A DNA stretch of 64,000 nucleotides, from positions 1 through 64,000 of the forward strand of contig NZ_ATDP01000101.1 of the NCBI RefSeq assembly GCF_000445105.1, in the 5' to 3' direction. Below, piece after piece: positions 1 through 64,000 of the stretch (position 1 is the stretch's first letter; every line of letters begins with the position of its first letter). Source of the stretch: Sphingobium lactosutens DS20. GTDB taxonomy: Bacteria; Pseudomonadota; Alphaproteobacteria; Sphingomonadales; Sphingomonadaceae. Both the position numbers and the translations under genes were made by a program. The notes under the pieces were generated by a model. That model was given only the letters and a program-made list of their open reading frames with translations, had not been told where the DNA came from and ran no database searches.

Positions 1-25
1 TGATCTGCCCCCACCGAGTGGACCG
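1..25 (+). repeat. IS terminal inverted repeat, outer copy
   Basis: Starts TGATCTGCCCCC and continues with a GAGTGG block shared, with small differences, with the other end. It lies on the transposase 3' side. The window begins exactly on the first base of the repeat. Confidence 0.85.
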
Positions 26-48
26 ATTGGTTTGTTAGTGCATTAAGC

Positions 49-939
49 TCATCGCCGCCATATCCGGACGGAGGTGGAGCGAAGCGGAACCGGAGGCCGA
101 TATGGCGGTGTCGCCGTTTCTGGTGCCGGTGGCCGATAGCCAAGACTGCTGTGCGGGCGGACGGTGTTGTAATGCCGCCGCCAGGCTTCGATCAGCACCC
201 TGGCCTCGGCGAGGCTGTAGAAGATTTCACCATTGAGCAGTTCGTCGCGCAGCGACCCATTGAAGCTTTCATTATAGCCATTCTCCCATGGCGATCCCGG
301 CGCGATGTAGAGCGTCTTCACGCCGATCTGCCGCAGCCATTGCTGGACGGCATTGGCGATAAATTCGGCGCCATTATCTGACCGTATATGTGCAGGCGGG
401 CCGCGCGAGATGAACAGGTCCGCCAAGGCCGCCAGCACATCCTCATGTTTGAGCTGTCGCGCAACGATAAGCGCCAGACATTCCCTGCTGGCCTCGTCGA
501 TGATCGTCAGGATGCGGAACTTGCGGCCGTCATGCGTGCGCCCCTCGACGAAGTCATAGGCCCACACATGCCCAGGATACTCAGGCCGCAGGCGGATGCA
601 TGATCCGTCGTTGAGCCATAGACGCCCGCGTTTGGGCTGGCGCTGCGGCACCTTGAGCCCTTCGCGCCGCCATATCCGCTCGACCCGTTTATGGTTCACC
701 GTCCACCCCGCATGGCACAGCAACGCCGTGACCCGGCGGTAGCCGTAACGACCATATTGCTTTGCCAAGGCGATGATGTCCTCCGTCAGCGCCTGTTCGT
801 CATCCGCCCCACGCGGCACTTTACGCTGTGTCGATCGATGCTGCCCTAGAACCCGGCATATCCGTCGCTCGGATAGCCGGACTGGCAGATCCCGTCGTAT
901 ATGATCGATGCAGCGCCGTCGCCGCGCGGGGCTCAGAAG
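49..939 (-). CDS. IS3-family transposase OrfB (DDE integrase core), made by -1 frameshift
   Basis: Catalytic part of the transposase; it carries out the strand cuts and joins that move the element. The rve/DDE core shows a first Asp in WAYDFVEG, a second in IRSDNGAEF, and a Glu in NGYNESFNG, followed by the usual C-terminal [11 protein letters not shown]. The frame is open upstream of the first Met (codon at 819) and joins OrfA at a GGGAAAC heptamer (positions 945-939 on the minus strand) placed as G GGA AAC in the OrfA frame, so the functional product is most likely an OrfAB fusion made by -1 slippage. No internal stop is seen, so the element looks active. The fusion point is inferred. Confidence 0.88.
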
Positions 940-1211
940 TTTCCCCGTGCAGCTTCCTGCAATATCAGCTTGTCCAGCGTCAGGTCCGAGATCGCCCGGC
1001 GCAGCCGTTGGTTTTCCTTCTCCAGATCCTTCATCCGCCGTGCCTGGTCGGTCTTCAGCCCGCCATATTCCTTGCGCCAGCGATAATAGGTCTGCTCACT
1101 GACCCCGATCCGACGGCAGGCTTCGGCGGTCGAAGCCCCCTGCGCCAGCACGATCTCAATTTCACGCAGCTTGCCGATGATCTCTTCCGGCTTGTGCTTC
1201 TTGCTCGGCAT
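933..1211 (-). CDS. IS3-family transposase OrfA (helix-turn-helix)
   Basis: A 92-residue DNA-binding subunit that recognises the element ends. The N-terminal helix-turn-helix covers roughly residues 25-50 ([20 protein letters not shown]) and is followed by a leucine-rich coiled coil (residues about 60-85) used for multimerisation. The last codons overlap the OrfB frame and contain the slippery GGGAAAC. OrfA alone ends at the TGA at 933. Length and architecture are typical of IS3 elements. Confidence 0.93.
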
Positions 1212-1249
1212 TCAATGTCCCTTTCGCGGTCCAGACTATCATAGTCTCT

Positions 1250-1274
1250 GGGCCACTCAGCGGGGGGCAGATCA
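1250..1274 (-). repeat. IS terminal inverted repeat, copy next to cyoB
   Basis: On the minus strand it starts TGATCTGCCCCC and contains GAGTGG, matching the repeat at base 1. It lies on the transposase promoter side, about 40 bases upstream of OrfA, and directly abuts the interrupted cyoB reading frame. Confidence 0.88.
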
Positions 1275-2510
1275 CTTGGCGGCAATATGATGCATTATGC
1301 CAACCTTTTCTGGATGTTCGGGCATCCTGAAGTCTATATCGTCATTCTGCCGGCATTCGGCATCTACTCCGAAGTCGTCTCGACCTTTTCCAGCAAGGAA
1401 TTATACGGCTATAAATCGCTGGTGATCGCGACAATGGCGATCGCCGTGCTGTCCTTCACCGTCTGGCTCCATCATTTTTTCACGATGGGCCAAAGCGCAA
1501 GCATCAACGCGGCCTTCGGCATTGCCACCATGGCGATCGGAGTGCCGACGGGCGTCAAAATCTACAACTGGATCTGGACGATGTTCCGGGGCGAGGTGCG
1601 TTTCGCCACGCCGATGATCTATGCGCTCGCCTTCATGATGACATTTGTACTGGGGGGTCTGACCGGCATCACCCTGGCTTTCCCTCCCTTGGACTATGTC
1701 GTCCACAACACGCTGTTTTTGGTGGCGCATTTCCACAATATGCTGATCCCCGGTACGCTATACGGCCTGCTGGCGGCATATACATTCTGGTTTCCCAAGG
1801 TTTTTGGATATCGGCTGGACGAACGCTGGGGCCGTATCTCGTGCCTGTGCTGGATCGCGGGCTTCTATCTGGCGTTCATGCCGCTCTATATACTGGGCGC
1901 CAGCGGCATGGCGCGCCGCACGCAGGCCGTGATGGAGACAGCCTATCGGCCATGGCTCTACATCGCCGAAGTTGGCGCATTGATCCTTCTGTGCGCCTTT
2001 GTCGCATTGCTGATCCAGCTCTGGGTCAGCATCCGTGATCGGCACGCCAATGATGTTTTCGTCGGCGATCCGTGGGATGGCCGGTCGCTGGAATGGTCCA
2101 TTTCCGCGCCGCCGCCGGAATATAATTTCGCTCGGCTGCCGCATGTGGACCAACCCCATTGGTTCTACGATGCGAAGCGCAAAGGCACGCCTTACGCGCC
2201 GCCTGCTACATATTGCGATATCATGATGCCGAAAAATAGCGTCGTGGCGCCAATCATCGGCATGGCGAGCGGTGCGGCGGCCTTCGCGCTGGTCTGGTAC
2301 ATATGGTGGCTGGCGATCCTGGGCATGGCCGTGATCATAGGCGCGATCGTAGCGCGCAGCTTCGTGCGGGACACGCATCGCACCATTCCGGCATCCCAAG
2401 TGGCAAAAGCCGACATGACTTGGCGCGAAGCGATGGCAAAGGCGCAGCCGGTCCCGCGGGAAATCGAAACCAGCCCCGCCAATCAAGGTCTGGCGATGGT
2501 GCGATCATGA
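1275..2510 (+). pseudogene. cyoB: 3' fragment of cytochrome bo3-type quinol oxidase subunit I, cut by the IS
   Basis: Heme-copper quinol oxidase subunit I, the proton-pumping catalytic subunit of an aerobic terminal oxidase. The frame opens at base 1275 with LGGNMMHYANL, directly at the IS edge, and runs 411 codons; E. coli CyoB has about 660, so roughly the first 40 percent is missing. Retained are HPEVYI with the CuB/Tyr-region histidine, the HHFFTMG pair of CuB ligands, and the HNTLFLVAHFHN block carrying the heme ligands of helix X. The C-terminal extension (DPWDGRSLEW) is typical of CyoB rather than cytochrome c oxidase. ATG at 1287 could start a truncated peptide, but it would not be a working oxidase. 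Its stop overlaps the cyoC start as ATGA. The 5' part presumably lies beyond the IS. Confidence 0.92.
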
Positions 2511-3133
2511 GCGCCAGCGAAACCAAACATGCCGGACTGAACCTTAAGGGGACGGACGCCGAAACGCATGCGGAAGCCGAGCATGCCATATTCGGTTTCT
2601 GGATTTTCCTGATGAGCGACGCGGTGATCTTCGCCCTGCTTTTCGCCACCTATGGCGTCATGTTGCCCGCCACGGCCGGCGGCCCGACGCCTGCGAGTGT
2701 TTACAAGATTTGGCCGACCTTCATAGAAACGCTCCTGCTTCTAACCAGCAGCCTCACCTACGGCATGGCTTCGGTGGCGATGAAATATGGTTCACGCAGG
2801 GGGGACGTCCATCGTTGGCTGGCGGCGACGCTGGCTCTGGGTCTGATATTCCTCGCCTTCGAATGGCATGATTTTGCCGAGATGTTCGCCCAAGGCGCCT
2901 ATCCAACCCGAAGCGGCTTTTTGTCCGCATTTTTTGGGCTTGTTCCTCTCCATGGTCTGCATGTCGTCGCCGGCATTTGCTGGATAGTGGTGATGATGGC
3001 GCAGATCCGCTTCTTCGGACTAGACGCGCGGGTGAAGATCAACCTGTTGAGGCTGGGGCTGTTCTGGCATTTTCTCGACCTCATATGGGTCGCGATCTTC
3101 TCCACTATCTATCTGCCGGGCTTGCTGCCATGA
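2507..3133 (+). CDS. cyoC: Cytochrome bo3-type quinol oxidase subunit III
   Basis: A 208-residue inner-membrane subunit III of the heme-copper quinol oxidase, which stabilises subunit I. The N-terminus is hydrophilic (about 30 residues), followed by five predicted membrane segments. HAIFGFWIFLMSDAVIF and the FGLVPLHGLHVVAG helix match the CyoC/CoxC family, and the length equals E. coli CyoC. The start is the ATG overlapping the cyoB stop (ATGA), implying translational coupling. With cyoB broken, this gene is probably no longer part of a functional complex unless another subunit I is encoded elsewhere. Confidence 0.93.
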   Translation: MSASETKHAGLNLKGTDAETHAEAEHAIFGFWIFLMSDAVIFALLFATYGVMLPATAGGPTPASVYKIWPTFIETLLLLTSSLTYGMASVAMKYGSRRGDVHRWLAATLALGLIFLAFEWHDFAEMFAQGAYPTRSGFLSAFFGLVPLHGLHVVAGICWIVVMMAQIRFFGLDARVKINLLRLGLFWHFLDLIWVAIFSTIYLPGLLP

Positions 3134-3441
3134 GCCAGGACAACGACCGACGGCACGAAATCCGCTCCTACCTGATCGGGTTTGCAGGCGCGATCGCGCT
3201 GACGGGCGCGGCCTTTGCGGTCGTCCGGTGGCCAATCGCGCCGACGAACATCACTTTTGCGATGGTGCTTGCGCTCGCCTTGGCGCAAATCATTCTGCAA
3301 TTTCGCTGTTTCCTGCACATCAGCTTCAAGCGATCATCGCGTGACGATCTTCAACTTATTCTGTTCTCGACCCTGGTCATTGCGCTGATGGTGGGCGGAA
3401 CCCTGGTGATCCTGATGAATCTACGCGACCGGATGATGTGA
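3130..3441 (+). CDS. cyoD: Cytochrome bo3-type quinol oxidase subunit IV
   Basis: A 103-residue small membrane subunit with three hydrophobic segments (residues about 14-35, 42-62 and 75-98) and the conserved FRCFLHI core of CyoD/COX4-pro proteins, which assist CuB site assembly in subunit I. The start overlaps the cyoC stop as ATGA. It is the last gene of the visible cyo block; no cyoE-like heme O synthase follows before the glycan cluster. Confidence 0.92.
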   Translation: MSQDNDRRHEIRSYLIGFAGAIALTGAAFAVVRWPIAPTNITFAMVLALALAQIILQFRCFLHISFKRSSRDDLQLILFSTLVIALMVGGTLVILMNLRDRMM

Positions 3442-3760
3442 GGCCGCAAAGGCGCGCAGCGTCGGCCTGCGATATTGAGGTGTCGACGATGCCACGACAG
3501 CGGACGGGCGCCTAGTCCTCGTCCCGCAGCTTCGCCTGATATCTGGGACGATAGGGGAAGCCGGTCGAGATGGGGGCAGATTCCAAACCTGCCATTTGTG
3601 ATCTTGATCCAAGAAAACGAATAAATTGTAAAAACTAACTTATGTTATCATTATTTATAAAATGTCATTGAAAAACATGGCAGGTTTATCCGGTAAACGG
3701 GCGATATGGAACGTAATCAATCCAACGGTGTTTGAAGCTTTCTGTATAGGGGGCACCTGA
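3442..3760. promoter_or_regulatory. AT-rich intergenic region, probable promoter of the glycan operon
   Basis: No gene is seen here. The stretch 3600-3700 is strikingly AT-rich compared with everything around it and contains TTGTAA and TATAAA-like hexamers, but no pair with good spacing could be fixed. An 11-base perfect inverted repeat flanks it: AAACCTGCCAT at 3585-3595 and ATGGCAGGTTT at 3677-3687, about 80 bases apart. A Shine-Dalgarno AGGGGG (about 3748-3753) precedes the TTG start at 3761. The region most likely carries the operon promoter and its regulator site. Confidence 0.5.
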
Positions 3761-5773
3761 TTGGTTATCTTGCATCTTGCTCTTGGAGGCTGTCTGAAGG
3801 CGCCGCCAATTAATTACGGTATAACTGCTGACACCGACGGTCATATTGCCTATATATTGGATGCATCTGCCCATCAGATACAACAATCCGAAGTGTCAGA
3901 GGTAGTCATAGCCACCCGGCGGTTTGAAGACCCCCGGTTCGACCAGGTTTACAATCTGTCAGACGAACATATAAGTCAGAATGTTCGTATTATTCGAATT
4001 CCTACATCAAAATCTGTTTACCTTGAGAAAGAAGAGCTGTCAGGAGAATTGGCATCTTTTACCCAAGGATTGATCCATTATCTTTCCTCCGGTAAAGATC
4101 TTCCAGACGTGATCCACACGCATTTTGCCGATGCGGCTCAGGTGGCTGCGGTGATACAGCGAAAATTTGGCATACCTTATGTCTTCACGCCGCATTCCTT
4201 GGGGATAGATAAGCAGATGCAGGGCGTATCCTGCACCGGCCTTGGCCAAAGGATCGAGGCTGAACAATCGGCCATCGCGCAAGCTGGCGCCATAATCGTG
4301 TCGACGGCGGATGAGGCCGATCGTCAAGTCGGGGCCTATTGTCCGTCGGCAAGGGGAAAGCTTCATGTGGTGCCTCCGGGCGTGCCGCGCCTGCCCATGC
4401 CCGCTCGGACGGGTCGCGCGCAGATGATGGTGCAGCAATGGTTCGACCGGCCGGACTTGCCGATCATCCTTGCCGTATCGCGGCCCGTCACGAAGAAAAA
4501 TCTGGCGGCCCTCGTCATGGCCTATGGTCAGGATTCGGTGCTTCAGCGTCAGGCCAATCTCGTCATTCTGGCGGGCCAGCATCGGCATGCTGCGGGCGAG
4601 GAGCGAGCCAATCTCGACCAGCTTTTTGCCTTGGTCGAAAGCTATGGCCTCAACGGCCGGGTCGCCTTGCCCGAGGCGCATGATGCCCATGACGTGGCGG
4701 CGCTATATGCTCACGCGGCGAAAGGGGGCGTCTTCGTCAATCCCGCGTTGCATGAGCCCTTCGGGCTCACCTTGATCGAAGCGGCGGCATCCGGGACGCC
4801 CGTGGTCGCGACGCGCAATGGCGGGCCGGCGGAAATCGTGGCGAAGATCGGGCATGGGGACCTTATCGATCCGCGCGATCCGCAAGCGATCAGCGACGCC
4901 ATCAAGGACATCATAGGCAATGCTGACCGGCATGCAGCACTGTCGGCAAAGGCGCGCGCAGGTTCTAGCCTCTATTGCTGGAACGCATATGCCAGTGCGT
5001 CTGTCGACATTTATCGCTCGGTCACACAGCCGCGCTTGCTGGCCTGCGATATGGACAACACGCTTACCGGCTGCCGGGAGTCCGCGGCGGCGTTTCGTGC
5101 CTGGCGGTCTACATCCTCAATGCCGTTTGTCGTCGCAACCGGCCGAAGCCTTCATGCCACGAAGATGATCCTGCGTCGCTGGCAACTGCCAGAACCCGAT
5201 GCCTATATCGTCGATGTTGGCACGCGCATTGTTTGGCCAGATGGGGAGGGCGGATGGCAGGAGTGCGCGGAATTCGCCGCCTATCTGGATCAGGATTGGG
5301 ACCGCGCCGTTGTGGCCCGGATGGTGGCGCCCCTTGGCCTCAAGCCCCAGCCGCGCGTCACGGAGGGGCCGCACAAGATCAGCTTTTTCGGAACTGCTCG
5401 CGATGCGGCCGCCATTCGGGCAATGTTGGACGCCAATGGTGTGGCGGCGAGGGTCATCTTCTCCCACGGCCGCCTGATCGACATATTGGCGCCCAATGGC
5501 GGCAAGGCGGAAGCGATTGCAGCCTATGCGCGAAAATTCGGCCTGTCCTTGTCCCACTGCGTGGCCGCTGGCGATAGCGGCAATGACGCGGATATGCTCG
5601 CGGCCTGTGGTCATGCGATCGTCGTGGGCAATGCCACGGCCGAACTGGACGATCTCCCTGCCCGCAAGGGATTGATGCGCGTGTCGCGCCATCATGCCGC
5701 TGGCGTGCTTGAAGGGCTGGCGCGGCTTGGCCTTCAGGACGCTTCATCTGCTGCCGTGGCCGCAGCGGCATGA
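3761..5773 (+). CDS. Sucrose-phosphate-synthase-like GT4 fused to a HAD phosphatase
   Basis: A 670-residue two-domain enzyme. Residues 1 to about 420 form a GT4/GT-B glycosyltransferase like sucrose-phosphate synthase: ADTDGHIAYIL near the N-terminus, HTHFADA, TPHSLG, and the donor-site HEPFGLTLIEAAASGTPVVAT. Residues from about 425 form a HAD domain of the sucrose-phosphatase type with DMDNT (nucleophile Asp430, Asp432) and GDSGNDADML (Asp605, Asp609). Together they would make a glycosyl phosphate and dephosphorylate it, giving sucrose or a related sugar. The start is TTG with AGGGGG about 8 bases upstream; no better start lies nearby. It is first in a six-gene operon and its stop overlaps the next start. 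The exact acceptor is not readable from sequence. Confidence 0.82.
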   Translation: MVILHLALGGCLKAPPINYGITADTDGHIAYILDASAHQIQQSEVSEVVIATRRFEDPRFDQVYNLSDEHISQNVRIIRIPTSKSVYLEKEELSGELASFTQGLIHYLSSGKDLPDVIHTHFADAAQVAAVIQRKFGIPYVFTPHSLGIDKQMQGVSCTGLGQRIEAEQSAIAQAGAIIVSTADEADRQVGAYCPSARGKLHVVPPGVPRLPMPARTGRAQMMVQQWFDRPDLPIILAVSRPVTKKNLAALVMAYGQDSVLQRQANLVILAGQHRHAAGEERANLDQLFALVESYGLNGRVALPEAHDAHDVAALYAHAAKGGVFVNPALHEPFGLTLIEAAASGTPVVATRNGGPAEIVAKIGHGDLIDPRDPQAISDAIKDIIGNADRHAALSAKARAGSSLYCWNAYASASVDIYRSVTQPRLLACDMDNTLTGCRESAAAFRAWRSTSSMPFVVATGRSLHATKMILRRWQLPEPDAYIVDVGTRIVWPDGEGGWQECAEFAAYLDQDWDRAVVARMVAPLGLKPQPRVTEGPHKISFFGTARDAAAIRAMLDANGVAARVIFSHGRLIDILAPNGGKAEAIAAYARKFGLSLSHCVAAGDSGNDADMLAACGHAIVVGNATAELDDLPARKGLMRVSRHHAAGVLEGLARLGLQDASSAAVAAAA

Positions 5774-6915
5774 CCCGTCCGATCGGATATTTCGTTCATC
5801 ATCAGGGCAGGGGCCATGCCGAACGCTGCGCAGCAATCGCCCAAGCCATGCCCTCATGCAGGCCGCTGACAATATTTTGCGCCCGAGACGATATATTTCC
5901 GGCTTTGCCGGACAATGCGGACATCGTTACCATTCCCTCCCTGTTCGAACCGACCGGCGATGAAGCCGCATCCATGGATTGGGTATCGACCCCCGCCACG
6001 CTGCATTGCGCCCCTTTGGGCTGGCCTGGCATCCGCTCCGCCATGGGCCAGATCACATCTTGGTTTCAGGCTGCCGATCCCGCGCTCATGATCTGCGATG
6101 TGTCTGCGGAAATCGCCCAACTGGCCCGCATCTGTTCGGTCCCCCATGTCAAGATTTTGCAACATGGCGATCGCAGCGATCCGGGGCATCGCGCCGCCTA
6201 TGAAGGGGCGGCAGGACTTCTGGCCCCCTTTCATTCCGACCTGGCCCAACCCGAATGGGATGATGCCATGCGGTCAAAGACATTCTTTGCAGGCGGTCTT
6301 GGCGTGGATCTGCGTGTGCACGAGCGGGAGGTCGCGCGGCAGCGTATTGGCGTTGACCCGAATGAGGAGCTTATCCTTGTCCTCTCGGGCAGCGGGGGCG
6401 AAGGCTTCGGACAGGCGCCCCTGGGTGTCGGCGCGCGTTCGCGACCCTCTGCCCGATGGATCACCATCGGGAAGGTTCAGCGGGACTGGCATGCGACGGA
6501 GCCGGGTAATATCGAGCATCGCGGCTGGGTCGACAATGCCGAAGACTATGTCGCTGCCGCCGACCTGGTCATTTCCTCGACGGGCAACACCACCTGCCAG
6601 CAGATATTGGCCGCTGCCAAACCCTGGCTTGCCGTTCCCGAATGGCGCTATTTCGATGAGCAGCATCGCAAGGCGGATGCGCTGTCGGCGGCAGGCGTCG
6701 CGACTACGCGGCCGCATCTTCCATCCTCGGCCCATGGGTGGGCGTCCGCCCTTGCCGAGACATGGGCGGGTCACCAACCGGATCGCCAGCGGGCGATGAT
6801 TGACGAAGCGCCCGCGCTTGCAACCGCGCAATGGCTCGAAGCGCTTATCGATCGCCTCTGGTCACAACAACTCGCCCCCATTTCACCATCCTTCAAGGAG
6901 TTCCGCCCGTCATGA
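5770..6915 (+). CDS. GT-B fold glycosyltransferase (MurG/GT28-like)
   Basis: A 381-residue cytosolic or membrane-associated glycosyltransferase. The N-terminus has HHQGRGHAERC, the G-x-G-H-x-x-R type acceptor loop of MurG/GT1/GT28 enzymes, and the C-terminal half has a donor-binding region around VLSGSGGEGFGQAP and SSTGNTTCQQILAAAKPWLAVPE. No signal peptide or membrane helix is seen. The start overlaps the previous stop (ATGA), and its own stop overlaps the next start, so it is probably made in fixed ratio with its neighbours. Substrates are unknown. Confidence 0.75.
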   Translation: MTRPIGYFVHHQGRGHAERCAAIAQAMPSCRPLTIFCARDDIFPALPDNADIVTIPSLFEPTGDEAASMDWVSTPATLHCAPLGWPGIRSAMGQITSWFQAADPALMICDVSAEIAQLARICSVPHVKILQHGDRSDPGHRAAYEGAAGLLAPFHSDLAQPEWDDAMRSKTFFAGGLGVDLRVHEREVARQRIGVDPNEELILVLSGSGGEGFGQAPLGVGARSRPSARWITIGKVQRDWHATEPGNIEHRGWVDNAEDYVAAADLVISSTGNTTCQQILAAAKPWLAVPEWRYFDEQHRKADALSAAGVATTRPHLPSSAHGWASALAETWAGHQPDRQRAMIDEAPALATAQWLEALIDRLWSQQLAPISPSFKEFRPS

Positions 6916-7853
6916 ACAAGGTTTCCGTCATCACATTGGCGCGCGGGCGGGGCGATCATCTCGTCAACGTCGTTCATGGCCTCAACCGCCAGTCGATGCT
7001 GCCGGTCGAACTCATAATCGCAGTGATGCAAAACGAACCCTATTCTCTGCCTAAAACCCCGTTCCCGGTTCGCCAGATCCATGTCGCGGGCGATGATCTG
7101 CCCCTGGCAGCAGCGCGGAACGCCGCCGCCGCCGTCGCGACCGGGGACATCCTGATTTTCCTGGATATCGACTGCATTCCCTCCCCCAGCCTGGTTGCAG
7201 ACTATGCCGCCCATGCCGACAGGTTCGATGGCCTCCTCATGGGGGAAGTGCTGTATCTGCCGCACCAAGCCACGCAGGGCGACTGGTCGTGCGAGGGATT
7301 TGAAGGGATCGCGGAGAAACATTCCGACCGGCGTGGTCCCCCCGCCCATGGCATAGAAATTTGCGCGGATTATCGCTGCTTCTGGTCGCTGAATTTCGCG
7401 ATGCAGGCGCAGACATTCCGGCGTTCAGGCGGCTTTGACGAACGCTATGTCGGATATGGCGGCGAAGATACGGATTATGGAAAGACGCTCAGCACGGCAG
7501 GCATAGCGATCGCCTGGGCCAAGGGCGCACGAGCTTATCATCAATATCACCCGCACCATATGCCGCCGGTCCATCATGTCGAAAGCGTCGTGCGCAATGC
7601 ACAGCTGTTTGAGGCAAAATGGGGCTATCGGACCATGGGCCATTGGCTGCACGCCTTTCGCCTGATGGGGCTGATCGACGATGCGCCAGGCCTGCCAATC
7701 CGACTGTTGCGCGCGCCCGATCAGGACGATCTGGCGCTCACCGGCCAGCAGAGCCATCAACCCTATGCGAACACCGCCACGGTTTTGCGCTTGTTGGAGT
7801 CCCGGCAGAAGCGGGGTGCTGACATGATGCCAATCGCTGTCGCCGCCGCGTGA
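6912..7853 (+). CDS. GT2 glycosyltransferase with galactosyltransferase-type C-terminus
   Basis: A 313-residue family 2 (GT-A fold) enzyme. It starts MNKVSVITLARGRGDHL, has a D-x-D region in LIFLDIDCIPSPSL (residues about 100-113), and a C-terminal glyco_transf_7-like motif GGFDERYVGYGGEDTDYG that contributes acceptor and metal residues. The frame is open further upstream, but ATG at 6912 overlaps the previous stop as ATGA and starts the canonical N-terminal beta strand, so it is preferred. A His-rich stretch (YHQYHPHHMPPVHH) near residue 220 is unusual. It is the third gene of the glycan operon. Confidence 0.82.
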   Translation: MNKVSVITLARGRGDHLVNVVHGLNRQSMLPVELIIAVMQNEPYSLPKTPFPVRQIHVAGDDLPLAAARNAAAAVATGDILIFLDIDCIPSPSLVADYAAHADRFDGLLMGEVLYLPHQATQGDWSCEGFEGIAEKHSDRRGPPAHGIEICADYRCFWSLNFAMQAQTFRRSGGFDERYVGYGGEDTDYGKTLSTAGIAIAWAKGARAYHQYHPHHMPPVHHVESVVRNAQLFEAKWGYRTMGHWLHAFRLMGLIDDAPGLPIRLLRAPDQDDLALTGQQSHQPYANTATVLRLLESRQKRGADMMPIAVAAA

Positions 7854-8923
7854 GGATCGCCCTTCTGGCCCATGTGCGCCAGCGCATCCGTCAACCTTTT
7901 GCCGGCGGCATGGAAGCGCATGCATGGCAACTGGCCGCGGGCCTTAGTCGTCGGGGTCATGATGTCACCCTTTTTGCTTCTGGTGACAGTGACTCCGCCT
8001 TCACCATCGATCCGGTAGTCGACGTGCATTATGAGCAGGTTTTTCCCTGGGCCGAGCATCGTGGATCGGCACCTCTCATCAACCATCTCGATGCCGCTTA
8101 CGCATCGGCCTGCGAACGCATCGCCGACGGCGCTTTTGATGTTGTGCACAATAACAGCCTGCATCGTTTTCCCCTGGAGCGGCGCTGGACGAACCGCACT
8201 CCTACGCTCACGTCCCTCCATGTGCCGCCTTATGACGCCCTGCACGGTTTCGTGAAGCAAAGCCCATCACCACGCCATCGCCTGACTGTCACCTCCGCCA
8301 AGCAGCTCAAGGCATGGTGGCCGCACAATCCTCCGCCCGAAGTGTCGATACTGCATAATGGCATAGATGTCGGCCAGTGGCGTTTCGGCGAGAAGGGGAA
8401 CGGGACCGCGATCTGGAGCGGCCGGATCACCCCGAACAAGGGGACTCATATGGCCGCGATGGCCGCACGTAAGTCGGGAATGCCCCTCATCATCTACGGC
8501 GCGATTGAGGACCCTGACTATTGGGCGGCGGAGGTAGCGCCGTTGCTTGGACCCGACATTCGCTATGGCGGTCATCTGGATATGCGGCAACTGGCCGAAG
8601 AGATGGCGAGAGCATCGGTTTTCGTTTTCACGCCCTGTTGGGATGAGCCATTCGGTCTGGTTGCGGCCGAAGCCATGGCCTGCGGGCTCCCGGTCGCCGC
8701 CTTCGACATGGGGGCGGCGAGCGAAGTCATCGGCAACGCGGGCGCTCTGGCGCAGCCACAGGACGTCGACGGACTGGCTAGTGCAATGCGTGACGCGTGC
8801 CTGATCGACCGGACGATCGCCAGACAGCGGGCCGTCGACATGTTCTCGCAGGATGTGTGGCTCGCGCGATGCGAGGACCTGTATGGGCAGCTGTGCGGCG
8901 CGACCGTATCCGCAGCCGCATGA
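7850..8923 (+). CDS. GT4 glycosyltransferase
   Basis: A 357-residue GT-B retaining glycosyltransferase. Features are the N-terminal FAGGMEAHAWQLAAGLSRRGHDVTLF acceptor half, WSGRITPNKGTH (phosphate-binding Arg/Lys), and the E-x7-E donor motif in DEPFGLVAAEAMACGLPVAAF. It resembles the GT4 group that includes tetrahydrobiopterin glucosyltransferases, but the acceptor cannot be read. The start is GTG at 7850, overlapping the previous stop as GTGA; no other start fits the N-terminal strand MRIALLAH. The stop overlaps the next ATG. Confidence 0.83.
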   Translation: MRIALLAHVRQRIRQPFAGGMEAHAWQLAAGLSRRGHDVTLFASGDSDSAFTIDPVVDVHYEQVFPWAEHRGSAPLINHLDAAYASACERIADGAFDVVHNNSLHRFPLERRWTNRTPTLTSLHVPPYDALHGFVKQSPSPRHRLTVTSAKQLKAWWPHNPPPEVSILHNGIDVGQWRFGEKGNGTAIWSGRITPNKGTHMAAMAARKSGMPLIIYGAIEDPDYWAAEVAPLLGPDIRYGGHLDMRQLAEEMARASVFVFTPCWDEPFGLVAAEAMACGLPVAAFDMGAASEVIGNAGALAQPQDVDGLASAMRDACLIDRTIARQRAVDMFSQDVWLARCEDLYGQLCGATVSAAA

Positions 8924-9801
8924 ACGCCGCCCTTATATCCGACCAGCGAGAGTGGCTATGGCAAGTCTATGCCCGGCATCTTGGTTACGGCAGGCCCTAT
9001 GCGTTGGTCGACTTCCCCGATCACCCCAATGTCGGCGACAGTGCCATCTGGCTTGGAGAATTGACCATTCTTCGCGCCATTACGGGCAGGGATCCGGCCT
9101 ATGTATCGACATGGCATGATTTTGATCGACAAGCCTTTCTTCATGCCTGCCCCGAGGGGCCGCTGCTGATCCATGGCGGGGGCAATCTGGGGGATCTCTG
9201 GTCGCACCACCAAAATTTCCGGGAATCCTTGCTGCTGGACTTGCCGGATCGGACGATCGTTCAGCTGCCGCAGTCGATATTCTTCCGCGATAGCAGCGCA
9301 GCCCTTGACTTTGCCGCCCTTGCAAAACGTCATCCGGATTTCACGCTCTATGTGCGCGATCATGCCAGCTTGCGCTTTGCCCGATCGACATTGGGCTTGC
9401 CGGCCCACCTTGCACCCGATTCCGCCATGATGCTGGACCTGAAACGGCAGGCTGTCGCGTCGGAACCCATATTGGCCCTTATGCGCAATGACGCGGAGCG
9501 CGTGGAGGGCGCGCCCGATTTGCCACCGGGCGCGAAGCTGGTGGATTGGCTCGAAGATGACGATGAAATGCCCGGCGGCCATGATGCGGCCAGTCGCGAG
9601 CGGCAGGCTGTTGCGCGGGTGAACAGAGGCGTCGCGCTCCTGTCTCAGGCGCAGCATCTCCTTACCGATCGCCTTCACGGCCATATCCTCGCACTGCTGC
9701 TGGACCTGCCCCATGACATTCGCGACAATTGTTATGGAAAGCTGAGCGCCTATGTCGCCAGTTGGCAGACGGGTTCGACGCCTGCGCACCGAGGGGTTTG
9801 A
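8920..9801 (+). CDS. Polysaccharide pyruvyl transferase family protein
   Basis: A 293-residue member of the family that adds ketal-linked pyruvate from phosphoenolpyruvate to sugars, creating acidic groups on exopolysaccharides. Diagnostic segments are PNVGDSAIWLGE near the N-terminus, LLIHGGGNLGDLW (residues about 80-92), YVRDHASLRFAR, and LLTDRLHGHILALLL near the C-terminus. The start ATG overlaps the previous stop as ATGA. Its presence in the operon says the product carries a pyruvyl ketal and is therefore probably an acidic glycan or glycolipid. Confidence 0.85.
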   Translation: MNAALISDQREWLWQVYARHLGYGRPYALVDFPDHPNVGDSAIWLGELTILRAITGRDPAYVSTWHDFDRQAFLHACPEGPLLIHGGGNLGDLWSHHQNFRESLLLDLPDRTIVQLPQSIFFRDSSAALDFAALAKRHPDFTLYVRDHASLRFARSTLGLPAHLAPDSAMMLDLKRQAVASEPILALMRNDAERVEGAPDLPPGAKLVDWLEDDDEMPGGHDAASRERQAVARVNRGVALLSQAQHLLTDRLHGHILALLLDLPHDIRDNCYGKLSAYVASWQTGSTPAHRGV

Positions 9802-9805
9802 AGTC

Positions 9806-10720
9806 ATGCCGGACATCAGCCTGCTTGTCTGCACGCGCAATCGCGCTTCTGCTCTGATCAATCTGCTAGATTCCGTGTCCGTCGCAGTCAGCGAGGCTAG
9901 GGGCCTTGATATAGAGATTATCATCGTCGATAACGGATCGACCGACGACACGCCTGCCATGCTGGCCGAGTGGGCCGATCGTCAGTCATTTCCGGTGCGC
10001 CTCGTGACGGAGCAGCAACCTGGTCTTGCCCGTGCCCGCAACAGGGGCCTGCAACATTGCCGTAGCCGCATCATCGCGATGACGGACGACGATTGCACTT
10101 TGCACAGCGATTATTTCACCGCGCTGGCGCGCTGCTTTGCGCGGCTTGGCGAGGATGTAATCGTCGGCGGGCGCATATTGCTCGGCAATCCCATGGATCT
10201 GCCCGTGACGATAAAGGTGGAGGATCATCCGATGATCCTCCGTCCCGGCGCCTTCCCCGGTGGCTTCGTGATGGGGGCCAATCTGGCGTTGACTGCGACC
10301 ATCCTTGATCGTGTTGGACGCTTTGATGATCGCTTCGGTTCGGGCGCGCCCTTTCAAGCGGCGGAGGATACGGATTATCTGTTCCGGGCCATCGGGCAGG
10401 GATGCGACATTCGCTATGATCCGGCCTTTGCTGTCGACCATCATCATGGGCGACGATGCCCATCGGAGGAAAAGGCGCTGCTTGCCGCCTATAGTTATGG
10501 TGATGGCGCGCTCTACGCCAAATATTGGCTCACCGACTGGCGGATATGGCGTGCGGTTGCGGAAGATATCCGGCTATTGCCCCGCGATATTCTGGCTCCG
10601 GTCAGGCAACATGCGGGCGTGCGTTATTTCTATACGTTTCGCTTGCGCCACAAGCTGCGCGGTTTCCTGGCCTTTGCCAAAAGCCGACTGCGCCGCGCGC
10701 GGCCAGTCAGGGCAGGGTAG
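9806..10720 (+). CDS. GT2 glycosyltransferase
   Basis: A 304-residue family 2 GT-A enzyme: SLLVCTRNRASALINLLDS at the N-terminus, IIIVDNGSTDDTP, the TDDDC metal-binding DxD-type motif, and GRFDDRFGSGAPFQAAEDTDYLFR with the catalytic-base region. The frame is open back to an ATG at 9752, but that overlaps the pyruvyl transferase; the ATG at 9806 has GAGGGG upstream at 9791-9796 and starts at the expected strand, so it is chosen. It is the only junction of the operon without a stop-start overlap. It ends 14 bases inside the convergent tolC-like gene. Confidence 0.85.
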   Translation: MPDISLLVCTRNRASALINLLDSVSVAVSEARGLDIEIIIVDNGSTDDTPAMLAEWADRQSFPVRLVTEQQPGLARARNRGLQHCRSRIIAMTDDDCTLHSDYFTALARCFARLGEDVIVGGRILLGNPMDLPVTIKVEDHPMILRPGAFPGGFVMGANLALTATILDRVGRFDDRFGSGAPFQAAEDTDYLFRAIGQGCDIRYDPAFAVDHHHGRRCPSEEKALLAAYSYGDGALYAKYWLTDWRIWRAVAEDIRLLPRDILAPVRQHAGVRYFYTFRLRHKLRGFLAFAKSRLRRARPVRAG

Positions 10721-12170
10721 GGCCGCTATCGAGGCCCAGGGCATCCTCATCCGCCGTGGCCGCGGCCAATTCCGCGCGGGCCGCCGCGATCCGCGCGCGC
10801 GCTTCGATCAGCTTCACCTCGGCGCTGGTCGCGCTTTCTTCGCGCTGGTTTACCAGAAAGAAATCGCTCGATCCCAGTTCGAACCGGCGTCGCTCTGCAC
10901 TTGCCAGTCGCTCGGCCAGCGTGCGTTCCCGTTCGGTCGTGTCGACTAACTGATTGGCTGTCTCCACTTCGATACCGAGCGCGGTCACTTCCGCGCGGAT
11001 CTTTTCCGCCAGGAACCGCTGCTTGACTGACAGCTCATCGATCTTCGCCTGTGTTTCCGCAAGCTTGCCCTTCGCCTTGCGATTCTGGAGCGGCACCTTG
11101 AAGGTTACACCGACAATGACCTCAAGCGGCGTGCGGCTGGATCCGCCAAGACCCACCGGTCCCACATCCTTGGCCACCTCGCCATTCAGGTCCAGCCTGG
11201 GCTTCATGTCGTTGCGCGCCAGCGCCAGCTTGATCGTCGCCTTGTCGATCTCCTCCAGCAAAATCGCAAAATCCGGCCGGCTTTCCAGATTGAAGGCGGG
11301 GTCAACGCGCAGGTCGCCAAAGGCATCGGCCGCGTCCGGCAAGCGCGCTTCATCGACGACGACCGGCAGACCTTGGTCATCGCGATAATAAAGCGACAGC
11401 TTCACGGCGGCCGCGCGAAAATCCTGCCGCGCCTCCACCACCAGCGCCTGACGCTTGACCAGATTGGCCTCATTCTCGGTCAATAATATGTCGGGCTTGG
11501 CGCCCAGATCCACCTGCCGCTGAATGCCTTGCGTGCGGTTTTGCGCCAATGTCATCAGCGCTTGATAGGCCCTGAGCTTCAATCCGGCGGCAACCCATTT
11601 CTGATAGGCTTCAATCGCGCGGGCCTGAACGCCGATGCTGGTCGCCTTTGTTTCAAACCGCGCAATGTCGATATCATTGGCGGAAAGGCGAAATTCCGAT
11701 CGACGCGCGTCGATCAGCCGGTCACGCAGCAGTGAATAAAGCGCGCCGACCTTCACCTCGCCCAGCTTGTTGGTATAGGCCTTGTCCTCGTAAACGGGAA
11801 AATCGCCGCGCGACACGCGATATTGGCCGTAGACATAGCCGCCATTGTCGGTCAGCGGCTGTTCTGCCTTTCCGGCAAATTCGGTCCCGTCATAATAGCC
11901 CTCGACGCGGCTGCGTCCGTCCACCGCGAATACGGTGTCGAAGGCGCCCTGCGCCGTCAGCGCGCGCGCTTCGGCCTGCCGGTTGCGGGCCAGGGCGGCG
12001 ATGATGTCGGGCGCGGAGCGCGCCGATGACTGCAGCACTTCGTCGAGCGTCAATGGGCCAGTCGTCCGTGGCGCTGCTGTCGCCGCACTGCTCATATCCT
12101 GGGCCAAAGCCACAGGGCTAGTGGCTACCAGAAGCACCGCAATCAGGCCGACGCTCTGCCCCATCTTCAT
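10707..12170 (-). CDS. TolC-family outer membrane efflux protein
   Basis: A 487-residue outer membrane channel. A signal peptide is visible (MKMGQSVGLIAVLLVATSPVALAQ), followed by the two repeated coiled-coil OEP domains rich in Ala, Arg, Glu and Gln (for example ALTAQGAFDTVF and RTQGIQRQVDLGAKPD). It lies last in a three-gene operon behind an HlyD adaptor and an ABC-type protein, with an ATGA overlap to hlyD, so it should form the exit duct of that exporter. Its 3' end overlaps that of the convergent glycan operon. Confidence 0.88.
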   Translation of the reverse strand: MKMGQSVGLIAVLLVATSPVALAQDMSSAATAAPRTTGPLTLDEVLQSSARSAPDIIAALARNRQAEARALTAQGAFDTVFAVDGRSRVEGYYDGTEFAGKAEQPLTDNGGYVYGQYRVSRGDFPVYEDKAYTNKLGEVKVGALYSLLRDRLIDARRSEFRLSANDIDIARFETKATSIGVQARAIEAYQKWVAAGLKLRAYQALMTLAQNRTQGIQRQVDLGAKPDILLTENEANLVKRQALVVEARQDFRAAAVKLSLYYRDDQGLPVVVDEARLPDAADAFGDLRVDPAFNLESRPDFAILLEEIDKATIKLALARNDMKPRLDLNGEVAKDVGPVGLGGSSRTPLEVIVGVTFKVPLQNRKAKGKLAETQAKIDELSVKQRFLAEKIRAEVTALGIEVETANQLVDTTERERTLAERLASAERRRFELGSSDFFLVNQREESATSAEVKLIEARARIAAARAELAAATADEDALGLDSGPTLP

Positions 12171-13231
12171 TTCTTTTTCTTCTCGATCGAGCTTTTCTCG
12201 GCCTTTGCCTCCTCCTTCTGCGCGACCTGATCTTGGCCGAAATTGAGGGGGAAGTCGTTAAGCTGGCGCCACAGTTCATAGCCTACCGTGACGACATCGC
12301 CCTGCACCCAGCCCAGCACCTTGCCGCCCTGGCGAACAAAGCGCTGTTCGGGCCATGGCGTCTTGCCCGGCTGGGGTTCGACAAGGATGCGGAACAGTCC
12401 GTCGGCGCGGGGCGTCGGATCGACAGAGCGAACCTGCCCGTCATAGATGCCGACGGCAAAGGCGGGCCAGCCGCTGAACTGGAAGGCCGGGAAGCCCTCA
12501 AATTCCAACCGAACCGGGCGGCCCTGATTGACCAGAGGAATGTCCCGCCCATCGACATAGAGTTCGACCGCCCGCTCGATTTTTTCAGGAGCGATCATCG
12601 CCAGCACAGTGCCCGCCGAAATGAGCGCGCCGCCTGCCGCCGCGTTCAGGTTTTGAACCCGTCCGTCGCGCGGCGCGGTGACGATCTGGGCGGACTGGCG
12701 CTGTTGGCGCACCTCGATTTGCTTCAGCTTAGCCCTTGCTTCGGCCAGCTTGGCATTGGCTTCGGCGACCTTGATCTGAGTCTGTTCATAATCCCGCCGC
12801 GCCGCCAGGCCTTCGGCAAAAAGCTGGCCTGTGCGCCCGACGTCGATGGACGCGACCGCGCGGGATTGTTCAATGGCCGCGATCTGCGCTTCCACCTCGG
12901 CCTTCTCTGCCGCCAGCCGCTCCAGGAAATTGGGATCGACATCGACCACCTGGACGATCGGGTCGCCTGCCTGCACCAGTTGGCCGTCACGGACGAAGAA
13001 ACGGTCGACCCGCCCGTCGACCAGGGAGGATACCTGGCGTGGCCGGTCATCGGGGTCGAGCGACGTCACTTGGCCGACGCCCTGCGCGGTTTGCTGCCAT
13101 GGCACGAACAGGATCGCGACCGCCAGCAGGATGCCCAGCAAAATCAGCCGGGCAATGACGACGGCTGCACGCGGCGGCTTCAATGCCGCAAGCGACCTGA
13201 AATGCGCCAGTTGCGCTGGCTGAATGGTCAT
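12167..13231 (-). CDS. HlyD-family periplasmic adaptor (membrane fusion protein)
   Basis: A 354-residue adaptor that bridges an inner membrane transporter and TolC. It has one N-terminal membrane helix (residues about 22-45, ARLILLGILLAVAILFVPW), a split lipoyl domain (VSSLVDGRVDRFFVRDGQLVQAGDPI and IVTAPRDGRVQNLNAAAGGALISAG), and an alpha-helical hairpin between them. The C-terminus ends in a strongly charged Lys/Glu tail (SSIEKKKK). Its start overlaps the stop of the ABC-type gene and its stop overlaps the tolC start, so the three are translationally coupled. Confidence 0.88.
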   Translation of the reverse strand: MTIQPAQLAHFRSLAALKPPRAAVVIARLILLGILLAVAILFVPWQQTAQGVGQVTSLDPDDRPRQVSSLVDGRVDRFFVRDGQLVQAGDPIVQVVDVDPNFLERLAAEKAEVEAQIAAIEQSRAVASIDVGRTGQLFAEGLAARRDYEQTQIKVAEANAKLAEARAKLKQIEVRQQRQSAQIVTAPRDGRVQNLNAAAGGALISAGTVLAMIAPEKIERAVELYVDGRDIPLVNQGRPVRLEFEGFPAFQFSGWPAFAVGIYDGQVRSVDPTPRADGLFRILVEPQPGKTPWPEQRFVRQGGKVLGWVQGDVVTVGYELWRQLNDFPLNFGQDQVAQKEEAKAEKSSIEKKKK

Positions 13232-14916
13232 GGCCGCGGCTCCCGCCCGGCCAGGAAGTCAGACAGCGCGGCTTGATCCGCGAAGCGTTGCTGCGCCTTG
13301 GCGCCCAGCCAATAGCAGCCATCCAGATTCATCGCTTCTGGCCGTTCGGTAAACAACAGGATGGTGGTTCCGTGCTGGCGCAGCGTCTGCAACGTCGCGC
13401 GTAGCGGTTCGGCGGGCATCATGTCGTATAGTTGCGACAGCAGCAGCACCTTGGGGGCGCTCAGCATCGCCATCGCCAGTTTCAGCTGCATGACCTCAAC
13501 GATGCTCAAGGGAGAGCCTGAACTGGCCAACTGCGTATCCAGTCCGTCCGGCAGGCTGGAAATGCGCGCGGCCAAGCCGACCAGCTCCAGCGTGCGCATG
13601 ATCCGCGATCCTTCCGCAGTGCCGCCCGTTGCCAGGTTCAGATATTCGCGGATCGTCACGTCGACGATCGTCGGCCGATTGAGCACGACGACCGCGGAAC
13701 GGAGCAGATACATGTCGAAACTGCCCAGTTCGCTGCCGCCGATCGACACCAGACCCCGATCCGGGTTGGCATGACGCTTGAGCAGCAGCGCAATCTGGCT
13801 TTCGACCCCGGGTTCTGCCACGATGACGGCCTGTTCGCCGCTGCCGATCGCAAAGTCGAAATGCGATCGATCAAGCACCACGTCGCGAAAGCGAACGGAC
13901 CCGTCCGGCGGCGCCTGGCCGCTCAATCCCGCCGGCTCCTGGGGAATGGCGAAAATCTGGGACAGTTCTTCTGAACTGGCGACAAGATCGTAGAAGGTGT
14001 CGAGATACCACCCAAGTTGCGAAATGCCGTAGAAGACGCCCGACAGGATCAACTCCGCCGCCACCAGCTGGCCGATCGACAGCTGGCCCGCCAGGATCAG
14101 ATTGCCGCCCAACGCCAGCAGCGCGGCGGCGGCAAAGGCATAGACCAGGAAATAGCCCAGCGCCTGCGCGAAACTATACCGGAAATAATGACGATGCGCG
14201 CGGACGTAATTGGCGGTGACGGCTTCCGACCGATCCATCGCGAAGTCGAGATGCCGTGCCGACTTGTAAAAGCCGTTCGATGCGCCAACGCTTTCCAGCC
14301 AATGCGCGGCCTCATGCTTGGCGTGGGACACGCCGACCGCCCCGGTGATCGCCCCGTGGCGCCAGACCAGCCATATCAGCAGGCACACCGCCACCAGGAT
14401 GATGTTGAACGCCAGGAAAAAGGGGTGATAGAAGCTGGTGACGATCAGCCCGACGGCACCTTGCAGGATGATCGTGAAGGCGCCGATCACCAGGCTGGGC
14501 ACCGCTTTTTGCACCACGACCATGTCGAAATAGCGATTGAACAGGCTGCCCCGGCTTTCGTCGGCGAAGAAGGGGTTTTGCGCATGGACAGCGCGCACTG
14601 TCACTTCGGCGACGACCCGCGCGAAGATGCGCCGTTCGAACATCGCGAGCAAATAGACGCGCAAAGCGCTCAACCCAGCCACCAGCAGCAAGAGCACCAG
14701 CAGGACGCCGGACAGGATCCATAGGGGCGCAACCAAAGCCGTGCGCGCTACCGAATTGATCAGCAGCTGGACGGAAATCGGTGTGGCGAGCGACAGGAGC
14801 GTGATCGCCAATGTGTAGACGATCCCGACATTCACATAGCCCTTGTCAGGCCCGACTATTTCCGTAAGCCATGCGGCCGCTTGCCGCAGGCCAAGACGCT
14901 CCCCAGCCAAATGCAC
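13228..14916 (-). CDS. ABC-transporter-like protein with a degenerate ATPase domain
   Basis: A 562-residue fusion of an ABC type-1 membrane domain (about six helices, residues 20-310) and a C-terminal region aligned to an ABC nucleotide-binding domain. Every catalytic motif is altered. The Walker A site reads AEPGVESQ (367-374), with Ser373 in place of Lys. The Q-loop is LNR. The signature LSGGQ reads LSIVE (470-474). Walker B ends LLLSQ, with Ser494/Gln495 instead of Asp/Glu. The H-loop His is Glu524. The frame is intact and the gene is coupled to hlyD and tolC, so it appears maintained. It probably cannot hydrolyse ATP; it may need a partner ATPase or work differently. No peptidase C39 domain is present. 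Confidence 0.83.
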   Translation of the reverse strand: MHLAGERLGLRQAAAWLTEIVGPDKGYVNVGIVYTLAITLLSLATPISVQLLINSVARTALVAPLWILSGVLLVLLLLVAGLSALRVYLLAMFERRIFARVVAEVTVRAVHAQNPFFADESRGSLFNRYFDMVVVQKAVPSLVIGAFTIILQGAVGLIVTSFYHPFFLAFNIILVAVCLLIWLVWRHGAITGAVGVSHAKHEAAHWLESVGASNGFYKSARHLDFAMDRSEAVTANYVRAHRHYFRYSFAQALGYFLVYAFAAAALLALGGNLILAGQLSIGQLVAAELILSGVFYGISQLGWYLDTFYDLVASSEELSQIFAIPQEPAGLSGQAPPDGSVRFRDVVLDRSHFDFAIGSGEQAVIVAEPGVESQIALLLKRHANPDRGLVSIGGSELGSFDMYLLRSAVVVLNRPTIVDVTIREYLNLATGGTAEGSRIMRTLELVGLAARISSLPDGLDTQLASSGSPLSIVEVMQLKLAMAMLSAPKVLLLSQLYDMMPAEPLRATLQTLRQHGTTILLFTERPEAMNLDGCYWLGAKAQQRFADQAALSDFLAGREPRP

Positions 14917-15052
14917 CCTTTCGAAATTCCTTGGCGGCAGGTCTTAAACTGACAAATGAGCCGCGCAAGGTCCAACGCTGCGCTGCAACATAATCTAACA
15001 AAATCGAAATGCGAATTGGGGCGCGACACTATCTCAGCTACGCACTGGCGTT

Positions 15053-16831
15053 CTACCCTTCTTTGTGAGGGAAATTTCGCGCCTGTGTGCGCGGGCCTTC
15101 CAAACGCCGGTCCAGCGCCATGCGAACGCGATCCGCCAGTTCCTCCCGGCGATAGGGTTTGCCGATGACGTCCAGCGACGTGCCGCGGGGTATATCGGCC
15201 ACCAGATCTTCATTATAGCCGGTGGTCATGAGAACCGGGATGTCCGGGGCCAACTCAACAAATTTCTCGACCAGTTCCAGACCGCTCATCCCGCCCGGCA
15301 TGACGATGTCGGTGAACAAGAGGTCGATCTTCTGCTTGTCCCACAGCTCCAGTGCCTCTTCGCCGCTGCTCGCCAGCACGAGCTTATAGCCCAATGCGCT
15401 CAGCTGTTCAGCGGCCAGCGCGCGGACATCATCGCTGTCCTCGACCAGCAGGATGGTTTCGGTGCCTTGAGCTGACGCGCGTCGCATCGCGCTTGGCAGG
15501 GCAGGGGGAGAGAAACGGTCGGCCTCGCCGATCGCCACCGGGAAAAGCATCCGGATGGTCGTCCCTTTGCCCGCGACCGAGTCCAGCTCCAGCCGACCGA
15601 GAGATTGCTGCACGAAGCCATGCACCATCGCCAGGCCAAGGCCGGTGCCGCGATCCTGCCCCTTGGTCGTGAAGAAAGGCTCAGTGGCGCGGCGGCGGAC
15701 ATCTTCACTCATGCCGGTGCCTTCGTCGCTGATGCTCAGCACTACATAATCGCCCTCGGGCAATTGGTGCGCCGCTGCATTGCCGTTCAGCTTCCACAAT
15801 TCTGTCGCGATCGTGACGGTGCCGCCATCGGGCATGGCGTCGCGGGCATTGAGCAGCACGTTGAGCAGCGCCATTTCCAGATGGGAAGGGTCTATCTGCA
15901 CGTCGGGCAGCCGTCGCTCCAGCGCCGTGACCAGGCGGATCTGCGCGCCGACGGTGTTGTCTATGAGATCGCCAAATTCATGGATCAGGTCGTTGAGGTT
16001 GATCCGCTTGGGCTCCAGTCGCGTCTTGCGCGCAAAGGCGAGCAGCTGCCGCGTCAGCTTGGTGCCGCGGTCGGTGGCGCGCGCTGCATTGGTCAGCAAC
16101 CGGCGCTGCCGGTCGTCCAGATCTCCTGTCAGGACAAGCTCGATATTGCCCGTGACGATCTGGAGCAAATTGTTGAAATCATGGGCCAGACCGGCGGTGA
16201 GCTGGCCGATGGCCTCCATCTTCTGCGCCTGACGGAAGGATTGCTCGGATGACCGTCGTCGTGTGACGTCCAGCTGACTGGCGAAGAAATAAATGAGGTC
16301 GCCATGATCGTCGAACACGGGTGCAATGAAGACGGCGTTCCAGAAGGCGGTGCCATCACGCTTGTAGTTCAGGATTTCGAGCGAAATCGCCTCGCGATGC
16401 TTCACCGCTTCGCGCAGGTCCGATACCGCCGCACGGTCCGTGTCGGCCCCTTGCAGAAACCGGCAATTGCGGCCGACGATTTCGCTCTCCTCGTAACCCG
16501 TCAGGTCCAGAAAGGCCTTGTTGGCGAACACGATCGGATTGTCGTCCTGCCGTGGATCGGTCAGGATCATCGGCATGCGCGTCATTTGCAGCGCTGCAAA
16601 GAAGACCGTGCCCCGTTGTTCCAGGCCCGGTTCGGCTATTGTGGACCGCTTCCAATGATGGGTCGGCCTGTTGCCTGTGGGGCTGAAAGATGTCGGATCG
16701 GGCAGATCGCCTGCAGGCTCGCCGGAAGCCTGCGACCCATTTTCATCTGTCCGTTCTTCGTGCACCTGAAACCCCTCTGTCGTGACGCACCTACAATCAT
16801 CGGCTGCGCCTTCGGGTTCCTGCCCCGTCAT
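15053..16831 (-). CDS. LOV-domain hybrid histidine kinase (blue-light sensor)
   Basis: A 592-residue cytosolic sensor. Residues about 75-192 form a LOV/PAS domain with the photoactive GRNCRFLQG (Cys123), the flavin-contacting Asn155 and Asn165 in NYKRDGTAFWN, and Gln186 in FASQLDVT, all residues needed for a flavin-cysteinyl photocycle. A HisKA domain follows (GLAHDFNNLL, His217), then HATPase_c with TGLGLAMVHGF, and a C-terminal receiver domain (VEDSDD, phospho-acceptor Asp in LLFTDIVMPGG). No membrane segment is seen. The ATG at 16831 lacks a ribosome site; a GTG at 16765 with AGAGGGG upstream may be the true start. No separate response regulator lies beside it. Confidence 0.87.
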   Translation of the reverse strand: MTGQEPEGAADDCRCVTTEGFQVHEERTDENGSQASGEPAGDLPDPTSFSPTGNRPTHHWKRSTIAEPGLEQRGTVFFAALQMTRMPMILTDPRQDDNPIVFANKAFLDLTGYEESEIVGRNCRFLQGADTDRAAVSDLREAVKHREAISLEILNYKRDGTAFWNAVFIAPVFDDHGDLIYFFASQLDVTRRRSSEQSFRQAQKMEAIGQLTAGLAHDFNNLLQIVTGNIELVLTGDLDDRQRRLLTNAARATDRGTKLTRQLLAFARKTRLEPKRINLNDLIHEFGDLIDNTVGAQIRLVTALERRLPDVQIDPSHLEMALLNVLLNARDAMPDGGTVTIATELWKLNGNAAAHQLPEGDYVVLSISDEGTGMSEDVRRRATEPFFTTKGQDRGTGLGLAMVHGFVQQSLGRLELDSVAGKGTTIRMLFPVAIGEADRFSPPALPSAMRRASAQGTETILLVEDSDDVRALAAEQLSALGYKLVLASSGEEALELWDKQKIDLLFTDIVMPGGMSGLELVEKFVELAPDIPVLMTTGYNEDLVADIPRGTSLDVIGKPYRREELADRVRMALDRRLEGPRTQARNFPHKEG

Positions 16832-16866
16832 GTTGCGATGTTCAAGGGGCCGACACGATAGCGCGT

Positions 16867-17775
16867 TCAGCCCAGAGTTCGGCGCAGCAATTCGAGCGTG
16901 CGACCCCAGGCCAGGTCGGCGGCGGCCTTGTCGAAGCGCGGCGTGGTGTCATTATTGAACCCATGTTCGACGCCATCATAGACAAAGGCCTGATAGCGAA
17001 CCCCTGCCTTGTCCAGCGCCGCCTTGTAATCGGGCCATGTCGCATTGATTCGCGTGTCATTGCCGGCATAATGGATCAGCAATTCCGCCTTGATGTTCGG
17101 TACATCCTGCAGCGGCGGCGGGCTGCCATAAAATGGGATCGCCGCTTTCAGGCTGGGCAAGCGGGTCGCGAGCAGATTGGCGACGCCGCCGCCAAAGCAG
17201 AATCCGGTCGCCGCCAGTTGGCCATTGCCCCCCGCCATTCGTTGTGCGTGATTGGCGGCCGCGACGAAGTCTTCGCCAATCTTGTCGCGATCCAATGTCG
17301 CAAACATCTCCCGCGCCTTGTCCTCGTCCCCCGGATAGCCACCCAGCGTCGTCAATGCGTCGGGCGCCACAGCCATGAAGCCCTCCAGCGCCAGCCGCCG
17401 CGCAATATCCTCGATATGCGGGTTCAGTCCGCGATTTTCGTGTGCCACGACGACAACCGGAAGCGCCGCGCCTGCCTTGTCAGCCGGTCGGGCGACATAG
17501 GCGCGGATCCTGCCGTAGCCCTGCGGAGAGTCCACCTCTATCCAGCGTGTTTCAACACGCGGATCGTCCGCCGCAATAACCTGCCCGCGCGCGAAGTCGG
17601 GGCTGAGCGCGGCCAGCACCGCAGTGGCCGACACCATGCCACCGACATGGGTCGCGCATTGAGTAAGAAAGCCTCGGCGGTCCAGCGACCCATGAACATA
17701 GGCATCGAACAGGTCCAGCACCTTGCGCGGAAAGTCCTTGGCTTGCTTGGGGACCGTCCCGTCAAATTCCGTCAT
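16867..17775 (-). CDS. Dienelactone hydrolase family protein with Tat-type signal
   Basis: A 302-residue alpha/beta hydrolase. The nucleophile elbow is GFCFGGG with Cys, as in carboxymethylenebutenolidase, and a catalytic His lies in DGVEHGFNNDT near the C-terminus. Residues about 25-60 carry a twin-arginine-like region (LDRRGFLTQCA followed by a hydrophobic stretch), suggesting export to the periplasm. The start at 17775 is chosen because GGGAGG lies just upstream; the open frame extends further but has no support. The substrate is unknown; many such proteins act on esters or lactones unrelated to chloroaromatics. Confidence 0.85.
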   Translation of the reverse strand: MTEFDGTVPKQAKDFPRKVLDLFDAYVHGSLDRRGFLTQCATHVGGMVSATAVLAALSPDFARGQVIAADDPRVETRWIEVDSPQGYGRIRAYVARPADKAGAALPVVVVAHENRGLNPHIEDIARRLALEGFMAVAPDALTTLGGYPGDEDKAREMFATLDRDKIGEDFVAAANHAQRMAGGNGQLAATGFCFGGGVANLLATRLPSLKAAIPFYGSPPPLQDVPNIKAELLIHYAGNDTRINATWPDYKAALDKAGVRYQAFVYDGVEHGFNNDTTPRFDKAAADLAWGRTLELLRRTLG

Positions 17776-17935
17776 GTCATCCTCCCTGGTGCCCCGCGCT
17801 CCGGTCCTTTGTGGGTCATGATCAGGCCTAACCCAAGCAAAATCGTGCCGGGTAGCGCGTCTCAAGCTGGCACCGGCCGACGCAGGGGTCTATTGGCGGC
17901 TATGTCCCCCAATCGACACAGGATCAGCATCGCCT

Positions 17936-18949
17936 ATGACCATCGCGCCATCGCCCCGCTCCATTGGCCCCTTCACCGTTTCGGCGATCGGCCTTGGCTG
18001 CATGAATCTGAGCCACGCTTACCTGCCCCGCCCCGATCCGCGCGACGCTGAACGGCTGTTGCGGCACGCGCTCGACAAAGGCGTCGACTTCTTCGACACC
18101 GCCGCGCTTTACGGTTTCGGCGCCAATGAGGAATTGCTGGGGCGTACGCTGATGGATCGGCGTGGTGATTTCGTGCTGGCCAGCAAATGCGTCTTGGGCG
18201 GCAAGGGTGGCCAGCGTGGCCTGGACGGATCACCCGATGCGATCGAGGCAACGCTGGAAGATTCGCTACGCCGCCTGCGCGTCGACCATATCGATCTCTA
18301 TTATCTGCACCGGCTCGATCCAAATGTGCCGATCGAGGATTCGGTCGGTGCGCTGGCTCGGGCGGTCGACGCCGGCAAGATCGGGGCGATCGGCCTGTCC
18401 GAAATGTCGGCTGCGACCTTACGGCGCGCTCATGCGGTCCATCCCATTGCCGCAATGCAGACGGAATATTCCCCCTGGACCCGTAATGCCGAAGTGGCCG
18501 TGCTCGATGCCTGTGTCGCACTTGGCGTCGGCTTCGTGGCCTTTTCCCCTTTGGCGCGCGGCGTGCTTGCTGGCAGCGTCGGTCCCGATGGCGTGGATGA
18601 AGCGGATATCCGGCACGCCATGCCCCGCTTCCAACCCCCGCATCTCGACCATAATCTGGGCCTGGCAGTTCGGTTTCGCACAATCGCGCAAGCGGCGGGG
18701 TGCACCATGGCGCAACTCAGCCTGGCCTGGGTCCTGTCCCGCCGCCCGAACATCGTGGCGATCCCCGGCACGACCAGCACCGCGCATCTTGATGAGGACC
18801 TGGCGACGCTGACGCTGGATATCCCCACCGACGCGCTGGCGGCGGTCGATGCACTGTTTACGTTCGAAGCGGTTTCGGGTCCTCGCTACGCCAAGGGCCC
18901 CCAGGCACAGATCGACACGGAAACCTGGGATGGTGAACCATTGGAGTGA
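17936..18949 (+). CDS. Aldo/keto reductase
   Basis: A 337-residue NADPH-dependent (beta/alpha)8 oxidoreductase. Visible are the catalytic Asp-Tyr pair in DKGVDFFDTAALYGFGANEELLG, the Lys in VLASKCV, the His in DLYYLHRLDPNVPIEDS, and the cofactor region IVAIPGTTSTAHLDED. It resembles the AKR13/YghZ-like group. It is divergent from the dienelactone hydrolase gene (160-base gap with their promoters) and convergent with the LysR gene. The physiological carbonyl substrate is not evident. Confidence 0.9.
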   Translation: MTIAPSPRSIGPFTVSAIGLGCMNLSHAYLPRPDPRDAERLLRHALDKGVDFFDTAALYGFGANEELLGRTLMDRRGDFVLASKCVLGGKGGQRGLDGSPDAIEATLEDSLRRLRVDHIDLYYLHRLDPNVPIEDSVGALARAVDAGKIGAIGLSEMSAATLRRAHAVHPIAAMQTEYSPWTRNAEVAVLDACVALGVGFVAFSPLARGVLAGSVGPDGVDEADIRHAMPRFQPPHLDHNLGLAVRFRTIAQAAGCTMAQLSLAWVLSRRPNIVAIPGTTSTAHLDEDLATLTLDIPTDALAAVDALFTFEAVSGPRYAKGPQAQIDTETWDGEPLE

Positions 18950-18973
18950 CAGGATCGCCCAGCGACTGACCCG

Positions 18974-19870
18974 TCAGCGCGAAGGGACCGCCGTCTGATT
19001 GGCAAATTCCCGGATCGTGTGGGTAAAACGGCGCAACCCTTCGCTATCCTGGATTCTTCCACGTCCGGCCGGATCGGCGATGAGGCCGACGCGCCGCCGT
19101 TGGTCGAAACCCGCCAGTGCCGGCATCGCCATGCCCGCCTGTGCAAAGCAGCGTGGCATGACGGTGATGCCAAGGCCTGCCTTGACGAAGGCGACCGCGC
19201 GCGCATCGTCGGCGGTGCGCGCCGCAAAGAAGGGGCGCACGCCCCGCCGAGTGAAGAATCGGCTGACCTGGGGCAGCGCTTCGCAGTTGCGCCTTACGAT
19301 CATTTCTGCGGCGGCAACCTGCTCGGCGTCCAATGTCGCATGAGCCGCAAGTGGATGGTCGGCCGCCATTGCAAGCGCGTAGCCTTCCTCAAACAGCATG
19401 TCGGCCTCATCCGCTGTGCTATCGAGAACGCCTAGCGCAACGTCGATCCGCCCGCGTTCCAGCCGGGGCATCAGGTCGCGCATCCGCCCTTCGACGATCT
19501 CGATGCGTTCACCGGCAACCGAACAGGCGGCACGGGTAGCCGCCTCCACCCAAGGCCCCGGCAGGGTCGACACCAGGCCGATCCGTACCAGCTTGCCGGG
19601 CTGTTCAATTGCCATCGCCTGCGCTGCGCGGGAAAATTCGGCCTCGATGCGTCTTGCATGAACCGCAAAGGCGGCGCCCGCGCTGGTCAGTTCGACGCGG
19701 CGGTTTGTACGATGAAACAGGACGTGTCCGACCAGCGATTCCAGCTTGGCGATCCCCACCGACAAGGTCGGCTGCGACACGCGGCATTGCTGCGCCGCGC
19801 GGGAGAAATTGCCATGATCCATCACCGCCAGAAAATAGTGGATCAGATAGCGTTCGATCATAGACGTCAT
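18974..19870 (-). CDS. LysR-family regulator, likely controls the leucine/isovalerate operon
   Basis: A 298-residue LysR-type transcriptional regulator. The N-terminal winged helix-turn-helix (residues about 4-62) contains FSRAAQQCRVSQPTLSVGIAKLE; the rest is a periplasmic-binding-protein-like effector domain. It is transcribed divergently from ivd with 87 bases between start codons, and a T-N11-A palindrome sits at 19872-19884, just before its own start. That layout is the classical LysR arrangement, so autorepression and CoA-ester-responsive activation of the operon are inferred. Usual liu operons use a MerR-type LiuR instead. An ATG at 19861 is an alternative start. Confidence 0.88.
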   Translation of the reverse strand: MTSMIERYLIHYFLAVMDHGNFSRAAQQCRVSQPTLSVGIAKLESLVGHVLFHRTNRRVELTSAGAAFAVHARRIEAEFSRAAQAMAIEQPGKLVRIGLVSTLPGPWVEAATRAACSVAGERIEIVEGRMRDLMPRLERGRIDVALGVLDSTADEADMLFEEGYALAMAADHPLAAHATLDAEQVAAAEMIVRRNCEALPQVSRFFTRRGVRPFFAARTADDARAVAFVKAGLGITVMPRCFAQAGMAMPALAGFDQRRRVGLIADPAGRGRIQDSEGLRRFTHTIREFANQTAVPSR

Positions 19871-19871
19871 C

Positions 19872-19884
19872 TATGCTGTGCATA
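19872..19884. promoter_or_regulatory. LysR-type operator (T-N11-A palindrome) between lysR and ivd
   Basis: The sequence TATGCTGTGCATA is a perfect dyad (TATGC and GCATA around TGT) with the T-N11-A form recognised by LysR regulators. It lies 2 bases upstream of the lysR ATG and about 74 bases upstream of the ivd start, fitting an activator site for ivd that also represses lysR. The call rests on form and position only. Confidence 0.55.
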
Positions 19885-19957
19885 TGGCGCGGTCAATTTC
19901 TCAGCGGGATCGCCAGATGCTATGTCGGCGTTCAAAGCAGATACCAAGGAGAGGCCC

Positions 19958-21115
19958 GTGACGCCCGATTTCGATTTTGCGCTTGGCGACAATGCCGACA
20001 TGATCCGCGACACCACGGCGCGTTTCGCCGCTGACAAGATCGCACCGCTCGCCGCGCGCATCGACGCAGAAGACTGGTTTCCCCGCGACGACCTCTGGCC
20101 CGCAATGGGGGAACTGGGCCTGCATGGCATTACGGTCGAGGAAGAATGGGGTGGCCTTGGCCTTGGTTATCTGGAGCATGTCATCGCCTGCGAGGAAGTG
20201 AGCCGCGCATCGGCCTCCATCGGCCTTAGCTATGGCGCTCATTCCAACCTTTGCGTCAACCAGATCCGCCGCTGGGGCAATGACGATCAAAAGGCCAAAT
20301 ATCTGCCAAAGCTGATCTCTGGCGAGCATGTCGGCAGCCTCGCCATGTCGGAGGCCGGCGCCGGGTCCGACGTCGTCTCCATGAAGCTCAAGGCGCGCGA
20401 AACCGACAGCGGCTATATTCTGGACGGCACGAAATATTGGATCACCAATGCCCCCTATGCCGATACGCTGGTCGTCTATGCCAAGACAGGCGAAGGCAGC
20501 CGCGGCATCACCGCCTTCCTGATCGAAAAGGGCATGCCCGGCTTTTCGATCGGGCAGAAAATCGACAAGGTCGGCATGCGCGGTTCGCCCACAGCCGAAC
20601 TGGTGTTCGACGGCTGTGAAGTGCCCCGCGACAATATCATGGGTCCGCTCAATGGTGGCGTAGGCGTGCTGATGAGCGGCCTCGACTATGAGCGCGCGGT
20701 GCTGGCAGGCATTCAGCTTGGCATCATGCAGGCCTGTCTCGACACGGTCATCCCCTATGTTCGCGAACGCAAGCAGTTCGGGCAGCCGATCGGGAGCTTC
20801 CAGCTGATGCAGGCCAAGGTCGCGGACATGTATGTCGCGCTCAATTCCGCTCGCGCCTATGTCTACGCCGTCGCTCGGAGCTGTGACGCTGGCAAGACCA
20901 CGCGCTTTGACGCGGCGGGCGCAATCCTGCTTGCCAGCGAAAATGCGGTTCGTGTCGCGCTCGAAGCGGTGCAGGCGCTGGGCGGCGCGGGCTATACGAA
21001 AGACTGGCCGGTCGAACGCTATATGCGCGACGCAAAGCTGCTGGATATCGGCGCTGGCACCAATGAAGTGCGCCGCATGCTGATCGGTCGCGAACTGATC
21101 GGCAACGGCCAATGA
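19958..21115 (+). CDS. ivd: Isovaleryl-CoA dehydrogenase
   Basis: A 385-residue FAD-dependent acyl-CoA dehydrogenase that oxidises isovaleryl-CoA to 3-methylcrotonyl-CoA in leucine degradation. Signature segments are [23 protein letters not shown], the catalytic Glu in [10 protein letters not shown] (the position specific to isovaleryl-CoA dehydrogenases), and [21 protein letters not shown]. The start is GTG at 19958: AAGGAGAGG lies a few bases upstream and the N-terminus TPDFDFALG matches the family, whereas the upstream ATG at 19922 has no ribosome site. First gene of the operon; its stop overlaps the mccB start (ATGA). Confidence 0.92.
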
Positions 21116-22713
21116 GCGGCCCCGTCATCGAAACTGCGCTATCGCCCGATAGCGCTGGCTTTGCCGACAATGCCGCGCACAACCGCGCGCTTGCCGATCA
21201 GTTGCGCGCGGATGTGGCCGCAGCCGCGATGGGCGGGGGCCAGGCGGCGCGGGACAAGCATGTTAGCCGCGGCAAGCTTTTGCCCCGCGACCGGGTGGAA
21301 AATCTCCTCGACGCGGGCAGCCCCTTCCTCGAAATCGGCCAGCTTGCCGCCAATGGCCTTTACGGCGGCGACGTCGCCGGGGCTGGCATCGTCGCGGGTA
21401 TCGGCCGGGTCCATGGCCGGCAGGTGATGATCGCCGCCAATGACGCGACGGTGAAGGGCGGCACCTATTTCCCGATGACGGTGAAGAAACATTTGCGCGC
21501 GCAGGAAATCGCGCTCGAAAACAATCTTCCCTGTATCTATCTGGTCGACAGTGGCGGCGCCAACCTGCCGCACCAGGCGGAGGTGTTTCCCGACCGCGAT
21601 CATTTCGGCCGCATCTTCTACAATCAGGCGCAAATGTCGGCGCGCGGCATCCCGCAGATCGCCTGCGTCATGGGCAGTTGCACCGCCGGCGGCGCCTATG
21701 TGCCGGCCATGTGCGACGAAAGCGTCATCGTCCGCAATCAGGGCACGATCTTTCTGGCTGGCCCGCCGCTTGTGCAGGCGGCGACTGGTGAAGTCATCAG
21801 TGCCGAGGATCTGGGCGGCGGCGACCTCCACGGCCGCAAGTCCGGCGTCGTCGATCATGTGGCCGACGATGACGATCATGCGCTCAGCATCGTGCGCGAT
21901 ATCGTATCGACTCTGGCTCCGCAGCCGACGCCGGCGGTCAACCTGCGCGATCCGGTGCCGCCGCTCCATGATCCCGCCGAGCTTTACGGCATCGTGCCGC
22001 AGGATGTGCGCGCGCCTTATGATGTCCGCGAAGTCATCGCTCGCATCGTGGACGGCAGCGAATTTCATGAGTTCAAGGCGCTGTACGGCACCACCCTGGT
22101 GTGCGGTTTTGCCCATATCTGGGGCATGCCGGTCGCGATTCTTGCCAATAATGGCGTGCTGTTCAGCGAAAGCGCGGTCAAGGGCGCGCATTTCATCGAA
22201 CTGGCCTGTCAGCGCCGCATCCCGCTGTTGTTCCTCCAGAATATCTCGGGGTTCATGGTCGGCGGCCGCTACGAAGCCGAAGGGATCGCCAAACATGGCG
22301 CCAAGCTCGTCACCGCCGTCGCCACCGCCAGCGTGCCCAAGATCACCGTGTTGATCGGCGGCAGTTTCGGCGCGGGCAATTACGGCATGTGCGGCCGCGC
22401 CTATGGGCCACGCTTCCTCTTCACCTGGCCCAATAGCCGGATTTCCGTGATGGGTGGGGAGCAGGCGGCATCGGTGCTGGCCACCGTTCACCGCGACGCG
22501 GGACGCTGGACGCCGCAAGAAGCCGAAGCCTTCAAGGACCCGGTCCGGCGCAAATATGAGGATGAAGGCAATCCCTGGTATGCCACAGCGCGGCTGTGGG
22601 ATGACGGAATCATCGATCCCGCCCAGACGCGCGATGTCCTTGGCCTTGCCTTTGCCGCCACGCTCAACGCTCCCATGGCCGAACGCCCTTCGTTCGGCGT
22701 TTTCCGGATGTAA
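21112..22713 (+). CDS. mccB: 3-Methylcrotonyl-CoA carboxylase, carboxyltransferase (beta) subunit
   Basis: A 533-residue biotin-dependent carboxyltransferase that moves CO2 from carboxybiotin to 3-methylcrotonyl-CoA, giving 3-methylglutaconyl-CoA. Both crotonase-fold halves are present: the N-half with [19 protein letters not shown] and [16 protein letters not shown], the C-half with [11 protein letters not shown] and [16 protein letters not shown]. These, plus the neighbours ivd and mccA, favour methylcrotonyl- over propionyl- or geranyl-CoA as substrate. It is coupled to ivd by ATGA and to mccA by a one-base overlap (TAATG). Confidence 0.93.
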
Positions 22714-24572
22714 TGGCCATGATCCGCACTCTCCTCATCGCCAATCGCGGCGAGATCGCCTGCCGCATTATCCGCACCGCGCGTCGGCTCGGCATTCGCA
22801 CCATCGCCGTCTATTCCGACGCGGATGCCCAGGCGCTCCATGTTGCAATGGCGGACGAGGCCATTCGCATCGGCCCCGCGCCGGTACGCGAAAGCTATTT
22901 GCTGGGTGATCGCATCATCGCGGCTGCGCGCGACGCTGGCGCGGATGCGATCCATCCGGGTTACGGTTTCCTGTCGGAAAATGCGGCCTTCGCGCAGGCC
23001 GTGATGGACGCAGGCCTTGTCTGGATTGGCCCCGACCCGTCCAGCATCACCGCCATGGGCCTCAAAGACGCGGCCAAGGCGTTGATGGCCGATGCGGGCG
23101 TACCCGTGACGCCAGGATATCTGGGGGAGGATCAGAATCCTGCGCATCTGGCGAAGGAAGCCGCGCAAATCGGCTATCCCGTGCTGATCAAGGCGGTGGC
23201 CGGCGGCGGGGGCAAGGGGATGCGGCTGGTCGAGCGGGCCGAGGAGTTTGCCGATGCGCTGCTGTCCTGCCAGCGCGAAGCGGCGTCTTCGTTCGGCAAT
23301 GACCATGTTCTCATTGAAAAATATATTCAGCGCCCCCGTCATATAGAGGTGCAGATATTCGGCGATCGCCACGGCAATATCGTCCATCTGTTCGAACGCG
23401 ATTGCTCGCTTCAGCGCCGCCACCAGAAGGTGATAGAGGAAGCACCCGCGCCCGGCATGGACCCCGATACGCGGGAAGCCCTGTGCGCCGCTGCCGTTCG
23501 CGCGGCCAAGGCGGTCGATTATGTGGGCGCCGGCACCATCGAATTCATCGCCGACGCATCCGAAGGACTGCGCGCGGACCGTATCTGGTTCATGGAAATG
23601 AACACCCGGCTTCAGGTCGAACATCCTGTGACCGAAGCCATTACCGGCCAGGATCTGGTCGAATGGCAATTGCGCGTGGCGTCGGGCGAGCCGTTGCCGC
23701 GCTCGCAGGATCAACTGTGCATATCCGGCTGGGCGATGGAAGCGCGCCTTTATGCCGAAGACCCCGCCAAGGGCTTCCTGCCCTCCATCGGCCGCCTCGA
23801 TGCTTTCGACCTCGGCGATAGCGTCCGTGTAGACACCGGCGTGGTTCAGGGCGCCACCATATCCCCCTTTTATGATCCCATGATCGCCAAGATGATCGCG
23901 CATGGCGACACCCGCGACGTGGCGCGCGTCGCCTTGGCCGATGCGCTCGACCGGTCTGTGGTCTGGCCGCTCCGCACCAATGCGGGCTTCCTGGTCAAGG
24001 CGTTGCACAACCCGGACTTTGCCGCAGGGGAGGTCGACACCGGCCTGATCGCGCGGGAAGGCGATGGGCTGATGCCCGCGACCTTGCCGGGCCCTGCTGC
24101 CCTGGCGCGTGCGGCTGCATCCGTAGGTGGCGCGGGCGCGCTTGCGGGCTTCCGCCTCAACGCCCCTGCGCGCTGCACCGCCCGCATTCTGGTCGACGGA
24201 CACAGCGTGGACGCGGAGGTACGGGCATCAGGAACGATGCCAACCCGGACGCCGCTCGCCCGCATTCTGGTCACCGAACAGGGACGCAGCTGGCAGATCA
24301 CGCCATGGCGCGCTGCCGGCGCAGGCGCGGCAGCCGCGGGTGACGGCGCAATCCTGGCTCCCATGCCAGGCCGTATCATCGCCGTTGATGTGGCGCGTGG
24401 CGACGTTGTGGCGAAGGGCCAGAAACTGGTGACATTGGAAGCGATGAAGATGGAGCACGGCCTCACCGCCCCCTTCGACGGCACGGTGGAAGACATGCCG
24501 CATGGGGAAGGCGCGCAGGTGCAGGAAGGAACCTTGCTGGTGCGCATCATGCCTAAGGAGGATGCAGCATGA
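22713..24572 (+). CDS. mccA: 3-Methylcrotonyl-CoA carboxylase, biotin carboxylase/BCCP (alpha) subunit
   Basis: A 619-residue alpha subunit. Residues 1 to about 450 form the biotin carboxylase (LIANRGEIACRI, the ATP-grasp loop AVAGGGGKGMRLV, EMNTRLQVEHPVTE). After a linker of roughly 100 residues (BT-like domain) comes the biotinyl domain with the lysine in EAMKMEH near residue 575. It uses ATP and bicarbonate to carboxylate biotin for the mccB subunit. ATG at 22713 overlaps the mccB stop; its stop overlaps the MaoC start as ATGA. Confidence 0.93.
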   Translation: MAMIRTLLIANRGEIACRIIRTARRLGIRTIAVYSDADAQALHVAMADEAIRIGPAPVRESYLLGDRIIAAARDAGADAIHPGYGFLSENAAFAQAVMDAGLVWIGPDPSSITAMGLKDAAKALMADAGVPVTPGYLGEDQNPAHLAKEAAQIGYPVLIKAVAGGGGKGMRLVERAEEFADALLSCQREAASSFGNDHVLIEKYIQRPRHIEVQIFGDRHGNIVHLFERDCSLQRRHQKVIEEAPAPGMDPDTREALCAAAVRAAKAVDYVGAGTIEFIADASEGLRADRIWFMEMNTRLQVEHPVTEAITGQDLVEWQLRVASGEPLPRSQDQLCISGWAMEARLYAEDPAKGFLPSIGRLDAFDLGDSVRVDTGVVQGATISPFYDPMIAKMIAHGDTRDVARVALADALDRSVVWPLRTNAGFLVKALHNPDFAAGEVDTGLIAREGDGLMPATLPGPAALARAAASVGGAGALAGFRLNAPARCTARILVDGHSVDAEVRASGTMPTRTPLARILVTEQGRSWQITPWRAAGAGAAAAGDGAILAPMPGRIIAVDVARGDVVAKGQKLVTLEAMKMEHGLTAPFDGTVEDMPHGEGAQVQEGTLLVRIMPKEDAA

Positions 24573-25021
24573 GCGGCCGCTATTTCGACGATTGGCAGGT
24601 GGGGGATCGGATCGAACATCCCATCCGTCGCACCGTGACGGAAACCGACAATCTGCTCTTTTCGACCATGACCCATAATCCGCAGCCGCTGCACATCGAC
24701 GCGGAAGCGGCGCGGGCAAGCGAATTCGGCCAGATCCTTGTCAACGGCACCTTCACCTTCTCGTTGATGATCGGCCTGTCGGTCGGTGAAACCACGCTCG
24801 GCACGCTGGTCGCCAATCTGGGCTATGACAAGCTGGTGATGCCCAAACCCGTCTTCATCGGTGACACGATGCGCGCCACCAGCGAAGTGGTCGAACTGCG
24901 CGACAGCAAATCCCGGCCCACCGCGGGACTGGTGACATTTCGTCACGAATTGCTGAACCAACGGGGCGACATTGTGTGCCAATGCCTGCGCACTGCCCTG
25001 TTGCAAAGGCGGCCGGCATGA
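24569..25021 (+). CDS. MaoC-family (hotdog fold) enoyl-CoA hydratase/dehydratase
   Basis: A 150-residue hotdog-fold hydratase. Features are RYFDDWQVGD at the N-terminus and the hydratase-type dyad region THNPQPLHIDAEAARASEFGQILVNGTF, where Asn/Asp and His take part in hydration of a trans-2-enoyl-CoA. In the position where canonical liu operons carry the crotonase-type methylglutaconyl-CoA hydratase, it could hydrate 3-methylglutaconyl-CoA or a mesaconyl/methylmalyl-type CoA ester. Starts and stops overlap its neighbours as ATGA. The substrate is inference. Confidence 0.8.
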   Translation: MSGRYFDDWQVGDRIEHPIRRTVTETDNLLFSTMTHNPQPLHIDAEAARASEFGQILVNGTFTFSLMIGLSVGETTLGTLVANLGYDKLVMPKPVFIGDTMRATSEVVELRDSKSRPTAGLVTFRHELLNQRGDIVCQCLRTALLQRRPA

Positions 25022-25848
25022 GGCTGCGGTCGCTGCTATTCGTGCCGGGCGATCGGCCCGAACGATTCGACAAGGCGGCATCCAGCGGCGCCGACGCGAT
25101 CATCCTCGATCTGGAGGATAGCGTTGCACCCGGCGCGAAGGACAGGGCGCGCGCGGCAGTCGGTGAGTATCTGGCGACCCAAGCCTCTGTGCTGCGCCTC
25201 GTTCGCATCAATCCTGTAGATAGTGGCATGCTGACGGATGATCTCACTTGTGCGGAGGGCTGCGACGCGATCATGCTCCCCAAAAGCGAAAGCGCAGAAA
25301 CGGTCGGGGTTCTGGCCGCGCGCTTGGCGCCAGACGTCAAAATTCTGCCAATCGCGACGGAAACGCCGCGCGCCATATTTGGCCTTGGCAGCTATGGCGA
25401 GGTGGCCGATCGCCTATGCGGCCTTACCTGGGGCGCAGAAGATTTGCCCGCCGCAATCGGCGCGGCCAGCAGTCGGCGCGAGGACGGTAGTTATACCAGC
25501 CCTTATGAAATGGCGCGTAATCTGACCTTATTTGGTGCGCATGCGGCGGGCGTTGCCGCGATCGAAACCGTTTACCCCGCGATTCCCGATGAGGCGGGCC
25601 TCGCGGCCTATGCAGCGCGCGGCGCCCATGACGGCTTTACCGGGATGATGGCTTTGCATCCCACTCAAGTGCTCACTATCAACCAGGCCTTCACCCCGAC
25701 CGCAGAACAGATAGGCCATGCGCAATCAGTTGTTGAGGCGTTCGCCCAAGCGCCCGGCGCAGGGGTCCTCATGCTGGACGGCCGCATGATCGATGCGCCG
25801 CATCTTATTCAAGCTCGGAAGGTCCTTGCACGCGCCAGCCTTGATTGA
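25018..25848 (+). CDS. HpcH/HpaI (CitE-like) CoA-ester lyase
   Basis: A 276-residue TIM-barrel lyase of the CitE/malyl-CoA lyase group. It starts RLRSLLFVPGDRPERFDKA and contains IILDLEDSVAPGAK with the metal-binding acidic residues, RINPVDS, ILPIATETPRAIFGL and LTWGAEDLPAAIG. Such enzymes cleave beta-hydroxyacyl-CoA esters such as malyl-, citramalyl- or methylmalyl-CoA. Here it occupies the place of an HMG-CoA lyase (LiuE), which is a different family. Start at 25018 overlaps the MaoC stop (ATGA). It is the last operon gene. Confidence 0.85.
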   Translation: MRLRSLLFVPGDRPERFDKAASSGADAIILDLEDSVAPGAKDRARAAVGEYLATQASVLRLVRINPVDSGMLTDDLTCAEGCDAIMLPKSESAETVGVLAARLAPDVKILPIATETPRAIFGLGSYGEVADRLCGLTWGAEDLPAAIGAASSRREDGSYTSPYEMARNLTLFGAHAAGVAAIETVYPAIPDEAGLAAYAARGAHDGFTGMMALHPTQVLTINQAFTPTAEQIGHAQSVVEAFAQAPGAGVLMLDGRMIDAPHLIQARKVLARASLD

Positions 25849-25914
25849 CCCGGCTTAGTTTGTGCTTTGGCCGTTGATGAACGTACGCTTCGCCGTCCGG
25901 CGGCCGGTGTCGCC

Positions 25915-26658
25915 TCAATCCATTCGGCGCCATCGGTGATCGATCGCCAGATAGCCCGGTTCAAAGCCGGCCGCACGCGCAAGCGCATTCCAGTCCCGCA
26001 CCTGAACCTCTCGTCCGCGAACCGTCAACAGTTCCTGCTGACGAAGCGCGCGCATGATCCGGTTCATGTGCACGGGCGTCATGCCCAGTGCGTCGGCCAA
26101 TTGCGACTGAATGACGGGAAGCTCAAAAGCCGTCCGGCTTCCCAGCCCTGCCGTTTCCATCCGCAAACCCAGTTCACAGAAGAGATGCGCCGTCCGCGTC
26201 AGCGCGTCACGCCTTCCGATATTGACGACCCATTGCGACAGGATGGACGCATCCGCGACGCAATCTCGCCAGCAGGCTTCGGCGATGCCAGGATAGGCGC
26301 GAACAATTTCCAGCATCTTGCGATGCGGAACTTTCAGGATCACAAGGCGGCTGGACAGGGCCTGCAACGCCCATTCGACCTTGGGCAGCATCAGCGAATA
26401 AAGATCGCACATATCGCCCGGAATATAGACCGCCGTGATCTGCCGCGTCCCGTCAGGCAGTTGGCCGAAACGCGCCGCCATGCCCGACACGATAAGGCAG
26501 CAGAAATCCGTCAATTCCCCGGGGCGCACAATATCCCGGTGGGGAGCAAATTCAGCCTTCTGCCCGTCGAGATCCAACAGGATGTGCCGCTCGTCTTCGC
26601 TCAGATGAGAGCGCTCGCTCAATTTGCGAACAAATGGCTGTAGGGCGGGATGGCGGGA
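25915..26658 (-). CDS. Crp/Fnr-family transcriptional regulator
   Basis: A 247-residue regulator with an N-terminal cyclic-nucleotide-type beta barrel (residues about 25-140; DGTRQITAVYIPGDMCDL) and a C-terminal HTH_Crp domain (IQSQLADALGMTPVHMNRIMRALRQQELL). No N-terminal Cys cluster of the FNR type is visible, so an oxygen-sensing iron-sulfur cluster is unlikely. The start at 26658 has GGAG a few bases upstream; the open frame runs to 26709. It resembles the FixK-like Crp/Fnr proteins that are abundant in sphingomonads. It is convergent with the leucine operon. Confidence 0.87.
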   Translation of the reverse strand, partial: SRHPALQPFVRKLSERSHLSEDERHILLDLDGQKAEFAPHRDIVRPGELTDFCCLIVSGMAARFGQLPDGTRQITAVYIPGDMCDLYSLMLPKVEWALQALSSRLVILKVPHRKMLEIVRAYPGIAEACWRDCVADASILSQWVVNIGRRDALTRTAHLFCELGLRMETAGLGSRTAFELPVIQSQLADALGMTPVHMNRIMRALRQQELLTVRGREVQVRDWNALARAAGFEPGYLAIDHRWRRMD

Positions 26659-26729
26659 CATGGACGTGGCTCCGGGGCTGCTGTTACCGCTGGGGCGACA
26701 TCGCTGCAAACGTGACCAACATAGCAGGG

Positions 26730-26969
26730 CTAGCGTGCAAAATGGATGCAGTCGCCAAAATGCACGACCTTCAGCAAGGTTCCGTTCGCGTCCGTTATTT
26801 CCACACGATGAGTCAGGTTGATTGGATGGCCGTGGCGGACATGCTCGGCAATGACATCCCGTGCGTTGCGGACGGCTTCCCGCTCCGCCATTGCCAGATC
26901 GACAAATTCCTGTCCTTCTTCGTCCAGGACATCATTATCGTTGAAAAGATGGAGGTGATAGACAGGCAT
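26730..26969 (-). CDS. Small DUF6894-type protein
   Basis: A 79-residue protein (MPVYHLHLFNDNDVLDEEGQEF...) matching the short DUF6894 pattern: an N-terminal YHLHLF strand, a conserved D-x-EG-x-x-F/VDL turn, an AxxEAVRNARDVIAE helix, and a C-terminal ITDANGTLLKVVHFGD segment. These proteins are common in rhizobia and sphingomonads, often near Crp/Fnr or stress genes, and have no known activity. It lies 71 bases upstream of the first crp gene on the same strand, so the two could be co-transcribed. Confidence 0.75.
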   Translation of the reverse strand: MPVYHLHLFNDNDVLDEEGQEFVDLAMAEREAVRNARDVIAEHVRHGHPINLTHRVEITDANGTLLKVVHFGDCIHFAR

Positions 26970-27011
26970 GCCTATCCCCGATGAGCGCGATGAGAGCGCA
27001 TTCCAGATGGC

Positions 27012-27221
27012 CTAGACATGAGTCCGCTCACGCCCTTCAAGAAACGCCTTCACGGCACCCAGATTGTGACCAACCCGCTCGACTGCCTCTTCCAGCGCAT
27101 GTCTGTCTGTCCCCAGGCGTTGCGTCCAATAACGTGCTTCTGCCGCGCGATCACAATGGACTTGCTTCAAATCCTGTGGCGTCGGAAGCGGGTTTGATCT
27201 GCCTTCGAATATCGAGCCCAT
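27012..27221 (-). CDS. Small DUF3606-type protein
   Basis: A 69-residue protein with ALEEAVERVGHNLGAVKAFL, the conserved core of DUF3606, and an upstream W-x-x-RLGT segment (ARYWTQRLGTDRHAL). The family is of unknown function and is frequent in alphaproteobacteria. A GGAAC lies upstream on the minus strand near 27295 with an imperfect CGCT 17 bases on, which might be a weak EcfG-type promoter. Neighbours are DUF6894 and two crp-type genes. Confidence 0.7.
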   Translation of the reverse strand: MGSIFEGRSNPLPTPQDLKQVHCDRAAEARYWTQRLGTDRHALEEAVERVGHNLGAVKAFLEGRERTHV

Positions 27222-27469
27222 GAACTTTAGTCCCAGCTTGCCAGTGACGTGGGTCGTCTCTCTGCCCGGAAAAAAGCGCTTCTTCGATCAAAGTTGTTCC
27301 GCTGGTTTTCTAACATGAGTGGGCGAACGCGCGGTTTTGAGCGAAAGCGAGGGCAAGCAGTTCGACGAAAAAGCGATCATATTTTCCTGCGAAATGAAAC
27401 TTATGTGAATCCCACTGCGACAGCATCTGCATAGATTGGCTTTCCGGGGGGCTTTTTGAGGGGAAGCCC

Positions 27470-28099
27470 ATGTTGAGCCAGATCGCAGCGAGCGACGATC
27501 TCGTCTTCTTTCGTCCGCATCAGTTTTTGGTGCGGGACAATGAGCGGCCAGAGGCTCTATACGATATTCTGGAAGGCTGGGCCTGTCGTCACCGTTTGCT
27601 GCCCGATGGACGCCGGCAGATTACGGCCCTCTATCTGCCCGGCGACCTTTGCGATCCGCTCTGGTCGCTGTCGCCTTATAGCCATGACGCGGTGGTGGCA
27701 TTGACCAATGTCCGCGCGGTGCGGCGGCCATTGAACGAAGCGGCAGGGTCTGATCGGGGCAAAGCCACTGCGCTGCGGCTGGTGGAATCCGTGGAAAGAC
27801 AGTCCAACTGGCTGGTCAGTTTGGGGCGAAAGACGGCGATGGAGCGCCTCGCGCAGCTGCTGTTGGAGTTGTTTGAGCGGATGCGCCGGGCGGGGCTTGC
27901 CTATGGCCAGCAATGCGCGCTTCCGTTGACGCAGACCGACATCGCCGATGCGACGGGCCTTACTGCGGTGCATGTCAACCGTACGCTTCAGGCCATGCGC
28001 GCGAAGGGCGTGCTGGACCTTCATTCCAAATGGCTCCGCATTCCGGACCTAAGTGCGTTGCGCGATCTAGCGGCGCTGGGGCATCAAGATAGTTTGTGA
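27470..28099 (+). CDS. Crp/Fnr-family transcriptional regulator, second copy
   Basis: A 209-residue regulator, shorter than the first copy at 25915-26658. It has a sensor barrel (LPDGRRQITALYLPGDLCDPLW, close to the equivalent part of the first copy) and a C-terminal helix-turn-helix TQTDIADATGLTAVHVNRTLQAM. A GAGGGG ribosome site precedes the ATG. The 248-base region upstream holds no other gene and carries its promoter. It is convergent with the mannose isomerase gene. Confidence 0.87.
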   Translation: MLSQIAASDDLVFFRPHQFLVRDNERPEALYDILEGWACRHRLLPDGRRQITALYLPGDLCDPLWSLSPYSHDAVVALTNVRAVRRPLNEAAGSDRGKATALRLVESVERQSNWLVSLGRKTAMERLAQLLLELFERMRRAGLAYGQQCALPLTQTDIADATGLTAVHVNRTLQAMRAKGVLDLHSKWLRIPDLSALRDLAALGHQDSL

Positions 28100-28124
28100 G
28101 GTCCGAAAGGCGTTTGGCCTAGAA

Positions 28125-28931
28125 TTACAGGGTTGCGATCAACGCGTGCATCTCGGTTTCAAGCGTGAGTTCAGCAGCGCCGCTAATCAGCCAACATTCG
28201 CCGGCGCGCCAGGCTTTGCCGTCGATCACGCCCGAGCCGGAAATTGGCGTGAACCAAGCCTGATCCTGTTCCAGCACGATGGTGTCGCCGGCCTTGCCCA
28301 TCCTGCTTTCCACATGAAATGGCGCGAGAGGGCGCTCGACAAGCAACATGTCCTCGGTCCGCTTCACCTGCTGGCCCTGTAACGGGTAGGGCTTCGGACG
28401 GCTGACGGCAACGCCCTCGTCCAGATGCAAGGGCCTTGGCCGGCCATAATCATAGAGGCGGTAGGTGATGTCGCTATTTTGCTGGATTTCCACCAACGTG
28501 ATGCCGCCGCCGATCGCATGGATGGTGCCGGCCGGGATATAGTAGAAACTGCCGGGCTGCACCGGTTTCCAGTCGATCAGGTCCTCAATCGACCCGTCTA
28601 GGGCGGCAACGCGCAAGGCTTCGGGGCTCAAGGGGCGAACCAGTCCTATGCCCAGCCGCGCATCGCCTTGCGTATCGAGCACATACCAGCATTCGGATTT
28701 CCCGCTCGGGTGGTTTTGCGCCCGCGCTTGCTCATCATCAGGATGAACCTGGATCGAAAGCCGCTCGCTGGTGAAGAGATATTTGACCAGCAGCGGCTGG
28801 ACGCAATCGTCCGGGCCAGTGAACCATATCTCGCCAATGCGCCGACCGTCCGCGACACCATAGCAGGCAGGAATATCCGTCCGGCCCCACGGCTTCTCAA
28901 CCGGATGAGGGTTCAGGCGATGGGATGTCAC
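28125..28931 (-). CDS. Class I mannose-6-phosphate isomerase
   Basis: A 268-residue zinc-dependent cupin that interconverts mannose-6-phosphate and fructose-6-phosphate. Metal-binding positions are visible in SIQVHPDDEQA (Gln-x-His) and in the second cupin block YIPAGTIHAIGGGITLVEIQQNSDITYRLYDYGR. It begins KPWGRTDIP, as in short bacterial ManA proteins (about 270-320 residues). Its start overlaps the stop of the upstream ROK kinase (ATGA), so the pair would phosphorylate a hexose and then isomerise it, linking to mannose or fructose use. Confidence 0.9.
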   Translation of the reverse strand: MTSHRLNPHPVEKPWGRTDIPACYGVADGRRIGEIWFTGPDDCVQPLLVKYLFTSERLSIQVHPDDEQARAQNHPSGKSECWYVLDTQGDARLGIGLVRPLSPEALRVAALDGSIEDLIDWKPVQPGSFYYIPAGTIHAIGGGITLVEIQQNSDITYRLYDYGRPRPLHLDEGVAVSRPKPYPLQGQQVKRTEDMLLVERPLAPFHVESRMGKAGDTIVLEQDQAWFTPISGSGVIDGKAWRAGECWLISGAAELTLETEMHALIATL

Positions 28932-29857
28932 GCAAAAGCCCCTTTTTTTGCCATCATGGCCATGGCGATGGTCCCCATAGGCCCCGCCTGATGCCCAAGC
29001 CCCGGTGCGACGATATAGGGCCCGCCGGCCGGAAGAGCCATATAATCGTTCAGGCTAATGCGCAGTTGTTGTTCGATCCGTCCAAGCAAATGAGGCTGCC
29101 CCGTCAGCACGCCGCCGCCCATGGCTATGCGCAAGGGCCCGGTCGTACACACCAGCGCATGGGCCATCTTTGCCAGGCAATCGACAATAGGGTCCCACAC
29201 CGGGTCATCGGGCGCTATGGTTTGGGGCTGACGACCCTGAAGCCGGCCGAGGAGAGCGGGGCCGGACGCGAGACCTTCAACGCAATCGTCATGATAGCGG
29301 CAAATGCTGGTAAAATCATCGCCGGTCATGCGTGGTACGCGGATATGACCGATCTCGCTATGGCCGATTCCGCGCGTGGGCCTGCCATGGACGATCAGGC
29401 CGACGCCAATGCCGGTGCCGACAGTGACATAGGCGAAATCCTGAAGGCCAAGGCCGCTGCCCCAGCATATTTCTGCCATGGCCGCGCCATTGACGTCCGT
29501 GTCGAAGGCGAATGGAACAGTGAAGGGTCTCGCCAGCGCGGCCACAAGGTTGGTGCCTGGCCAGCCCCGCTTCGGGGTCGTCAAAACGCGCCCATAGGCA
29601 GGTGAGGTCGGATTGATGTCGATCGGTCCAAAGGCCGCTATGCCCAAGGCTGCGAAGTCGCGTTCATCTTTCCATTCCTGAAGTATGGCGGCAATTACCG
29701 GCAACGTCTCATCCGGTTGCCCAGTGGGAATGGTACGTTGGTCCACTATGTCATCTGCTCTCGTCGCCAGGGTGCAGATGCATTTGGTGCCGCCCAGTTC
29801 GACCCCGGCATAACGCGACGTGTGGACAGAAGATCGGGCGCCGTCTGCTATTGGCAT
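28928..29857 (-). CDS. ROK-family sugar kinase, fructokinase type
   Basis: A 309-residue ROK kinase. The phosphate loop is ELGGTKCICTLA (residues about 19-30); the catalytic Asp is in FAFDTDVNGAAMAE, and the zinc-binding block is CRYHDDCVEGLASGPALLGR, as in fructokinase-type ROK proteins. It lacks an N-terminal helix-turn-helix, so it is an enzyme and not a ROK repressor. It is coupled to the mannose-6-phosphate isomerase gene, which argues for fructose or mannose as substrate. Confidence 0.88.
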   Translation of the reverse strand: MPIADGARSSVHTSRYAGVELGGTKCICTLATRADDIVDQRTIPTGQPDETLPVIAAILQEWKDERDFAALGIAAFGPIDINPTSPAYGRVLTTPKRGWPGTNLVAALARPFTVPFAFDTDVNGAAMAEICWGSGLGLQDFAYVTVGTGIGVGLIVHGRPTRGIGHSEIGHIRVPRMTGDDFTSICRYHDDCVEGLASGPALLGRLQGRQPQTIAPDDPVWDPIVDCLAKMAHALVCTTGPLRIAMGGGVLTGQPHLLGRIEQQLRISLNDYMALPAGGPYIVAPGLGHQAGPMGTIAMAMMAKKGAFA

Positions 29858-30036
29858 GACTTACCGAACCCCAGTGGGGCCATCGGTGGCAGTAGCGGCC
29901 CGAACGTTTGGCATAGGATCACCAATGAACCCTAGAGCATATGATCCGGCACGCGCAACCGGCTGGAACGGCGGGCCGATCCACGGCCCGCATTCATGTC
30001 CCGGCTGTTGGCTCACCCATCTTGGATGGCTGAAAC

Positions 30037-30264
30037 TTAATCCCGCCCAAGTTGGCTTTTCAAAGCATCAATCTGTTTCGAGGCATCCGCCTTGCTGAGC
30101 GAAGCGGCAGGTGGCTCGACCCCGGCCTCCTCGCAGAGTGTCGTCAGATAGGATGCCTGCGCGCCCGTCATTGGGTCGTCGCCTGATACCCAGTTGTCGG
30201 GATCCTTTTCGGCATTCGAGCCGGGATGTTCGTCCAGCTTTGGATTTTCGACGGGTTCAGTCAT
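30037..30264 (-). CDS. Small DUF3072 protein
   Basis: A 75-residue acidic protein with the DUF3072 signature DPMTGAQASYLTTLCEEAG (residues about 30-48) followed by a basic helix ASLSKADASKQIDALKSQLG. The N-terminus is disordered and rich in Pro, Glu and Asp. Function is unknown. A clear EcfG-type promoter lies 37-61 bases upstream, so it is probably a member of the general stress regulon. Confidence 0.83.
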   Translation of the reverse strand: MTEPVENPKLDEHPGSNAEKDPDNWVSGDDPMTGAQASYLTTLCEEAGVEPPAASLSKADASKQIDALKSQLGRD

Positions 30265-30300
30265 GATTGCGTCTCCTGCGTTCGCATTATGTTCTGGCTG

Positions 30301-30325
30301 AACGCTGCGGGGGATTGCCCGTTCC
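30301..30325 (-). promoter_or_regulatory. EcfG (general stress sigma factor)-type promoter of the DUF3072 gene
   Basis: On the minus strand, GGAAC (30325-30321) and CGTT (30304-30301) are separated by exactly 16 bases, the spacing and both elements of the alphaproteobacterial EcfG consensus. Transcription would start near 30294, giving a leader of about 30 bases before the ATG at 30264. The match is exact; the assignment to EcfG is by known consensus. Confidence 0.62.
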
Positions 30326-30383
30326 CTTGACTATCCACTCAACTCCCATTGCCCCGTCATGTTTGTAGCCGATAAAGCCCTCG

Positions 30384-31670
30384 CTAAGCCATTTCGGTCT
30401 CCGCCACAGGCTCGTCCGGATCGCGTCCCTGCTGTCGATCCATGGCGCGCATGATCGGCGTGACGGTCAGGCCGTGCAACAGGATGGAAAGCAGGACGAC
30501 CAGGCTGACGATAGCCCATAGCCGTTCGCCCGATCCAAATCCCCCAGCGTTGACGGCGTAAGCGAGATAATAAAAGGATCCCACGCCCCTGATCCCGAAA
30601 AAGGCCAAGGTCATTTTCTCGCTTCGGTCGGCAGGCATGCCGATCAGGCCGATAAGGCCGGCGATCGGGCGCACCAGCAGGATGATCGCGACTGCGGCCA
30701 GCAGGTCGACCCAGCGGAGCGGCGTCAGCACTCCGCTGACCAGCGCGCCGCCGAACAGGATGAGCAGCACCATCATGGCCAGCCGCTCTACCTGTTCGGT
30801 GAGGGCATGCATTTCGCGCTGGAAATCATGGTCGCGATGGGACCGGCGCAGGGTCAGCGCGGTGACGAATACAGCCAAGAAGCCATAGCTGTCGACCATT
30901 TCGGCGGCACCATAGGATATGAGTGTCGCGGCGAGCGCAATCAGCCCGTCGCCGGTCTGCGCCAGCCGATTTTTCGCGGGCACATGGAAGGTCAGCCAAC
31001 CGAATATCCGCCCGATGATCCAGCCGGCGATCAGCCCGACGCTGATTTCCCAGAGGACGTCATGGAGCACCCAGTTGCGGAACCAAGGCTCCCTGGAACC
31101 GGCAGCGGCAGCGGCCAAGGCAATGGCGAGATTAACGAAAGGAAAGGCCAGGCCATCGTTCAGTCCGGCTTCCGACGTCAGGCCGAAGCGGACATCATCC
31201 TCTTTGCCGCTTTTGGGTGGTCCTACCTGAACATCGGCCGCCAGCACGGGATCGGTCGGCGCGAGGCAAGCGCCAAGCAACAGCGCCACGGGCAGGGACA
31301 GGCCCAGCGCGTAGATGCCGATCAGCGTGATGGCGGCGATGGAAAGCGGCATGGTGATACCCAGCAACCGCCAGGTGACATTCCAGCGACGCCAGCTGAA
31401 AAGCCGGTCCAGTTTCAGTCCCGCGCCCATCAGCGCGATGATGACGACGAATTCGGTCAGCCTCTCTGCGATATCGGGCAGGATCGTCGGCAACGGTCGG
31501 AAGGTGATGGCCGGGATCAGGAAAATGGCGGCGCCCGCGCCCATGCAGATGATGGGAAGCGACAGCGGCAGCCGCTTCAACGCCAGAGGCAACCACGCCA
31601 CCAATGTTATCAATATGCCGACACCGGTGAGCCACAGGATATAGGGTTCGGGGGAGGAAAGGCCGGGCAT
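30384..31670 (-). CDS. Monovalent cation:proton antiporter (NhaP/CPA1-type)
   Basis: A 428-residue inner-membrane protein with about 12 hydrophobic segments. Family markers are GACLAPTDPVLAADVQVG with the conserved Asp of the TDP motif, DVRFGLTSEAGLNDGLAFPFV with the ND-type acidic ion-site residues, and GIRGVGSFYYLAYA near the C-terminus. It exchanges Na+ or K+ for protons in pH or salt balance. A cytoplasmic tail is nearly absent. It is flanked by stress-type genes on the same strand but with separate gaps. Confidence 0.9.
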   Translation of the reverse strand: MPGLSSPEPYILWLTGVGILITLVAWLPLALKRLPLSLPIICMGAGAAIFLIPAITFRPLPTILPDIAERLTEFVVIIALMGAGLKLDRLFSWRRWNVTWRLLGITMPLSIAAITLIGIYALGLSLPVALLLGACLAPTDPVLAADVQVGPPKSGKEDDVRFGLTSEAGLNDGLAFPFVNLAIALAAAAAGSREPWFRNWVLHDVLWEISVGLIAGWIIGRIFGWLTFHVPAKNRLAQTGDGLIALAATLISYGAAEMVDSYGFLAVFVTALTLRRSHRDHDFQREMHALTEQVERLAMMVLLILFGGALVSGVLTPLRWVDLLAAVAIILLVRPIAGLIGLIGMPADRSEKMTLAFFGIRGVGSFYYLAYAVNAGGFGSGERLWAIVSLVVLLSILLHGLTVTPIMRAMDRQQGRDPDEPVAETEMA

Positions 31671-31711
31671 AGCCCTTAAACCCTAAACCGCCGCCATAAG
31701 TTCATGGGCAA

Positions 31712-34700
31712 TCAGGCCGCGGGCGTCGGCGCCTCGATCATGTCACGGATTTTGGCGGACAGGACGTCAATCGCGAAGGGCTTGGCGATCATCTCCATGC
31801 CTTGCCCAAGAAATTCGCTGCGTACGGTCGCGCGTTCGGCATAGCCGGTGATGAACAGGATGCGCAGGTCGGGGCGGTCAGCCCGCAGGATATCGGCAAG
31901 TTGGCGACCGTTCATGCCGGGCAGCCCCACATCGCTGATGAGCAGGTCCATACGCGGCATGGCCTGCGCCAGCGTGATGGCGGTTTGAGCATCGGGCGCC
32001 TGCCACACGGCATAGCCCAGATCATCGAGCACGTCGCAGACCAGCAGCCGGACCGAAGGATCATCTTCGACCAGCAGCACGCATTCGCCTGGTTCGGCTA
32101 CACGCACTTCGACGGCCTGATCGGCTTTATCCTCTATTTCGCCTACATGGCGGGGTAAGAGGAGGCGGATCGTGGTGCCCTGTTCAGGAGCGGAGCAGAT
32201 GCGAACATGGCCGCCCGACTGACGCGCGAAACCATAGACCATCGACAGGCCAAGGCCGGTTCCCGCGCCGATTGGCTTGGTGGTGAAGAACGGATCGAAC
32301 GCCTTGGCAAGCACATCCTTGCTCATGCCCATGCCGGTGTCGGATACGCTGATTTCCACGAAATCACCGCCCTCCATGTCGTCGGCTTCGGACATGGTGA
32401 CGTCGCTCAATGGCGCATTGCGCGCCGCGATCGTCAGCGTGCCGCCATGGGGCATGGCGTCGCGCGCATTGATGGCAAGGTTCAGCAGCGCGCTTTCCAG
32501 CTGGTTGTGATCGGTCTTGGCGTGCCAGCTCGCGCCCGCCACATCAACCTCCAGCCGGATATTTTCGTCCATGGTCCGCCGCAGCATCTCTTCCATCCCG
32601 GTGACGAGATCGCCGACCGCAACGGCCGTGACATCGAGCGTCTGGCGGCGGGAAAAAGCGAGCAGGCGCTGCGTCAAGGATGCGGCGCGCTGCGCCGACG
32701 TCATTGCCGTGTCGATATAGCGCGCGACCCGATCGCTGCGGCCGGCGGCCAGGTGCCGTTGCAGCAGATCAAGAGAACCGATGACGCCCGTCAGCATATT
32801 GTTGAAATCATGCGCGATGCCGCCGGTCAGCTGGCCGACGGCTTCCATCTTTTGTGCTTGGCGCAAGGCTTCTTCGGCCGCGAGCAATTGTTGCGACCGC
32901 TCCTCGACCCGCTCTTCCAGGCTGGCGTTGAGTTCGGCCAGAGCGACGGTCGTGCGCACCCGTTCGATATGTGCCCAGGATCGTTCCGCCACCGATGCAA
33001 TCAGCCGCAGTTCCGACGGGGTCCAGTCATGGGGTACGCAATCGTGAATGGCCATCAATGCGGTCAGCCGGCCGCCCTTGATCAGCGGCAGGCAGATCGT
33101 CGCGGCAATCCCGATATCCTGGAATGTCCGGGCCTCATGCGCGGGCAGATCGCGCACATTGTCGTTGATGATGAGCGGCAGTCCGGCCTGAAGTCGCTCC
33201 AGCGCCATGGCGCCGAAATCCCGCAATCGGTAATGGCCCACGATCGACGGGGAGCCGGCCGCTGCCCAATCACCGCGAATGGTGAAACCATCCCCATCCT
33301 CATCCATGTCGGCATAGGCGCAATTCGATACGCCCAGATGAGTGGCGACCATCCGCGTGGTGATGGCCATGACAGCGTCCGCGTCTTGGGCGAGGGTGAT
33401 TTCCCGGCTGAGATCGTCCAGGAACCGCAGCCGCATCTCGTTGGCCGCCAGGCTTTCTTCCTGTTCGCGCTGCAGGGTGACGTCGGTGTGAATGCCGACC
33501 CATTCGCGCAATGTGCCATCGGCATCGAACATCGGCACCGCGCGGATCGAGAAACGTCGCCACTGGCCATCGGCGCATAGAACGCGATGCTCGAAAATGA
33601 ACATCTTGCGCGCGGCAACCGCTTCGTCCCAGGCGTCGATCGAGGGTTGCGCGTCTTGTGGATGCACCGCATCCGCCCAGCCATAGCCCTGATAGGCCTC
33701 CTGGCTTTGCCCGGTCAGCTTGGCCCAGCCGGGCTGGGGCCCGTGCATTTTCCCTTCCGCGCTGTTGGTCCACAAATAGCCGTCGATCGCCGCGACCGCC
33801 GCCTCGAACCGCTCGTTGCTGGTCTGAAGCGCGACCTCGCGATCGCGCCGTTCGGTAAGGTCCAGCATCGCGCCTACCATCCGGGTGGCGCGGCCTGAGG
33901 CATCCCGGATAATAAATCCCCGATCGAGCACGGGGGCATAGCCGCCATCGGCGCGGGCAAAGCGATATTCGTCCGACCAGTGGATGGCGTTGCTGTCGGT
34001 CGCGTCGTGGATGCCTGCGGAAATGCGATCCCGGTCATCGGGATGAATGTGCGCGATCCACCATGCGCCGGTCGGTTCGACCGTGGCCAGGTCAAAGCCA
34101 TAGGTGCGCTCGATCGCTTCGTTCCACTGGACCTGATCGGTCTGAAGGTCCCAATCCCAGATAGCGTCGTTGGTGGCGCGCCCGGCCAGGCGATAGCGTT
34201 CCTCAACACTGCGCAAATCGTCGGCGCGGCGATCGGTCAGTGCGATGATGCGCCGCAGCTCCATCTGCGTCATCGCCTGACGCGCCAGCACAGTGAGCAG
34301 GTGCCGCTGCTGCGGCGTGATACCGTCGGGCCGAGGCTGGCGGTCCAGCACGCACAGGGTGCCGATCGGAATGCCCTTGGGCGTGCGGAGCAAGGCTCCG
34401 GCATAGAAGCGCAGGCCATTGTCGGCCATCACAAGCGGGTTGGCGGCGACGCGATCATCCAATGTCGTATCGGGAATGACCAGAACATCGTCCTGGGACA
34501 GGGCGTGGATGCAGATGGAAAGATCCAGCGGCATGTCCTGGACACCCAGACCAACCTGCGCCTTGAACCATTGCCGGTCGCCAGCGATCAGGTTGATGAC
34601 TGCGATCGGCACGGCGAACGCATCGGCGGCCAGTTGCACCAGATCGTCGAAATCAGGCTCGGCCGGCGTGCCGATCATGGCATAGCTGTTCAACGCCGCG

Positions 34701-34765
34701 ATACGCTCCGCCTCGCTCCAGGTGGAGGAGGAGGCAGCAGGGGTGCGCGCGGCATCGGTTGTCAT
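31712..34765 (-). CDS. Large hybrid histidine kinase: GAF-PAS-PAS-GAF-HisKA-HATPase-REC
   Basis: A 1017-residue sensor with no membrane segment. In order: GAF (about 25-170; FKAQVGLGVQDMPLDLSIC), PAS/PAC (about 185-310; ending MVGAMLDLTERRD), a second PAS/PAC (about 320-435; WVGIHTDVTLQREQE), a second GAF (about 455-610; CAYADMDEDGDGFTIRGDW), a short coiled coil, HisKA (GGIAHDFNNML), HATPase_c (AGTGLGLSMVYGF) and a C-terminal receiver (VLLVEDDPSV; acceptor Asp in LLISDVGLPGMNG). HisKA and receiver resemble those of the LOV kinase at 15053. The stimuli are unknown; the second PAS type often binds small ligands or other proteins. There is no adjacent response regulator. Confidence 0.88.
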   Translation of the reverse strand: MTTDAARTPAASSSTWSEAERIAALNSYAMIGTPAEPDFDDLVQLAADAFAVPIAVINLIAGDRQWFKAQVGLGVQDMPLDLSICIHALSQDDVLVIPDTTLDDRVAANPLVMADNGLRFYAGALLRTPKGIPIGTLCVLDRQPRPDGITPQQRHLLTVLARQAMTQMELRRIIALTDRRADDLRSVEERYRLAGRATNDAIWDWDLQTDQVQWNEAIERTYGFDLATVEPTGAWWIAHIHPDDRDRISAGIHDATDSNAIHWSDEYRFARADGGYAPVLDRGFIIRDASGRATRMVGAMLDLTERRDREVALQTSNERFEAAVAAIDGYLWTNSAEGKMHGPQPGWAKLTGQSQEAYQGYGWADAVHPQDAQPSIDAWDEAVAARKMFIFEHRVLCADGQWRRFSIRAVPMFDADGTLREWVGIHTDVTLQREQEESLAANEMRLRFLDDLSREITLAQDADAVMAITTRMVATHLGVSNCAYADMDEDGDGFTIRGDWAAAGSPSIVGHYRLRDFGAMALERLQAGLPLIINDNVRDLPAHEARTFQDIGIAATICLPLIKGGRLTALMAIHDCVPHDWTPSELRLIASVAERSWAHIERVRTTVALAELNASLEERVEERSQQLLAAEEALRQAQKMEAVGQLTGGIAHDFNNMLTGVIGSLDLLQRHLAAGRSDRVARYIDTAMTSAQRAASLTQRLLAFSRRQTLDVTAVAVGDLVTGMEEMLRRTMDENIRLEVDVAGASWHAKTDHNQLESALLNLAINARDAMPHGGTLTIAARNAPLSDVTMSEADDMEGGDFVEISVSDTGMGMSKDVLAKAFDPFFTTKPIGAGTGLGLSMVYGFARQSGGHVRICSAPEQGTTIRLLLPRHVGEIEDKADQAVEVRVAEPGECVLLVEDDPSVRLLVCDVLDDLGYAVWQAPDAQTAITLAQAMPRMDLLISDVGLPGMNGRQLADILRADRPDLRILFITGYAERATVRSEFLGQGMEMIAKPFAIDVLSAKIRDMIEAPTPAA

Positions 34766-34855
34766 ATCCCACCCATATCAGTCTTGGGCGAAAAGCAGCA
34801 TCTAAAATAGCTTGATCTGCCGCAATGTTTTCAAGTCGCCGGGAGGTGGCGCGCC

Positions 34856-35515
34856 TCAGCCGGCGACAGGGGCGGAGCCGGACGGCTCCAGTATCAATGT
34901 GCGCCCCTCGACCCGCCAGGAGGCAAGCTGGGTCAGAAAGTTCATGCCCAATATGTCGACGTCGCCCAGGGCTAGTGAGATGACGGCGTTGAGATTGCGC
35001 GCTTCCAGCCCGCCGATGCCGAGGCGTTCGATCGTTCCGGTTTCGACGCGGACGGTGCCATTGGCGGTGCGCATCAGGACGGGGACGATCCCGCTTTGCG
35101 AGGTGATGGCGGCTGCGCGGGCGGTATCCTGCGATATCGCCGTCACGGTCGCGCCGCTGTCGATGAGCATGCGACGCGGGACGCCGTTGACGGTCGCTCT
35201 CGCCCAGAAATGGCCGTCCGGGGACATGCGGATGCGGACGATGTTTCCCTGCGTTTCCTGATCGGCCAGACCCAGGCGAGACTGGATCTGCGACAGGGCA
35301 GGATCGAACGGCGCGCGCTGGGCGAGGATGAGCAGGCCGATGGCGAGCAGGCCAATGGAAAGCAGGGCCCGCAGGATGCGGCCGAGGAAGGGGATGTTGA
35401 AGAGGAGGAACAGCACGACCGCTCCGCCCAGCGCATAGGGAAAAAGCCGCTGCCATTCCGGGTTGATCGCGATGTCCATCGACTGCCAAACCAGGGGCGG
35501 GGGCTTTCGATCCAT
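34856..35515 (-). CDS. Membrane-anchored retropepsin-like aspartic protease family protein
   Basis: A 219-residue protein. Two N-terminal hydrophobic segments (residues about 18-60, RLFPYALGGAVVLFLLFNIPFLGRIL onward) anchor it; the C-terminal half is a clan AA retropepsin fold with the single catalytic motif MLIDSGATVTAIS, a second strand VETGTIERLGIGGLEARN and DILGMNFLTQL. Such TIGR02281-type proteins function as dimers, each giving one Asp. In related bacteria they are periplasmic and of unknown substrate. Confidence 0.85.
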   Translation of the reverse strand: MDRKPPPLVWQSMDIAINPEWQRLFPYALGGAVVLFLLFNIPFLGRILRALLSIGLLAIGLLILAQRAPFDPALSQIQSRLGLADQETQGNIVRIRMSPDGHFWARATVNGVPRRMLIDSGATVTAISQDTARAAAITSQSGIVPVLMRTANGTVRVETGTIERLGIGGLEARNLNAVISLALGDVDILGMNFLTQLASWRVEGRTLILEPSGSAPVAG

Positions 35516-35688
35516 GATGCCATGCTGACGAACGCGGACAGCAAAGGCGACAAAAGAGAAATTGCGGCGATAGTTTGTTAGCTAACTACCCTATTATGGA
35601 GTAGCATGGTTTTTGTTTGGCGGACGTGAACAAGGCGGCGGTTCGTCCATTGATGCGGTTGGAGCGGGGCGATCAAAGGAGATGCTTC

Positions 35689-35877
35689 ATGCCAGCGAAA
35701 TCAGCCGCCCAACAAAAAGCCGCCGGCGCAGCGCTTTCGGCCAAGCGTGGCGACACACCCAAAAGCGACCTTCAGGGCGCGTCCCGGTCCATGGTGGAGT
35801 CGATGAGCGAGAAGGAATTGGAGGACATGGCCTCGACCAAGCGCAAGGGCAAGCCCGAGCATAAGAGCAAGGATTGA
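35689..35877 (+). CDS. Small basic DUF3008 protein
   Basis: A 62-residue basic protein (MPAKSAAQQKAAGAALSAKRG...) that matches DUF3008: an Ala/Lys-rich N-terminus, LQGASRSMVESMSEKELEDMAST in the middle, and a KGKPEHK tail. The start at 35689 has AAGGAG 7 bases upstream. Its small size and composition recall stress- or nucleic-acid-associated proteins, but no function is known. A weak TGAAC-N16-CATT upstream is not a convincing EcfG site. Confidence 0.8.
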   Translation: MPAKSAAQQKAAGAALSAKRGDTPKSDLQGASRSMVESMSEKELEDMASTKRKGKPEHKSKD

Positions 35878-36037
35878 GCCGGCTGCTGCGAGGCCAATGC
35901 CGACCCCGCAACGTGTCGCGCCAGGATTTGAACGCCGGGGGCGGAACCCTTTGCCATGCCGGATCATTGCCGTCGCCATGATGATCCCGATGGCTTCGGT
36001 TCCGTTCCCGCCCGCTCCCGGCCTAAGGCGCTGACCC

Positions 36038-36976
36038 ATGGCGAAGGGGGGTGGCATTCGCGACAATATCGTTCTCTATGGCGCGCTGGCGGCCAATGTC
36101 GGCATCGCCATCGCAAAGTTCGTGGCGGCCGGAATCAGCGGTTCATCGTCCATGCTGACCGAGGGCGTCCATTCGCTGGTCGATTCCGGCAATCAGTTGC
36201 TGCTGCTCTATGGCCAACGGCGCGCCGCCAGGGCGCCGGACCGCGCCCATCCCTTCGGCTATGGGCGCGAACTCTATTTCTGGGCCTTCATTGTCGCGAT
36301 ATTGATCTTCGCACTGGGCGCTGGCGTGTCGATCTATGAAGGTGTCGTCCATATCCGCGAGCCCGAGCCGCTGCGCGATCCGACCATCAATTACGTCGTG
36401 CTGGGCGTAGCGCTCTTGCTGGAGGGCACGTCCTGGACGATTGCAGTGCGCGAATTTGACGCCAAGCGGGGCGATATGCCCTGGTGGACGGCAGTGCGGC
36501 AGTCGAAGGACCCGGCAGGGTTCATCGTCCTGTTCGAAGACAGCGCCGCGCTGCTGGGGCTGGTCGTCGCCGGCATCGGTGTATCGGTCAGCCACTATGT
36601 CGGAGACGCGCGCGTCGATGGCGTGGCGTCGATCGTGATCGGCGGCATATTGGCGCTGGTCGCATTGCTGCTCGCGCGCGAGGCCAAGGGGCTGCTGATC
36701 GGCGAAAGCGCCGACCCGGCCATAATCGCACAGGTCCGCGCGCTTCTGGAAACCTATGACGCCATCCAGTCCGTCAATCATGTCCGTACGATCCATACCG
36801 CGCCCGATTCCGTCTTCGTCGCGATCAGTGCCGACTTTGCCGATGACGTATCGATGGGCGATGGCGAGGTGCTGATCGAAGCGATCGAAACGCGCCTGAA
36901 GGCAGCGATGCCGCAACTGTCGTCCATCTACATCAGGCCGGAAAAGGCGCGGGACGCCATGCGCGTGACCGGTTAG
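36038..36976 (+). CDS. Cation diffusion facilitator (CDF) metal exporter
   Basis: A 312-residue inner-membrane metal:proton antiporter with six helices. The N-half metal site is HSLVDSGNQLLLL (His-x3-Asp) and the second site is in the central region (LFEDSAALLGLVVAG). After RRAARAPDRAHPFGYGRELYFW comes the family's conserved loop, and the C-terminal cytosolic domain (residues about 210-305) carries VRTIHTAPDSVFVAISADF. It most likely exports Zn2+, Fe2+ or Co2+. It resembles the FieF group of roughly 300 residues. Confidence 0.88.
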   Translation: MAKGGGIRDNIVLYGALAANVGIAIAKFVAAGISGSSSMLTEGVHSLVDSGNQLLLLYGQRRAARAPDRAHPFGYGRELYFWAFIVAILIFALGAGVSIYEGVVHIREPEPLRDPTINYVVLGVALLLEGTSWTIAVREFDAKRGDMPWWTAVRQSKDPAGFIVLFEDSAALLGLVVAGIGVSVSHYVGDARVDGVASIVIGGILALVALLLAREAKGLLIGESADPAIIAQVRALLETYDAIQSVNHVRTIHTAPDSVFVAISADFADDVSMGDGEVLIEAIETRLKAAMPQLSSIYIRPEKARDAMRVTG

Positions 36977-36986
36977 GCCAGATAGG

Positions 36987-37175
36987 CTATTGAGTGGGCC
37001 GTGGCATTATCGCGGAGTGGTCCGGCTGTTCCATCAACCGGCGAATGTCGGCCTCCCCTTCATTCGCCATTTCGATGAGCGCGTCGGCGGTGTGCGGATC
37101 GGTCGTGGTGATGGCGAGCCGGCGACAGAGTTCGACCCGTCCCCACATGCGCCGCAGCAACTCCGCCTGTTCCAT
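36987..37175 (-). CDS. Small hypothetical protein
   Basis: A 62-residue largely helical protein (MEQAELLRRMWGRVELCRRLAITTTDPHTADALIEMANEGEADIRRLMEQ...). It is convergent with the CDF gene, has near-proper codon use, and resembles in composition the short DUF-type proteins of the region, but I do not recognise the family. Reality is moderately supported by the lack of any competing gene in the space between 36976 and 37245. Confidence 0.45.
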   Translation of the reverse strand: MEQAELLRRMWGRVELCRRLAITTTDPHTADALIEMANEGEADIRRLMEQPDHSAIMPRPTQ

Positions 37176-37244
37176 GCCATGCCCCCCAACGCCGGTTCCA
37201 TGGCTTATCGCGGCTGACGCAAACCGTCCAGTGGGGCGGAGGTA

Positions 37245-37943
37245 TCAGAACGGGATCTCTTCCCCCTGATAGTCGAACAGCTTGCCGCTGTTGGCGGGCT
37301 TCAGCGCTTCGATGACGTCGAGCAGCTGCATTGCGGCGCGTTCGGGGTCGAACAGGCGGCCGTCCGGGACATTGGCCTGAAACGGACGGGACAGGTCGGT
37401 ATCGACGGTGCCGGGATGCAGTGTCACGACGACCGAACGGTCATTGCGGCGCTTTTCCTCGATCGCGAGATTGCGCATCATCATGTTGAGCCCGGCCTTG
37501 GACGCGCGATAGCCATGCCATCCGCCCAGCCGATTGTCGCTGATCGACCCCACCCGCGCCGACAGGGCGGCAAAGACGGTGCGCCCGGTGCGCGGCATCA
37601 GCGGCAGGACATGCTTGGCGACCAGCATCGGGCCGATGGCGTTGACGGCATAGGTTCGTGCCAGCCATTGCGGGTCGAGATCCCGCAGCGCCTTTTCCGG
37701 TCCCCGGTCCCCGTCATGGAGCAGGCCGGTGGCGACCAGAACCAGCGTCGGCGCGGGGCCTGCGGCGATCTGCGCCGCCGCGCCCGCGATGCTGGCTTCG
37801 TCGAGCAGGTCGATATGGTTTGCGCCGTCGAAGGAGCGGGCAAAACCATGGATCTGGTCAAAGGCACCTTCCTCCTCCAGCAGCGTGCGGAACGCGCCGC
37901 CAATGCCGCCGGACGCGCCGATGATGACCGCCGCGCCGCTCAT
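37245..37943 (-). CDS. Short-chain dehydrogenase/reductase (SDR)
   Basis: A 232-residue classical SDR: Rossmann motif GASGGIGGAF at the N-terminus, YAVNAIGPML, and the catalytic tetrad residues Ser in AALSARVGS and Tyr-x3-Lys in YRASKAG (residues about 150-157). It resembles YciK/CsgA-type short SDRs. The start is the ATG at 37943, overlapping the yaaA stop (ATGA), which also removes the long spurious N-terminal extension of the open frame. The substrate is unknown. Confidence 0.88.
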   Translation of the reverse strand: MSGAAVIIGASGGIGGAFRTLLEEEGAFDQIHGFARSFDGANHIDLLDEASIAGAAAQIAAGPAPTLVLVATGLLHDGDRGPEKALRDLDPQWLARTYAVNAIGPMLVAKHVLPLMPRTGRTVFAALSARVGSISDNRLGGWHGYRASKAGLNMMMRNLAIEEKRRNDRSVVVTLHPGTVDTDLSRPFQANVPDGRLFDPERAAMQLLDVIEALKPANSGKLFDYQGEEIPF

Positions 37944-38692
37944 GACCGGACGAAGCGCCATTGGTCGGCGCTGCTTTCGTCGGCATCGAAGCGATAGCCA
38001 TCGCTGTCGAAGCCGCGCATTGCGTCGATGTCCGTGACATGATGTTCGCACATCCAGCGCGCCATCATGCCGCGCGCCTTCTTGGCGTGGAAGCTGACGA
38101 AGCGCGGGCCGTCGGGGCCGGGCTCGCGAAAATCGACGTCGATGATGCGTATGTCGGGGAGGCGCCCCTTCACCGCGGCGAAATATTCCTGGCTGGCGAG
38201 GTTGAGGATCGTACCCGACCCTTCCTCCGCGATTTCGTCGCGCAGATAGTCGGCGATGCGATCGTCCCACCAGTCGGTCAGCGCCTTGTGTCGGGGCGCC
38301 CAGCGCGTGCCCATTTCCAGGCGATAGGGGCGGATCGCGTCGAGCGGGCGCAGCAGGCCATAGAGGCCGGACAGGATGCGGACATGATCCTGCGCGAAGG
38401 CGATGCCCGCTTCCTCCAGCGTGTCGACTTCGAACCCGGTATAGACGTCGCCGGCAAAGGCGAAAAGGGCGGGGCGCTGCGGCAGGTCGGGAAAGTCGCG
38501 AAAGCGGTCGGCGTTGAGCTTGGCCAGTTTGGGCGAGATATGCATGAGTTCGGCCAGTCGCTTCTGGCTCAATCGCGATGCCGATCGGGCGAGCCCTTGC
38601 GCTTCGTCCGCAAAATGGGGCTCGGTCGGTTCAATCGGGGGCAGGGTGCGCTCGAAATCGAGCGTCTTGGCGGGGGAGAGCAGCGCGATCAT
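37940..38692 (-). CDS. yaaA: Peroxide stress protein YaaA (DUF328)
   Basis: A 250-residue cytosolic protein that in E. coli limits free intracellular iron and so protects DNA during peroxide stress. It starts MIALLSPAKTLDFE, and contains RLYGLLRPLDAIRPYRLEMGTR-like signature (residues about 120-140), LNLASQEYF, and VSFHAKKARGMMARW. Full family length. The start at 38692 is chosen by homology; the open frame extends 12 codons further. It is coupled to the SDR gene downstream. Confidence 0.93.
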   Translation of the reverse strand: MIALLSPAKTLDFERTLPPIEPTEPHFADEAQGLARSASRLSQKRLAELMHISPKLAKLNADRFRDFPDLPQRPALFAFAGDVYTGFEVDTLEEAGIAFAQDHVRILSGLYGLLRPLDAIRPYRLEMGTRWAPRHKALTDWWDDRIADYLRDEIAEEGSGTILNLASQEYFAAVKGRLPDIRIIDVDFREPGPDGPRFVSFHAKKARGMMARWMCEHHVTDIDAMRGFDSDGYRFDADESSADQWRFVRS

Positions 38693-38775
38693 GCGATGGC
38701 CGTTACGGCGCGTCGCCGCCCGCGTCAAACGGATCGAAGGGCGCGCAGCCAGTGGCGCGCGCCCCCTTTGCCACC

Positions 38776-40275
38776 TTACTTCATCGTCGGGATGACGAAG
38801 CTCTGGTCGATCACCGCGCCGCCCGAGGGCCAGCGCTGCGTGATCTTCTTGGTACGGGTGTAGAAGCGCACGCCATCTTCGCCATATTGGTCGAGATCGC
38901 CAAAGCCCGACCGCTTCCAGCCGCCAAAGCTGTGATAGGCGACCGGCACCGGGATCGGCACGTTGATGCCGACCATGCCGACTTCGACATCGGCGGCGAA
39001 GCGGCGGGCATAATCGCCGTTGCGGGTGAAGATGGCGACGCCATTGCCATATTGGTGATTGGTCGGATAGCTGAGCGCTTCCTCGAAGCTTTCGGCGCGC
39101 AGGATCTGAAGCACGGGACCGAAGATTTCGTCCTGATAGCTTTTCATCTGCGGCGTCACCCGGTCGATCAGGGTCGGGGCGAGGTAGAAGCCTTCCTCAT
39201 AGCCCTGAAGCGAGAAGCCGCGCCCGTCGACCACGATTTCCGCGCCTTCGTCCGCCGCCATCTGGATATAGCTTTCGACCCGCGCCTTGTGCTGGGCGGT
39301 GACGAGCGGGCCATATTGCGCCTGCGGGTCGCTGGGGATGCCCGGACGCAGCGTTTCGATGGCGGCGACCAGCTTGTCGCGAAACGCCTGCGCGGTCGCC
39401 TCGCCGACCGGCGTCACCACCGGCAGCGCCATGCAGCGTTCGCCCGCCGAGCCATAGGCCGCGCCGACGATATCGGCCACCGCCTGGTCCATGTCCGCGT
39501 CGGGCAGGATGATGCCGTGATTCTTGGCCCCGCCCATGCACTGGGCGCGCTTGCCGTTGGCGGCGGCGCGCTGATAGACATAATTGGCGATATCGGACGA
39601 TCCGACGAAGCTTACCGCCTTGATATCGGGATGGTCGAGGATCGCGTCGACCATGACCTTGTCACCATGAACGACGTTGAAAATGCCTTCGGGCAGGCCT
39701 GCTTCCAGCGCCAGTTCCGCCAGGCGCACCGGCACCGACGGATCGCGTTCGGATGGTTTGAGGATGAAGGCGTTGCCGCAGGCAATCGCCATCGCGCCCA
39801 TCCACAGCGGGATCATGGCCGGGAAGTTGAACGGGGTGATGCCCGCGACGATGCCGAGCGGCTGGCGCATCGAATAGACGTCGATGCCCGGACCTGCGCC
39901 CTGGGTATAGTCGCCCTTGAGCAGATGCGGGATGCCGCAGGCGAATTCCACGACCTCCAGCCCGCGCTGCACATCGCCCTTGGCGTCGGCAATCACCTTG
40001 CCATGTTCGGACGACAGGAGCGCGGCAAGTTCGTCCATATGCGCTTCGATCAGTTCCTTGTAGCGGAACAGCACGCGGGCGCGGCGCTGAGGATTGACGG
40101 CGGCCCAGTCGGGCTGCGCCTTTTTCGCGGACTCGATCGCCTGGTCGAGCAGGGCGGCGTCGCCCAGATGGACCTGCGCCTGCACCGCGCCGGTTGAGGG
40201 ATCGAGCACGTCGGACGCGCGCCCGCCGGTGGACGACGCGGCGGCGCCGTGGATGAAATGGGTGATGGAGCGCAT
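38776..40275 (-). CDS. mmsA: Methylmalonate-semialdehyde dehydrogenase (CoA-acylating)
   Basis: A 499-residue aldehyde dehydrogenase superfamily enzyme that turns methylmalonate or malonate semialdehyde, NAD+ and CoA into propionyl-CoA or acetyl-CoA with CO2 release, in valine, inositol and beta-alanine catabolism. Key segments are GIVAGITPFNFPAMIPLWM, KPSERDPSVP, and the catalytic Cys in GSAGERCMALPV. A ribosome site AAGGAGAGG precedes the ATG. It is divergent from a LysR gene that probably controls it. Confidence 0.93.
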   Translation of the reverse strand: MRSITHFIHGAAASSTGGRASDVLDPSTGAVQAQVHLGDAALLDQAIESAKKAQPDWAAVNPQRRARVLFRYKELIEAHMDELAALLSSEHGKVIADAKGDVQRGLEVVEFACGIPHLLKGDYTQGAGPGIDVYSMRQPLGIVAGITPFNFPAMIPLWMGAMAIACGNAFILKPSERDPSVPVRLAELALEAGLPEGIFNVVHGDKVMVDAILDHPDIKAVSFVGSSDIANYVYQRAAANGKRAQCMGGAKNHGIILPDADMDQAVADIVGAAYGSAGERCMALPVVTPVGEATAQAFRDKLVAAIETLRPGIPSDPQAQYGPLVTAQHKARVESYIQMAADEGAEIVVDGRGFSLQGYEEGFYLAPTLIDRVTPQMKSYQDEIFGPVLQILRAESFEEALSYPTNHQYGNGVAIFTRNGDYARRFAADVEVGMVGINVPIPVPVAYHSFGGWKRSGFGDLDQYGEDGVRFYTRTKKITQRWPSGGAVIDQSFVIPTMK

Positions 40276-40370
40276 GGCTGTTCCTCTCCTTTGTCTCTCG
40301 AGGGAACGATAGACGTTTCCGTTTGGCAGCGATACGGGTATGGCAACACATCAGCTGTGCGGAAATACCC

Positions 40371-41255
40371 ATGCTCAATTCCGATGACCTGCGCCTGTTC
40401 CTGGCGGTGATGCGCGAAGGCAATATGCTGGCGGCGGCGCGGCGGGCGGGAATCGACCACAGCACGGTGGCGCGGCGGATCAACGCGCTGGAAACCGTGC
40501 TGGCGGCGCGCCTGTTCGATCGGTCGCCGCGCGGGGTCACGCCCACGCCCGCCGCCTTTGCGCTCGTCCCCCATGCCGAGCGGGTGGAAAGCGAATTGCT
40601 GGCCGCCGCCGCGAGCGTGGCCGGCCGGGACCGCGACGTGGAAGGGGTGGTGCGGCTCGCCACGCCCGAAGCCTTCGCCGCCTATTTCGCCGCGCCCCAT
40701 GTCGGCTCCTTGCGCGACGCGCATGGCCGGCTGACGCTGGAGCTGGCGTCCGAAAGCCGCGCCGCCAGCCTGTCCAAGCGCGAGGCGGACATCGCCGTCA
40801 TGCTGAAGCCGCCGCCGCGCGGGCGGCTGGTGGCGCGCAAGCTGACCGACTATCGGCTGGGGCTCTATGCCTCGCGCGATTATGTCGCCCGCCATGGCCT
40901 GCCCGAAAGCCGCGCGGACCTTAGCCGTCATGCCTTCGTGTCCTATATCGAGGAGCTGGCCGGCTTCCCCGAGATGATGGCGCTGGACCAGATCGTGTCG
41001 GGCGCGCCGATTGCCTTTCGCGCCAGTTCAAGCGCCGCGCAGCAATCGGCGGTGGCGGCGGGACTGGGCCTGGGTGTGCTGCACCTGTTTGCCGCTGACG
41101 CCGACGACCGCCTCGTCCGGTTGCTGCCGGGCGAGGCGGAGGTGTGGCGCAGCTATTGGCTGGTCATCCACGCCGACCTGCAACGCCTGCCGCGCGTGCG
41201 GGCGGTGGTCGACTGGCTGGACACCGTCGCCCACGCGATGCGCGAGCGCTTATAG
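40371..41255 (+). CDS. LysR-family regulator divergent from mmsA
   Basis: A 294-residue LysR regulator. The N-terminal winged helix has LAAARRAGIDHSTVARRINALE, and residues 90 onward form the effector-binding domain. The start at 40371 (MLNSDDLRLFL) has GCGGAA upstream; the frame is open to 40323 but without a better site. The 95-base gap to mmsA contains an AACG-N5-CGTT dyad at 40305-40317 that may be an operator. Control of mmsA is inferred from the divergent layout. Confidence 0.87.
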   Translation: MLNSDDLRLFLAVMREGNMLAAARRAGIDHSTVARRINALETVLAARLFDRSPRGVTPTPAAFALVPHAERVESELLAAAASVAGRDRDVEGVVRLATPEAFAAYFAAPHVGSLRDAHGRLTLELASESRAASLSKREADIAVMLKPPPRGRLVARKLTDYRLGLYASRDYVARHGLPESRADLSRHAFVSYIEELAGFPEMMALDQIVSGAPIAFRASSSAAQQSAVAAGLGLGVLHLFAADADDRLVRLLPGEAEVWRSYWLVIHADLQRLPRVRAVVDWLDTVAHAMRERL

Positions 41256-41264
41256 GGCGCGCGG

Positions 41265-43685
41265 CTATTTGGCGGCAGGCGGGCAGGCAGGGGTTTCGCC
41301 GACGCCTTCGGTGAGGACCGAGCGGATGCTGACCGACAGGCCTGCGTTCGCCGACAGACGCAGCGGCGTGCCCACCGCGTCGAAGGTCGCGCCGGCATCC
41401 GCAAAGCAGCGCAGGGGGACGATCAGGCTGGATGGCTGGCCAACCGGCAGCGCCGCCACCTTGGCGCTGATGTCGAGGCGCGCGCCGCCTAGGCTCAGCG
41501 TGATCGGCGCGCCCTTGGCCGCGTCGACCCGCCAGTCGATGCGCAGGGCGAAGGCGCCGTTCAACTGCCGCGTCATGTCGACGGGCGGGCCGTCGATCGC
41601 GATGGCGCCGGGGCCGGTCCAGACGAACTGGCGCGCGTCCTCCTGCGCGGAGACGTCGACGGCGCGGGCCGACACGCTGCTGTCGATGCCGAGCCGCCAG
41701 GGATCGACCACCTTGCCGGTGCGCAGGAACAGACTGTCGCTCGCGGCGGGGCCTTGCTTGACCTTCGGGTCTTCGTTGACCGGTCCTTGCGCATGGGGGT
41801 GGGCATAGTCGAGGCCATAGCCCATCGGGAAAAGCGGCGCGGCGACGGGGGAGCGCGCGTCCGCGGGCCAGGGGAAGGGGAGGCGGCCGGTGAAGTCGCG
41901 CGCGCTCTTGCCATCCTTGCCCGCGACCAGCACGTCGGCGACGCCCTGGCCCTGCGTGCCGGGCAGCCAGGCGGCGACGAAGGCGTCGGCGGCGTTGATC
42001 TGCGGCCCCATGAACAACGGGCGGCCCGACAGGAAGACGGCGACGGTCGGGATGCCGCGCGCCTTCATGGCTTTGAGCATGGCCAATTCCTTGTCGCCAT
42101 TTTTGAACAGCAGATTTTCCGCGTCCCCCTGAAATTCGGCATAGGGCTGCTCGCCAAAGACGATGATGGCGACGTCGGGCCTGTCCTGCGTATCGCCCGC
42201 AGCGTCTATGCGCGCGCTGCCGCCAGCGGCGGTGACGGCGTCGACGATCGCCCGGCCGATCGTCTGGCCGCGCGGGAAATCGGCGGCGGTGGTGTCGGTC
42301 CCCTGCCAAGTGATGGTCCAGCCGCCCGCCTGCATCGCCATATTGTCGGCGCCGGCGCCAGCCACCAGAACCTTCGCGCCGGGCTTGATCGGCAGGACCG
42401 ACCCCTCATTCTTGAGCAGCACTAGCGATTTGGCCACGGCTTCACGGGCGATGGCGAGGTGGTCGGGCGCGCCAAGCTGCGCCGGATCGCCGCGTTCGAC
42501 CTGCGTCTTGCCCATCAGGCCAAGCTTATATTTGACGCGCAAGTTGCGGCGGACGGCATCGTCGAGCCGCGCCTGCGACACCTTGCCCGCGCGCACGTCG
42601 CGCACCAGGCTGTCGAACAGGCCCTTCCAGCTGTCGGGCGCCATATAGAGGTCCAGCCCCGCGTTGAGCGCGGCGGCGCAATCGGTGACGGTGCAGCCGG
42701 GAATCTGGCCATGGCCGTTCCAGTCGCCCACGATCAGTCCTTCAAACCCCATGCGGCCTTTCAGCACATCGGTCAGCAGGGTCGGATTGCCATGGTTCTT
42801 GACGCCGTTCCAGCTGGAGAAACTGGCCATGACGGTCAGCGCGCCCGCGTCGATGGCGGCGGGATAGCCCTGCGCATGGGTGCGGATCAGGTCGGATTCG
42901 GAAATCCGGGCGTCGCCCTGGTCCTTACCATTCTTCGTGCCGCCATCGGCCAGAAAATGCTTGGCGGTGGCGGCGACGCGCAGGGACCCGAGCGGTTTGC
43001 CTGGCATCAGCTTGCCCTGAAGCCCGTCGACCATGGCGGTGGCATAGGATTTCACGAGGGCGGGATCGGCGGCATAGCCTTCATAGCTGCGGCCCCAGCG
43101 CAGATCCTGCGGCACAGCCAGCGTGGGCGCGAAGGTCCATTCGATCCCGGACCCGGCGATTTCGGCGGCGGTCGCCTGGCCGATGCGGTGAATAAGGTCG
43201 GGATCATGGGTCGCGCCAAGGCCGATATTGTGCGGAAAGATGGTCGCGCCCGGCACATTGCTGTGGCCATGCACGGCGTCCACGCCAAAGAGGATGGGGA
43301 CGCTCGCGCCCGCCTTGAGCGAGGCGGCGCGATAGTCGCCGACCATTCTGGCCCAGGTGGCGGCGTCGGCGCGTTCATCGCCATAGGGGCCACTATTGCC
43401 GCCGGCGAGGATGGAGCCGAGCGGATAGCGCGCTAGGTCGGCTGGCGTGACGGAACTGATGTCGCCCTGCACCACCTGCCCGACCTTCTGTTCGATGGTC
43501 ATGCGGGCGAGCAGCGCATCGATCGCCCTTTCGGTGGCGGCGTCGGTGATGGCGGCGGGGCTGTGCGCCTTCGGCCAGGCGGCCGGATTCGCGCGGGCGG
43601 CGGCGGCCACCACGGGCGCCTGCTGCGCGGATGCCGCGCCGGTGAGCGCGACGGCGCTGGTGAGGAACAGGGCGGCGAAGCGCAT
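41265..43685 (-). CDS. Glycoside hydrolase family 3 beta-glucosidase
   Basis: An 806-residue exported GH3 enzyme. It has a signal peptide (MRFAALFLTSAVALTGAASAQQ), the N-terminal barrel with the transition-state block KHFLADGGTKNGKDQG, and the nucleophile Asp in LIVGDWNGHGQI. The C-terminal alpha/beta sandwich follows, and after it a further beta-sandwich of about 150 residues closer to a carbohydrate-binding domain than to a fibronectin domain. It resembles exo-1,3/1,4-beta-glucosidases and would release glucose from beta-glucan oligosaccharides. The start at 43685 is preferred over the ATG six bases upstream because AGGAAGG then sits at proper spacing. A LacI-type site lies just upstream. 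Confidence 0.9.
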   Translation of the reverse strand: MRFAALFLTSAVALTGAASAQQAPVVAAAARANPAAWPKAHSPAAITDAATERAIDALLARMTIEQKVGQVVQGDISSVTPADLARYPLGSILAGGNSGPYGDERADAATWARMVGDYRAASLKAGASVPILFGVDAVHGHSNVPGATIFPHNIGLGATHDPDLIHRIGQATAAEIAGSGIEWTFAPTLAVPQDLRWGRSYEGYAADPALVKSYATAMVDGLQGKLMPGKPLGSLRVAATAKHFLADGGTKNGKDQGDARISESDLIRTHAQGYPAAIDAGALTVMASFSSWNGVKNHGNPTLLTDVLKGRMGFEGLIVGDWNGHGQIPGCTVTDCAAALNAGLDLYMAPDSWKGLFDSLVRDVRAGKVSQARLDDAVRRNLRVKYKLGLMGKTQVERGDPAQLGAPDHLAIAREAVAKSLVLLKNEGSVLPIKPGAKVLVAGAGADNMAMQAGGWTITWQGTDTTAADFPRGQTIGRAIVDAVTAAGGSARIDAAGDTQDRPDVAIIVFGEQPYAEFQGDAENLLFKNGDKELAMLKAMKARGIPTVAVFLSGRPLFMGPQINAADAFVAAWLPGTQGQGVADVLVAGKDGKSARDFTGRLPFPWPADARSPVAAPLFPMGYGLDYAHPHAQGPVNEDPKVKQGPAASDSLFLRTGKVVDPWRLGIDSSVSARAVDVSAQEDARQFVWTGPGAIAIDGPPVDMTRQLNGAFALRIDWRVDAAKGAPITLSLGGARLDISAKVAALPVGQPSSLIVPLRCFADAGATFDAVGTPLRLSANAGLSVSIRSVLTEGVGETPACPPAAK

Positions 43686-43709
43686 GGACATCCTTCCTGA
43701 CTTTATCTT

Positions 43710-43721
43710 GTGAACGTTCTC
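43710..43721. promoter_or_regulatory. LacI-type operator upstream of the GH3 gene
   Basis: GTGAACGTTCTC differs from the palindrome GTGAACGTTCAC at 53313-53324 by one base. A further related half, AATGACGTTCC, follows at 43722-43732. The site lies about 25 bases upstream of the GH3 start, inside the 68-base gap after the MFS gene, so GH3 probably has its own LacI-controlled promoter besides read-through. Confidence 0.6.
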
Positions 43722-43753
43722 AATGACGTTCCTGTCATTCTGGCACAGGAAAA

Positions 43754-44956
43754 TCAAGCCTGCCGATCGGCTGCGCCGATGGAAACGCCGCGCAGCATCC
43801 AGGCCGCGCCGAGCGCCAGCAGCGCCATGACGGCAAAGAGCGCCGGGAAGCCCAGCACCGGCACGAGGCCCAGCGTGAGGGAAGGCATGATGAGCGAGGG
43901 CACCGTGTTGGTAAGATTGAAAAGGCCAAGGTCGCGCCCGCGATAGCGCGCATCGGGCAGGACGCGCAGGGTTTGCGCGCTGTGCAGCGCCAGGAAGATA
44001 TTGGTCGATACGCCAAAGATCAGAAAGCCCGTGGCGGCTGCCGGACCGCTGTCGGCAAGCGCCATCAGCATTAGCCCGGCCGCGCCCACCACCGCCGAAA
44101 TTTGCAGCGGTAACGTCGGACGGCGCCTGGCATCAGCGGCATAGCCGGCCGCCAGAGCCGCCGGCGCGGCGAGCAGCAGGACGATCGCGAGCAGCCGGGC
44201 GACGCCAGCGTCGCCGAACCCGGCGTCAATGCCGCGCAGCCAGACATAGAGATAGGCAAAGAGCGCGGCTTCGGAAATCTGGATGAGCAGCCGGGCGAAC
44301 CACATGCGGGTGGCCATTGCGCGCAGCATCGGAATGGGGGCTGCCGCCTGGGCCGGGCTTTGCGTCTCCTGTCCCGGCGCGCGGCCTGCGCCCAAGAGGA
44401 TGATCGGCGCGATGCAGGCGGCGGTGATGGCGGCGACCCATGTCAGCCGTGCGGACGGATCGGCAAGGCCGGGGATCGTCACCAGCGCGCCGGTCAGCGC
44501 GCCGCACGCCGGCGCAAAGGCCAGCAGCCCGCCCAGCAGTCCCTTATGCCGGTCAGGCACGACATCGCCAGCCCAGGCGGCGAGTGGCCCCAGCATCATG
44601 TTGAGCGCAACCTGCCATCCGATGATGAGCGTGGTGAGGACGGGCAAGGTGGTGGCATGGGGCACCAGCATCAGCAGCCCGCCCGACAGCAGCAGCCCGG
44701 CCAATACCCAGGGACGCCGCGTGCCGCTGCGGTCGCTGGCCCAGCCGAACAGGATGTTGGCAATGCTGGCGGCGATCGCGCCGATGAATGTCGTGACGGC
44801 AAGCCAATGGACGCTGGCGGGACCGGCGATCATTTCAATGCGGACGGGCAGCAGGATGGTGAGGAAAGGCGTATAGGCGATCGCCGCGCCCGCCCAGGCC
44901 AGAGCGTAAAGCGGCAGAAAGCCCCGGCCGCCGACGCGCAGCGCGCGCTCAGTCAC
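43754..44956 (-). CDS. MFS transporter, glycoside-pentoside-hexuronide-like (oligosaccharide uptake)
   Basis: A 400-residue inner-membrane protein with 12 predicted helices. The first cytosolic loop reads FGWASDRSGTRRPWVLAG, the G-x-x-x-D-R-x-G-R-R form of the major facilitator motif A, and a second copy is in GYAADARRRPTLP. The start is GTG at 44956, overlapping the lacI stop; no ATG fits the first helix, and the longer open frame into lacI is spurious. Set among GH16, GH3 and a TonB receptor, it most likely imports beta-glucan oligosaccharides or glucose into the cytoplasm. Confidence 0.87.
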   Translation of the reverse strand: MTERALRVGGRGFLPLYALAWAGAAIAYTPFLTILLPVRIEMIAGPASVHWLAVTTFIGAIAASIANILFGWASDRSGTRRPWVLAGLLLSGGLLMLVPHATTLPVLTTLIIGWQVALNMMLGPLAAWAGDVVPDRHKGLLGGLLAFAPACGALTGALVTIPGLADPSARLTWVAAITAACIAPIILLGAGRAPGQETQSPAQAAAPIPMLRAMATRMWFARLLIQISEAALFAYLYVWLRGIDAGFGDAGVARLLAIVLLLAAPAALAAGYAADARRRPTLPLQISAVVGAAGLMLMALADSGPAAATGFLIFGVSTNIFLALHSAQTLRVLPDARYRGRDLGLFNLTNTVPSLIMPSLTLGLVPVLGFPALFAVMALLALGAAWMLRGVSIGAADRQA

Positions 44957-46016
44957 GCGGCGGGGCGGTCGATCCGCGCTCGACGAGGGACATGGGCAGC
45001 AGGACCGGCGGCGGGGGGGCAGCGCCATCGCGCTGGGCCTGGATGAGCAGGCGGACTGCGGTCGCGGTGGTTTGCGCGATCGGCTGGTCCACGGCGGTGA
45101 GCGGCGGGGTGGTGAAGCGGACGAGCGGGGTATTGTCGAAACTGACGACCGACAGGTCGCGCGGAATGTCCATCCCGGCGTCGCGCGCCGCTTCGATGGT
45201 GGCGAGCGCCATCTGGTCATTGCTGGCGATGATGGCAGTGGGCGGTGCTTCGCGACCCAGCAGTGCGCGCGCCGCGCGCGCGCCCGAGGCATAGCTGAAA
45301 TCCCCCGCTTCCAGCAGCCCGTCGCAGGGGAGGTCCGCTGCGGTCATTTCCGCGCGCCAGCCATCGACGCGCCAGCCCGCCAGCCGATATTCCGCCGGCC
45401 CGGCGATAAAGCCGATGCGGCGGTGGCCGAGCGCCAGCAGGTGCCGCGTCGCCAGCCGCGCCGCGCCTTCGTCATCCATCGACACCCGCACGCCGGGGGG
45501 ACAGGGGCCATCCTCCTCCCCCAGTGCGCCGATGCGGGCATAGGGGACATGGTGGCGGGCGAGGATGCGCAATATTTCCTGATTGTCGCTATGGGGCGGC
45601 GTCAGGATCGCGCCGTCGGGCTGAAGCGCGGCGAGCGCGGCGCCCAGTTCGCGCTCCAGATGATCCTCGTGCGTGTCGACCAGTTCGAAGATCAGGCGAT
45701 AGCCATGCTCCGCGCATTCCAGCATACCGCCGAGCAGCATCTGATCGACCCAGTCGGTGCCCTGCCGCGCGCGCCAGTCGGCGATGGTGCGTTCCCGGTC
45801 GTTGAGCGCCAGGATCAGATAGGATCGCGATCCACTCATCCGCTGGGCGGCGATCGAGGGGACATAGCCCAGCCGGTCGATCGACGCCTGCACCCGTTCC
45901 CGCATTTCGGGGCGGACATTGGGTTCATTGTTGATGACGCGACTGACCGTCTGCAACGACACCTGGGCGTCGGCAGCAACATGCTTGATCGTGACCGCCA
46001 GCCGCCGCCGCGCCAT
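44949..46016 (-). CDS. LacI-family repressor of the beta-glucan locus
   Basis: A 355-residue regulator with an N-terminal LacI helix-turn-helix and hinge (TIKHVAADAQVSLQTVSRVINN, then IDRLGYVPSIAAQRM) and a periplasmic-binding-protein-type sugar domain. It sits inside the operon between GH16 and the MFS gene. Two palindromic sites of the sequence type TGAACGTTCA lie before the TonB receptor and one before GH3, the likely targets. A beta-glucan oligosaccharide is the probable inducer, but this is not readable from sequence. Confidence 0.9.
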   Translation of the reverse strand: MARRRLAVTIKHVAADAQVSLQTVSRVINNEPNVRPEMRERVQASIDRLGYVPSIAAQRMSGSRSYLILALNDRERTIADWRARQGTDWVDQMLLGGMLECAEHGYRLIFELVDTHEDHLERELGAALAALQPDGAILTPPHSDNQEILRILARHHVPYARIGALGEEDGPCPPGVRVSMDDEGAARLATRHLLALGHRRIGFIAGPAEYRLAGWRVDGWRAEMTAADLPCDGLLEAGDFSYASGARAARALLGREAPPTAIIASNDQMALATIEAARDAGMDIPRDLSVVSFDNTPLVRFTTPPLTAVDQPIAQTTATAVRLLIQAQRDGAAPPPPVLLPMSLVERGSTAPPRD

Positions 46017-46022
46017 AATGCC

Positions 46023-46955
46023 CTATCGCCCCCCGTCCGGCGCCTTGGCGCGCGCATCCTTCTGCCACACGCGTACCCAGTCGACCTGCATTATCTTGGG
46101 AAAACCGCCGCTGTCGACGCCCCCGTCATTGCGTCCTTCGGGCAAGTGACCGCCAATGGCAAGATTGAGGATCAGGTGGAACGGCCGGTCAAAGGGCGCG
46201 CCGGGCGCATCGGAGCCAAGGCTGTGCCATTCATGCGGTGCGCGCCGGGCATAATCGACGCCGTCTACGCGCCAGGTCATGCCATCGGCATCCCATTCAA
46301 CCTCATAGACATGGAAATCATCGAGCGCGCCGGGGATGGCGGTTTCATCGCCGATATAGCGGTTGCGCGGCGGTTGTCCGCCAAAATGGATGGTGCCGAG
46401 CACGCGGTTTTCCGTCCCGCCCGCACAGGTGGGGCAGGGCGTGCCGAGATTGACCGCCTCCATGATATCGATTTCGCCCGATGCCGCCCACGCGCCATAG
46501 TCCCAGCCTTCCGGCAGCATCCAGATGGCGGGCCATGTGCCCTGACCCTGTGGCAATTTGGCGCGCACCTGCACCTTGCCATAAAGCCAGCCGGCCTTGC
46601 CATCGGTGGACAGGCGCGCGGAGGTGAAAGGCTTTGTGTTGGTCGCCTGCCGCTTTTCCGGCGTGGTGCGCTGGTCGGGCGGAAAGGCGGGGCCGCTATG
46701 CGTTTCGCGCCGGGCGATGATCGACAGCAAGCCGCCGGCGACACGATGATTGGCGGGGGAGGGCGTATAGCATTGCCGTTCCTCATTGCCGCCGCCCCAG
46801 CAATTGTCGGCAAGGTTCCATTTGGCGGCGTCGAGCGACGCGCCGTCAAATTCGTCCGACCAGACGAGCGACCAGTTGGCCGCGTCCTTTGGCGGTTCGG
46901 CGGCGGCGGGGGCGGACGCCAGGGCAGCCAGGAGGAAGAGCGCGCGCTTCATCAT
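46023..46955 (-). CDS. Glycoside hydrolase family 16 endo-beta-1,3-glucanase (laminarinase type)
   Basis: A 310-residue secreted beta-sandwich enzyme. A signal peptide is visible (MMKRALFLLAALASAPAAA). The catalytic motif is GEIDIMEA, the E-x-D-x-x-E form with the beta-bulge residue typical of laminarinase-like GH16 enzymes, with GTWPAIWMLP upstream and LNLAIGGHLPEG toward the C-terminus. It would cut beta-1,3- or mixed-linkage glucans outside or in the periplasm. The start at 46955 overlaps the halogenase stop as ATGA. Confidence 0.9.
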   Translation of the reverse strand: MMKRALFLLAALASAPAAAEPPKDAANWSLVWSDEFDGASLDAAKWNLADNCWGGGNEERQCYTPSPANHRVAGGLLSIIARRETHSGPAFPPDQRTTPEKRQATNTKPFTSARLSTDGKAGWLYGKVQVRAKLPQGQGTWPAIWMLPEGWDYGAWAASGEIDIMEAVNLGTPCPTCAGGTENRVLGTIHFGGQPPRNRYIGDETAIPGALDDFHVYEVEWDADGMTWRVDGVDYARRAPHEWHSLGSDAPGAPFDRPFHLILNLAIGGHLPEGRNDGGVDSGGFPKIMQVDWVRVWQKDARAKAPDGGR

Positions 46956-48454
46956 GCCGCCGCCACATCCTGCGCGCCGCAATAGCGCGCGACATAGGCG
47001 CCATGGTCGGGGAGCGCGGCAACGGTGCGCGACACCTGATCGCGCAGCGTGGTGAGCAGATGCTCCAGTTCCTGCGGGCGCAGCTTTGCGGCGACGGGGT
47101 GGTAGCTTTGCGGCCTGATGCCCTGTCCCATCATCACCTGCACCCAGCTGTTTTCCGCGAATAATTCCTCATTCTTGCGAAAGACCCGGCCGGTTTCGCG
47201 GAACAGCTCCATCTTGTGCGTCAGGCTGTCGGGCACGGCCATGGACGCGCAGTGCCGCCAGAAGGGCGTGTCGCGGCGGTCGGTCGCCTTGTAATGCAGG
47301 ATCAGGAAATCGCGTATCTGCTCCATATCCGCCATCTGCTGATCGTTGAATTCGGCAATGTCGCGCGGGCTGATGGCGCCGGCGGGCAGCATGCGCAGGA
47401 TGCGCAGCACGGCACGCTGAATGAGGTGGATGGAGGTGGATTCAAGCGGTTCCATAAAGCCCCCCGAAAGGCCCACCGCGACGCAGTTGCGATGCCATTG
47501 CCGCCGCCGTGCGCCAGTGCGGAAGCGGATGGGGTTGGGCTGCACCAGACGGTCGCCCTCGACCGTGGCGAGCAGCTGATCCTGCGCCGCCTGCGGCTCC
47601 ATGAAGGCGCTGCAATAGACGATGCCATTGCCCTGGCGATGCTGGAGCGGGATGCGCCATTGCCAGCCCGCGTCATGCGCGATCGCCCGGGTATAGGGTA
47701 CGGGTGCGCGCACGCTGGCGGTCTGGACCGCGACCGCGCCGTCGCAGGGCAGCCAGTGGGTCCAGTCGTCATAGCCGGCATGAAGCGCCCCTTCGATCAG
47801 CAGCGCGCGAAATCCGGTGCAGTCGATGAACAGGTCGCCTTCGATCCGCCGGTCTCCGTCCAGCCGCAACGCCGCGATATCGCCGCTTGCGCCGTCCAGG
47901 TCGACCGCGACGATGCGCCCTTCGATCCGGGTCGCGCCGTCGCCTTCGGCCATGGAACGCAGGAACCTGGCATAAAGGCCGGAGTCGAGATGATAGGCGT
48001 AGTTCATCCGGTCGTCGGGCAGGTGCGCGAAACGCCCCGCCATCGCCGCCTTCAATTCCAGGCAATATTCGTCATAGGGCGCGTCATGGCCATGCGCCGC
48101 GCCATGCATCCAGAAATGCTGAAAGCCCGCCGACCAGTGATCCTTGCCGGTGCCGCCGAAGCTGTGGAAATAGCTTTCGCCCGGCACGCGCCAGTTTTCG
48201 AACTGGATGCCCAGCTTAAAGGTCGCCTGGGTCGCGCGCATGAAATCGGCTTCGTCGATGCCCAATATGCGATTATAGGCGACGAGCGGCGGAATGGTGC
48301 TTTCGCCCACGCCGATCGTGCCGATCTGTTCGCTTTCAATGAGCGTCACCTGCGCCACCGGACCCAGCGTGCGGGCCAGCGCGGCGGCCGTCATCCAGCC
48401 GGCGGTGCCGCCACCGGCGACGATGATGCGGCGGGGGAGGGACGGCTGTGTCAT
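46952..48454 (-). CDS. Flavin-dependent tryptophan-halogenase-family protein
   Basis: A 500-residue flavoprotein of the PrnA/RebH family. The FAD-binding GGGTAGW is at residues 14-20; Lys80 in ATFKLGIQFENW matches the lysine that relays HOCl; WQWRIPLQ is the W-x-W-x-I-P signature that blocks monooxygenase chemistry; and LESTSIHLIQ holds the expected active-site Glu. The key residues for halogenation are thus present, but its place in a sugar-uptake operon between GH16, a cupin protein and SapC makes tryptophan an unlikely substrate. It could modify another molecule; the real one is unknown. Coupled to both neighbours by ATGA overlaps. Confidence 0.87.
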   Translation of the reverse strand: MTQPSLPRRIIVAGGGTAGWMTAAALARTLGPVAQVTLIESEQIGTIGVGESTIPPLVAYNRILGIDEADFMRATQATFKLGIQFENWRVPGESYFHSFGGTGKDHWSAGFQHFWMHGAAHGHDAPYDEYCLELKAAMAGRFAHLPDDRMNYAYHLDSGLYARFLRSMAEGDGATRIEGRIVAVDLDGASGDIAALRLDGDRRIEGDLFIDCTGFRALLIEGALHAGYDDWTHWLPCDGAVAVQTASVRAPVPYTRAIAHDAGWQWRIPLQHRQGNGIVYCSAFMEPQAAQDQLLATVEGDRLVQPNPIRFRTGARRRQWHRNCVAVGLSGGFMEPLESTSIHLIQRAVLRILRMLPAGAISPRDIAEFNDQQMADMEQIRDFLILHYKATDRRDTPFWRHCASMAVPDSLTHKMELFRETGRVFRKNEELFAENSWVQVMMGQGIRPQSYHPVAAKLRPQELEHLLTTLRDQVSRTVAALPDHGAYVARYCGAQDVAAA

Positions 48455-49479
48455 TGCGACAGGCTCCTCAGCAGAAACTGGTGCATGCGGGCGGCGGATT
48501 GCGCGTCGAGCGGCGCGAGGACGCCCCGACCCTGCGCGGGAACATGGTCGCGCGCGTCCGCGCCGCCGGAAAAGACATAATGGTCGAACATGGCGCGCCA
48601 TACGGCGCGTTCATGATCGGGCAGGTCGCGGATCGTCATGATGGCATGGTGCAGCGCATTATTGGGCTGGCCCAGATAGCGCGGGCTGTCGCGCCACCAA
48701 TAGTTCATCAATATGTTGAAGCGCGCCAGACCTTCGACATGATGATACCAGAGCGACGGGATGAAGAGGGCGTCGCCAGGGTCCAATTCGGCGACCTGAG
48801 CATGCTCCAGCGCTTCGCGAAAACGGGGATGGCGGGTGAAGTCGGGCGCGGCGAAATCCACCATGGAAATGGGCCGCCCGGCCGGGGTGATGTCGATCGG
48901 GCCGAGATAGAGATTGGCGAACTGGTCGGGCGGGAACAGGGTGAAACGCCGCCGCCCCGCCACCACGCAGGCCAGATTGTCGGGAAAGTCGTTATGCGCC
49001 GCGATGCGCGTCGCATTGCCGATCCACAGCGACAGGAGGGGCGCGCGTTCGCCAAGGTTCAGCGGATTATCCTGCGCGACGCCGTCGAAAAACTGATGGA
49101 CGTCGACGGAGCCCAGATAAACGGTCGGCACCTGGTCGGGCTCCAACCCCTCGGCCTTGTCGAAACCAGCGAAAATGTCGTGCAGGCGGCCCTTGCCCAT
49201 GCGGAAATTGACGCCCATCGCATCGTCGTAGAACAGACGCCCGCCAATGTCGGGGCCGGCCATCGACACCGTGAAGTCGATCGGGCGGGCCTTGTCTGCC
49301 AGATAGGCGCGCACCGCCCGGTCGCCCTTCCGCGCCGCCTGCACCAGCGGCCAGTCGGCAACCAGCCCGCGCACGATGAAGGGCGTTTCTTCGCTGGCGA
49401 GCAGCGCGTCGAACGCCGCCGCGTCCGTCACCATCAACTCCCGCACCGGGGGAAGGGTGGCGGGGGCGGGTTCAGCCAT
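48451..49479 (-). CDS. Cupin-like (JmjC-type) hydroxylase-fold protein
   Basis: A 342-residue protein of the cupin_8 group. The iron-type facial triad is visible as His-x-Asp in AAHNDFPDNLACVVAG (residues about 185-200) and a later His in SLWYHHVEGL, with W and N residues as in 2-oxoglutarate-dependent hydroxylases. The first half carries TPFIVRGLVADWPLV. It is always reported next to SapC and tryptophan-halogenase-like genes in sphingomonad and Caulobacter sugar loci. The substrate is unknown. The start overlaps the sapC stop by 8 bases. Confidence 0.83.
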   Translation of the reverse strand: MAEPAPATLPPVRELMVTDAAAFDALLASEETPFIVRGLVADWPLVQAARKGDRAVRAYLADKARPIDFTVSMAGPDIGGRLFYDDAMGVNFRMGKGRLHDIFAGFDKAEGLEPDQVPTVYLGSVDVHQFFDGVAQDNPLNLGERAPLLSLWIGNATRIAAHNDFPDNLACVVAGRRRFTLFPPDQFANLYLGPIDITPAGRPISMVDFAAPDFTRHPRFREALEHAQVAELDPGDALFIPSLWYHHVEGLARFNILMNYWWRDSPRYLGQPNNALHHAIMTIRDLPDHERAVWRAMFDHYVFSGGADARDHVPAQGRGVLAPLDAQSAARMHQFLLRSLSQ

Positions 49480-50194
49480 GGGCGATCCGGCGGTTCTTGC
49501 GGGCGACCAGTTCGCTGAACTGCGCGACGGACGCCACCGCCATGAACAGCGGCATCAGATGCCCCGCGCCATGCAGGTCGGCGAGCGCATCGCCATCGAG
49601 CGCCTGCAAACGGTCTTCATTGACGATGTGGAAGCCGACGAGGCTATTGTTCGATCCGTCGATCAGCGGCACGTCGATGGTGAAGGGTTCGAGCAGGTCA
49701 TGCCGCACGAGGGCGGCAAAAAAGTCCGTGCTGGCGCGATAGGCCGCGTCGAGATCGCCCAGGCGTTGGGCGATGAGTTCCAGATAGGAGCTGGGCTTGC
49801 CGGCGGCGTCAAACAGCGCCTCGCCATCCTCGCCGCCGCGCAGAATGCGCGGACTGGCCATGTCGACATGGACCTGACCGCCCGCCTGGCCATCGGCGCT
49901 CCGCCCGATCAGGAAGGGCTGCACCGCCTGGGCCAGCGGCTTGTAGCCCGCGTCCCAGTGGCCGTCCTCAAGGAAGAGGTTTTCGCCATGGTCAAATCCG
50001 AACAGCGCGACGGCGCTGAAGGCGCCGCTCGCCTGATCGCGGCGGAAGAGGATGGGAAAATGCGCCTGCGCCTGCCGGAATTCGGCGGGCATCAGCAGGC
50101 AGGCCATGACAGCATCGCCCAGCTGCGCCGCGCTGTCGGTGCGCACGCGCAGGTCGCGATGGTTGAGGGAGTCGAGAAGCTGATGCTGGCTCAT
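49472..50194 (-). CDS. SapC-family protein
   Basis: A 240-residue protein of the SapC family, named for an S-layer-linked gene of Campylobacter, with no proven activity. It has CLLMPAEFRQAQAHFPILFRRD and FGFDHGENLFLEDGHWDAGYKPLAQAVQPFLIG as conserved blocks. There is no signal peptide. The start at 50194 is chosen by homology, dropping 34 residues of the open frame. It is the second gene after the TonB receptor and links it to the cupin and halogenase genes. Confidence 0.85.
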   Translation of the reverse strand: MSQHQLLDSLNHRDLRVRTDSAAQLGDAVMACLLMPAEFRQAQAHFPILFRRDQASGAFSAVALFGFDHGENLFLEDGHWDAGYKPLAQAVQPFLIGRSADGQAGGQVHVDMASPRILRGGEDGEALFDAAGKPSSYLELIAQRLGDLDAAYRASTDFFAALVRHDLLEPFTIDVPLIDGSNNSLVGFHIVNEDRLQALDGDALADLHGAGHLMPLFMAVASVAQFSELVARKNRRIAHG

Positions 50195-50302
50195 GACGGA
50201 CGGGACGCTCCAATGCTCGGGCCTGCCCCGATGGCAAGGCCGCGCCGGGCGCAATGTCCGGCGCGGTCTTGTCCCATCAGGCGGGACGGCGATCAAGCCG
50301 CG

Positions 50303-53269
50303 TCAGAAGTTGATGCGAATGCCCGCGCCATAGCGGGCGTAGCCCGGCGAGGCGAAGAAGACATTCTGGTCACTGCGCAGATGGCCGCGACGGCTGGACC
50401 CGGTAAGGTTGATCGCCTCGACAAAGGCGGTGTAGCCCTTCTTGAATTCCCAGCTCGCACTGGCGTCGACCTGGCCATAGGCCTCGACATAAAAGGGATT
50501 GGGGCCGGTGCCAGACAGGAATTCGTCGCGCCAGTTATAGGCCACACGCGCCTGGATGCCGTTCTTGTCATAGAAAAGGACGGCGTTGGCGCTGTCGGAC
50601 AGGCCGGTCAGCGCGAATTGCGCGACGCTGGACGGCTGGCTGTTGTCGTAGGTCGCGTCGCCCCTGACGATGGTATAGTTGAGGATGGTGCCAAAGCCCG
50701 TGTCCCAGAAATTATGCTGGATCGCGAACTCAAAGCCATAGAGATGGGCGGTCTGGTCCGAGTTGATCGGGGTCGTGACCTGGAAATTGACCGGATTGTC
50801 TTCCGGCAGGCCCAGTATCTTACCGGTATAGTTGCCGGTGACAGGGTCGAAGCTCTGGATTTCCACCGACGAAGGATAGTTGGCGAAGATATAGTTGCGG
50901 ATCGCGGTCGTGCTGGCGCCGGCGCCCAGCGCAGCGACCGCCGCCTGATAGCGTGGACCGTCTGCCGGGTTGGTGAGGCCGAAGGCGTCGGTATCGACCC
51001 GCGTGCTGGAAATGAAATTGCTGATCCGCTTGTCGAAGAAGCCGACCGACAGGTAGCTGGCCGGGGCATAATACCATTCGGCCGACAGGTCGATATTCTT
51101 GGACTTGTAGGGCAGCAGGCCCGGATTGCCGCGCGCGCCGGTGCCGCCGCCGATGCGGAACAGCTGGTCGAGCGTCTGACCGCCCTGCATCGAGGCATAG
51201 TCGGGCCGGGTGATGGTATGGCTGTAGCTGGCGCGCAGCTTCACATTGTCGATCGGTTCGAAATCGACGTCGAAGGCGGGCAGCCAATTGTCGTAATCGC
51301 CCCGGAAGGTGGTGAAATCGCTGCCGCCGCCAAAGACCAGATTGAATTCGTTGATCGAAACCCATTCGGTCGCCGTCGGCACCGGCACCAGCGCCGACGA
51401 TTTGATCTTGGTCTTTTCATAGCGCAGGCCAGCGCGGAAATGCGCCGGGCGATTGGCGACGTCGAATTCGAAATTGCCCTGAATATAGGGGGCGACGGTG
51501 CGTTCGCGAATGCGGCGGTCGACGGTGAAGGTGGAGAGGCAATTGCCGTCGCCGCCGCAGATGCCGTTCAGATCGTCGAGGAACGACACCATTTTTTCGA
51601 AATTGAAGGTGTAGAATTGCTGGATCATTGCCGGGTCGCCAGCGCCCGACACGCCCTTGAACTTGTCGGGGATGCTGGTCAACGTGAACAGGTCATCGGG
51701 CATTTGTTCTTTGGTGGTGGAACCCGCCCAGGTGTCGTTCTGGATATAGCCATAGGCGGAACGCACCTTGTTCTCGATATAGGTCACGCCGAAATCGAGG
51801 CTGTCGAGGATCGAGTTATCAAAATCATAGCTGCCGCGTAGCTGCGCTTCGTTGATGCGATCCTTGAAATAGGCGTTGCGGAACGCATTGCCGGTCGCCT
51901 GGATATTGCCGGCGTCCAGCGGGTCGATACCGTCATGCATGGTGACGGAAATGACCGGCAGGTCCTTGGTATAATCGACCGTCTGGCTGGCTACGCCGAA
52001 AATGGCGGTGCCGACAGAGGTGCTGGTGCCATAGGGATTGTTCGCGCCGGACTCCGCAGTCGAATGATGCGCGTCCAGTTCCAGCCGCAAGCCGCCGGGG
52101 CCATCCCAGGCGATATTGCCGCCCAGCGACTTGTTTTCGGACCGGTTTTCGGTCAGCGATCCCGAATAGGAGAGGTCCTTGCCTTCGTTGACGCCGAAGC
52201 GTTCGGTGTAGAAGTTCGGACCCGCGACCGGACCGTCGGTCCAGCTGCTCGACACATCATTGAAGTTGAACCAGATGCCGACGTTGGAATTACGCACCTG
52301 AACAGTGTTGCGCGAATAGGTATAGTCGATCGTCGCGGTCAGATTTTCCGCCGGGCGGACCTGAAGCACGACCTGCCCGTTCAGACGCTCGCGGCTGATG
52401 TCATTGAGGTCGTAGCTGGCATTTTGCTGGACCTGATAGACGTCGTTGGGGCCGGGACGATTTTCGATATTGGCGAAGCGCGGATCGCCCTCCATCGGCA
52501 GCGAGCCCCAGTTATTTTCAGACCCCAGATAGCCGTCGCGCCAGCCGACATTGGCCTGGTTCACGCTTGCCTTGCGCTTCTGCCACGAACCCGTGACGGC
52601 GATGCCGAACAGGCCATCGGCAAAGGTATCGGAAATGATGCCGGACACTTCAGGCGTGATCGGGTCGCTGTCGTTGCGCGAGCTGTCGTAGACGCCCTTG
52701 ACCGCGAAACTGCCGCGAAGGCCGGGACGATCGAGCGGGCGGGGGGTCTTGATGTTGATGGTCGAGCCGATGCCGCCGGTGGGGAGCGTTGCGCGGCCCG
52801 ACTTGTAGACTTCGACGCCCGCGACGCCTTCCGACGCCAGATTGGCGAAATCGAAGGAACGGCTGGCGGGCGCGCTGGCGCCGTCGCCCAGGCTGGATGT
52901 CGGCATCTGGCGGCCGTTCAGCAGCACCAGGTTGAATTCCGGGCCGAAGCCGCGGACGGTGACGGTAGACCCTTCGCCATTGGAGCGGTCGATCGACACG
53001 CCGGTAATGCGCTGAAGCGATTCCGCCAGGTTGGTGTCCGGAAATTTGCCGATATCCTCGGCCGAAATCGCATCGACCACGCCCTGTGCGTCGCGTTTGA
53101 TATTCCGCGCGGCAGAGAGGCTGGCGCGGATGCCGGTGACGACGATTTCGGTGGACTGATCGTCGGCGGCTGCGTCCTGCGCCAGTGCCGATTGGCTGCC
53201 GACCGCCATGGCCATGGCCGACGCGCCACAGACGAAAGCTGACACACGATGTGCTTTGGAAATGCGCAT
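50303..53269 (-). CDS. TonB-dependent receptor for oligosaccharide uptake
   Basis: A 988-residue outer-membrane receptor. It has a signal peptide (MRISKAHRVSAFVCGASAMA...ALAQ), a TonB box-like TEIVVTGIRASL, a plug domain with DAISAEDIGKFPDTNLAESLQRITGVSIDR and LNGRQMPTSS, and a long beta-barrel ending in Phe (AGIRINF). This size and plug sequence are typical of sphingomonad and Caulobacter carbohydrate receptors. The start at 53269 has GGAGGGG upstream. It heads the beta-glucan operon, and its promoter carries two LacI-type sites. Confidence 0.93.
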   Translation of the reverse strand: MRISKAHRVSAFVCGASAMAMAVGSQSALAQDAAADDQSTEIVVTGIRASLSAARNIKRDAQGVVDAISAEDIGKFPDTNLAESLQRITGVSIDRSNGEGSTVTVRGFGPEFNLVLLNGRQMPTSSLGDGASAPASRSFDFANLASEGVAGVEVYKSGRATLPTGGIGSTINIKTPRPLDRPGLRGSFAVKGVYDSSRNDSDPITPEVSGIISDTFADGLFGIAVTGSWQKRKASVNQANVGWRDGYLGSENNWGSLPMEGDPRFANIENRPGPNDVYQVQQNASYDLNDISRERLNGQVVLQVRPAENLTATIDYTYSRNTVQVRNSNVGIWFNFNDVSSSWTDGPVAGPNFYTERFGVNEGKDLSYSGSLTENRSENKSLGGNIAWDGPGGLRLELDAHHSTAESGANNPYGTSTSVGTAIFGVASQTVDYTKDLPVISVTMHDGIDPLDAGNIQATGNAFRNAYFKDRINEAQLRGSYDFDNSILDSLDFGVTYIENKVRSAYGYIQNDTWAGSTTKEQMPDDLFTLTSIPDKFKGVSGAGDPAMIQQFYTFNFEKMVSFLDDLNGICGGDGNCLSTFTVDRRIRERTVAPYIQGNFEFDVANRPAHFRAGLRYEKTKIKSSALVPVPTATEWVSINEFNLVFGGGSDFTTFRGDYDNWLPAFDVDFEPIDNVKLRASYSHTITRPDYASMQGGQTLDQLFRIGGGTGARGNPGLLPYKSKNIDLSAEWYYAPASYLSVGFFDKRISNFISSTRVDTDAFGLTNPADGPRYQAAVAALGAGASTTAIRNYIFANYPSSVEIQSFDPVTGNYTGKILGLPEDNPVNFQVTTPINSDQTAHLYGFEFAIQHNFWDTGFGTILNYTIVRGDATYDNSQPSSVAQFALTGLSDSANAVLFYDKNGIQARVAYNWRDEFLSGTGPNPFYVEAYGQVDASASWEFKKGYTAFVEAINLTGSSRRGHLRSDQNVFFASPGYARYGAGIRINF

Positions 53270-53312
53270 ATATCCCCTCCCCGTGCCGCGACTCGGCATC
53301 TGGTGCGTTGTT

Positions 53313-53350
53313 GTGAACGTTCACCTATTTGATAACGTTCACTTGGTCAA
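53313..53350 (-). promoter_or_regulatory. Promoter with two LacI-type operators ahead of the TonB receptor
   Basis: Two copies of the same palindrome type lie 18 bases apart: GTGAACGTTCAC (53313-53324) and GATAACGTTCAC (53331-53342). On the minus strand TTGACC (53350-53345) is a -35 candidate, and TAGGTG follows after 17 bases as a weak -10; one operator falls between the two hexamers and the other just after the -10, so bound repressor would block RNA polymerase. The operators are clear; the exact promoter is inferred. Confidence 0.65.
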
Positions 53351-53402
53351 GCGGCGGGGAGGCTTGGGGCAGGGTGGGCTGCAATTTTTCAGAAACAAAT
53401 GC

Positions 53403-53434
53403 GGGGCGGCCCACCTTCATGGTCGGGCCGCCCC
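53403..53434 (-). terminator. Strong hairpin downstream of the hemerythrin gene
   Basis: A 10-base perfect stem (GGGGCGGCCC at 53403-53412 with GGGCCGCCCC at 53425-53434), extended by three inner pairs, lies about 30 bases past the hemerythrin stop. On the minus strand it is followed by GCATTTGTTTC, a weak T-run. It probably ends katE-hemerythrin transcription before the TonB promoter. Confidence 0.65.
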
Positions 53435-53465
53435 ATCATTATCCTGCTACGCTATTGGGGTCAGA

Positions 53466-54005
53466 TCAGGCCGGCGACATGGCGTATCGATCAAATTCCT
53501 CGCGGTATCGCTGTGCGATCATCGCCTGTTCGTCGGGCGACGCATCTTTCGCCAGTTCCAGAAACCATGTGCCTTCCTCGGAATAGACATGGTGGGCTAC
53601 CGCGCCGCGAATATGCTCCAGCTTGTCGAGATAGTCCTGGCTCATTGGATCAAGCCGTTCGAGCAGGCCCATTTCCATCTTGGCGGCGGATTGCTCCTGA
53701 TAGGCCAGTTCGGCATGGCCGACCTGTTTGTCGGCGGCCAGCGCGGGGTAGATTGCCGCTTCTTCCGCAATGGAATGACCGGTGAGGACAAGGGCAAGGC
53801 GCTTTTGCGCGTCGCGCCGCGCCGACGGTGTCGTGGCGGCTTTGACCGCTGCGAAGAGCGCCTCGATCTGTCGATGATGGTCCAGGATTTGCGACAGCCA
53901 GTCGCCGGGACGAGCGACCGCCTCGGCATCCTGCCGCGCCTTCACGCGCGCTTCTTCGCTTTCGGGCGGCGTCACCGCCGCAACGACCTTGTCGATGATG
54001 GACAT
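53466..54005 (-). CDS. Hemerythrin-domain protein
   Basis: A 179-residue four-helix-bundle protein with hemerythrin-type metal ligands: LDHHRQIEALF (residues about 42-52), LTGHSIAEEAAIYP (about 73-86), and AHHVYSEEGTWFLEL (about 136-150), giving a probable di-iron centre. It lies 25 bases downstream of the catalase gene on the same strand, so the two are probably co-transcribed; a role in peroxide, oxygen or iron handling fits that context but is inference. Confidence 0.86.
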   Translation of the reverse strand: MSIIDKVVAAVTPPESEEARVKARQDAEAVARPGDWLSQILDHHRQIEALFAAVKAATTPSARRDAQKRLALVLTGHSIAEEAAIYPALAADKQVGHAELAYQEQSAAKMEMGLLERLDPMSQDYLDKLEHIRGAVAHHVYSEEGTWFLELAKDASPDEQAMIAQRYREEFDRYAMSPA

Positions 54006-54030
54006 GATATTCCTCCTTTGCGTTGGCGTT

Positions 54031-56187
54031 TCAGTTCATGGCGTCGAGGTCGACCTTGGCTTCGCGGTCCCAGAAGCGCAGCGGCCCCAGCGCTGCCACA
54101 AAAGCCTTGGCATCGTCGGCGGATTCAAGGCCCATGCAGCCATCGTCCAAATCCTCCGCTATCCCGGCCTTGACCAGCAGCGGCCTGGTTTGGGGCGACA
54201 GGCCCATGAATTTGCAATGGGCGAAGGCGTCGGCGACGAAGTCCTTGGACGGCGCGTCCTTCGACAACAGGGTCGCGCCTTCGTCCGACAGGATCACCGC
54301 GACCGCATCGTACAGGACGGACGGTCCGCCATCGATCTTCTGCTGGGCGGGGAGCAGTGTGCCATCGCTCAGCGTCGCGCCGCCAATTTTGGGGGCGATC
54401 ACTTCGCACAGGGCGTCCGCCGCCTTCACTGCGTCCATCAGCGCCTTCACAAGTCCCGCGTCCGCGCCATCGCTCACCAGCAGGCCAAGCTTGCGACCGG
54501 CGAATGTCTGCGGTCCGTTCTTGACGATGCTGAGCGCGTCGGACGGCGGCAGGTCGGTTTTGGGCGCAACCGCAGCCTTGGCCTTTTCCGGCAAGGAGAG
54601 GCCAAGCCCGTTGGCGACAGTATTAGCAAGGGCATCATCGATATGCATCAGATGCGACAGCATGCGCGATCGGATGTCGGGCCGTTCCACCTTGGACAAT
54701 TCAAACACCAGCGCGTCGCCGATATGCTTCTGTTCGATCGACGTCTGGCTGACGTAGAATTGCCGCGCCTGGCTGTAATGGTCAGCAAAGCTTTCCGGGC
54801 GGATACGCAGCTTGTCGCCATCGGGTCGGGCGGCGACGCTGGTGAAGCCGCGCGCCGGGTCTTCGCGCGGGCCGCCCTGCGCGGGGCCCCAGCTATTGGG
54901 CTCATAATTGGCGCGGCCGGCGGGATTGTGCATGGCCATATGTCCGTCCTGCTGGAAATGGGCGAAGGGACAGCGTGGCGCATTGACCGGCAGATGCGTG
55001 AAGTTGGGCGAGCCCAGGCGCTTCAATTGCGTGTCGAGATACGAGAAATTGCGGCCCTGGAGCAGTGGGTCATTGGTGAAGTCGATGCCGGGCACGATAT
55101 TCTGCGTGCAGAAGGCGACCTGCTCGGTCGTGGCGAAGAAATTGTCCACCAACCGGTCGAGGACCAGGCGGCCGACGATCCGCACCGGCACCAGTTCCTC
55201 CGGAATGATCTTCGTCGCATCGAGCACGTCGAAGTCGAAATTGTCGGCAAAGTCCTGATCGAAAATCTGGACGCCCAGCTCCCATTCCGGGAAATCGCCC
55301 GCGTCGATTGCGTCCCACAGGTCGCGGCGATGGAAATCGGGGTCAGCGCCGTTCAGCTTGACCGCCTCGTTCCAGACCACGGATTGAAGGCCGAGCTTGG
55401 GCTTCCAATGGAATTTGACATAGGAGGATTGTCCGTCGGCATCGACCAGACGGAAGGTGTGGACGCCAAAGCCCTCCATCATGCGGAAGGAACGGGGGAT
55501 CGTCCGATCCGACATGATCCACATGACCATGTGCATGCTTTCGGGGCTGAGGCTGATGAAGTCCCAGAAATTGTCATGGGCCGTCTGCGCCTGCGGAAAG
55601 CCGCGATCGGGCGCGGGCTTGGCGGCGTGGATCAGGTCGGGAAATTTGATCGCGTCCTGGATGAAGAAGACCGGGATATTATTGCCGACAATGTCCCAAT
55701 TGCCTTCCTTGGTATAGAGTTTGACGGCGAAGCCGCGCACGTCGCGGGCCACGTCTGGCGACCCTTTTGACCCTGCAACGGTGGAAAAGCGCACAAAGGC
55801 CTCCGTCTTTTCGCCGACGCGCTGGAAAATGTCGGCGCGGGTGATGTCGGACAGGCTTTCGGTGAGTTCGAAATAGCCATGCGCGCCATAGCCGCGGGCA
55901 TGGACGACACGCTCGGGAATCCGCTCATGGTCGAAATGGAAGATTTTCTCGCGAAAGTGAAAATCCTCCAGCAGCGTCGGACCGCGCGCACCCTGTTTCA
56001 GGCTGTTCTGGTCGTCCGCGACCGGAACGCCTTGCGACGTGGTGAGTGTCGCGCCGTCGTCCCGAACGCTCTGGTGCGTTTCACCGCCCTGTCCCTGCTT
56101 TTCCTGGTAGCTGTCCGTGCGATCGGGCGCGGCATCCTTCCCCTTGTTACCGGTGGGAACTGCATTGCTGCCTGTGTGCGTCGCCAT
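54031..56187 (-). CDS. katE: Monofunctional catalase, large-subunit (HPII/KatE) type
   Basis: A 718-residue clade 2 catalase that destroys hydrogen peroxide. The N-terminal extension is about 70 residues of low complexity; the core has the catalytic His in [15 protein letters not shown], the catalytic Asn in [13 protein letters not shown], and the heme-ligand Tyr in [14 protein letters not shown]. The C-terminal 150 residues form the extra flavodoxin/DJ-1-like domain ([21 protein letters not shown]) that marks HPII-type enzymes. The start at 56187 has AGGAGA 8 bases upstream. Hemerythrin follows in the same transcript. Confidence 0.95.
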
Positions 56188-56321
56188 GGAAATCGATCTC
56201 CTGTCGGTCGTGATGACCCTGCGACCACGAACAACCCGCGATGACCGATGTTTCCGACAAATGCGGCGATATTGATGGAGGTTAGGACGATTGTCCGGGC
56301 CGACACGCTCAGGTGAGGCGG

Positions 56322-58283
56322 TCAGGCGGTGACTGGCTGCACCTTCCAATAGGTTGCGTAGCGTTCATGGGCGATGCGGTGATAGGGGATCAGGCGCACC
56401 GGCGCGCCATCGGCCGCCGGGATCGTGAATTCCAGCGGACCGCCACCGGGCTTGACCCGCTCGGCCAGTCGCTCGGGATCGCCAGCAATATCGGGCACGG
56501 CTACGGCCCCATCATTATAGTCACCATATTTGCGTTCGTTGACGATGATGTCGGCGCCGGGTTCAAGCCCCTGCCGGCCGAGCGCGCCAGCCAGGACCAG
56601 CGGGCCGTAGGTGAAGGCGACGATATCCGGCGCGGCCGGTGCGCGTTCGACCGCCGGCGCCATGTCGAGGATGAGTTCGACCCGGTCGCCATCCCGCCAT
56701 AGCCGCGTGACCTCCACGAAACGCCCCGGTGCGGTCGATCGCAGGACGTCGCGGCCGTTGACGCGCACCATGGCCGTGCGGCTCCAGCGCGGATGCCGCA
56801 GCTGCAGCGCGATCTCGACCGGCGCGCGCAGTGTCCATCGCAGGTTGGTCGTTGGCGTTTCGGGGAAGGACGTGGTCTGCTCCAGTCGCGCACCCTTGTT
56901 CGCCCACCGGACGGAGGAGGGCACGAACAGGCTGACATAAAGCGACCTGTCATCATGGAAATAAATGGAATCGCGATATTTGACGTGATTTTCCATGCCC
57001 GTGCCGGTGCAGCACCAGAAACTGTCCTCGGGCGTGTGGTAGAGCTTCATATATCCCGGCCGCGCGCCCTGGAAATAGGTGGCCATGCCGCTGTCGGGGT
57101 CCTGCGAGGCGAGGATGCCGTTGTAGAGCGTGCGCTCATAATAATCGGCATAGTCGGCCTGCGGGTCCTGCATGAACAGCAGGCGGGCCAGTTTGAGCAT
57201 ATTATGCTGGCAGCAGGTTTCCGAACCCTTGGCCGAAAAGACGTGGCTTTCAAAGTCGGCCATGGCGAAGAAATGTTCATTGTCGCCATGTCCACCCGTG
57301 GCAAAGGATCGGGTGTGGGCAACGGTGCGAAAGAAGAAGTCGGCCGCCTTGGCATAGCGATCGTCGCCCGTTTCCTCATAGACGCGCTGGAATCCGACGA
57401 TCTTGGGCACCTGCGTATTGGCGTGCATGCCGTCGAGCAGGTCCTTGCCCGCAACCAGCGGCTCCATCACCGCCTTGTGCGAGAAACGGCGGGCGAGCGT
57501 GCGATACGCCTCTGTCCCGGTCATGGCGTATAGATCGGCATAGATTTCGTTCATGCCGCCATGCTCTGTAGCCAGCATTGCTTCGAACTGCGCGTCGCTG
57601 AGCGGATGCGTTGCCCCCACCCCCCAGTCGGCGAGGCGCAGAAGGACATGACGCGCTCGGTTGCTGTCGGCAAGGGTCGCGGCGTCGCGCAACCCGGCAT
57701 AGATTTTGTGCAGCGTGTACCAGGGCACGCCGGTAATCGGTTCGCCATTGATGTGCCGCGCGACCAGGGCAGGGCCGTCGGGAAAGGCACAGACCAGGCC
57801 CGACCGCGCTGCATCCTGGCAGGCGGCCAGTTCGTTGGCGATATAGTCGATGCGCTGTTTGAAGCGGCGGTCCTGCGTCGAGCGATAGGCCAGGGCGCAG
57901 GCGGACAGATAATGGCCCAGCGTATGCCCGTGGCAATTAATCTCTGCCCAGGTCGGCTCGGATTCCCATCCGCCATAGACCGGCGCCTTGGGCTGCAAGC
58001 CGGCATTGATTCTGAAATTATGCAGCATGCGATCGGGCGCCAGCCGCAGCAGATAGGCCTCCGTCATCCGCTGGGCATGGAGGAACGGCCCATCGGTCAA
58101 CGTGACATTGGCCATGTCGAAAGGCTTGAGGCGGGCGGGGCGCGCCGGTGCGGTGGGCGCGGTTTGCGCAAGGGCGAATGCTGGCCAGACCATTGTTCCC
58201 GCGCCAGCCATGACGGCCGCCGCGCCAGCGCCGCCCAGAAGGTCGCGCCGCGACGGGCCGGCACAGCATGGGGTCTTGGGCAC
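56322..58283 (-). CDS. GH127-type (DUF1680) beta-L-arabinofuranosidase with Tat signal
   Basis: A 653-residue exported enzyme. A Tat signal ([19 protein letters not shown]) precedes the (alpha/alpha)6-barrel. The zinc-cysteine chemistry of GH127 is supported by [15 protein letters not shown] and [18 protein letters not shown], the paired Cys positions the family uses as ligand and nucleophile. The C-terminal beta domains follow. It would release beta-L-arabinofuranose or a related sugar from plant polymers or glycoproteins. The start is GTG at 58283 with AAGGAGA upstream. Divergent from an MFS transporter that probably takes up the product. Confidence 0.85.
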
Positions 58284-58337
58284 GGAAACTCTCCTTCGGG
58301 CAGGCGCGTTGTGCGGTCTTTGGAAGGACACACTAAC

Positions 58338-58357
58338 GCATTACTCATACATAATGC
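58338..58357. promoter_or_regulatory. Hyphenated inverted repeat between GH127 and MFS genes (possible operator)
   Basis: GCATTA (58338-58343) and TAATGC (58352-58357) form a 6-base dyad with an 8-base AT-rich centre in the 248-base divergent promoter region. It lies 55 bases upstream of the GH127 start and 175 bases upstream of the MFS start. No regulator gene is adjacent, so the binding protein is unknown. Confidence 0.4.
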
Positions 58358-58499
58358 AAGACTTCCGCAGTGGCACAGCGGCGCTCGACCGGATGGAAGC
58401 AACCTGCTCAATGGCCCGATGTATTCGTATGCGTCCTTGTATCCCGTGATCGCTCGTGCCAGCGCCTGGGGTTGGCGCAGGCGGCGCAAGGCCGGCCGC

Positions 58500-58529
58500 G
58501 AAGGGACGGGAAGGGACGGGAAGGGAAAG
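58500..58529 (+). repeat. Tandem 10-base repeat at the ribosome site of the MFS gene
   Basis: Three direct copies of GAAGGGACGG (third copy GAAGGGAAAG) run head to tail up to two bases before the ATG at 58532. Each copy contains an AAGGGA that could act as Shine-Dalgarno, so a gain or loss of a unit would change ribosome-site number without changing the protein. Confidence 0.85.
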
Positions 58530-58531
58530 GC

Positions 58532-60025
58532 ATGGACAAGCCGCGTCAGGGCTTTGCCGGGCTGTGGAACATCAGCTTCGGGTTTTTCGGCATCCAGATC
58601 GGCTTTGCCCTGCAAAATGCCAATATGAGCCGCGTCTTCCAGTCACTGGGGTCCAGCATCGATGATCTGTCCGCTTTGTGGGTCGCCGCGCCACTGACAG
58701 GCCTGCTGGTGCAGCCGGTGATCGGCCACCTGTCGGACCGCACCTGGTTGGGAAGACTGGGGCGGCGGCGGCCCTATTTTCTGGCCGGCGCGATTTTGGC
58801 CGCAATCGCGCTGCTGGCGATGCCGCAAAGCCACGGCTTGATGATGGCCGCCCTTCTGCTGTGGATGCTGGACGCCAGCCTCAATATCTCGATGGAGCCA
58901 TTTCGCGCCTTTGTCGGCGACATGCTGCGCAAGGACCAGCATGTCGCGGGTTATGCGGTGCAGACCGCGTTCATCGGCGCCGGCGCGGTGGTGGGGTCGC
59001 TTTTCCCCTATGCGCTCGATCATCTGGGCGTTTCCAATGTCGCGGCGGCGGGTGAGGTGCCAGACACGGTGCGCTACAGCTTCTGGGCGGGGGGTGCGGC
59101 GCTGTTCGGCGCTGTGCTCTGGACCGTCCTGACGACGCGCGAATACACCCCCGACCAATTGCGTGGCTTTGACGGCGGGGCCGATGTGCCTGCCGCCCCC
59201 GATCTGGCCGGACGCAGCATAGCCCCCTGCTGGGCCTGGGTCGGCGCGGGGCTGATGATCGCCATGCTGGTCTATGCGTGGGGGATGGAGAAGGAAGTCT
59301 ATCTGCTCGCCGCGCTGCTGGCCGGCTATGGCGTTGCGAGCATGGCCGCGATAGCGCTGGCTCGCGCCGGGCGCGCGGACACGATGCTGGCGCATATCGT
59401 GGGTGACGTTTCCGCCATGCCGCCGATCATGCGGCGGCTGGCGGTCATCCAGTTTTTCAGCTGGTCGGCCCTGTTCATCATGTGGATCCATACCACCCCG
59501 GTCGTTGCCCAATATATGTTCGGGTCCGCTGATCCGGCGAGCAGCGCCTATCAGGCCGGCGGCAACTGGGTAGGTGTCCTGTTTTCCGTCTATAATGGCG
59601 TGGCGGCGGTGGCGGCGCTGACGCTGCTGCCCTGGGTCGCTCGGCGCATCGGCCAGGCCCGGACGCATGCGCTGTGCCTGACCGCTGGCGCTGCCGGCTT
59701 CGCGAGCTTCCTGTTCGTGCGCGATCCCCATTGGCTGCTGCTGAGCGAAGTGGGCATCGGCATCGCCTGGGCGTCCATTCTGGCCATGCCCTATGCCATG
59801 CTGGCGTCCAGCCTGCCCGCGGCCAAGATCGGCATCTATATGGGCCTGTTCAACATCTTCGTCGTCTTGCCCCAGCTGCTCGTCGCGACGGTGATGGGGT
59901 CGATCATGAAGGCCTTTTTCCCCGGCGCGCCGATCTGGACGATGGCGTTTGCTGCGGTCACGTTATTGGTCGCGGCGGCTGCGTCATTGCGAGTCGGAAC
60001 AGAGCGGACAGCGCGAATCGGGTGA
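58532..60025 (+). CDS. MFS sugar transporter (SLC45/sucrose-maltose transporter-like)
   Basis: A 497-residue 12-helix inner-membrane protein. The first loop GHLSDRTWLGRLGRRRPYFLAGAI gives motif A with the long RxGRR/RRP form typical of plant SUC and bacterial SLC45-type sugar:proton symporters; the N-terminus GLWNISFGFFGIQIGFALQNANMSRVFQSLG is also typical of that group. It is divergent from the GH127 gene, so it probably imports the released sugar. The start ATG at 58532 follows tandem AAGGGA repeats; the longer open frame upstream has no support. Confidence 0.87.
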   Translation: MDKPRQGFAGLWNISFGFFGIQIGFALQNANMSRVFQSLGSSIDDLSALWVAAPLTGLLVQPVIGHLSDRTWLGRLGRRRPYFLAGAILAAIALLAMPQSHGLMMAALLLWMLDASLNISMEPFRAFVGDMLRKDQHVAGYAVQTAFIGAGAVVGSLFPYALDHLGVSNVAAAGEVPDTVRYSFWAGGAALFGAVLWTVLTTREYTPDQLRGFDGGADVPAAPDLAGRSIAPCWAWVGAGLMIAMLVYAWGMEKEVYLLAALLAGYGVASMAAIALARAGRADTMLAHIVGDVSAMPPIMRRLAVIQFFSWSALFIMWIHTTPVVAQYMFGSADPASSAYQAGGNWVGVLFSVYNGVAAVAALTLLPWVARRIGQARTHALCLTAGAAGFASFLFVRDPHWLLLSEVGIGIAWASILAMPYAMLASSLPAAKIGIYMGLFNIFVVLPQLLVATVMGSIMKAFFPGAPIWTMAFAAVTLLVAAAASLRVGTERTARIG

Positions 60026-60105
60026 GGCTGGCGAAAAGGCATGAGGCGTTTTCGCTACGGAAAGCGTTGCATTTTGCCACGATTGCACATTTTGCAACCG
60101 CTCAC

Positions 60106-60139
60106 ATGACTTTCGCACTTGCGATGAGAATAATTCTAT
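60106..60139 (+). promoter_or_regulatory. Promoter with overlapping Fur-box-like dyad
   Basis: ATGACT (60106-60111) and AATAAT (60129-60134) match -35 and -10 hexamers (4/6 and 5/6) at the ideal 17-base spacing. Over the -10 lies TGAGAAT-A-ATTCTAT (60125-60139), which has the 7-1-7 form of Fur boxes and differs from a perfect TGAGAATnATTCTCA at two positions. A repressor bound here would block the promoter. The region is unusually AT-rich. Confidence 0.5.
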
Positions 60140-60140
60140 C

Positions 60141-60215
60141 GCAAAACAAACCTGCCTTTCAGGCATCCTCTCCTAAAAACTTTCACGGGCTGGTCTTCGG
60201 ATCGGCCCTTTTTTT
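60141..60215 (+). ncRNA. Candidate small RNA, about 75 nt, probably iron-controlled
   Basis: Starting at the predicted start near 60141, the RNA would have a small stem CCTG-CAGG (60151-60163), an unpaired stretch CATCCTCTCCT (60164-60174) that contains CUCCU, the complement of the AGGAG ribosome site, a U/A-rich linker, and a strong terminator hairpin. No open reading frame with a ribosome site is seen in it. Fur-box, promoter and terminator are spaced as in RyhB/PrrF-type RNAs, but the sequence is not one I recognise. Function, including a block on iron-protein mRNAs, is inference. Confidence 0.45.
60187..60215 (+). terminator. Rho-independent terminator
   Basis: A 9-pair stem (GGGCTGGTC at 60187-60195 with GATCGGCCC at 60200-60208, two G-T pairs) closed by a TTCG tetraloop and followed by seven T. 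It is the clearest terminator of the window; its distance from the MFS stop (about 160 bases) makes a separate transcript the more likely client. Confidence 0.88.
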
Positions 60216-60586
60216 ACAGAGGCTTAGGGGGGTGCGAGCTATCAGCGGCGTTTGCCGTCCGATCGTTCGCCATGATGCGACAAGGGACAGATTAACTGAT
60301 TGATCCGCAGCGCATCCTGCGCGCCTGACGCGAACAGCGCGCAAAGCCAGTCCAGAAACCGTGCCACCAACAGCATGATCCACTCCACCAATCTTCTTTT
60401 GCGGCTATGTTATCATATGGCTGGCTGATGATAAGACATTGGGCATGGGGTGACGCAAATGATACGGCGTGGTACGGATAAGGGTTGGCCTTGCGCGCGC
60501 AAGCCTCGGTGGACCGCATCTATGTTGACGAGCCGTCCCCGCCAGCCAAGCCTGTTCTGCCTGGCCGGATAACGAACCGATGATCC
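60216..60586. other. Gene-poor intergenic region between the small RNA and the RND outer-membrane gene
   Basis: Apart from the possible 44-residue frame no coding sequence is supported. It contains an AT-rich patch at about 60397-60445 with TATGATAAC-type hexamers on the minus strand, likely a promoter for that frame. Nothing else, including no tRNA or repeat, was recognised. Confidence 0.5.
60242..60376 (-). CDS. Possible 44-residue small membrane-type protein
   Basis: A short frame starts at ATG 60376 after GGTGGAG at 6-base spacing and encodes 44 residues with a hydrophobic N-terminus (MLLVARFLDWLCALFASG) and a polar tail. It lies in the otherwise gene-free 60216-60586 region. I know no family for it. 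A TATGAT hexamer stands upstream. It could equally be noise; the ribosome site is the main support. Confidence 0.3.
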   Translation of the reverse strand: MLLVARFLDWLCALFASGAQDALRINQLICPLSHHGERSDGKRR

Positions 60587-61951
60587 TTACTGATCGGCGC
60601 CGATGACGCGGTAGAGCAGGATGCGGTTGGTGACGAGCGCCAAGTCCGTGGCGATCGCCGATTGCCGAGCATTATAGAGGGACCGCTGGCTGGTGAGTGC
60701 CGTCAGGAACGTGTCGATCCCGGCGCGATAGCGCTGTTCTGCCAAGTCATAGGCCTGGGCGTTGGCGGTTACGAGCCGCCGCTGCGCCGCTTGCTGCGCA
60801 TCGATCGTTCCGGCGCGCGCCAATCCGTCCGCCACTTCCTGAAACGCCGTCTGGATCGCCTTTTCATATTGCGCGAGATATAGGTCGCGCTGCGCCTTGC
60901 TATATTCCAGATTGCCACGATTGGGACCACCGAAGACCGGCAGGCTGGCCGACGGGCTGGCCGACCAGCCAAAGGCGTTTCCGCTGAACAGCGATGACAA
61001 GGCGGTGCTCGCCACGCCGATGGCCGATGTGAGGCTGATCGTCGGGAACATCGCCGCGCGCGCTGCGCCGACATCCGCATTGGCGGCCCTGAGCTGATGT
61101 TCGGCCTGCAGCACATCGGGTCGCTGGAGCAATATGTCCGACGACAGGCCGGCGGGCACGCGCGCGATGCCGGGGATCAGGCTGTCGAGCGACTGGGGCA
61201 GCAGCGCGTCCTCGACTGGCGCGCCGATCAGCAGGTCCAGTGCATTGCGGTCCTGCGCTACCTGCGTCACGGTGGCGGCGACATCGGACGCGGCTTGCTC
61301 GACGATGGTTTCGGCCTGATGCACGTCGAGCTTCCCGGCCAGTCCGGCGGCGTTCAGGGACCGGGTGAGGTCTAGTGTTCGCTGCGCGCTGGCCTGCGTC
61401 TGCCGCGCCAGCGCTAGCAGGTCCCGATCCGCCGCCAGCGTGGCATAGGCGCTGGCGGTTTCCGCGATCAACGCGATGCGGGTCGAACGCGCCCCTTCCT
61501 CCGTCGCCAGATAGGATTCCAGCGCGGCCTGCGTCAGGTTGCGCACCCGGCCGAACAGGTCGATCTCGAACGCGCTGAAGCCGATGTCGGCGCTGTAACT
61601 ATCCTGCCGGGCGTCATTGCGCTGGCTGATGCTGGCGCTCGCGTCTGCCGTCACGGTGGGCAGCTGCGCGGCGCGCTGGACGCGATACTTCGCGCGGGCC
61701 GACTGCACATTGGCGATGGCAGCGCGCAGGTCGCGGTTATTGACGAGCGCGCGGTCGATGATGGTACGCAGGCGTGGGTCCTGCACCAGCTGCGTCCAGG
61801 GAAGGCCCGCGCGCGTTCCATCGGGTTGGGGCGCATAGGCTTCGCCCTGCGGCAAGGCGGCAGGGATGGGCGCAGCCGGCCGTTCATAAGCGGGCGTCAT
61901 CGAACAGCCCGCCAGCAGAAGCGTGGTGATGCCGAACAATGCGCGGGTCAT
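60587..61951 (-). CDS. RND efflux outer-membrane lipoprotein (NodT family)
   Basis: A 454-residue outer-membrane factor. The lipobox is LLLAGCS (lipidated Cys at residue 16), followed by the RND-type OMF start TPAYERPAAPIPAALP. Two OEP repeats follow (VNNRDLRAAIANVQSARAKYRVQ and LLQRPDVLQAEHQLRAANADVGAARAAMFPTISLT, the latter a NodT signature). The start overlaps the stop of the RND pump gene (ATGA), so this is the outer-membrane component of that pump. Confidence 0.92.
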   Translation of the reverse strand: MTRALFGITTLLLAGCSMTPAYERPAAPIPAALPQGEAYAPQPDGTRAGLPWTQLVQDPRLRTIIDRALVNNRDLRAAIANVQSARAKYRVQRAAQLPTVTADASASISQRNDARQDSYSADIGFSAFEIDLFGRVRNLTQAALESYLATEEGARSTRIALIAETASAYATLAADRDLLALARQTQASAQRTLDLTRSLNAAGLAGKLDVHQAETIVEQAASDVAATVTQVAQDRNALDLLIGAPVEDALLPQSLDSLIPGIARVPAGLSSDILLQRPDVLQAEHQLRAANADVGAARAAMFPTISLTSAIGVASTALSSLFSGNAFGWSASPSASLPVFGGPNRGNLEYSKAQRDLYLAQYEKAIQTAFQEVADGLARAGTIDAQQAAQRRLVTANAQAYDLAEQRYRAGIDTFLTALTSQRSLYNARQSAIATDLALVTNRILLYRVIGADQ

Positions 61952-64000
61952 GCCATGGCCTCCGTTCCAGCGGCGGAGCCTGCGGGCTTGTCCTTGCCGA
62001 ACAAGCGCAGGATCGTCACGAAAAAGAGGGGCACGAGGAAGATCGCCAGCAGCGTCGCGGTCGTCATGCCGCCGATCACCGCAGTGCCGATGGCGACGCG
62101 GCTTTGCGCGCCGGCCCCTGTCGCGATCGCCAGCGGCACCACGCCCGCGATAAAGGCCAGGCTGGTCATCAGAATCGGGCGAAAGCGCAATCGTGCGGCT
62201 TCCAGCGCCGCGTCCCAGGCATTTTTGCCCTGATGATGGGCGAGCTCGGCAAATTCGACGATCAGGATCGCATTTTTGGCGGCAAGGCCCATGGTCGTGA
62301 GCAGTCCGACCTGAAAGAAGATATTATTTTCCAGCCCCCGTGCCCAGACGGCGATGACCGCGCCGACGAGGCCCAGCGGGATGACCAGCAGCACCGCGAG
62401 CGGGATCGACCAGCTTTCATACAGGGCCGCAAGGCAGAGGAAGACGACGAGCACCGAAAGGCCGTAGAGCAAAGGCGCCTGCCCGCCCGACAGCTGTTCC
62501 TGATAGGACAGGCCGCTCCACGCATAGCTGGTGCCGGCGGGCAATTGCTTTTGCAGTTCGACGATCCGGTCCATCGCCTCGCCCGAACTCGCGCCCTCGG
62601 CGGCCTGTCCCTGAATTTCGAAGGACGACAGACCGTTGAACCGCGACACGGACGTCGGCCCCATCACCCAGTGGGTGGTGGCGAAGGCGGAGAAGGGCAC
62701 CATCTCACCGGTCGCGCTCTGGCGCACCATCCATTTGTCGAGATCGTCGGGCAGCGCGCGATAGGGAGCATCGGCCTGCATATAGACGCGCTTGACCCGC
62801 CCGCGATCAATGAAGTCATTGATATAGGTGCTGCCCCAGGCGGAGGAGAGCACATTGTCGACGCTGGACTGGGTAAGGCCCAGCACCGCCAGCTTTTCAG
62901 AATCGATATCGACCTGAAGCTGCGGCGTATCCTCTAGCGTGGCGGCGCGCACGCCCGACAGGATCGGATCGTTCGCGGCGGCGGCGATCAACTGGTTGCG
63001 CAGCGCCAGGAAGCGGTCCCGGCTCAGTCCACCGCTGTTGAGCAGTTCGAAGGTGAAGCCGTTGGATTGGCCAAGACCGCGAATGGCGGGCGGCGTCATC
63101 GCCAGCACGGTGGCATCGCGGATCGCCGCCAATTGCTTGTTGGCGCGCTGGGCGATGGCGCTGGCGGAATTGGCGCTGCCCTTGCGATCATCCCACGGGG
63201 CAAGGTTGATGAAGCCCTGCGCCACATTCTCCCCCTGCCCCTGGAAACTGAAGCCTGTGAGGATGAAGGCGAAGGCGACATTGTCCTTTTCGTCATTCAT
63301 GAAATATTGCCGCAGCTGTTCGGCCGCGACCGCCGTACGGCTGGACTTGGCGCCGGCCGGCAGCGACACCTGCGCCATGACCTGTCCCTGATCCTCGACC
63401 GGCAGGAAGCTGGTGGGCAGGCGGGTGAACAGCAGCACCAGCACCGCCAGGATCACCACATAAGCGCCCCAGAACAGCATGCACTTGCCCAGCACCTGCT
63501 CGGTCCGGCGGACATAGCCATGGGTCAGGCGATCGAACCAGCGATTGAACTTGCCCGCCCAGCCGCGTTGCCGCTGGTCATGCGCCGACGCCTTGAGCAA
63601 GGTCGCGCACAGCGCTGGCGACAGGATCAGCGCGACCAGCACCGACAATAGCATCGACGACACGATGGTGATGGAAAACTGGCGATAGATGACGCCGGTC
63701 GACCCGCCGAAAAAGGCCATGGGCAACAGGACGGCGGACAGAACCAGAGCGATGCCGACTAGCGCGCCGCCAATTTCCCCCATCGACTTGATGGTCGCGT
63801 CGCGCGGGGAAAGCCCTTCTTCCTCCATCAGTCGCTCGACATTTTCCACCACCACAATGGCGTCATCGACCAGCAGGCCGATCGAAAGCACCATGCCGAA
63901 CAGGGTCAGCGTGTTGATGGAATAGCCGAACAGGGCAAGGATGCCGAAGGTGCCGAGCAGCACGACCGGCACGGCGATGGCGGGCACCAGCGTCGCGCGC
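61948..64000 (-). CDS. RND multidrug efflux pump inner-membrane subunit (HAE1/AcrB type), 5' end off window
   Basis: The frame stays open to the window edge, so the N-terminal third is missing; about 684 codons are seen, compared with about 1050 for AcrB. The first residues correspond to the TM2-TM4 region, with GLLVDDAIVVVENVERLMEEE holding the paired Asp of the proton relay in TM4. The porter and funnel domains follow (LPTSFLPVEDQGQVMAQVSLPAGA), then ALYESWSIPLAVLLVIPLGLVGAV, and KNAILIVEFA with the TM10 Lys. This is an HAE1-type drug or bile-like substrate exporter. Its periplasmic adaptor probably lies upstream, outside the window. Confidence 0.93.
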   Translation of the reverse strand, partial: RATLVPAIAVPVVLLGTFGILALFGYSINTLTLFGMVLSIGLLVDDAIVVVENVERLMEEEGLSPRDATIKSMGEIGGALVGIALVLSAVLLPMAFFGGSTGVIYRQFSITIVSSMLLSVLVALILSPALCATLLKASAHDQRQRGWAGKFNRWFDRLTHGYVRRTEQVLGKCMLFWGAYVVILAVLVLLFTRLPTSFLPVEDQGQVMAQVSLPAGAKSSRTAVAAEQLRQYFMNDEKDNVAFAFILTGFSFQGQGENVAQGFINLAPWDDRKGSANSASAIAQRANKQLAAIRDATVLAMTPPAIRGLGQSNGFTFELLNSGGLSRDRFLALRNQLIAAAANDPILSGVRAATLEDTPQLQVDIDSEKLAVLGLTQSSVDNVLSSAWGSTYINDFIDRGRVKRVYMQADAPYRALPDDLDKWMVRQSATGEMVPFSAFATTHWVMGPTSVSRFNGLSSFEIQGQAAEGASSGEAMDRIVELQKQLPAGTSYAWSGLSYQEQLSGGQAPLLYGLSVLVVFLCLAALYESWSIPLAVLLVIPLGLVGAVIAVWARGLENNIFFQVGLLTTMGLAAKNAILIVEFAELAHHQGKNAWDAALEAARLRFRPILMTSLAFIAGVVPLAIATGAGAQSRVAIGTAVIGGMTTATLLAIFLVPLFFVTILRLFGKDKPAGSAAGTEAMA

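Follow-up and report, generated by a model that had tools for sequence, protein, structure and literature searches.

What kind of transcription unit lies at positions 60106-60215 of the window (the entire stretch of 64,000 nucleotides of Sphingobium lactosutens DS20 DNA analysed here), and which signals control it? A sequence-only reading of this segment had proposed a Fur-controlled, RyhB-like small RNA. Our analysis leads to a different answer, to which we assign a probability of about 0.78: the window gene is one of seven alpha-r8 siblings with a shared promoter of their own, encodes a trans-acting RNA of about 62 nt, and is most likely activated by a LysR-type protein. This result corrects the iron story and ties the locus to an RNA family of known action.

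Identity of the RNA gene

A scan of the whole window against the covariance models of Rfam yielded a sole match above the gathering score: positions 60147-60223 scored 45.1 bits with RF00519 (suhB/mmgR, alpha-r8), whose curated cut-off is 41. The elements expected of an alpha-r8 RNA are all found on the forward strand. They comprise a 5' hairpin (GCCUUUCAGGC; 60154-60164), an unpaired pyrimidine core with UCCUCUCC that is complementary to AGGAG-type ribosome sites (60163-60174), and an intrinsic terminator (60187-60215) with a stem at 60187-60208 followed by seven T. The predicted fold of 60141-60215 (-21.8 kcal/mol; z -3.72) leaves UCUCCU unpaired; the terminator and the exposed loop described in the earlier reading are both present. 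Among 177 distinct RNAs, the pairs of the terminator stem are preserved despite base changes, while the presence of the hairpin in this set is partly given by construction since the hairpin was used to find the copies. By count alone, terminator-like sites show no excess (3, where shuffles average 2.0). Counted from the hairpin through the T-run, 208 copies have a median length of 62.5; a start near 60154, which we deduce from the promoter columns and the published length of SuhB (61 nt), would give an RNA of 62 nt (60154-60215).

By sequence and fold, the window RNA is thus a genuine small RNA gene of a known family. An open frame of 209 amino acids (59674-60303) spans the region, and we take it as the shadow of the MFS gene. 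Three lines of sequence evidence, namely the Rfam match, DNA matches in 94 of 94 genomes of the genus (the own genome included) and a conserved promoter dedicated to the gene, support an independent small RNA with a core directed against ribosome sites, as had been proposed, and contradict the view that the transcript is no more than the 3' end of the MFS mRNA. One family member, SuhB, has been published from a sphingomonad (PMC6563040).

Sibling copies in the own genome and in relatives

Six places in the own genome exceed the RF00519 cut-off, and a seventh copy (C81; 34.3 bits) lies under it. The 20 bases GCCTTTCAGGCATCCTCTCC are identical across these seven copies, which have the hairpin, letter for letter, and the UCCUCUCC core in common. 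Such a number is not odd, as several genomes of the genus have 5-8 matches; in the family at large, 114 of 149 genomes carry a DNA match. Copies were collected by a core pattern, so that divergent ones (e.g., L262) were missed. The 28 distinct related copies derive from 29 loci, at which the stretch examined contains both MFS and efflux genes in 18 cases, one of them in seven and neither in four; the neighbor proteins of the nearest relative are about 98% identical to those of the window copy. Tandem pairs of alpha-r8 siblings occur within one stretch in several family genomes (L025, L028, L033, L035, L038, L049). The own assembly (G000) is listed with 7.77% contamination, so that a foreign origin of one sibling is conceivable in principle.

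The core of the window copy reads AUCCUCUCC and not UUUCCUCCCU, the 10-base core of the Caulobacter family members. We treat AUCCUCUCC as a core variant because the score of the covariance model exceeds the cut-off. One might instead suppose that the sphingomonad siblings are a family apart, whose resemblance to RF00519 is limited to hairpin, pyrimidine core and terminator. Besides the divergent core, a weaker own locus (C72:57298-57375, L014; 37.1 bits, under the cut-off) speaks for this notion, because its more classical core reads UCUCCUCCCU; that locus is perhaps the older alpha-r8 gene. Yet six own copies surpass the curated cut-off, hairpin, core and terminator follow each other in the same order, and many siblings bear PhaR-type operators on the -10 region as does mmgR of Sinorhizobium meliloti (see below), which makes a mere look-alike unlikely.

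Promoter elements and transcription start

The sequence-only reading had placed a well-spaced promoter at 60106-60134 (ATGACT-17-AATAAT) with a transcript from 60141. These hexamers are present (9 of 12 matches), and two promoter-like sites occur in 2.5 kb versus a shuffle mean of 0.4, but the placement fails: among the window copy and its 28 related copies, the columns of the proposed -35 and -10 are variable (34-66% for the commonest base), whereas all 29 copies have TTGC at 60119-60122 and A at 60143. This difference suggests that a start near 60154 is more likely than one at 60141.

A profile of 149 distinct copies, aligned on the GCC of the hairpin, contains three fixed elements: a TTGCA-N5-TGCAA dyad centered at -64 (60083-60097), which is a putative LysR-type activator site; TTCGCANTTGC over the -35 (-42 to -32), conserved to 92-99% per base except N; and CANAAA at -12 to -7, where 99% of the copies have A at -11. 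In the window, the conserved box reads TTCGCACTTGC (60112-60122, forward strand) and holds the start of the -35 (TTGCGA; 60119-60124), and the -10 reads CAAAAC (60142-60147, forward strand). The gene's own promoter and terminator proved conserved in relatives; the hexamer pair initially proposed did not. The sequence TCGCANTTG is found in 77 of 94 family copies and in 108 of 114 genus-and-own copies, compared with 4 of 12150 shuffles.

The spacer between -35 and -10 has a weak general excess of dyads (16%, versus 7% in shuffles), and a search of the window for a longer palindrome gave 0 matches. The own sibling on C82 (L003) possesses a different spacer dyad, GCGATGGT-n6-ACCATCGC, kept in the nearest relative (L130) and eroded in others; it is possibly an operator for another regulator. 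Upstream of the -64 dyad, an element resembling CTACGGAAAGCGTTGCAT is seen in many related copies (about 60049-60075 in the window; L054-L082). We found no account of a shared alpha-r8 promoter in sphingomonads in a literature search that does not extend to the likeliest sources of one, Garcia-Romero 2018 and Lagares 2016.

The Fur-like dyad in the spacer

Between the -35 and -10 elements of the window copy, in the variable spacer, lies the dyad TGAGAATAATTCTAT (60125-60139), two mismatches away from TGAGAATNATTCTCA. It was the foundation of the iron hypothesis, according to which Fur bound at this site represses the RNA under iron-replete conditions and the RNA has an iron-sparing role in the manner of RyhB; in a weaker form, a single strain has recently put an ordinary alpha-r8 sibling under Fur. 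Consensus searches lend it some credit: matches with two mismatches occur at eight places in the 5.35 Mb of the own genome and at none in the backwards control, and, from a reading of the open frames, two of the other places are followed by TonB-receptor-like genes and one by an Rrf2-like gene. Some of these places are situated inside apparent reading frames and not before iron genes (C52:1573, C82:27495, C107:313830), so that a match of this kind is in itself weak evidence. Anchoring the search for Fur boxes on hemP gave a result in 0 of 61 genomes.

We scored the copies with a matrix built from 28 genus words, which were hand-picked among the matches listed with poorer ones excluded, making the matrix stricter. 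With it, the window site reaches 15.3 bits as against 23.3-30.7 for the words from which the matrix was built. The 28 related copies score at most 8.1 bits, with 2.9 for the nearest relative, and in a scan of 208 copies, preceded by one of 108, none besides the window copy rises above 10.0. For the window copy taken alone, the chance of such a score is about 8 in 10,000 (16 of 20800 shuffles), but it was the site that drew attention to this copy, and over 208 copies chance alone would yield 0.16 such matches. The dyad on the promoter is thus real as a string of letters but neither conserved nor far from chance expectation; we rejected conserved Fur control after these consensus searches (own genome, genus) and matrix scans. 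Fur or RyhB-like control of the window RNA is not supported, and we found nothing pointing to a RyhB-like iron role for it. In Caulobacter, one study reports no sRNA in the Fur regulon and places the iron-responsive RusT under NtrYX (PMC11005374). Strain-specific control of the window copy by Fur is possible, not likely, and we consider the iron hypothesis as a whole improbable.

PhaR-type operators among the siblings

PhaR, a repressor responsive to the storage polymer PHB, is reported to bind a palindrome in the mmgR promoter of S. meliloti (PMC12542648) that sits between its -35 and -10 (PMC8401924). We built a matrix from 12 published sites (PMC12542648), of which 11 come from promoters marked 'Efficient' in the source and one from exoY, where the mark is cut off; the matrix excludes two further exoH sites as well as all sites rated weak or not evaluated. 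With this matrix, 31 of 94 family copies score ≥8 at one register. Since part of the score stems from the -10 common to all copies, the association of the half-sites is the fairer evidence: among the 94 family copies, 32 have both, two the left only, 15 the right only and 45 neither. Since related copies are not independent, Fisher values computed for these associations come out too strong. The motif holds in the genus, as 29 of 30 of its phasin loci possess a site scoring ≥15 near the gene start (0.3% in shuffles), and 25 have two.

Thirty-one words taken by hand from the phasin-locus sites furnished a second matrix. Scores ≥8 were then obtained for three of seven own copies (two near the usual register), 37 of 94 family copies (34) and 16 of 79 other genus copies (11), with 1.7% in shuffles; none of the 28 related copies scored as high. 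YGCRNYGCR is present at -24 to -8 in 46 of the 59 collection matches listed, a raw count in which many entries are one gene in related species. The window copy has no such operator on its -10 (score -2.8). Many siblings thus bear a PhaR-type operator on the -10, and the window copy and its 28 relatives are without it; PhaR may bind the former. The own genome contains phaR, and so do 144 of 149 family genomes, leaving co-occurrence with little power; the copies from two phaR-less genomes scored 5.8 (L215) and -8.6 (L256) at the register, with 9.5 elsewhere in L256.

The -64 dyad and its candidate activator

The pattern TTGCA-N5-TGCAA-N{15,25}-TCGCANTTG matches the own genome five times, in every case before an alpha-r8 copy (backwards control 0), and is absent in its exact form from two of the seven own copies. 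Allowing at most one mismatch, the dyad is found in 70 of 94 family copies and in 4 of 4700 shuffles. A scan of a public genome collection for this module returned at least 118 stretches, of which 80 were named and the remaining 38 counted without names. By title, 42 of the 80 named stretches among the matches listed are from Sphingomonadales; the RNA follows the module in 41 of these, and the 42nd stops inside the start of the RNA. It follows in none of the 38 named stretches from other organisms among the matches listed. In the RNA-bearing matches listed, the spacing is 16 bases in 59 of 59, and the module lies exactly 72 bases before the RNA in 58 of 59. Among the matches listed, the module is found before an alpha-r8 RNA only in sphingomonads, an observation that is new here.

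A LysR-type gene stands head-to-head with the RNA, starting 100-230 bases upstream, in 18 of 35 distinct family copies and 26 of 59 distinct named copies. The own genome has this arrangement at one of eight places (C94:102862, protein P0001) and the 28 related copies have it at none; control of the window copy would consequently be exerted in trans. The LysR neighbor is not universal, since a MarR-family gene takes its place in 26 of the 59 named copies (e.g., L393, L396, L404). One Sphingomonadales copy of the LysR protein encoded beside sister copies contains HTH_1 and LysR_substrate domains, and its best NCBIfam model is GcvA (NF008352) at 190.1, below the cut-off of 288; the IlvY model scores 36.9.

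In Escherichia coli, GcvA is described as activating the divergent small RNA gene gcvB (PMC1557403), where its 15-bp 5-n5-5 repeats are centered at -65 and -43 (PMC5002191). The operator O1 of another LysR protein, IlvY, reads TTGCAAaaaTTGCAA, which fits the -64 dyad letter for letter. The dyad looks like a LysR-type site because it combines the length and place of the GcvA site at gcvB with the letters of the IlvY operator. We infer that the GcvA-like neighbor is the best candidate for its binder, alongside which an IlvY-like protein encoded elsewhere is conceivable. NtrX was also considered and set aside, as no NtrX motif was found in the available parts of the cited literature.

Core and candidate targets

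The earlier reading had noted that the exposed UCUCCU is complementary to the AGGAGA of katE. That sequence is present before the katE start, but the predicted duplex of the RNA with katE, the iron gene covered by the prediction, is weak (-9.1 kcal/mol). The target pattern TAGGAGAGGN{2,10}ATG occurs at four places versus 14 in the backwards control, and duplexes predicted within the window are no better than those of 20 shuffled RNAs (best -21.8; mean -21.4), so that neither the pattern search nor the duplex prediction in the window disclosed a target.

A working model and its relation to known systems

Taking the alpha-r8 assignment as our preferred reading, we envisage that the window RNA is transcribed from its own promoter as a molecule of about 62 nt that would end at the intrinsic terminator. 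By analogy with the studied members, which act through anti-ribosome-site pairing with Hfq according to the reports on SisA (PMC12559287) and SuhB (PMC6563040), it would use Hfq, its UCCUCUCC core would pair with purine-rich ribosome sites, and this pairing would lower translation of several mRNAs. The promoter, with its 15-bp dyad at -64 and the conserved box at -35, is common to the sphingomonad siblings; the likeliest protein to bind the dyad is a LysR-type activator encoded head-to-head with another sibling. The siblings differ in spacer and -10. More tentatively, one GcvA-like LysR protein might activate all alpha-r8 siblings of a given sphingomonad through the -64 dyad, with the spacer as a repressor slot that is occupied by PhaR on many of them and, in this strain, perhaps by Fur on the window copy. 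If so, several nutrient signals would be summed into one pool of near-identical RNAs, and a GcvA/GcvB-like switch would be distributed among about seven genes.

Both the module common to the siblings and their division by presence or absence of a PhaR-type site deserve further study. Should the promoter model prove right, a LysR-type activator and PhaR would become testable regulators of a family whose Caulobacter sibling promoters reportedly share nothing (PMC12559287), and the model could help to explain why, in a pollutant-degrading sphingomonad, SuhB tracks PHB as well as growth rate (PMC6563040).

Among the known systems, SuhB of Sphingopyxis granuli TFA resembles the window RNA, by description, in its sphingomonad host, its length of about 61 nt and its family name; it is reported to repress through a 5' UTR in an Hfq-dependent fashion, and the account presents one gene (PMC6563040), in contrast to the seven copies found here. 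MmgR of S. meliloti likewise belongs to RF00519 and shares the placement of its PhaR-type operator with many siblings of the window RNA, but it is described as a single-copy RNA of 77 nt (PMC8401924, PMC12542648), and the window copy lacks this operator. Caulobacter crescentus has multiple siblings as well (SisA-D), and SisA represses many mRNAs via its anti-Shine-Dalgarno core; the upstream sequences of SisA-D are reported to have no common motif (PMC12559287), whereas a fixed module precedes the sphingomonad siblings. RyhB and RusT are small trans-acting RNAs too; RyhB is controlled by Fur, for which the window RNA has no conserved site, and RusT answers to NtrYX. The GcvA/gcvB pair of E. 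coli offers a parallel in gene arrangement, with divergent LysR and small RNA genes and a 15-bp repeat at nearly the same distance, but the GcvA half-sites read ATTAG/CTAAT instead of TTGCA/TGCAA, the sphingomonad protein stays under the GcvA cut-off, and gcvB and the alpha-r8 RNAs are unrelated as far as known.
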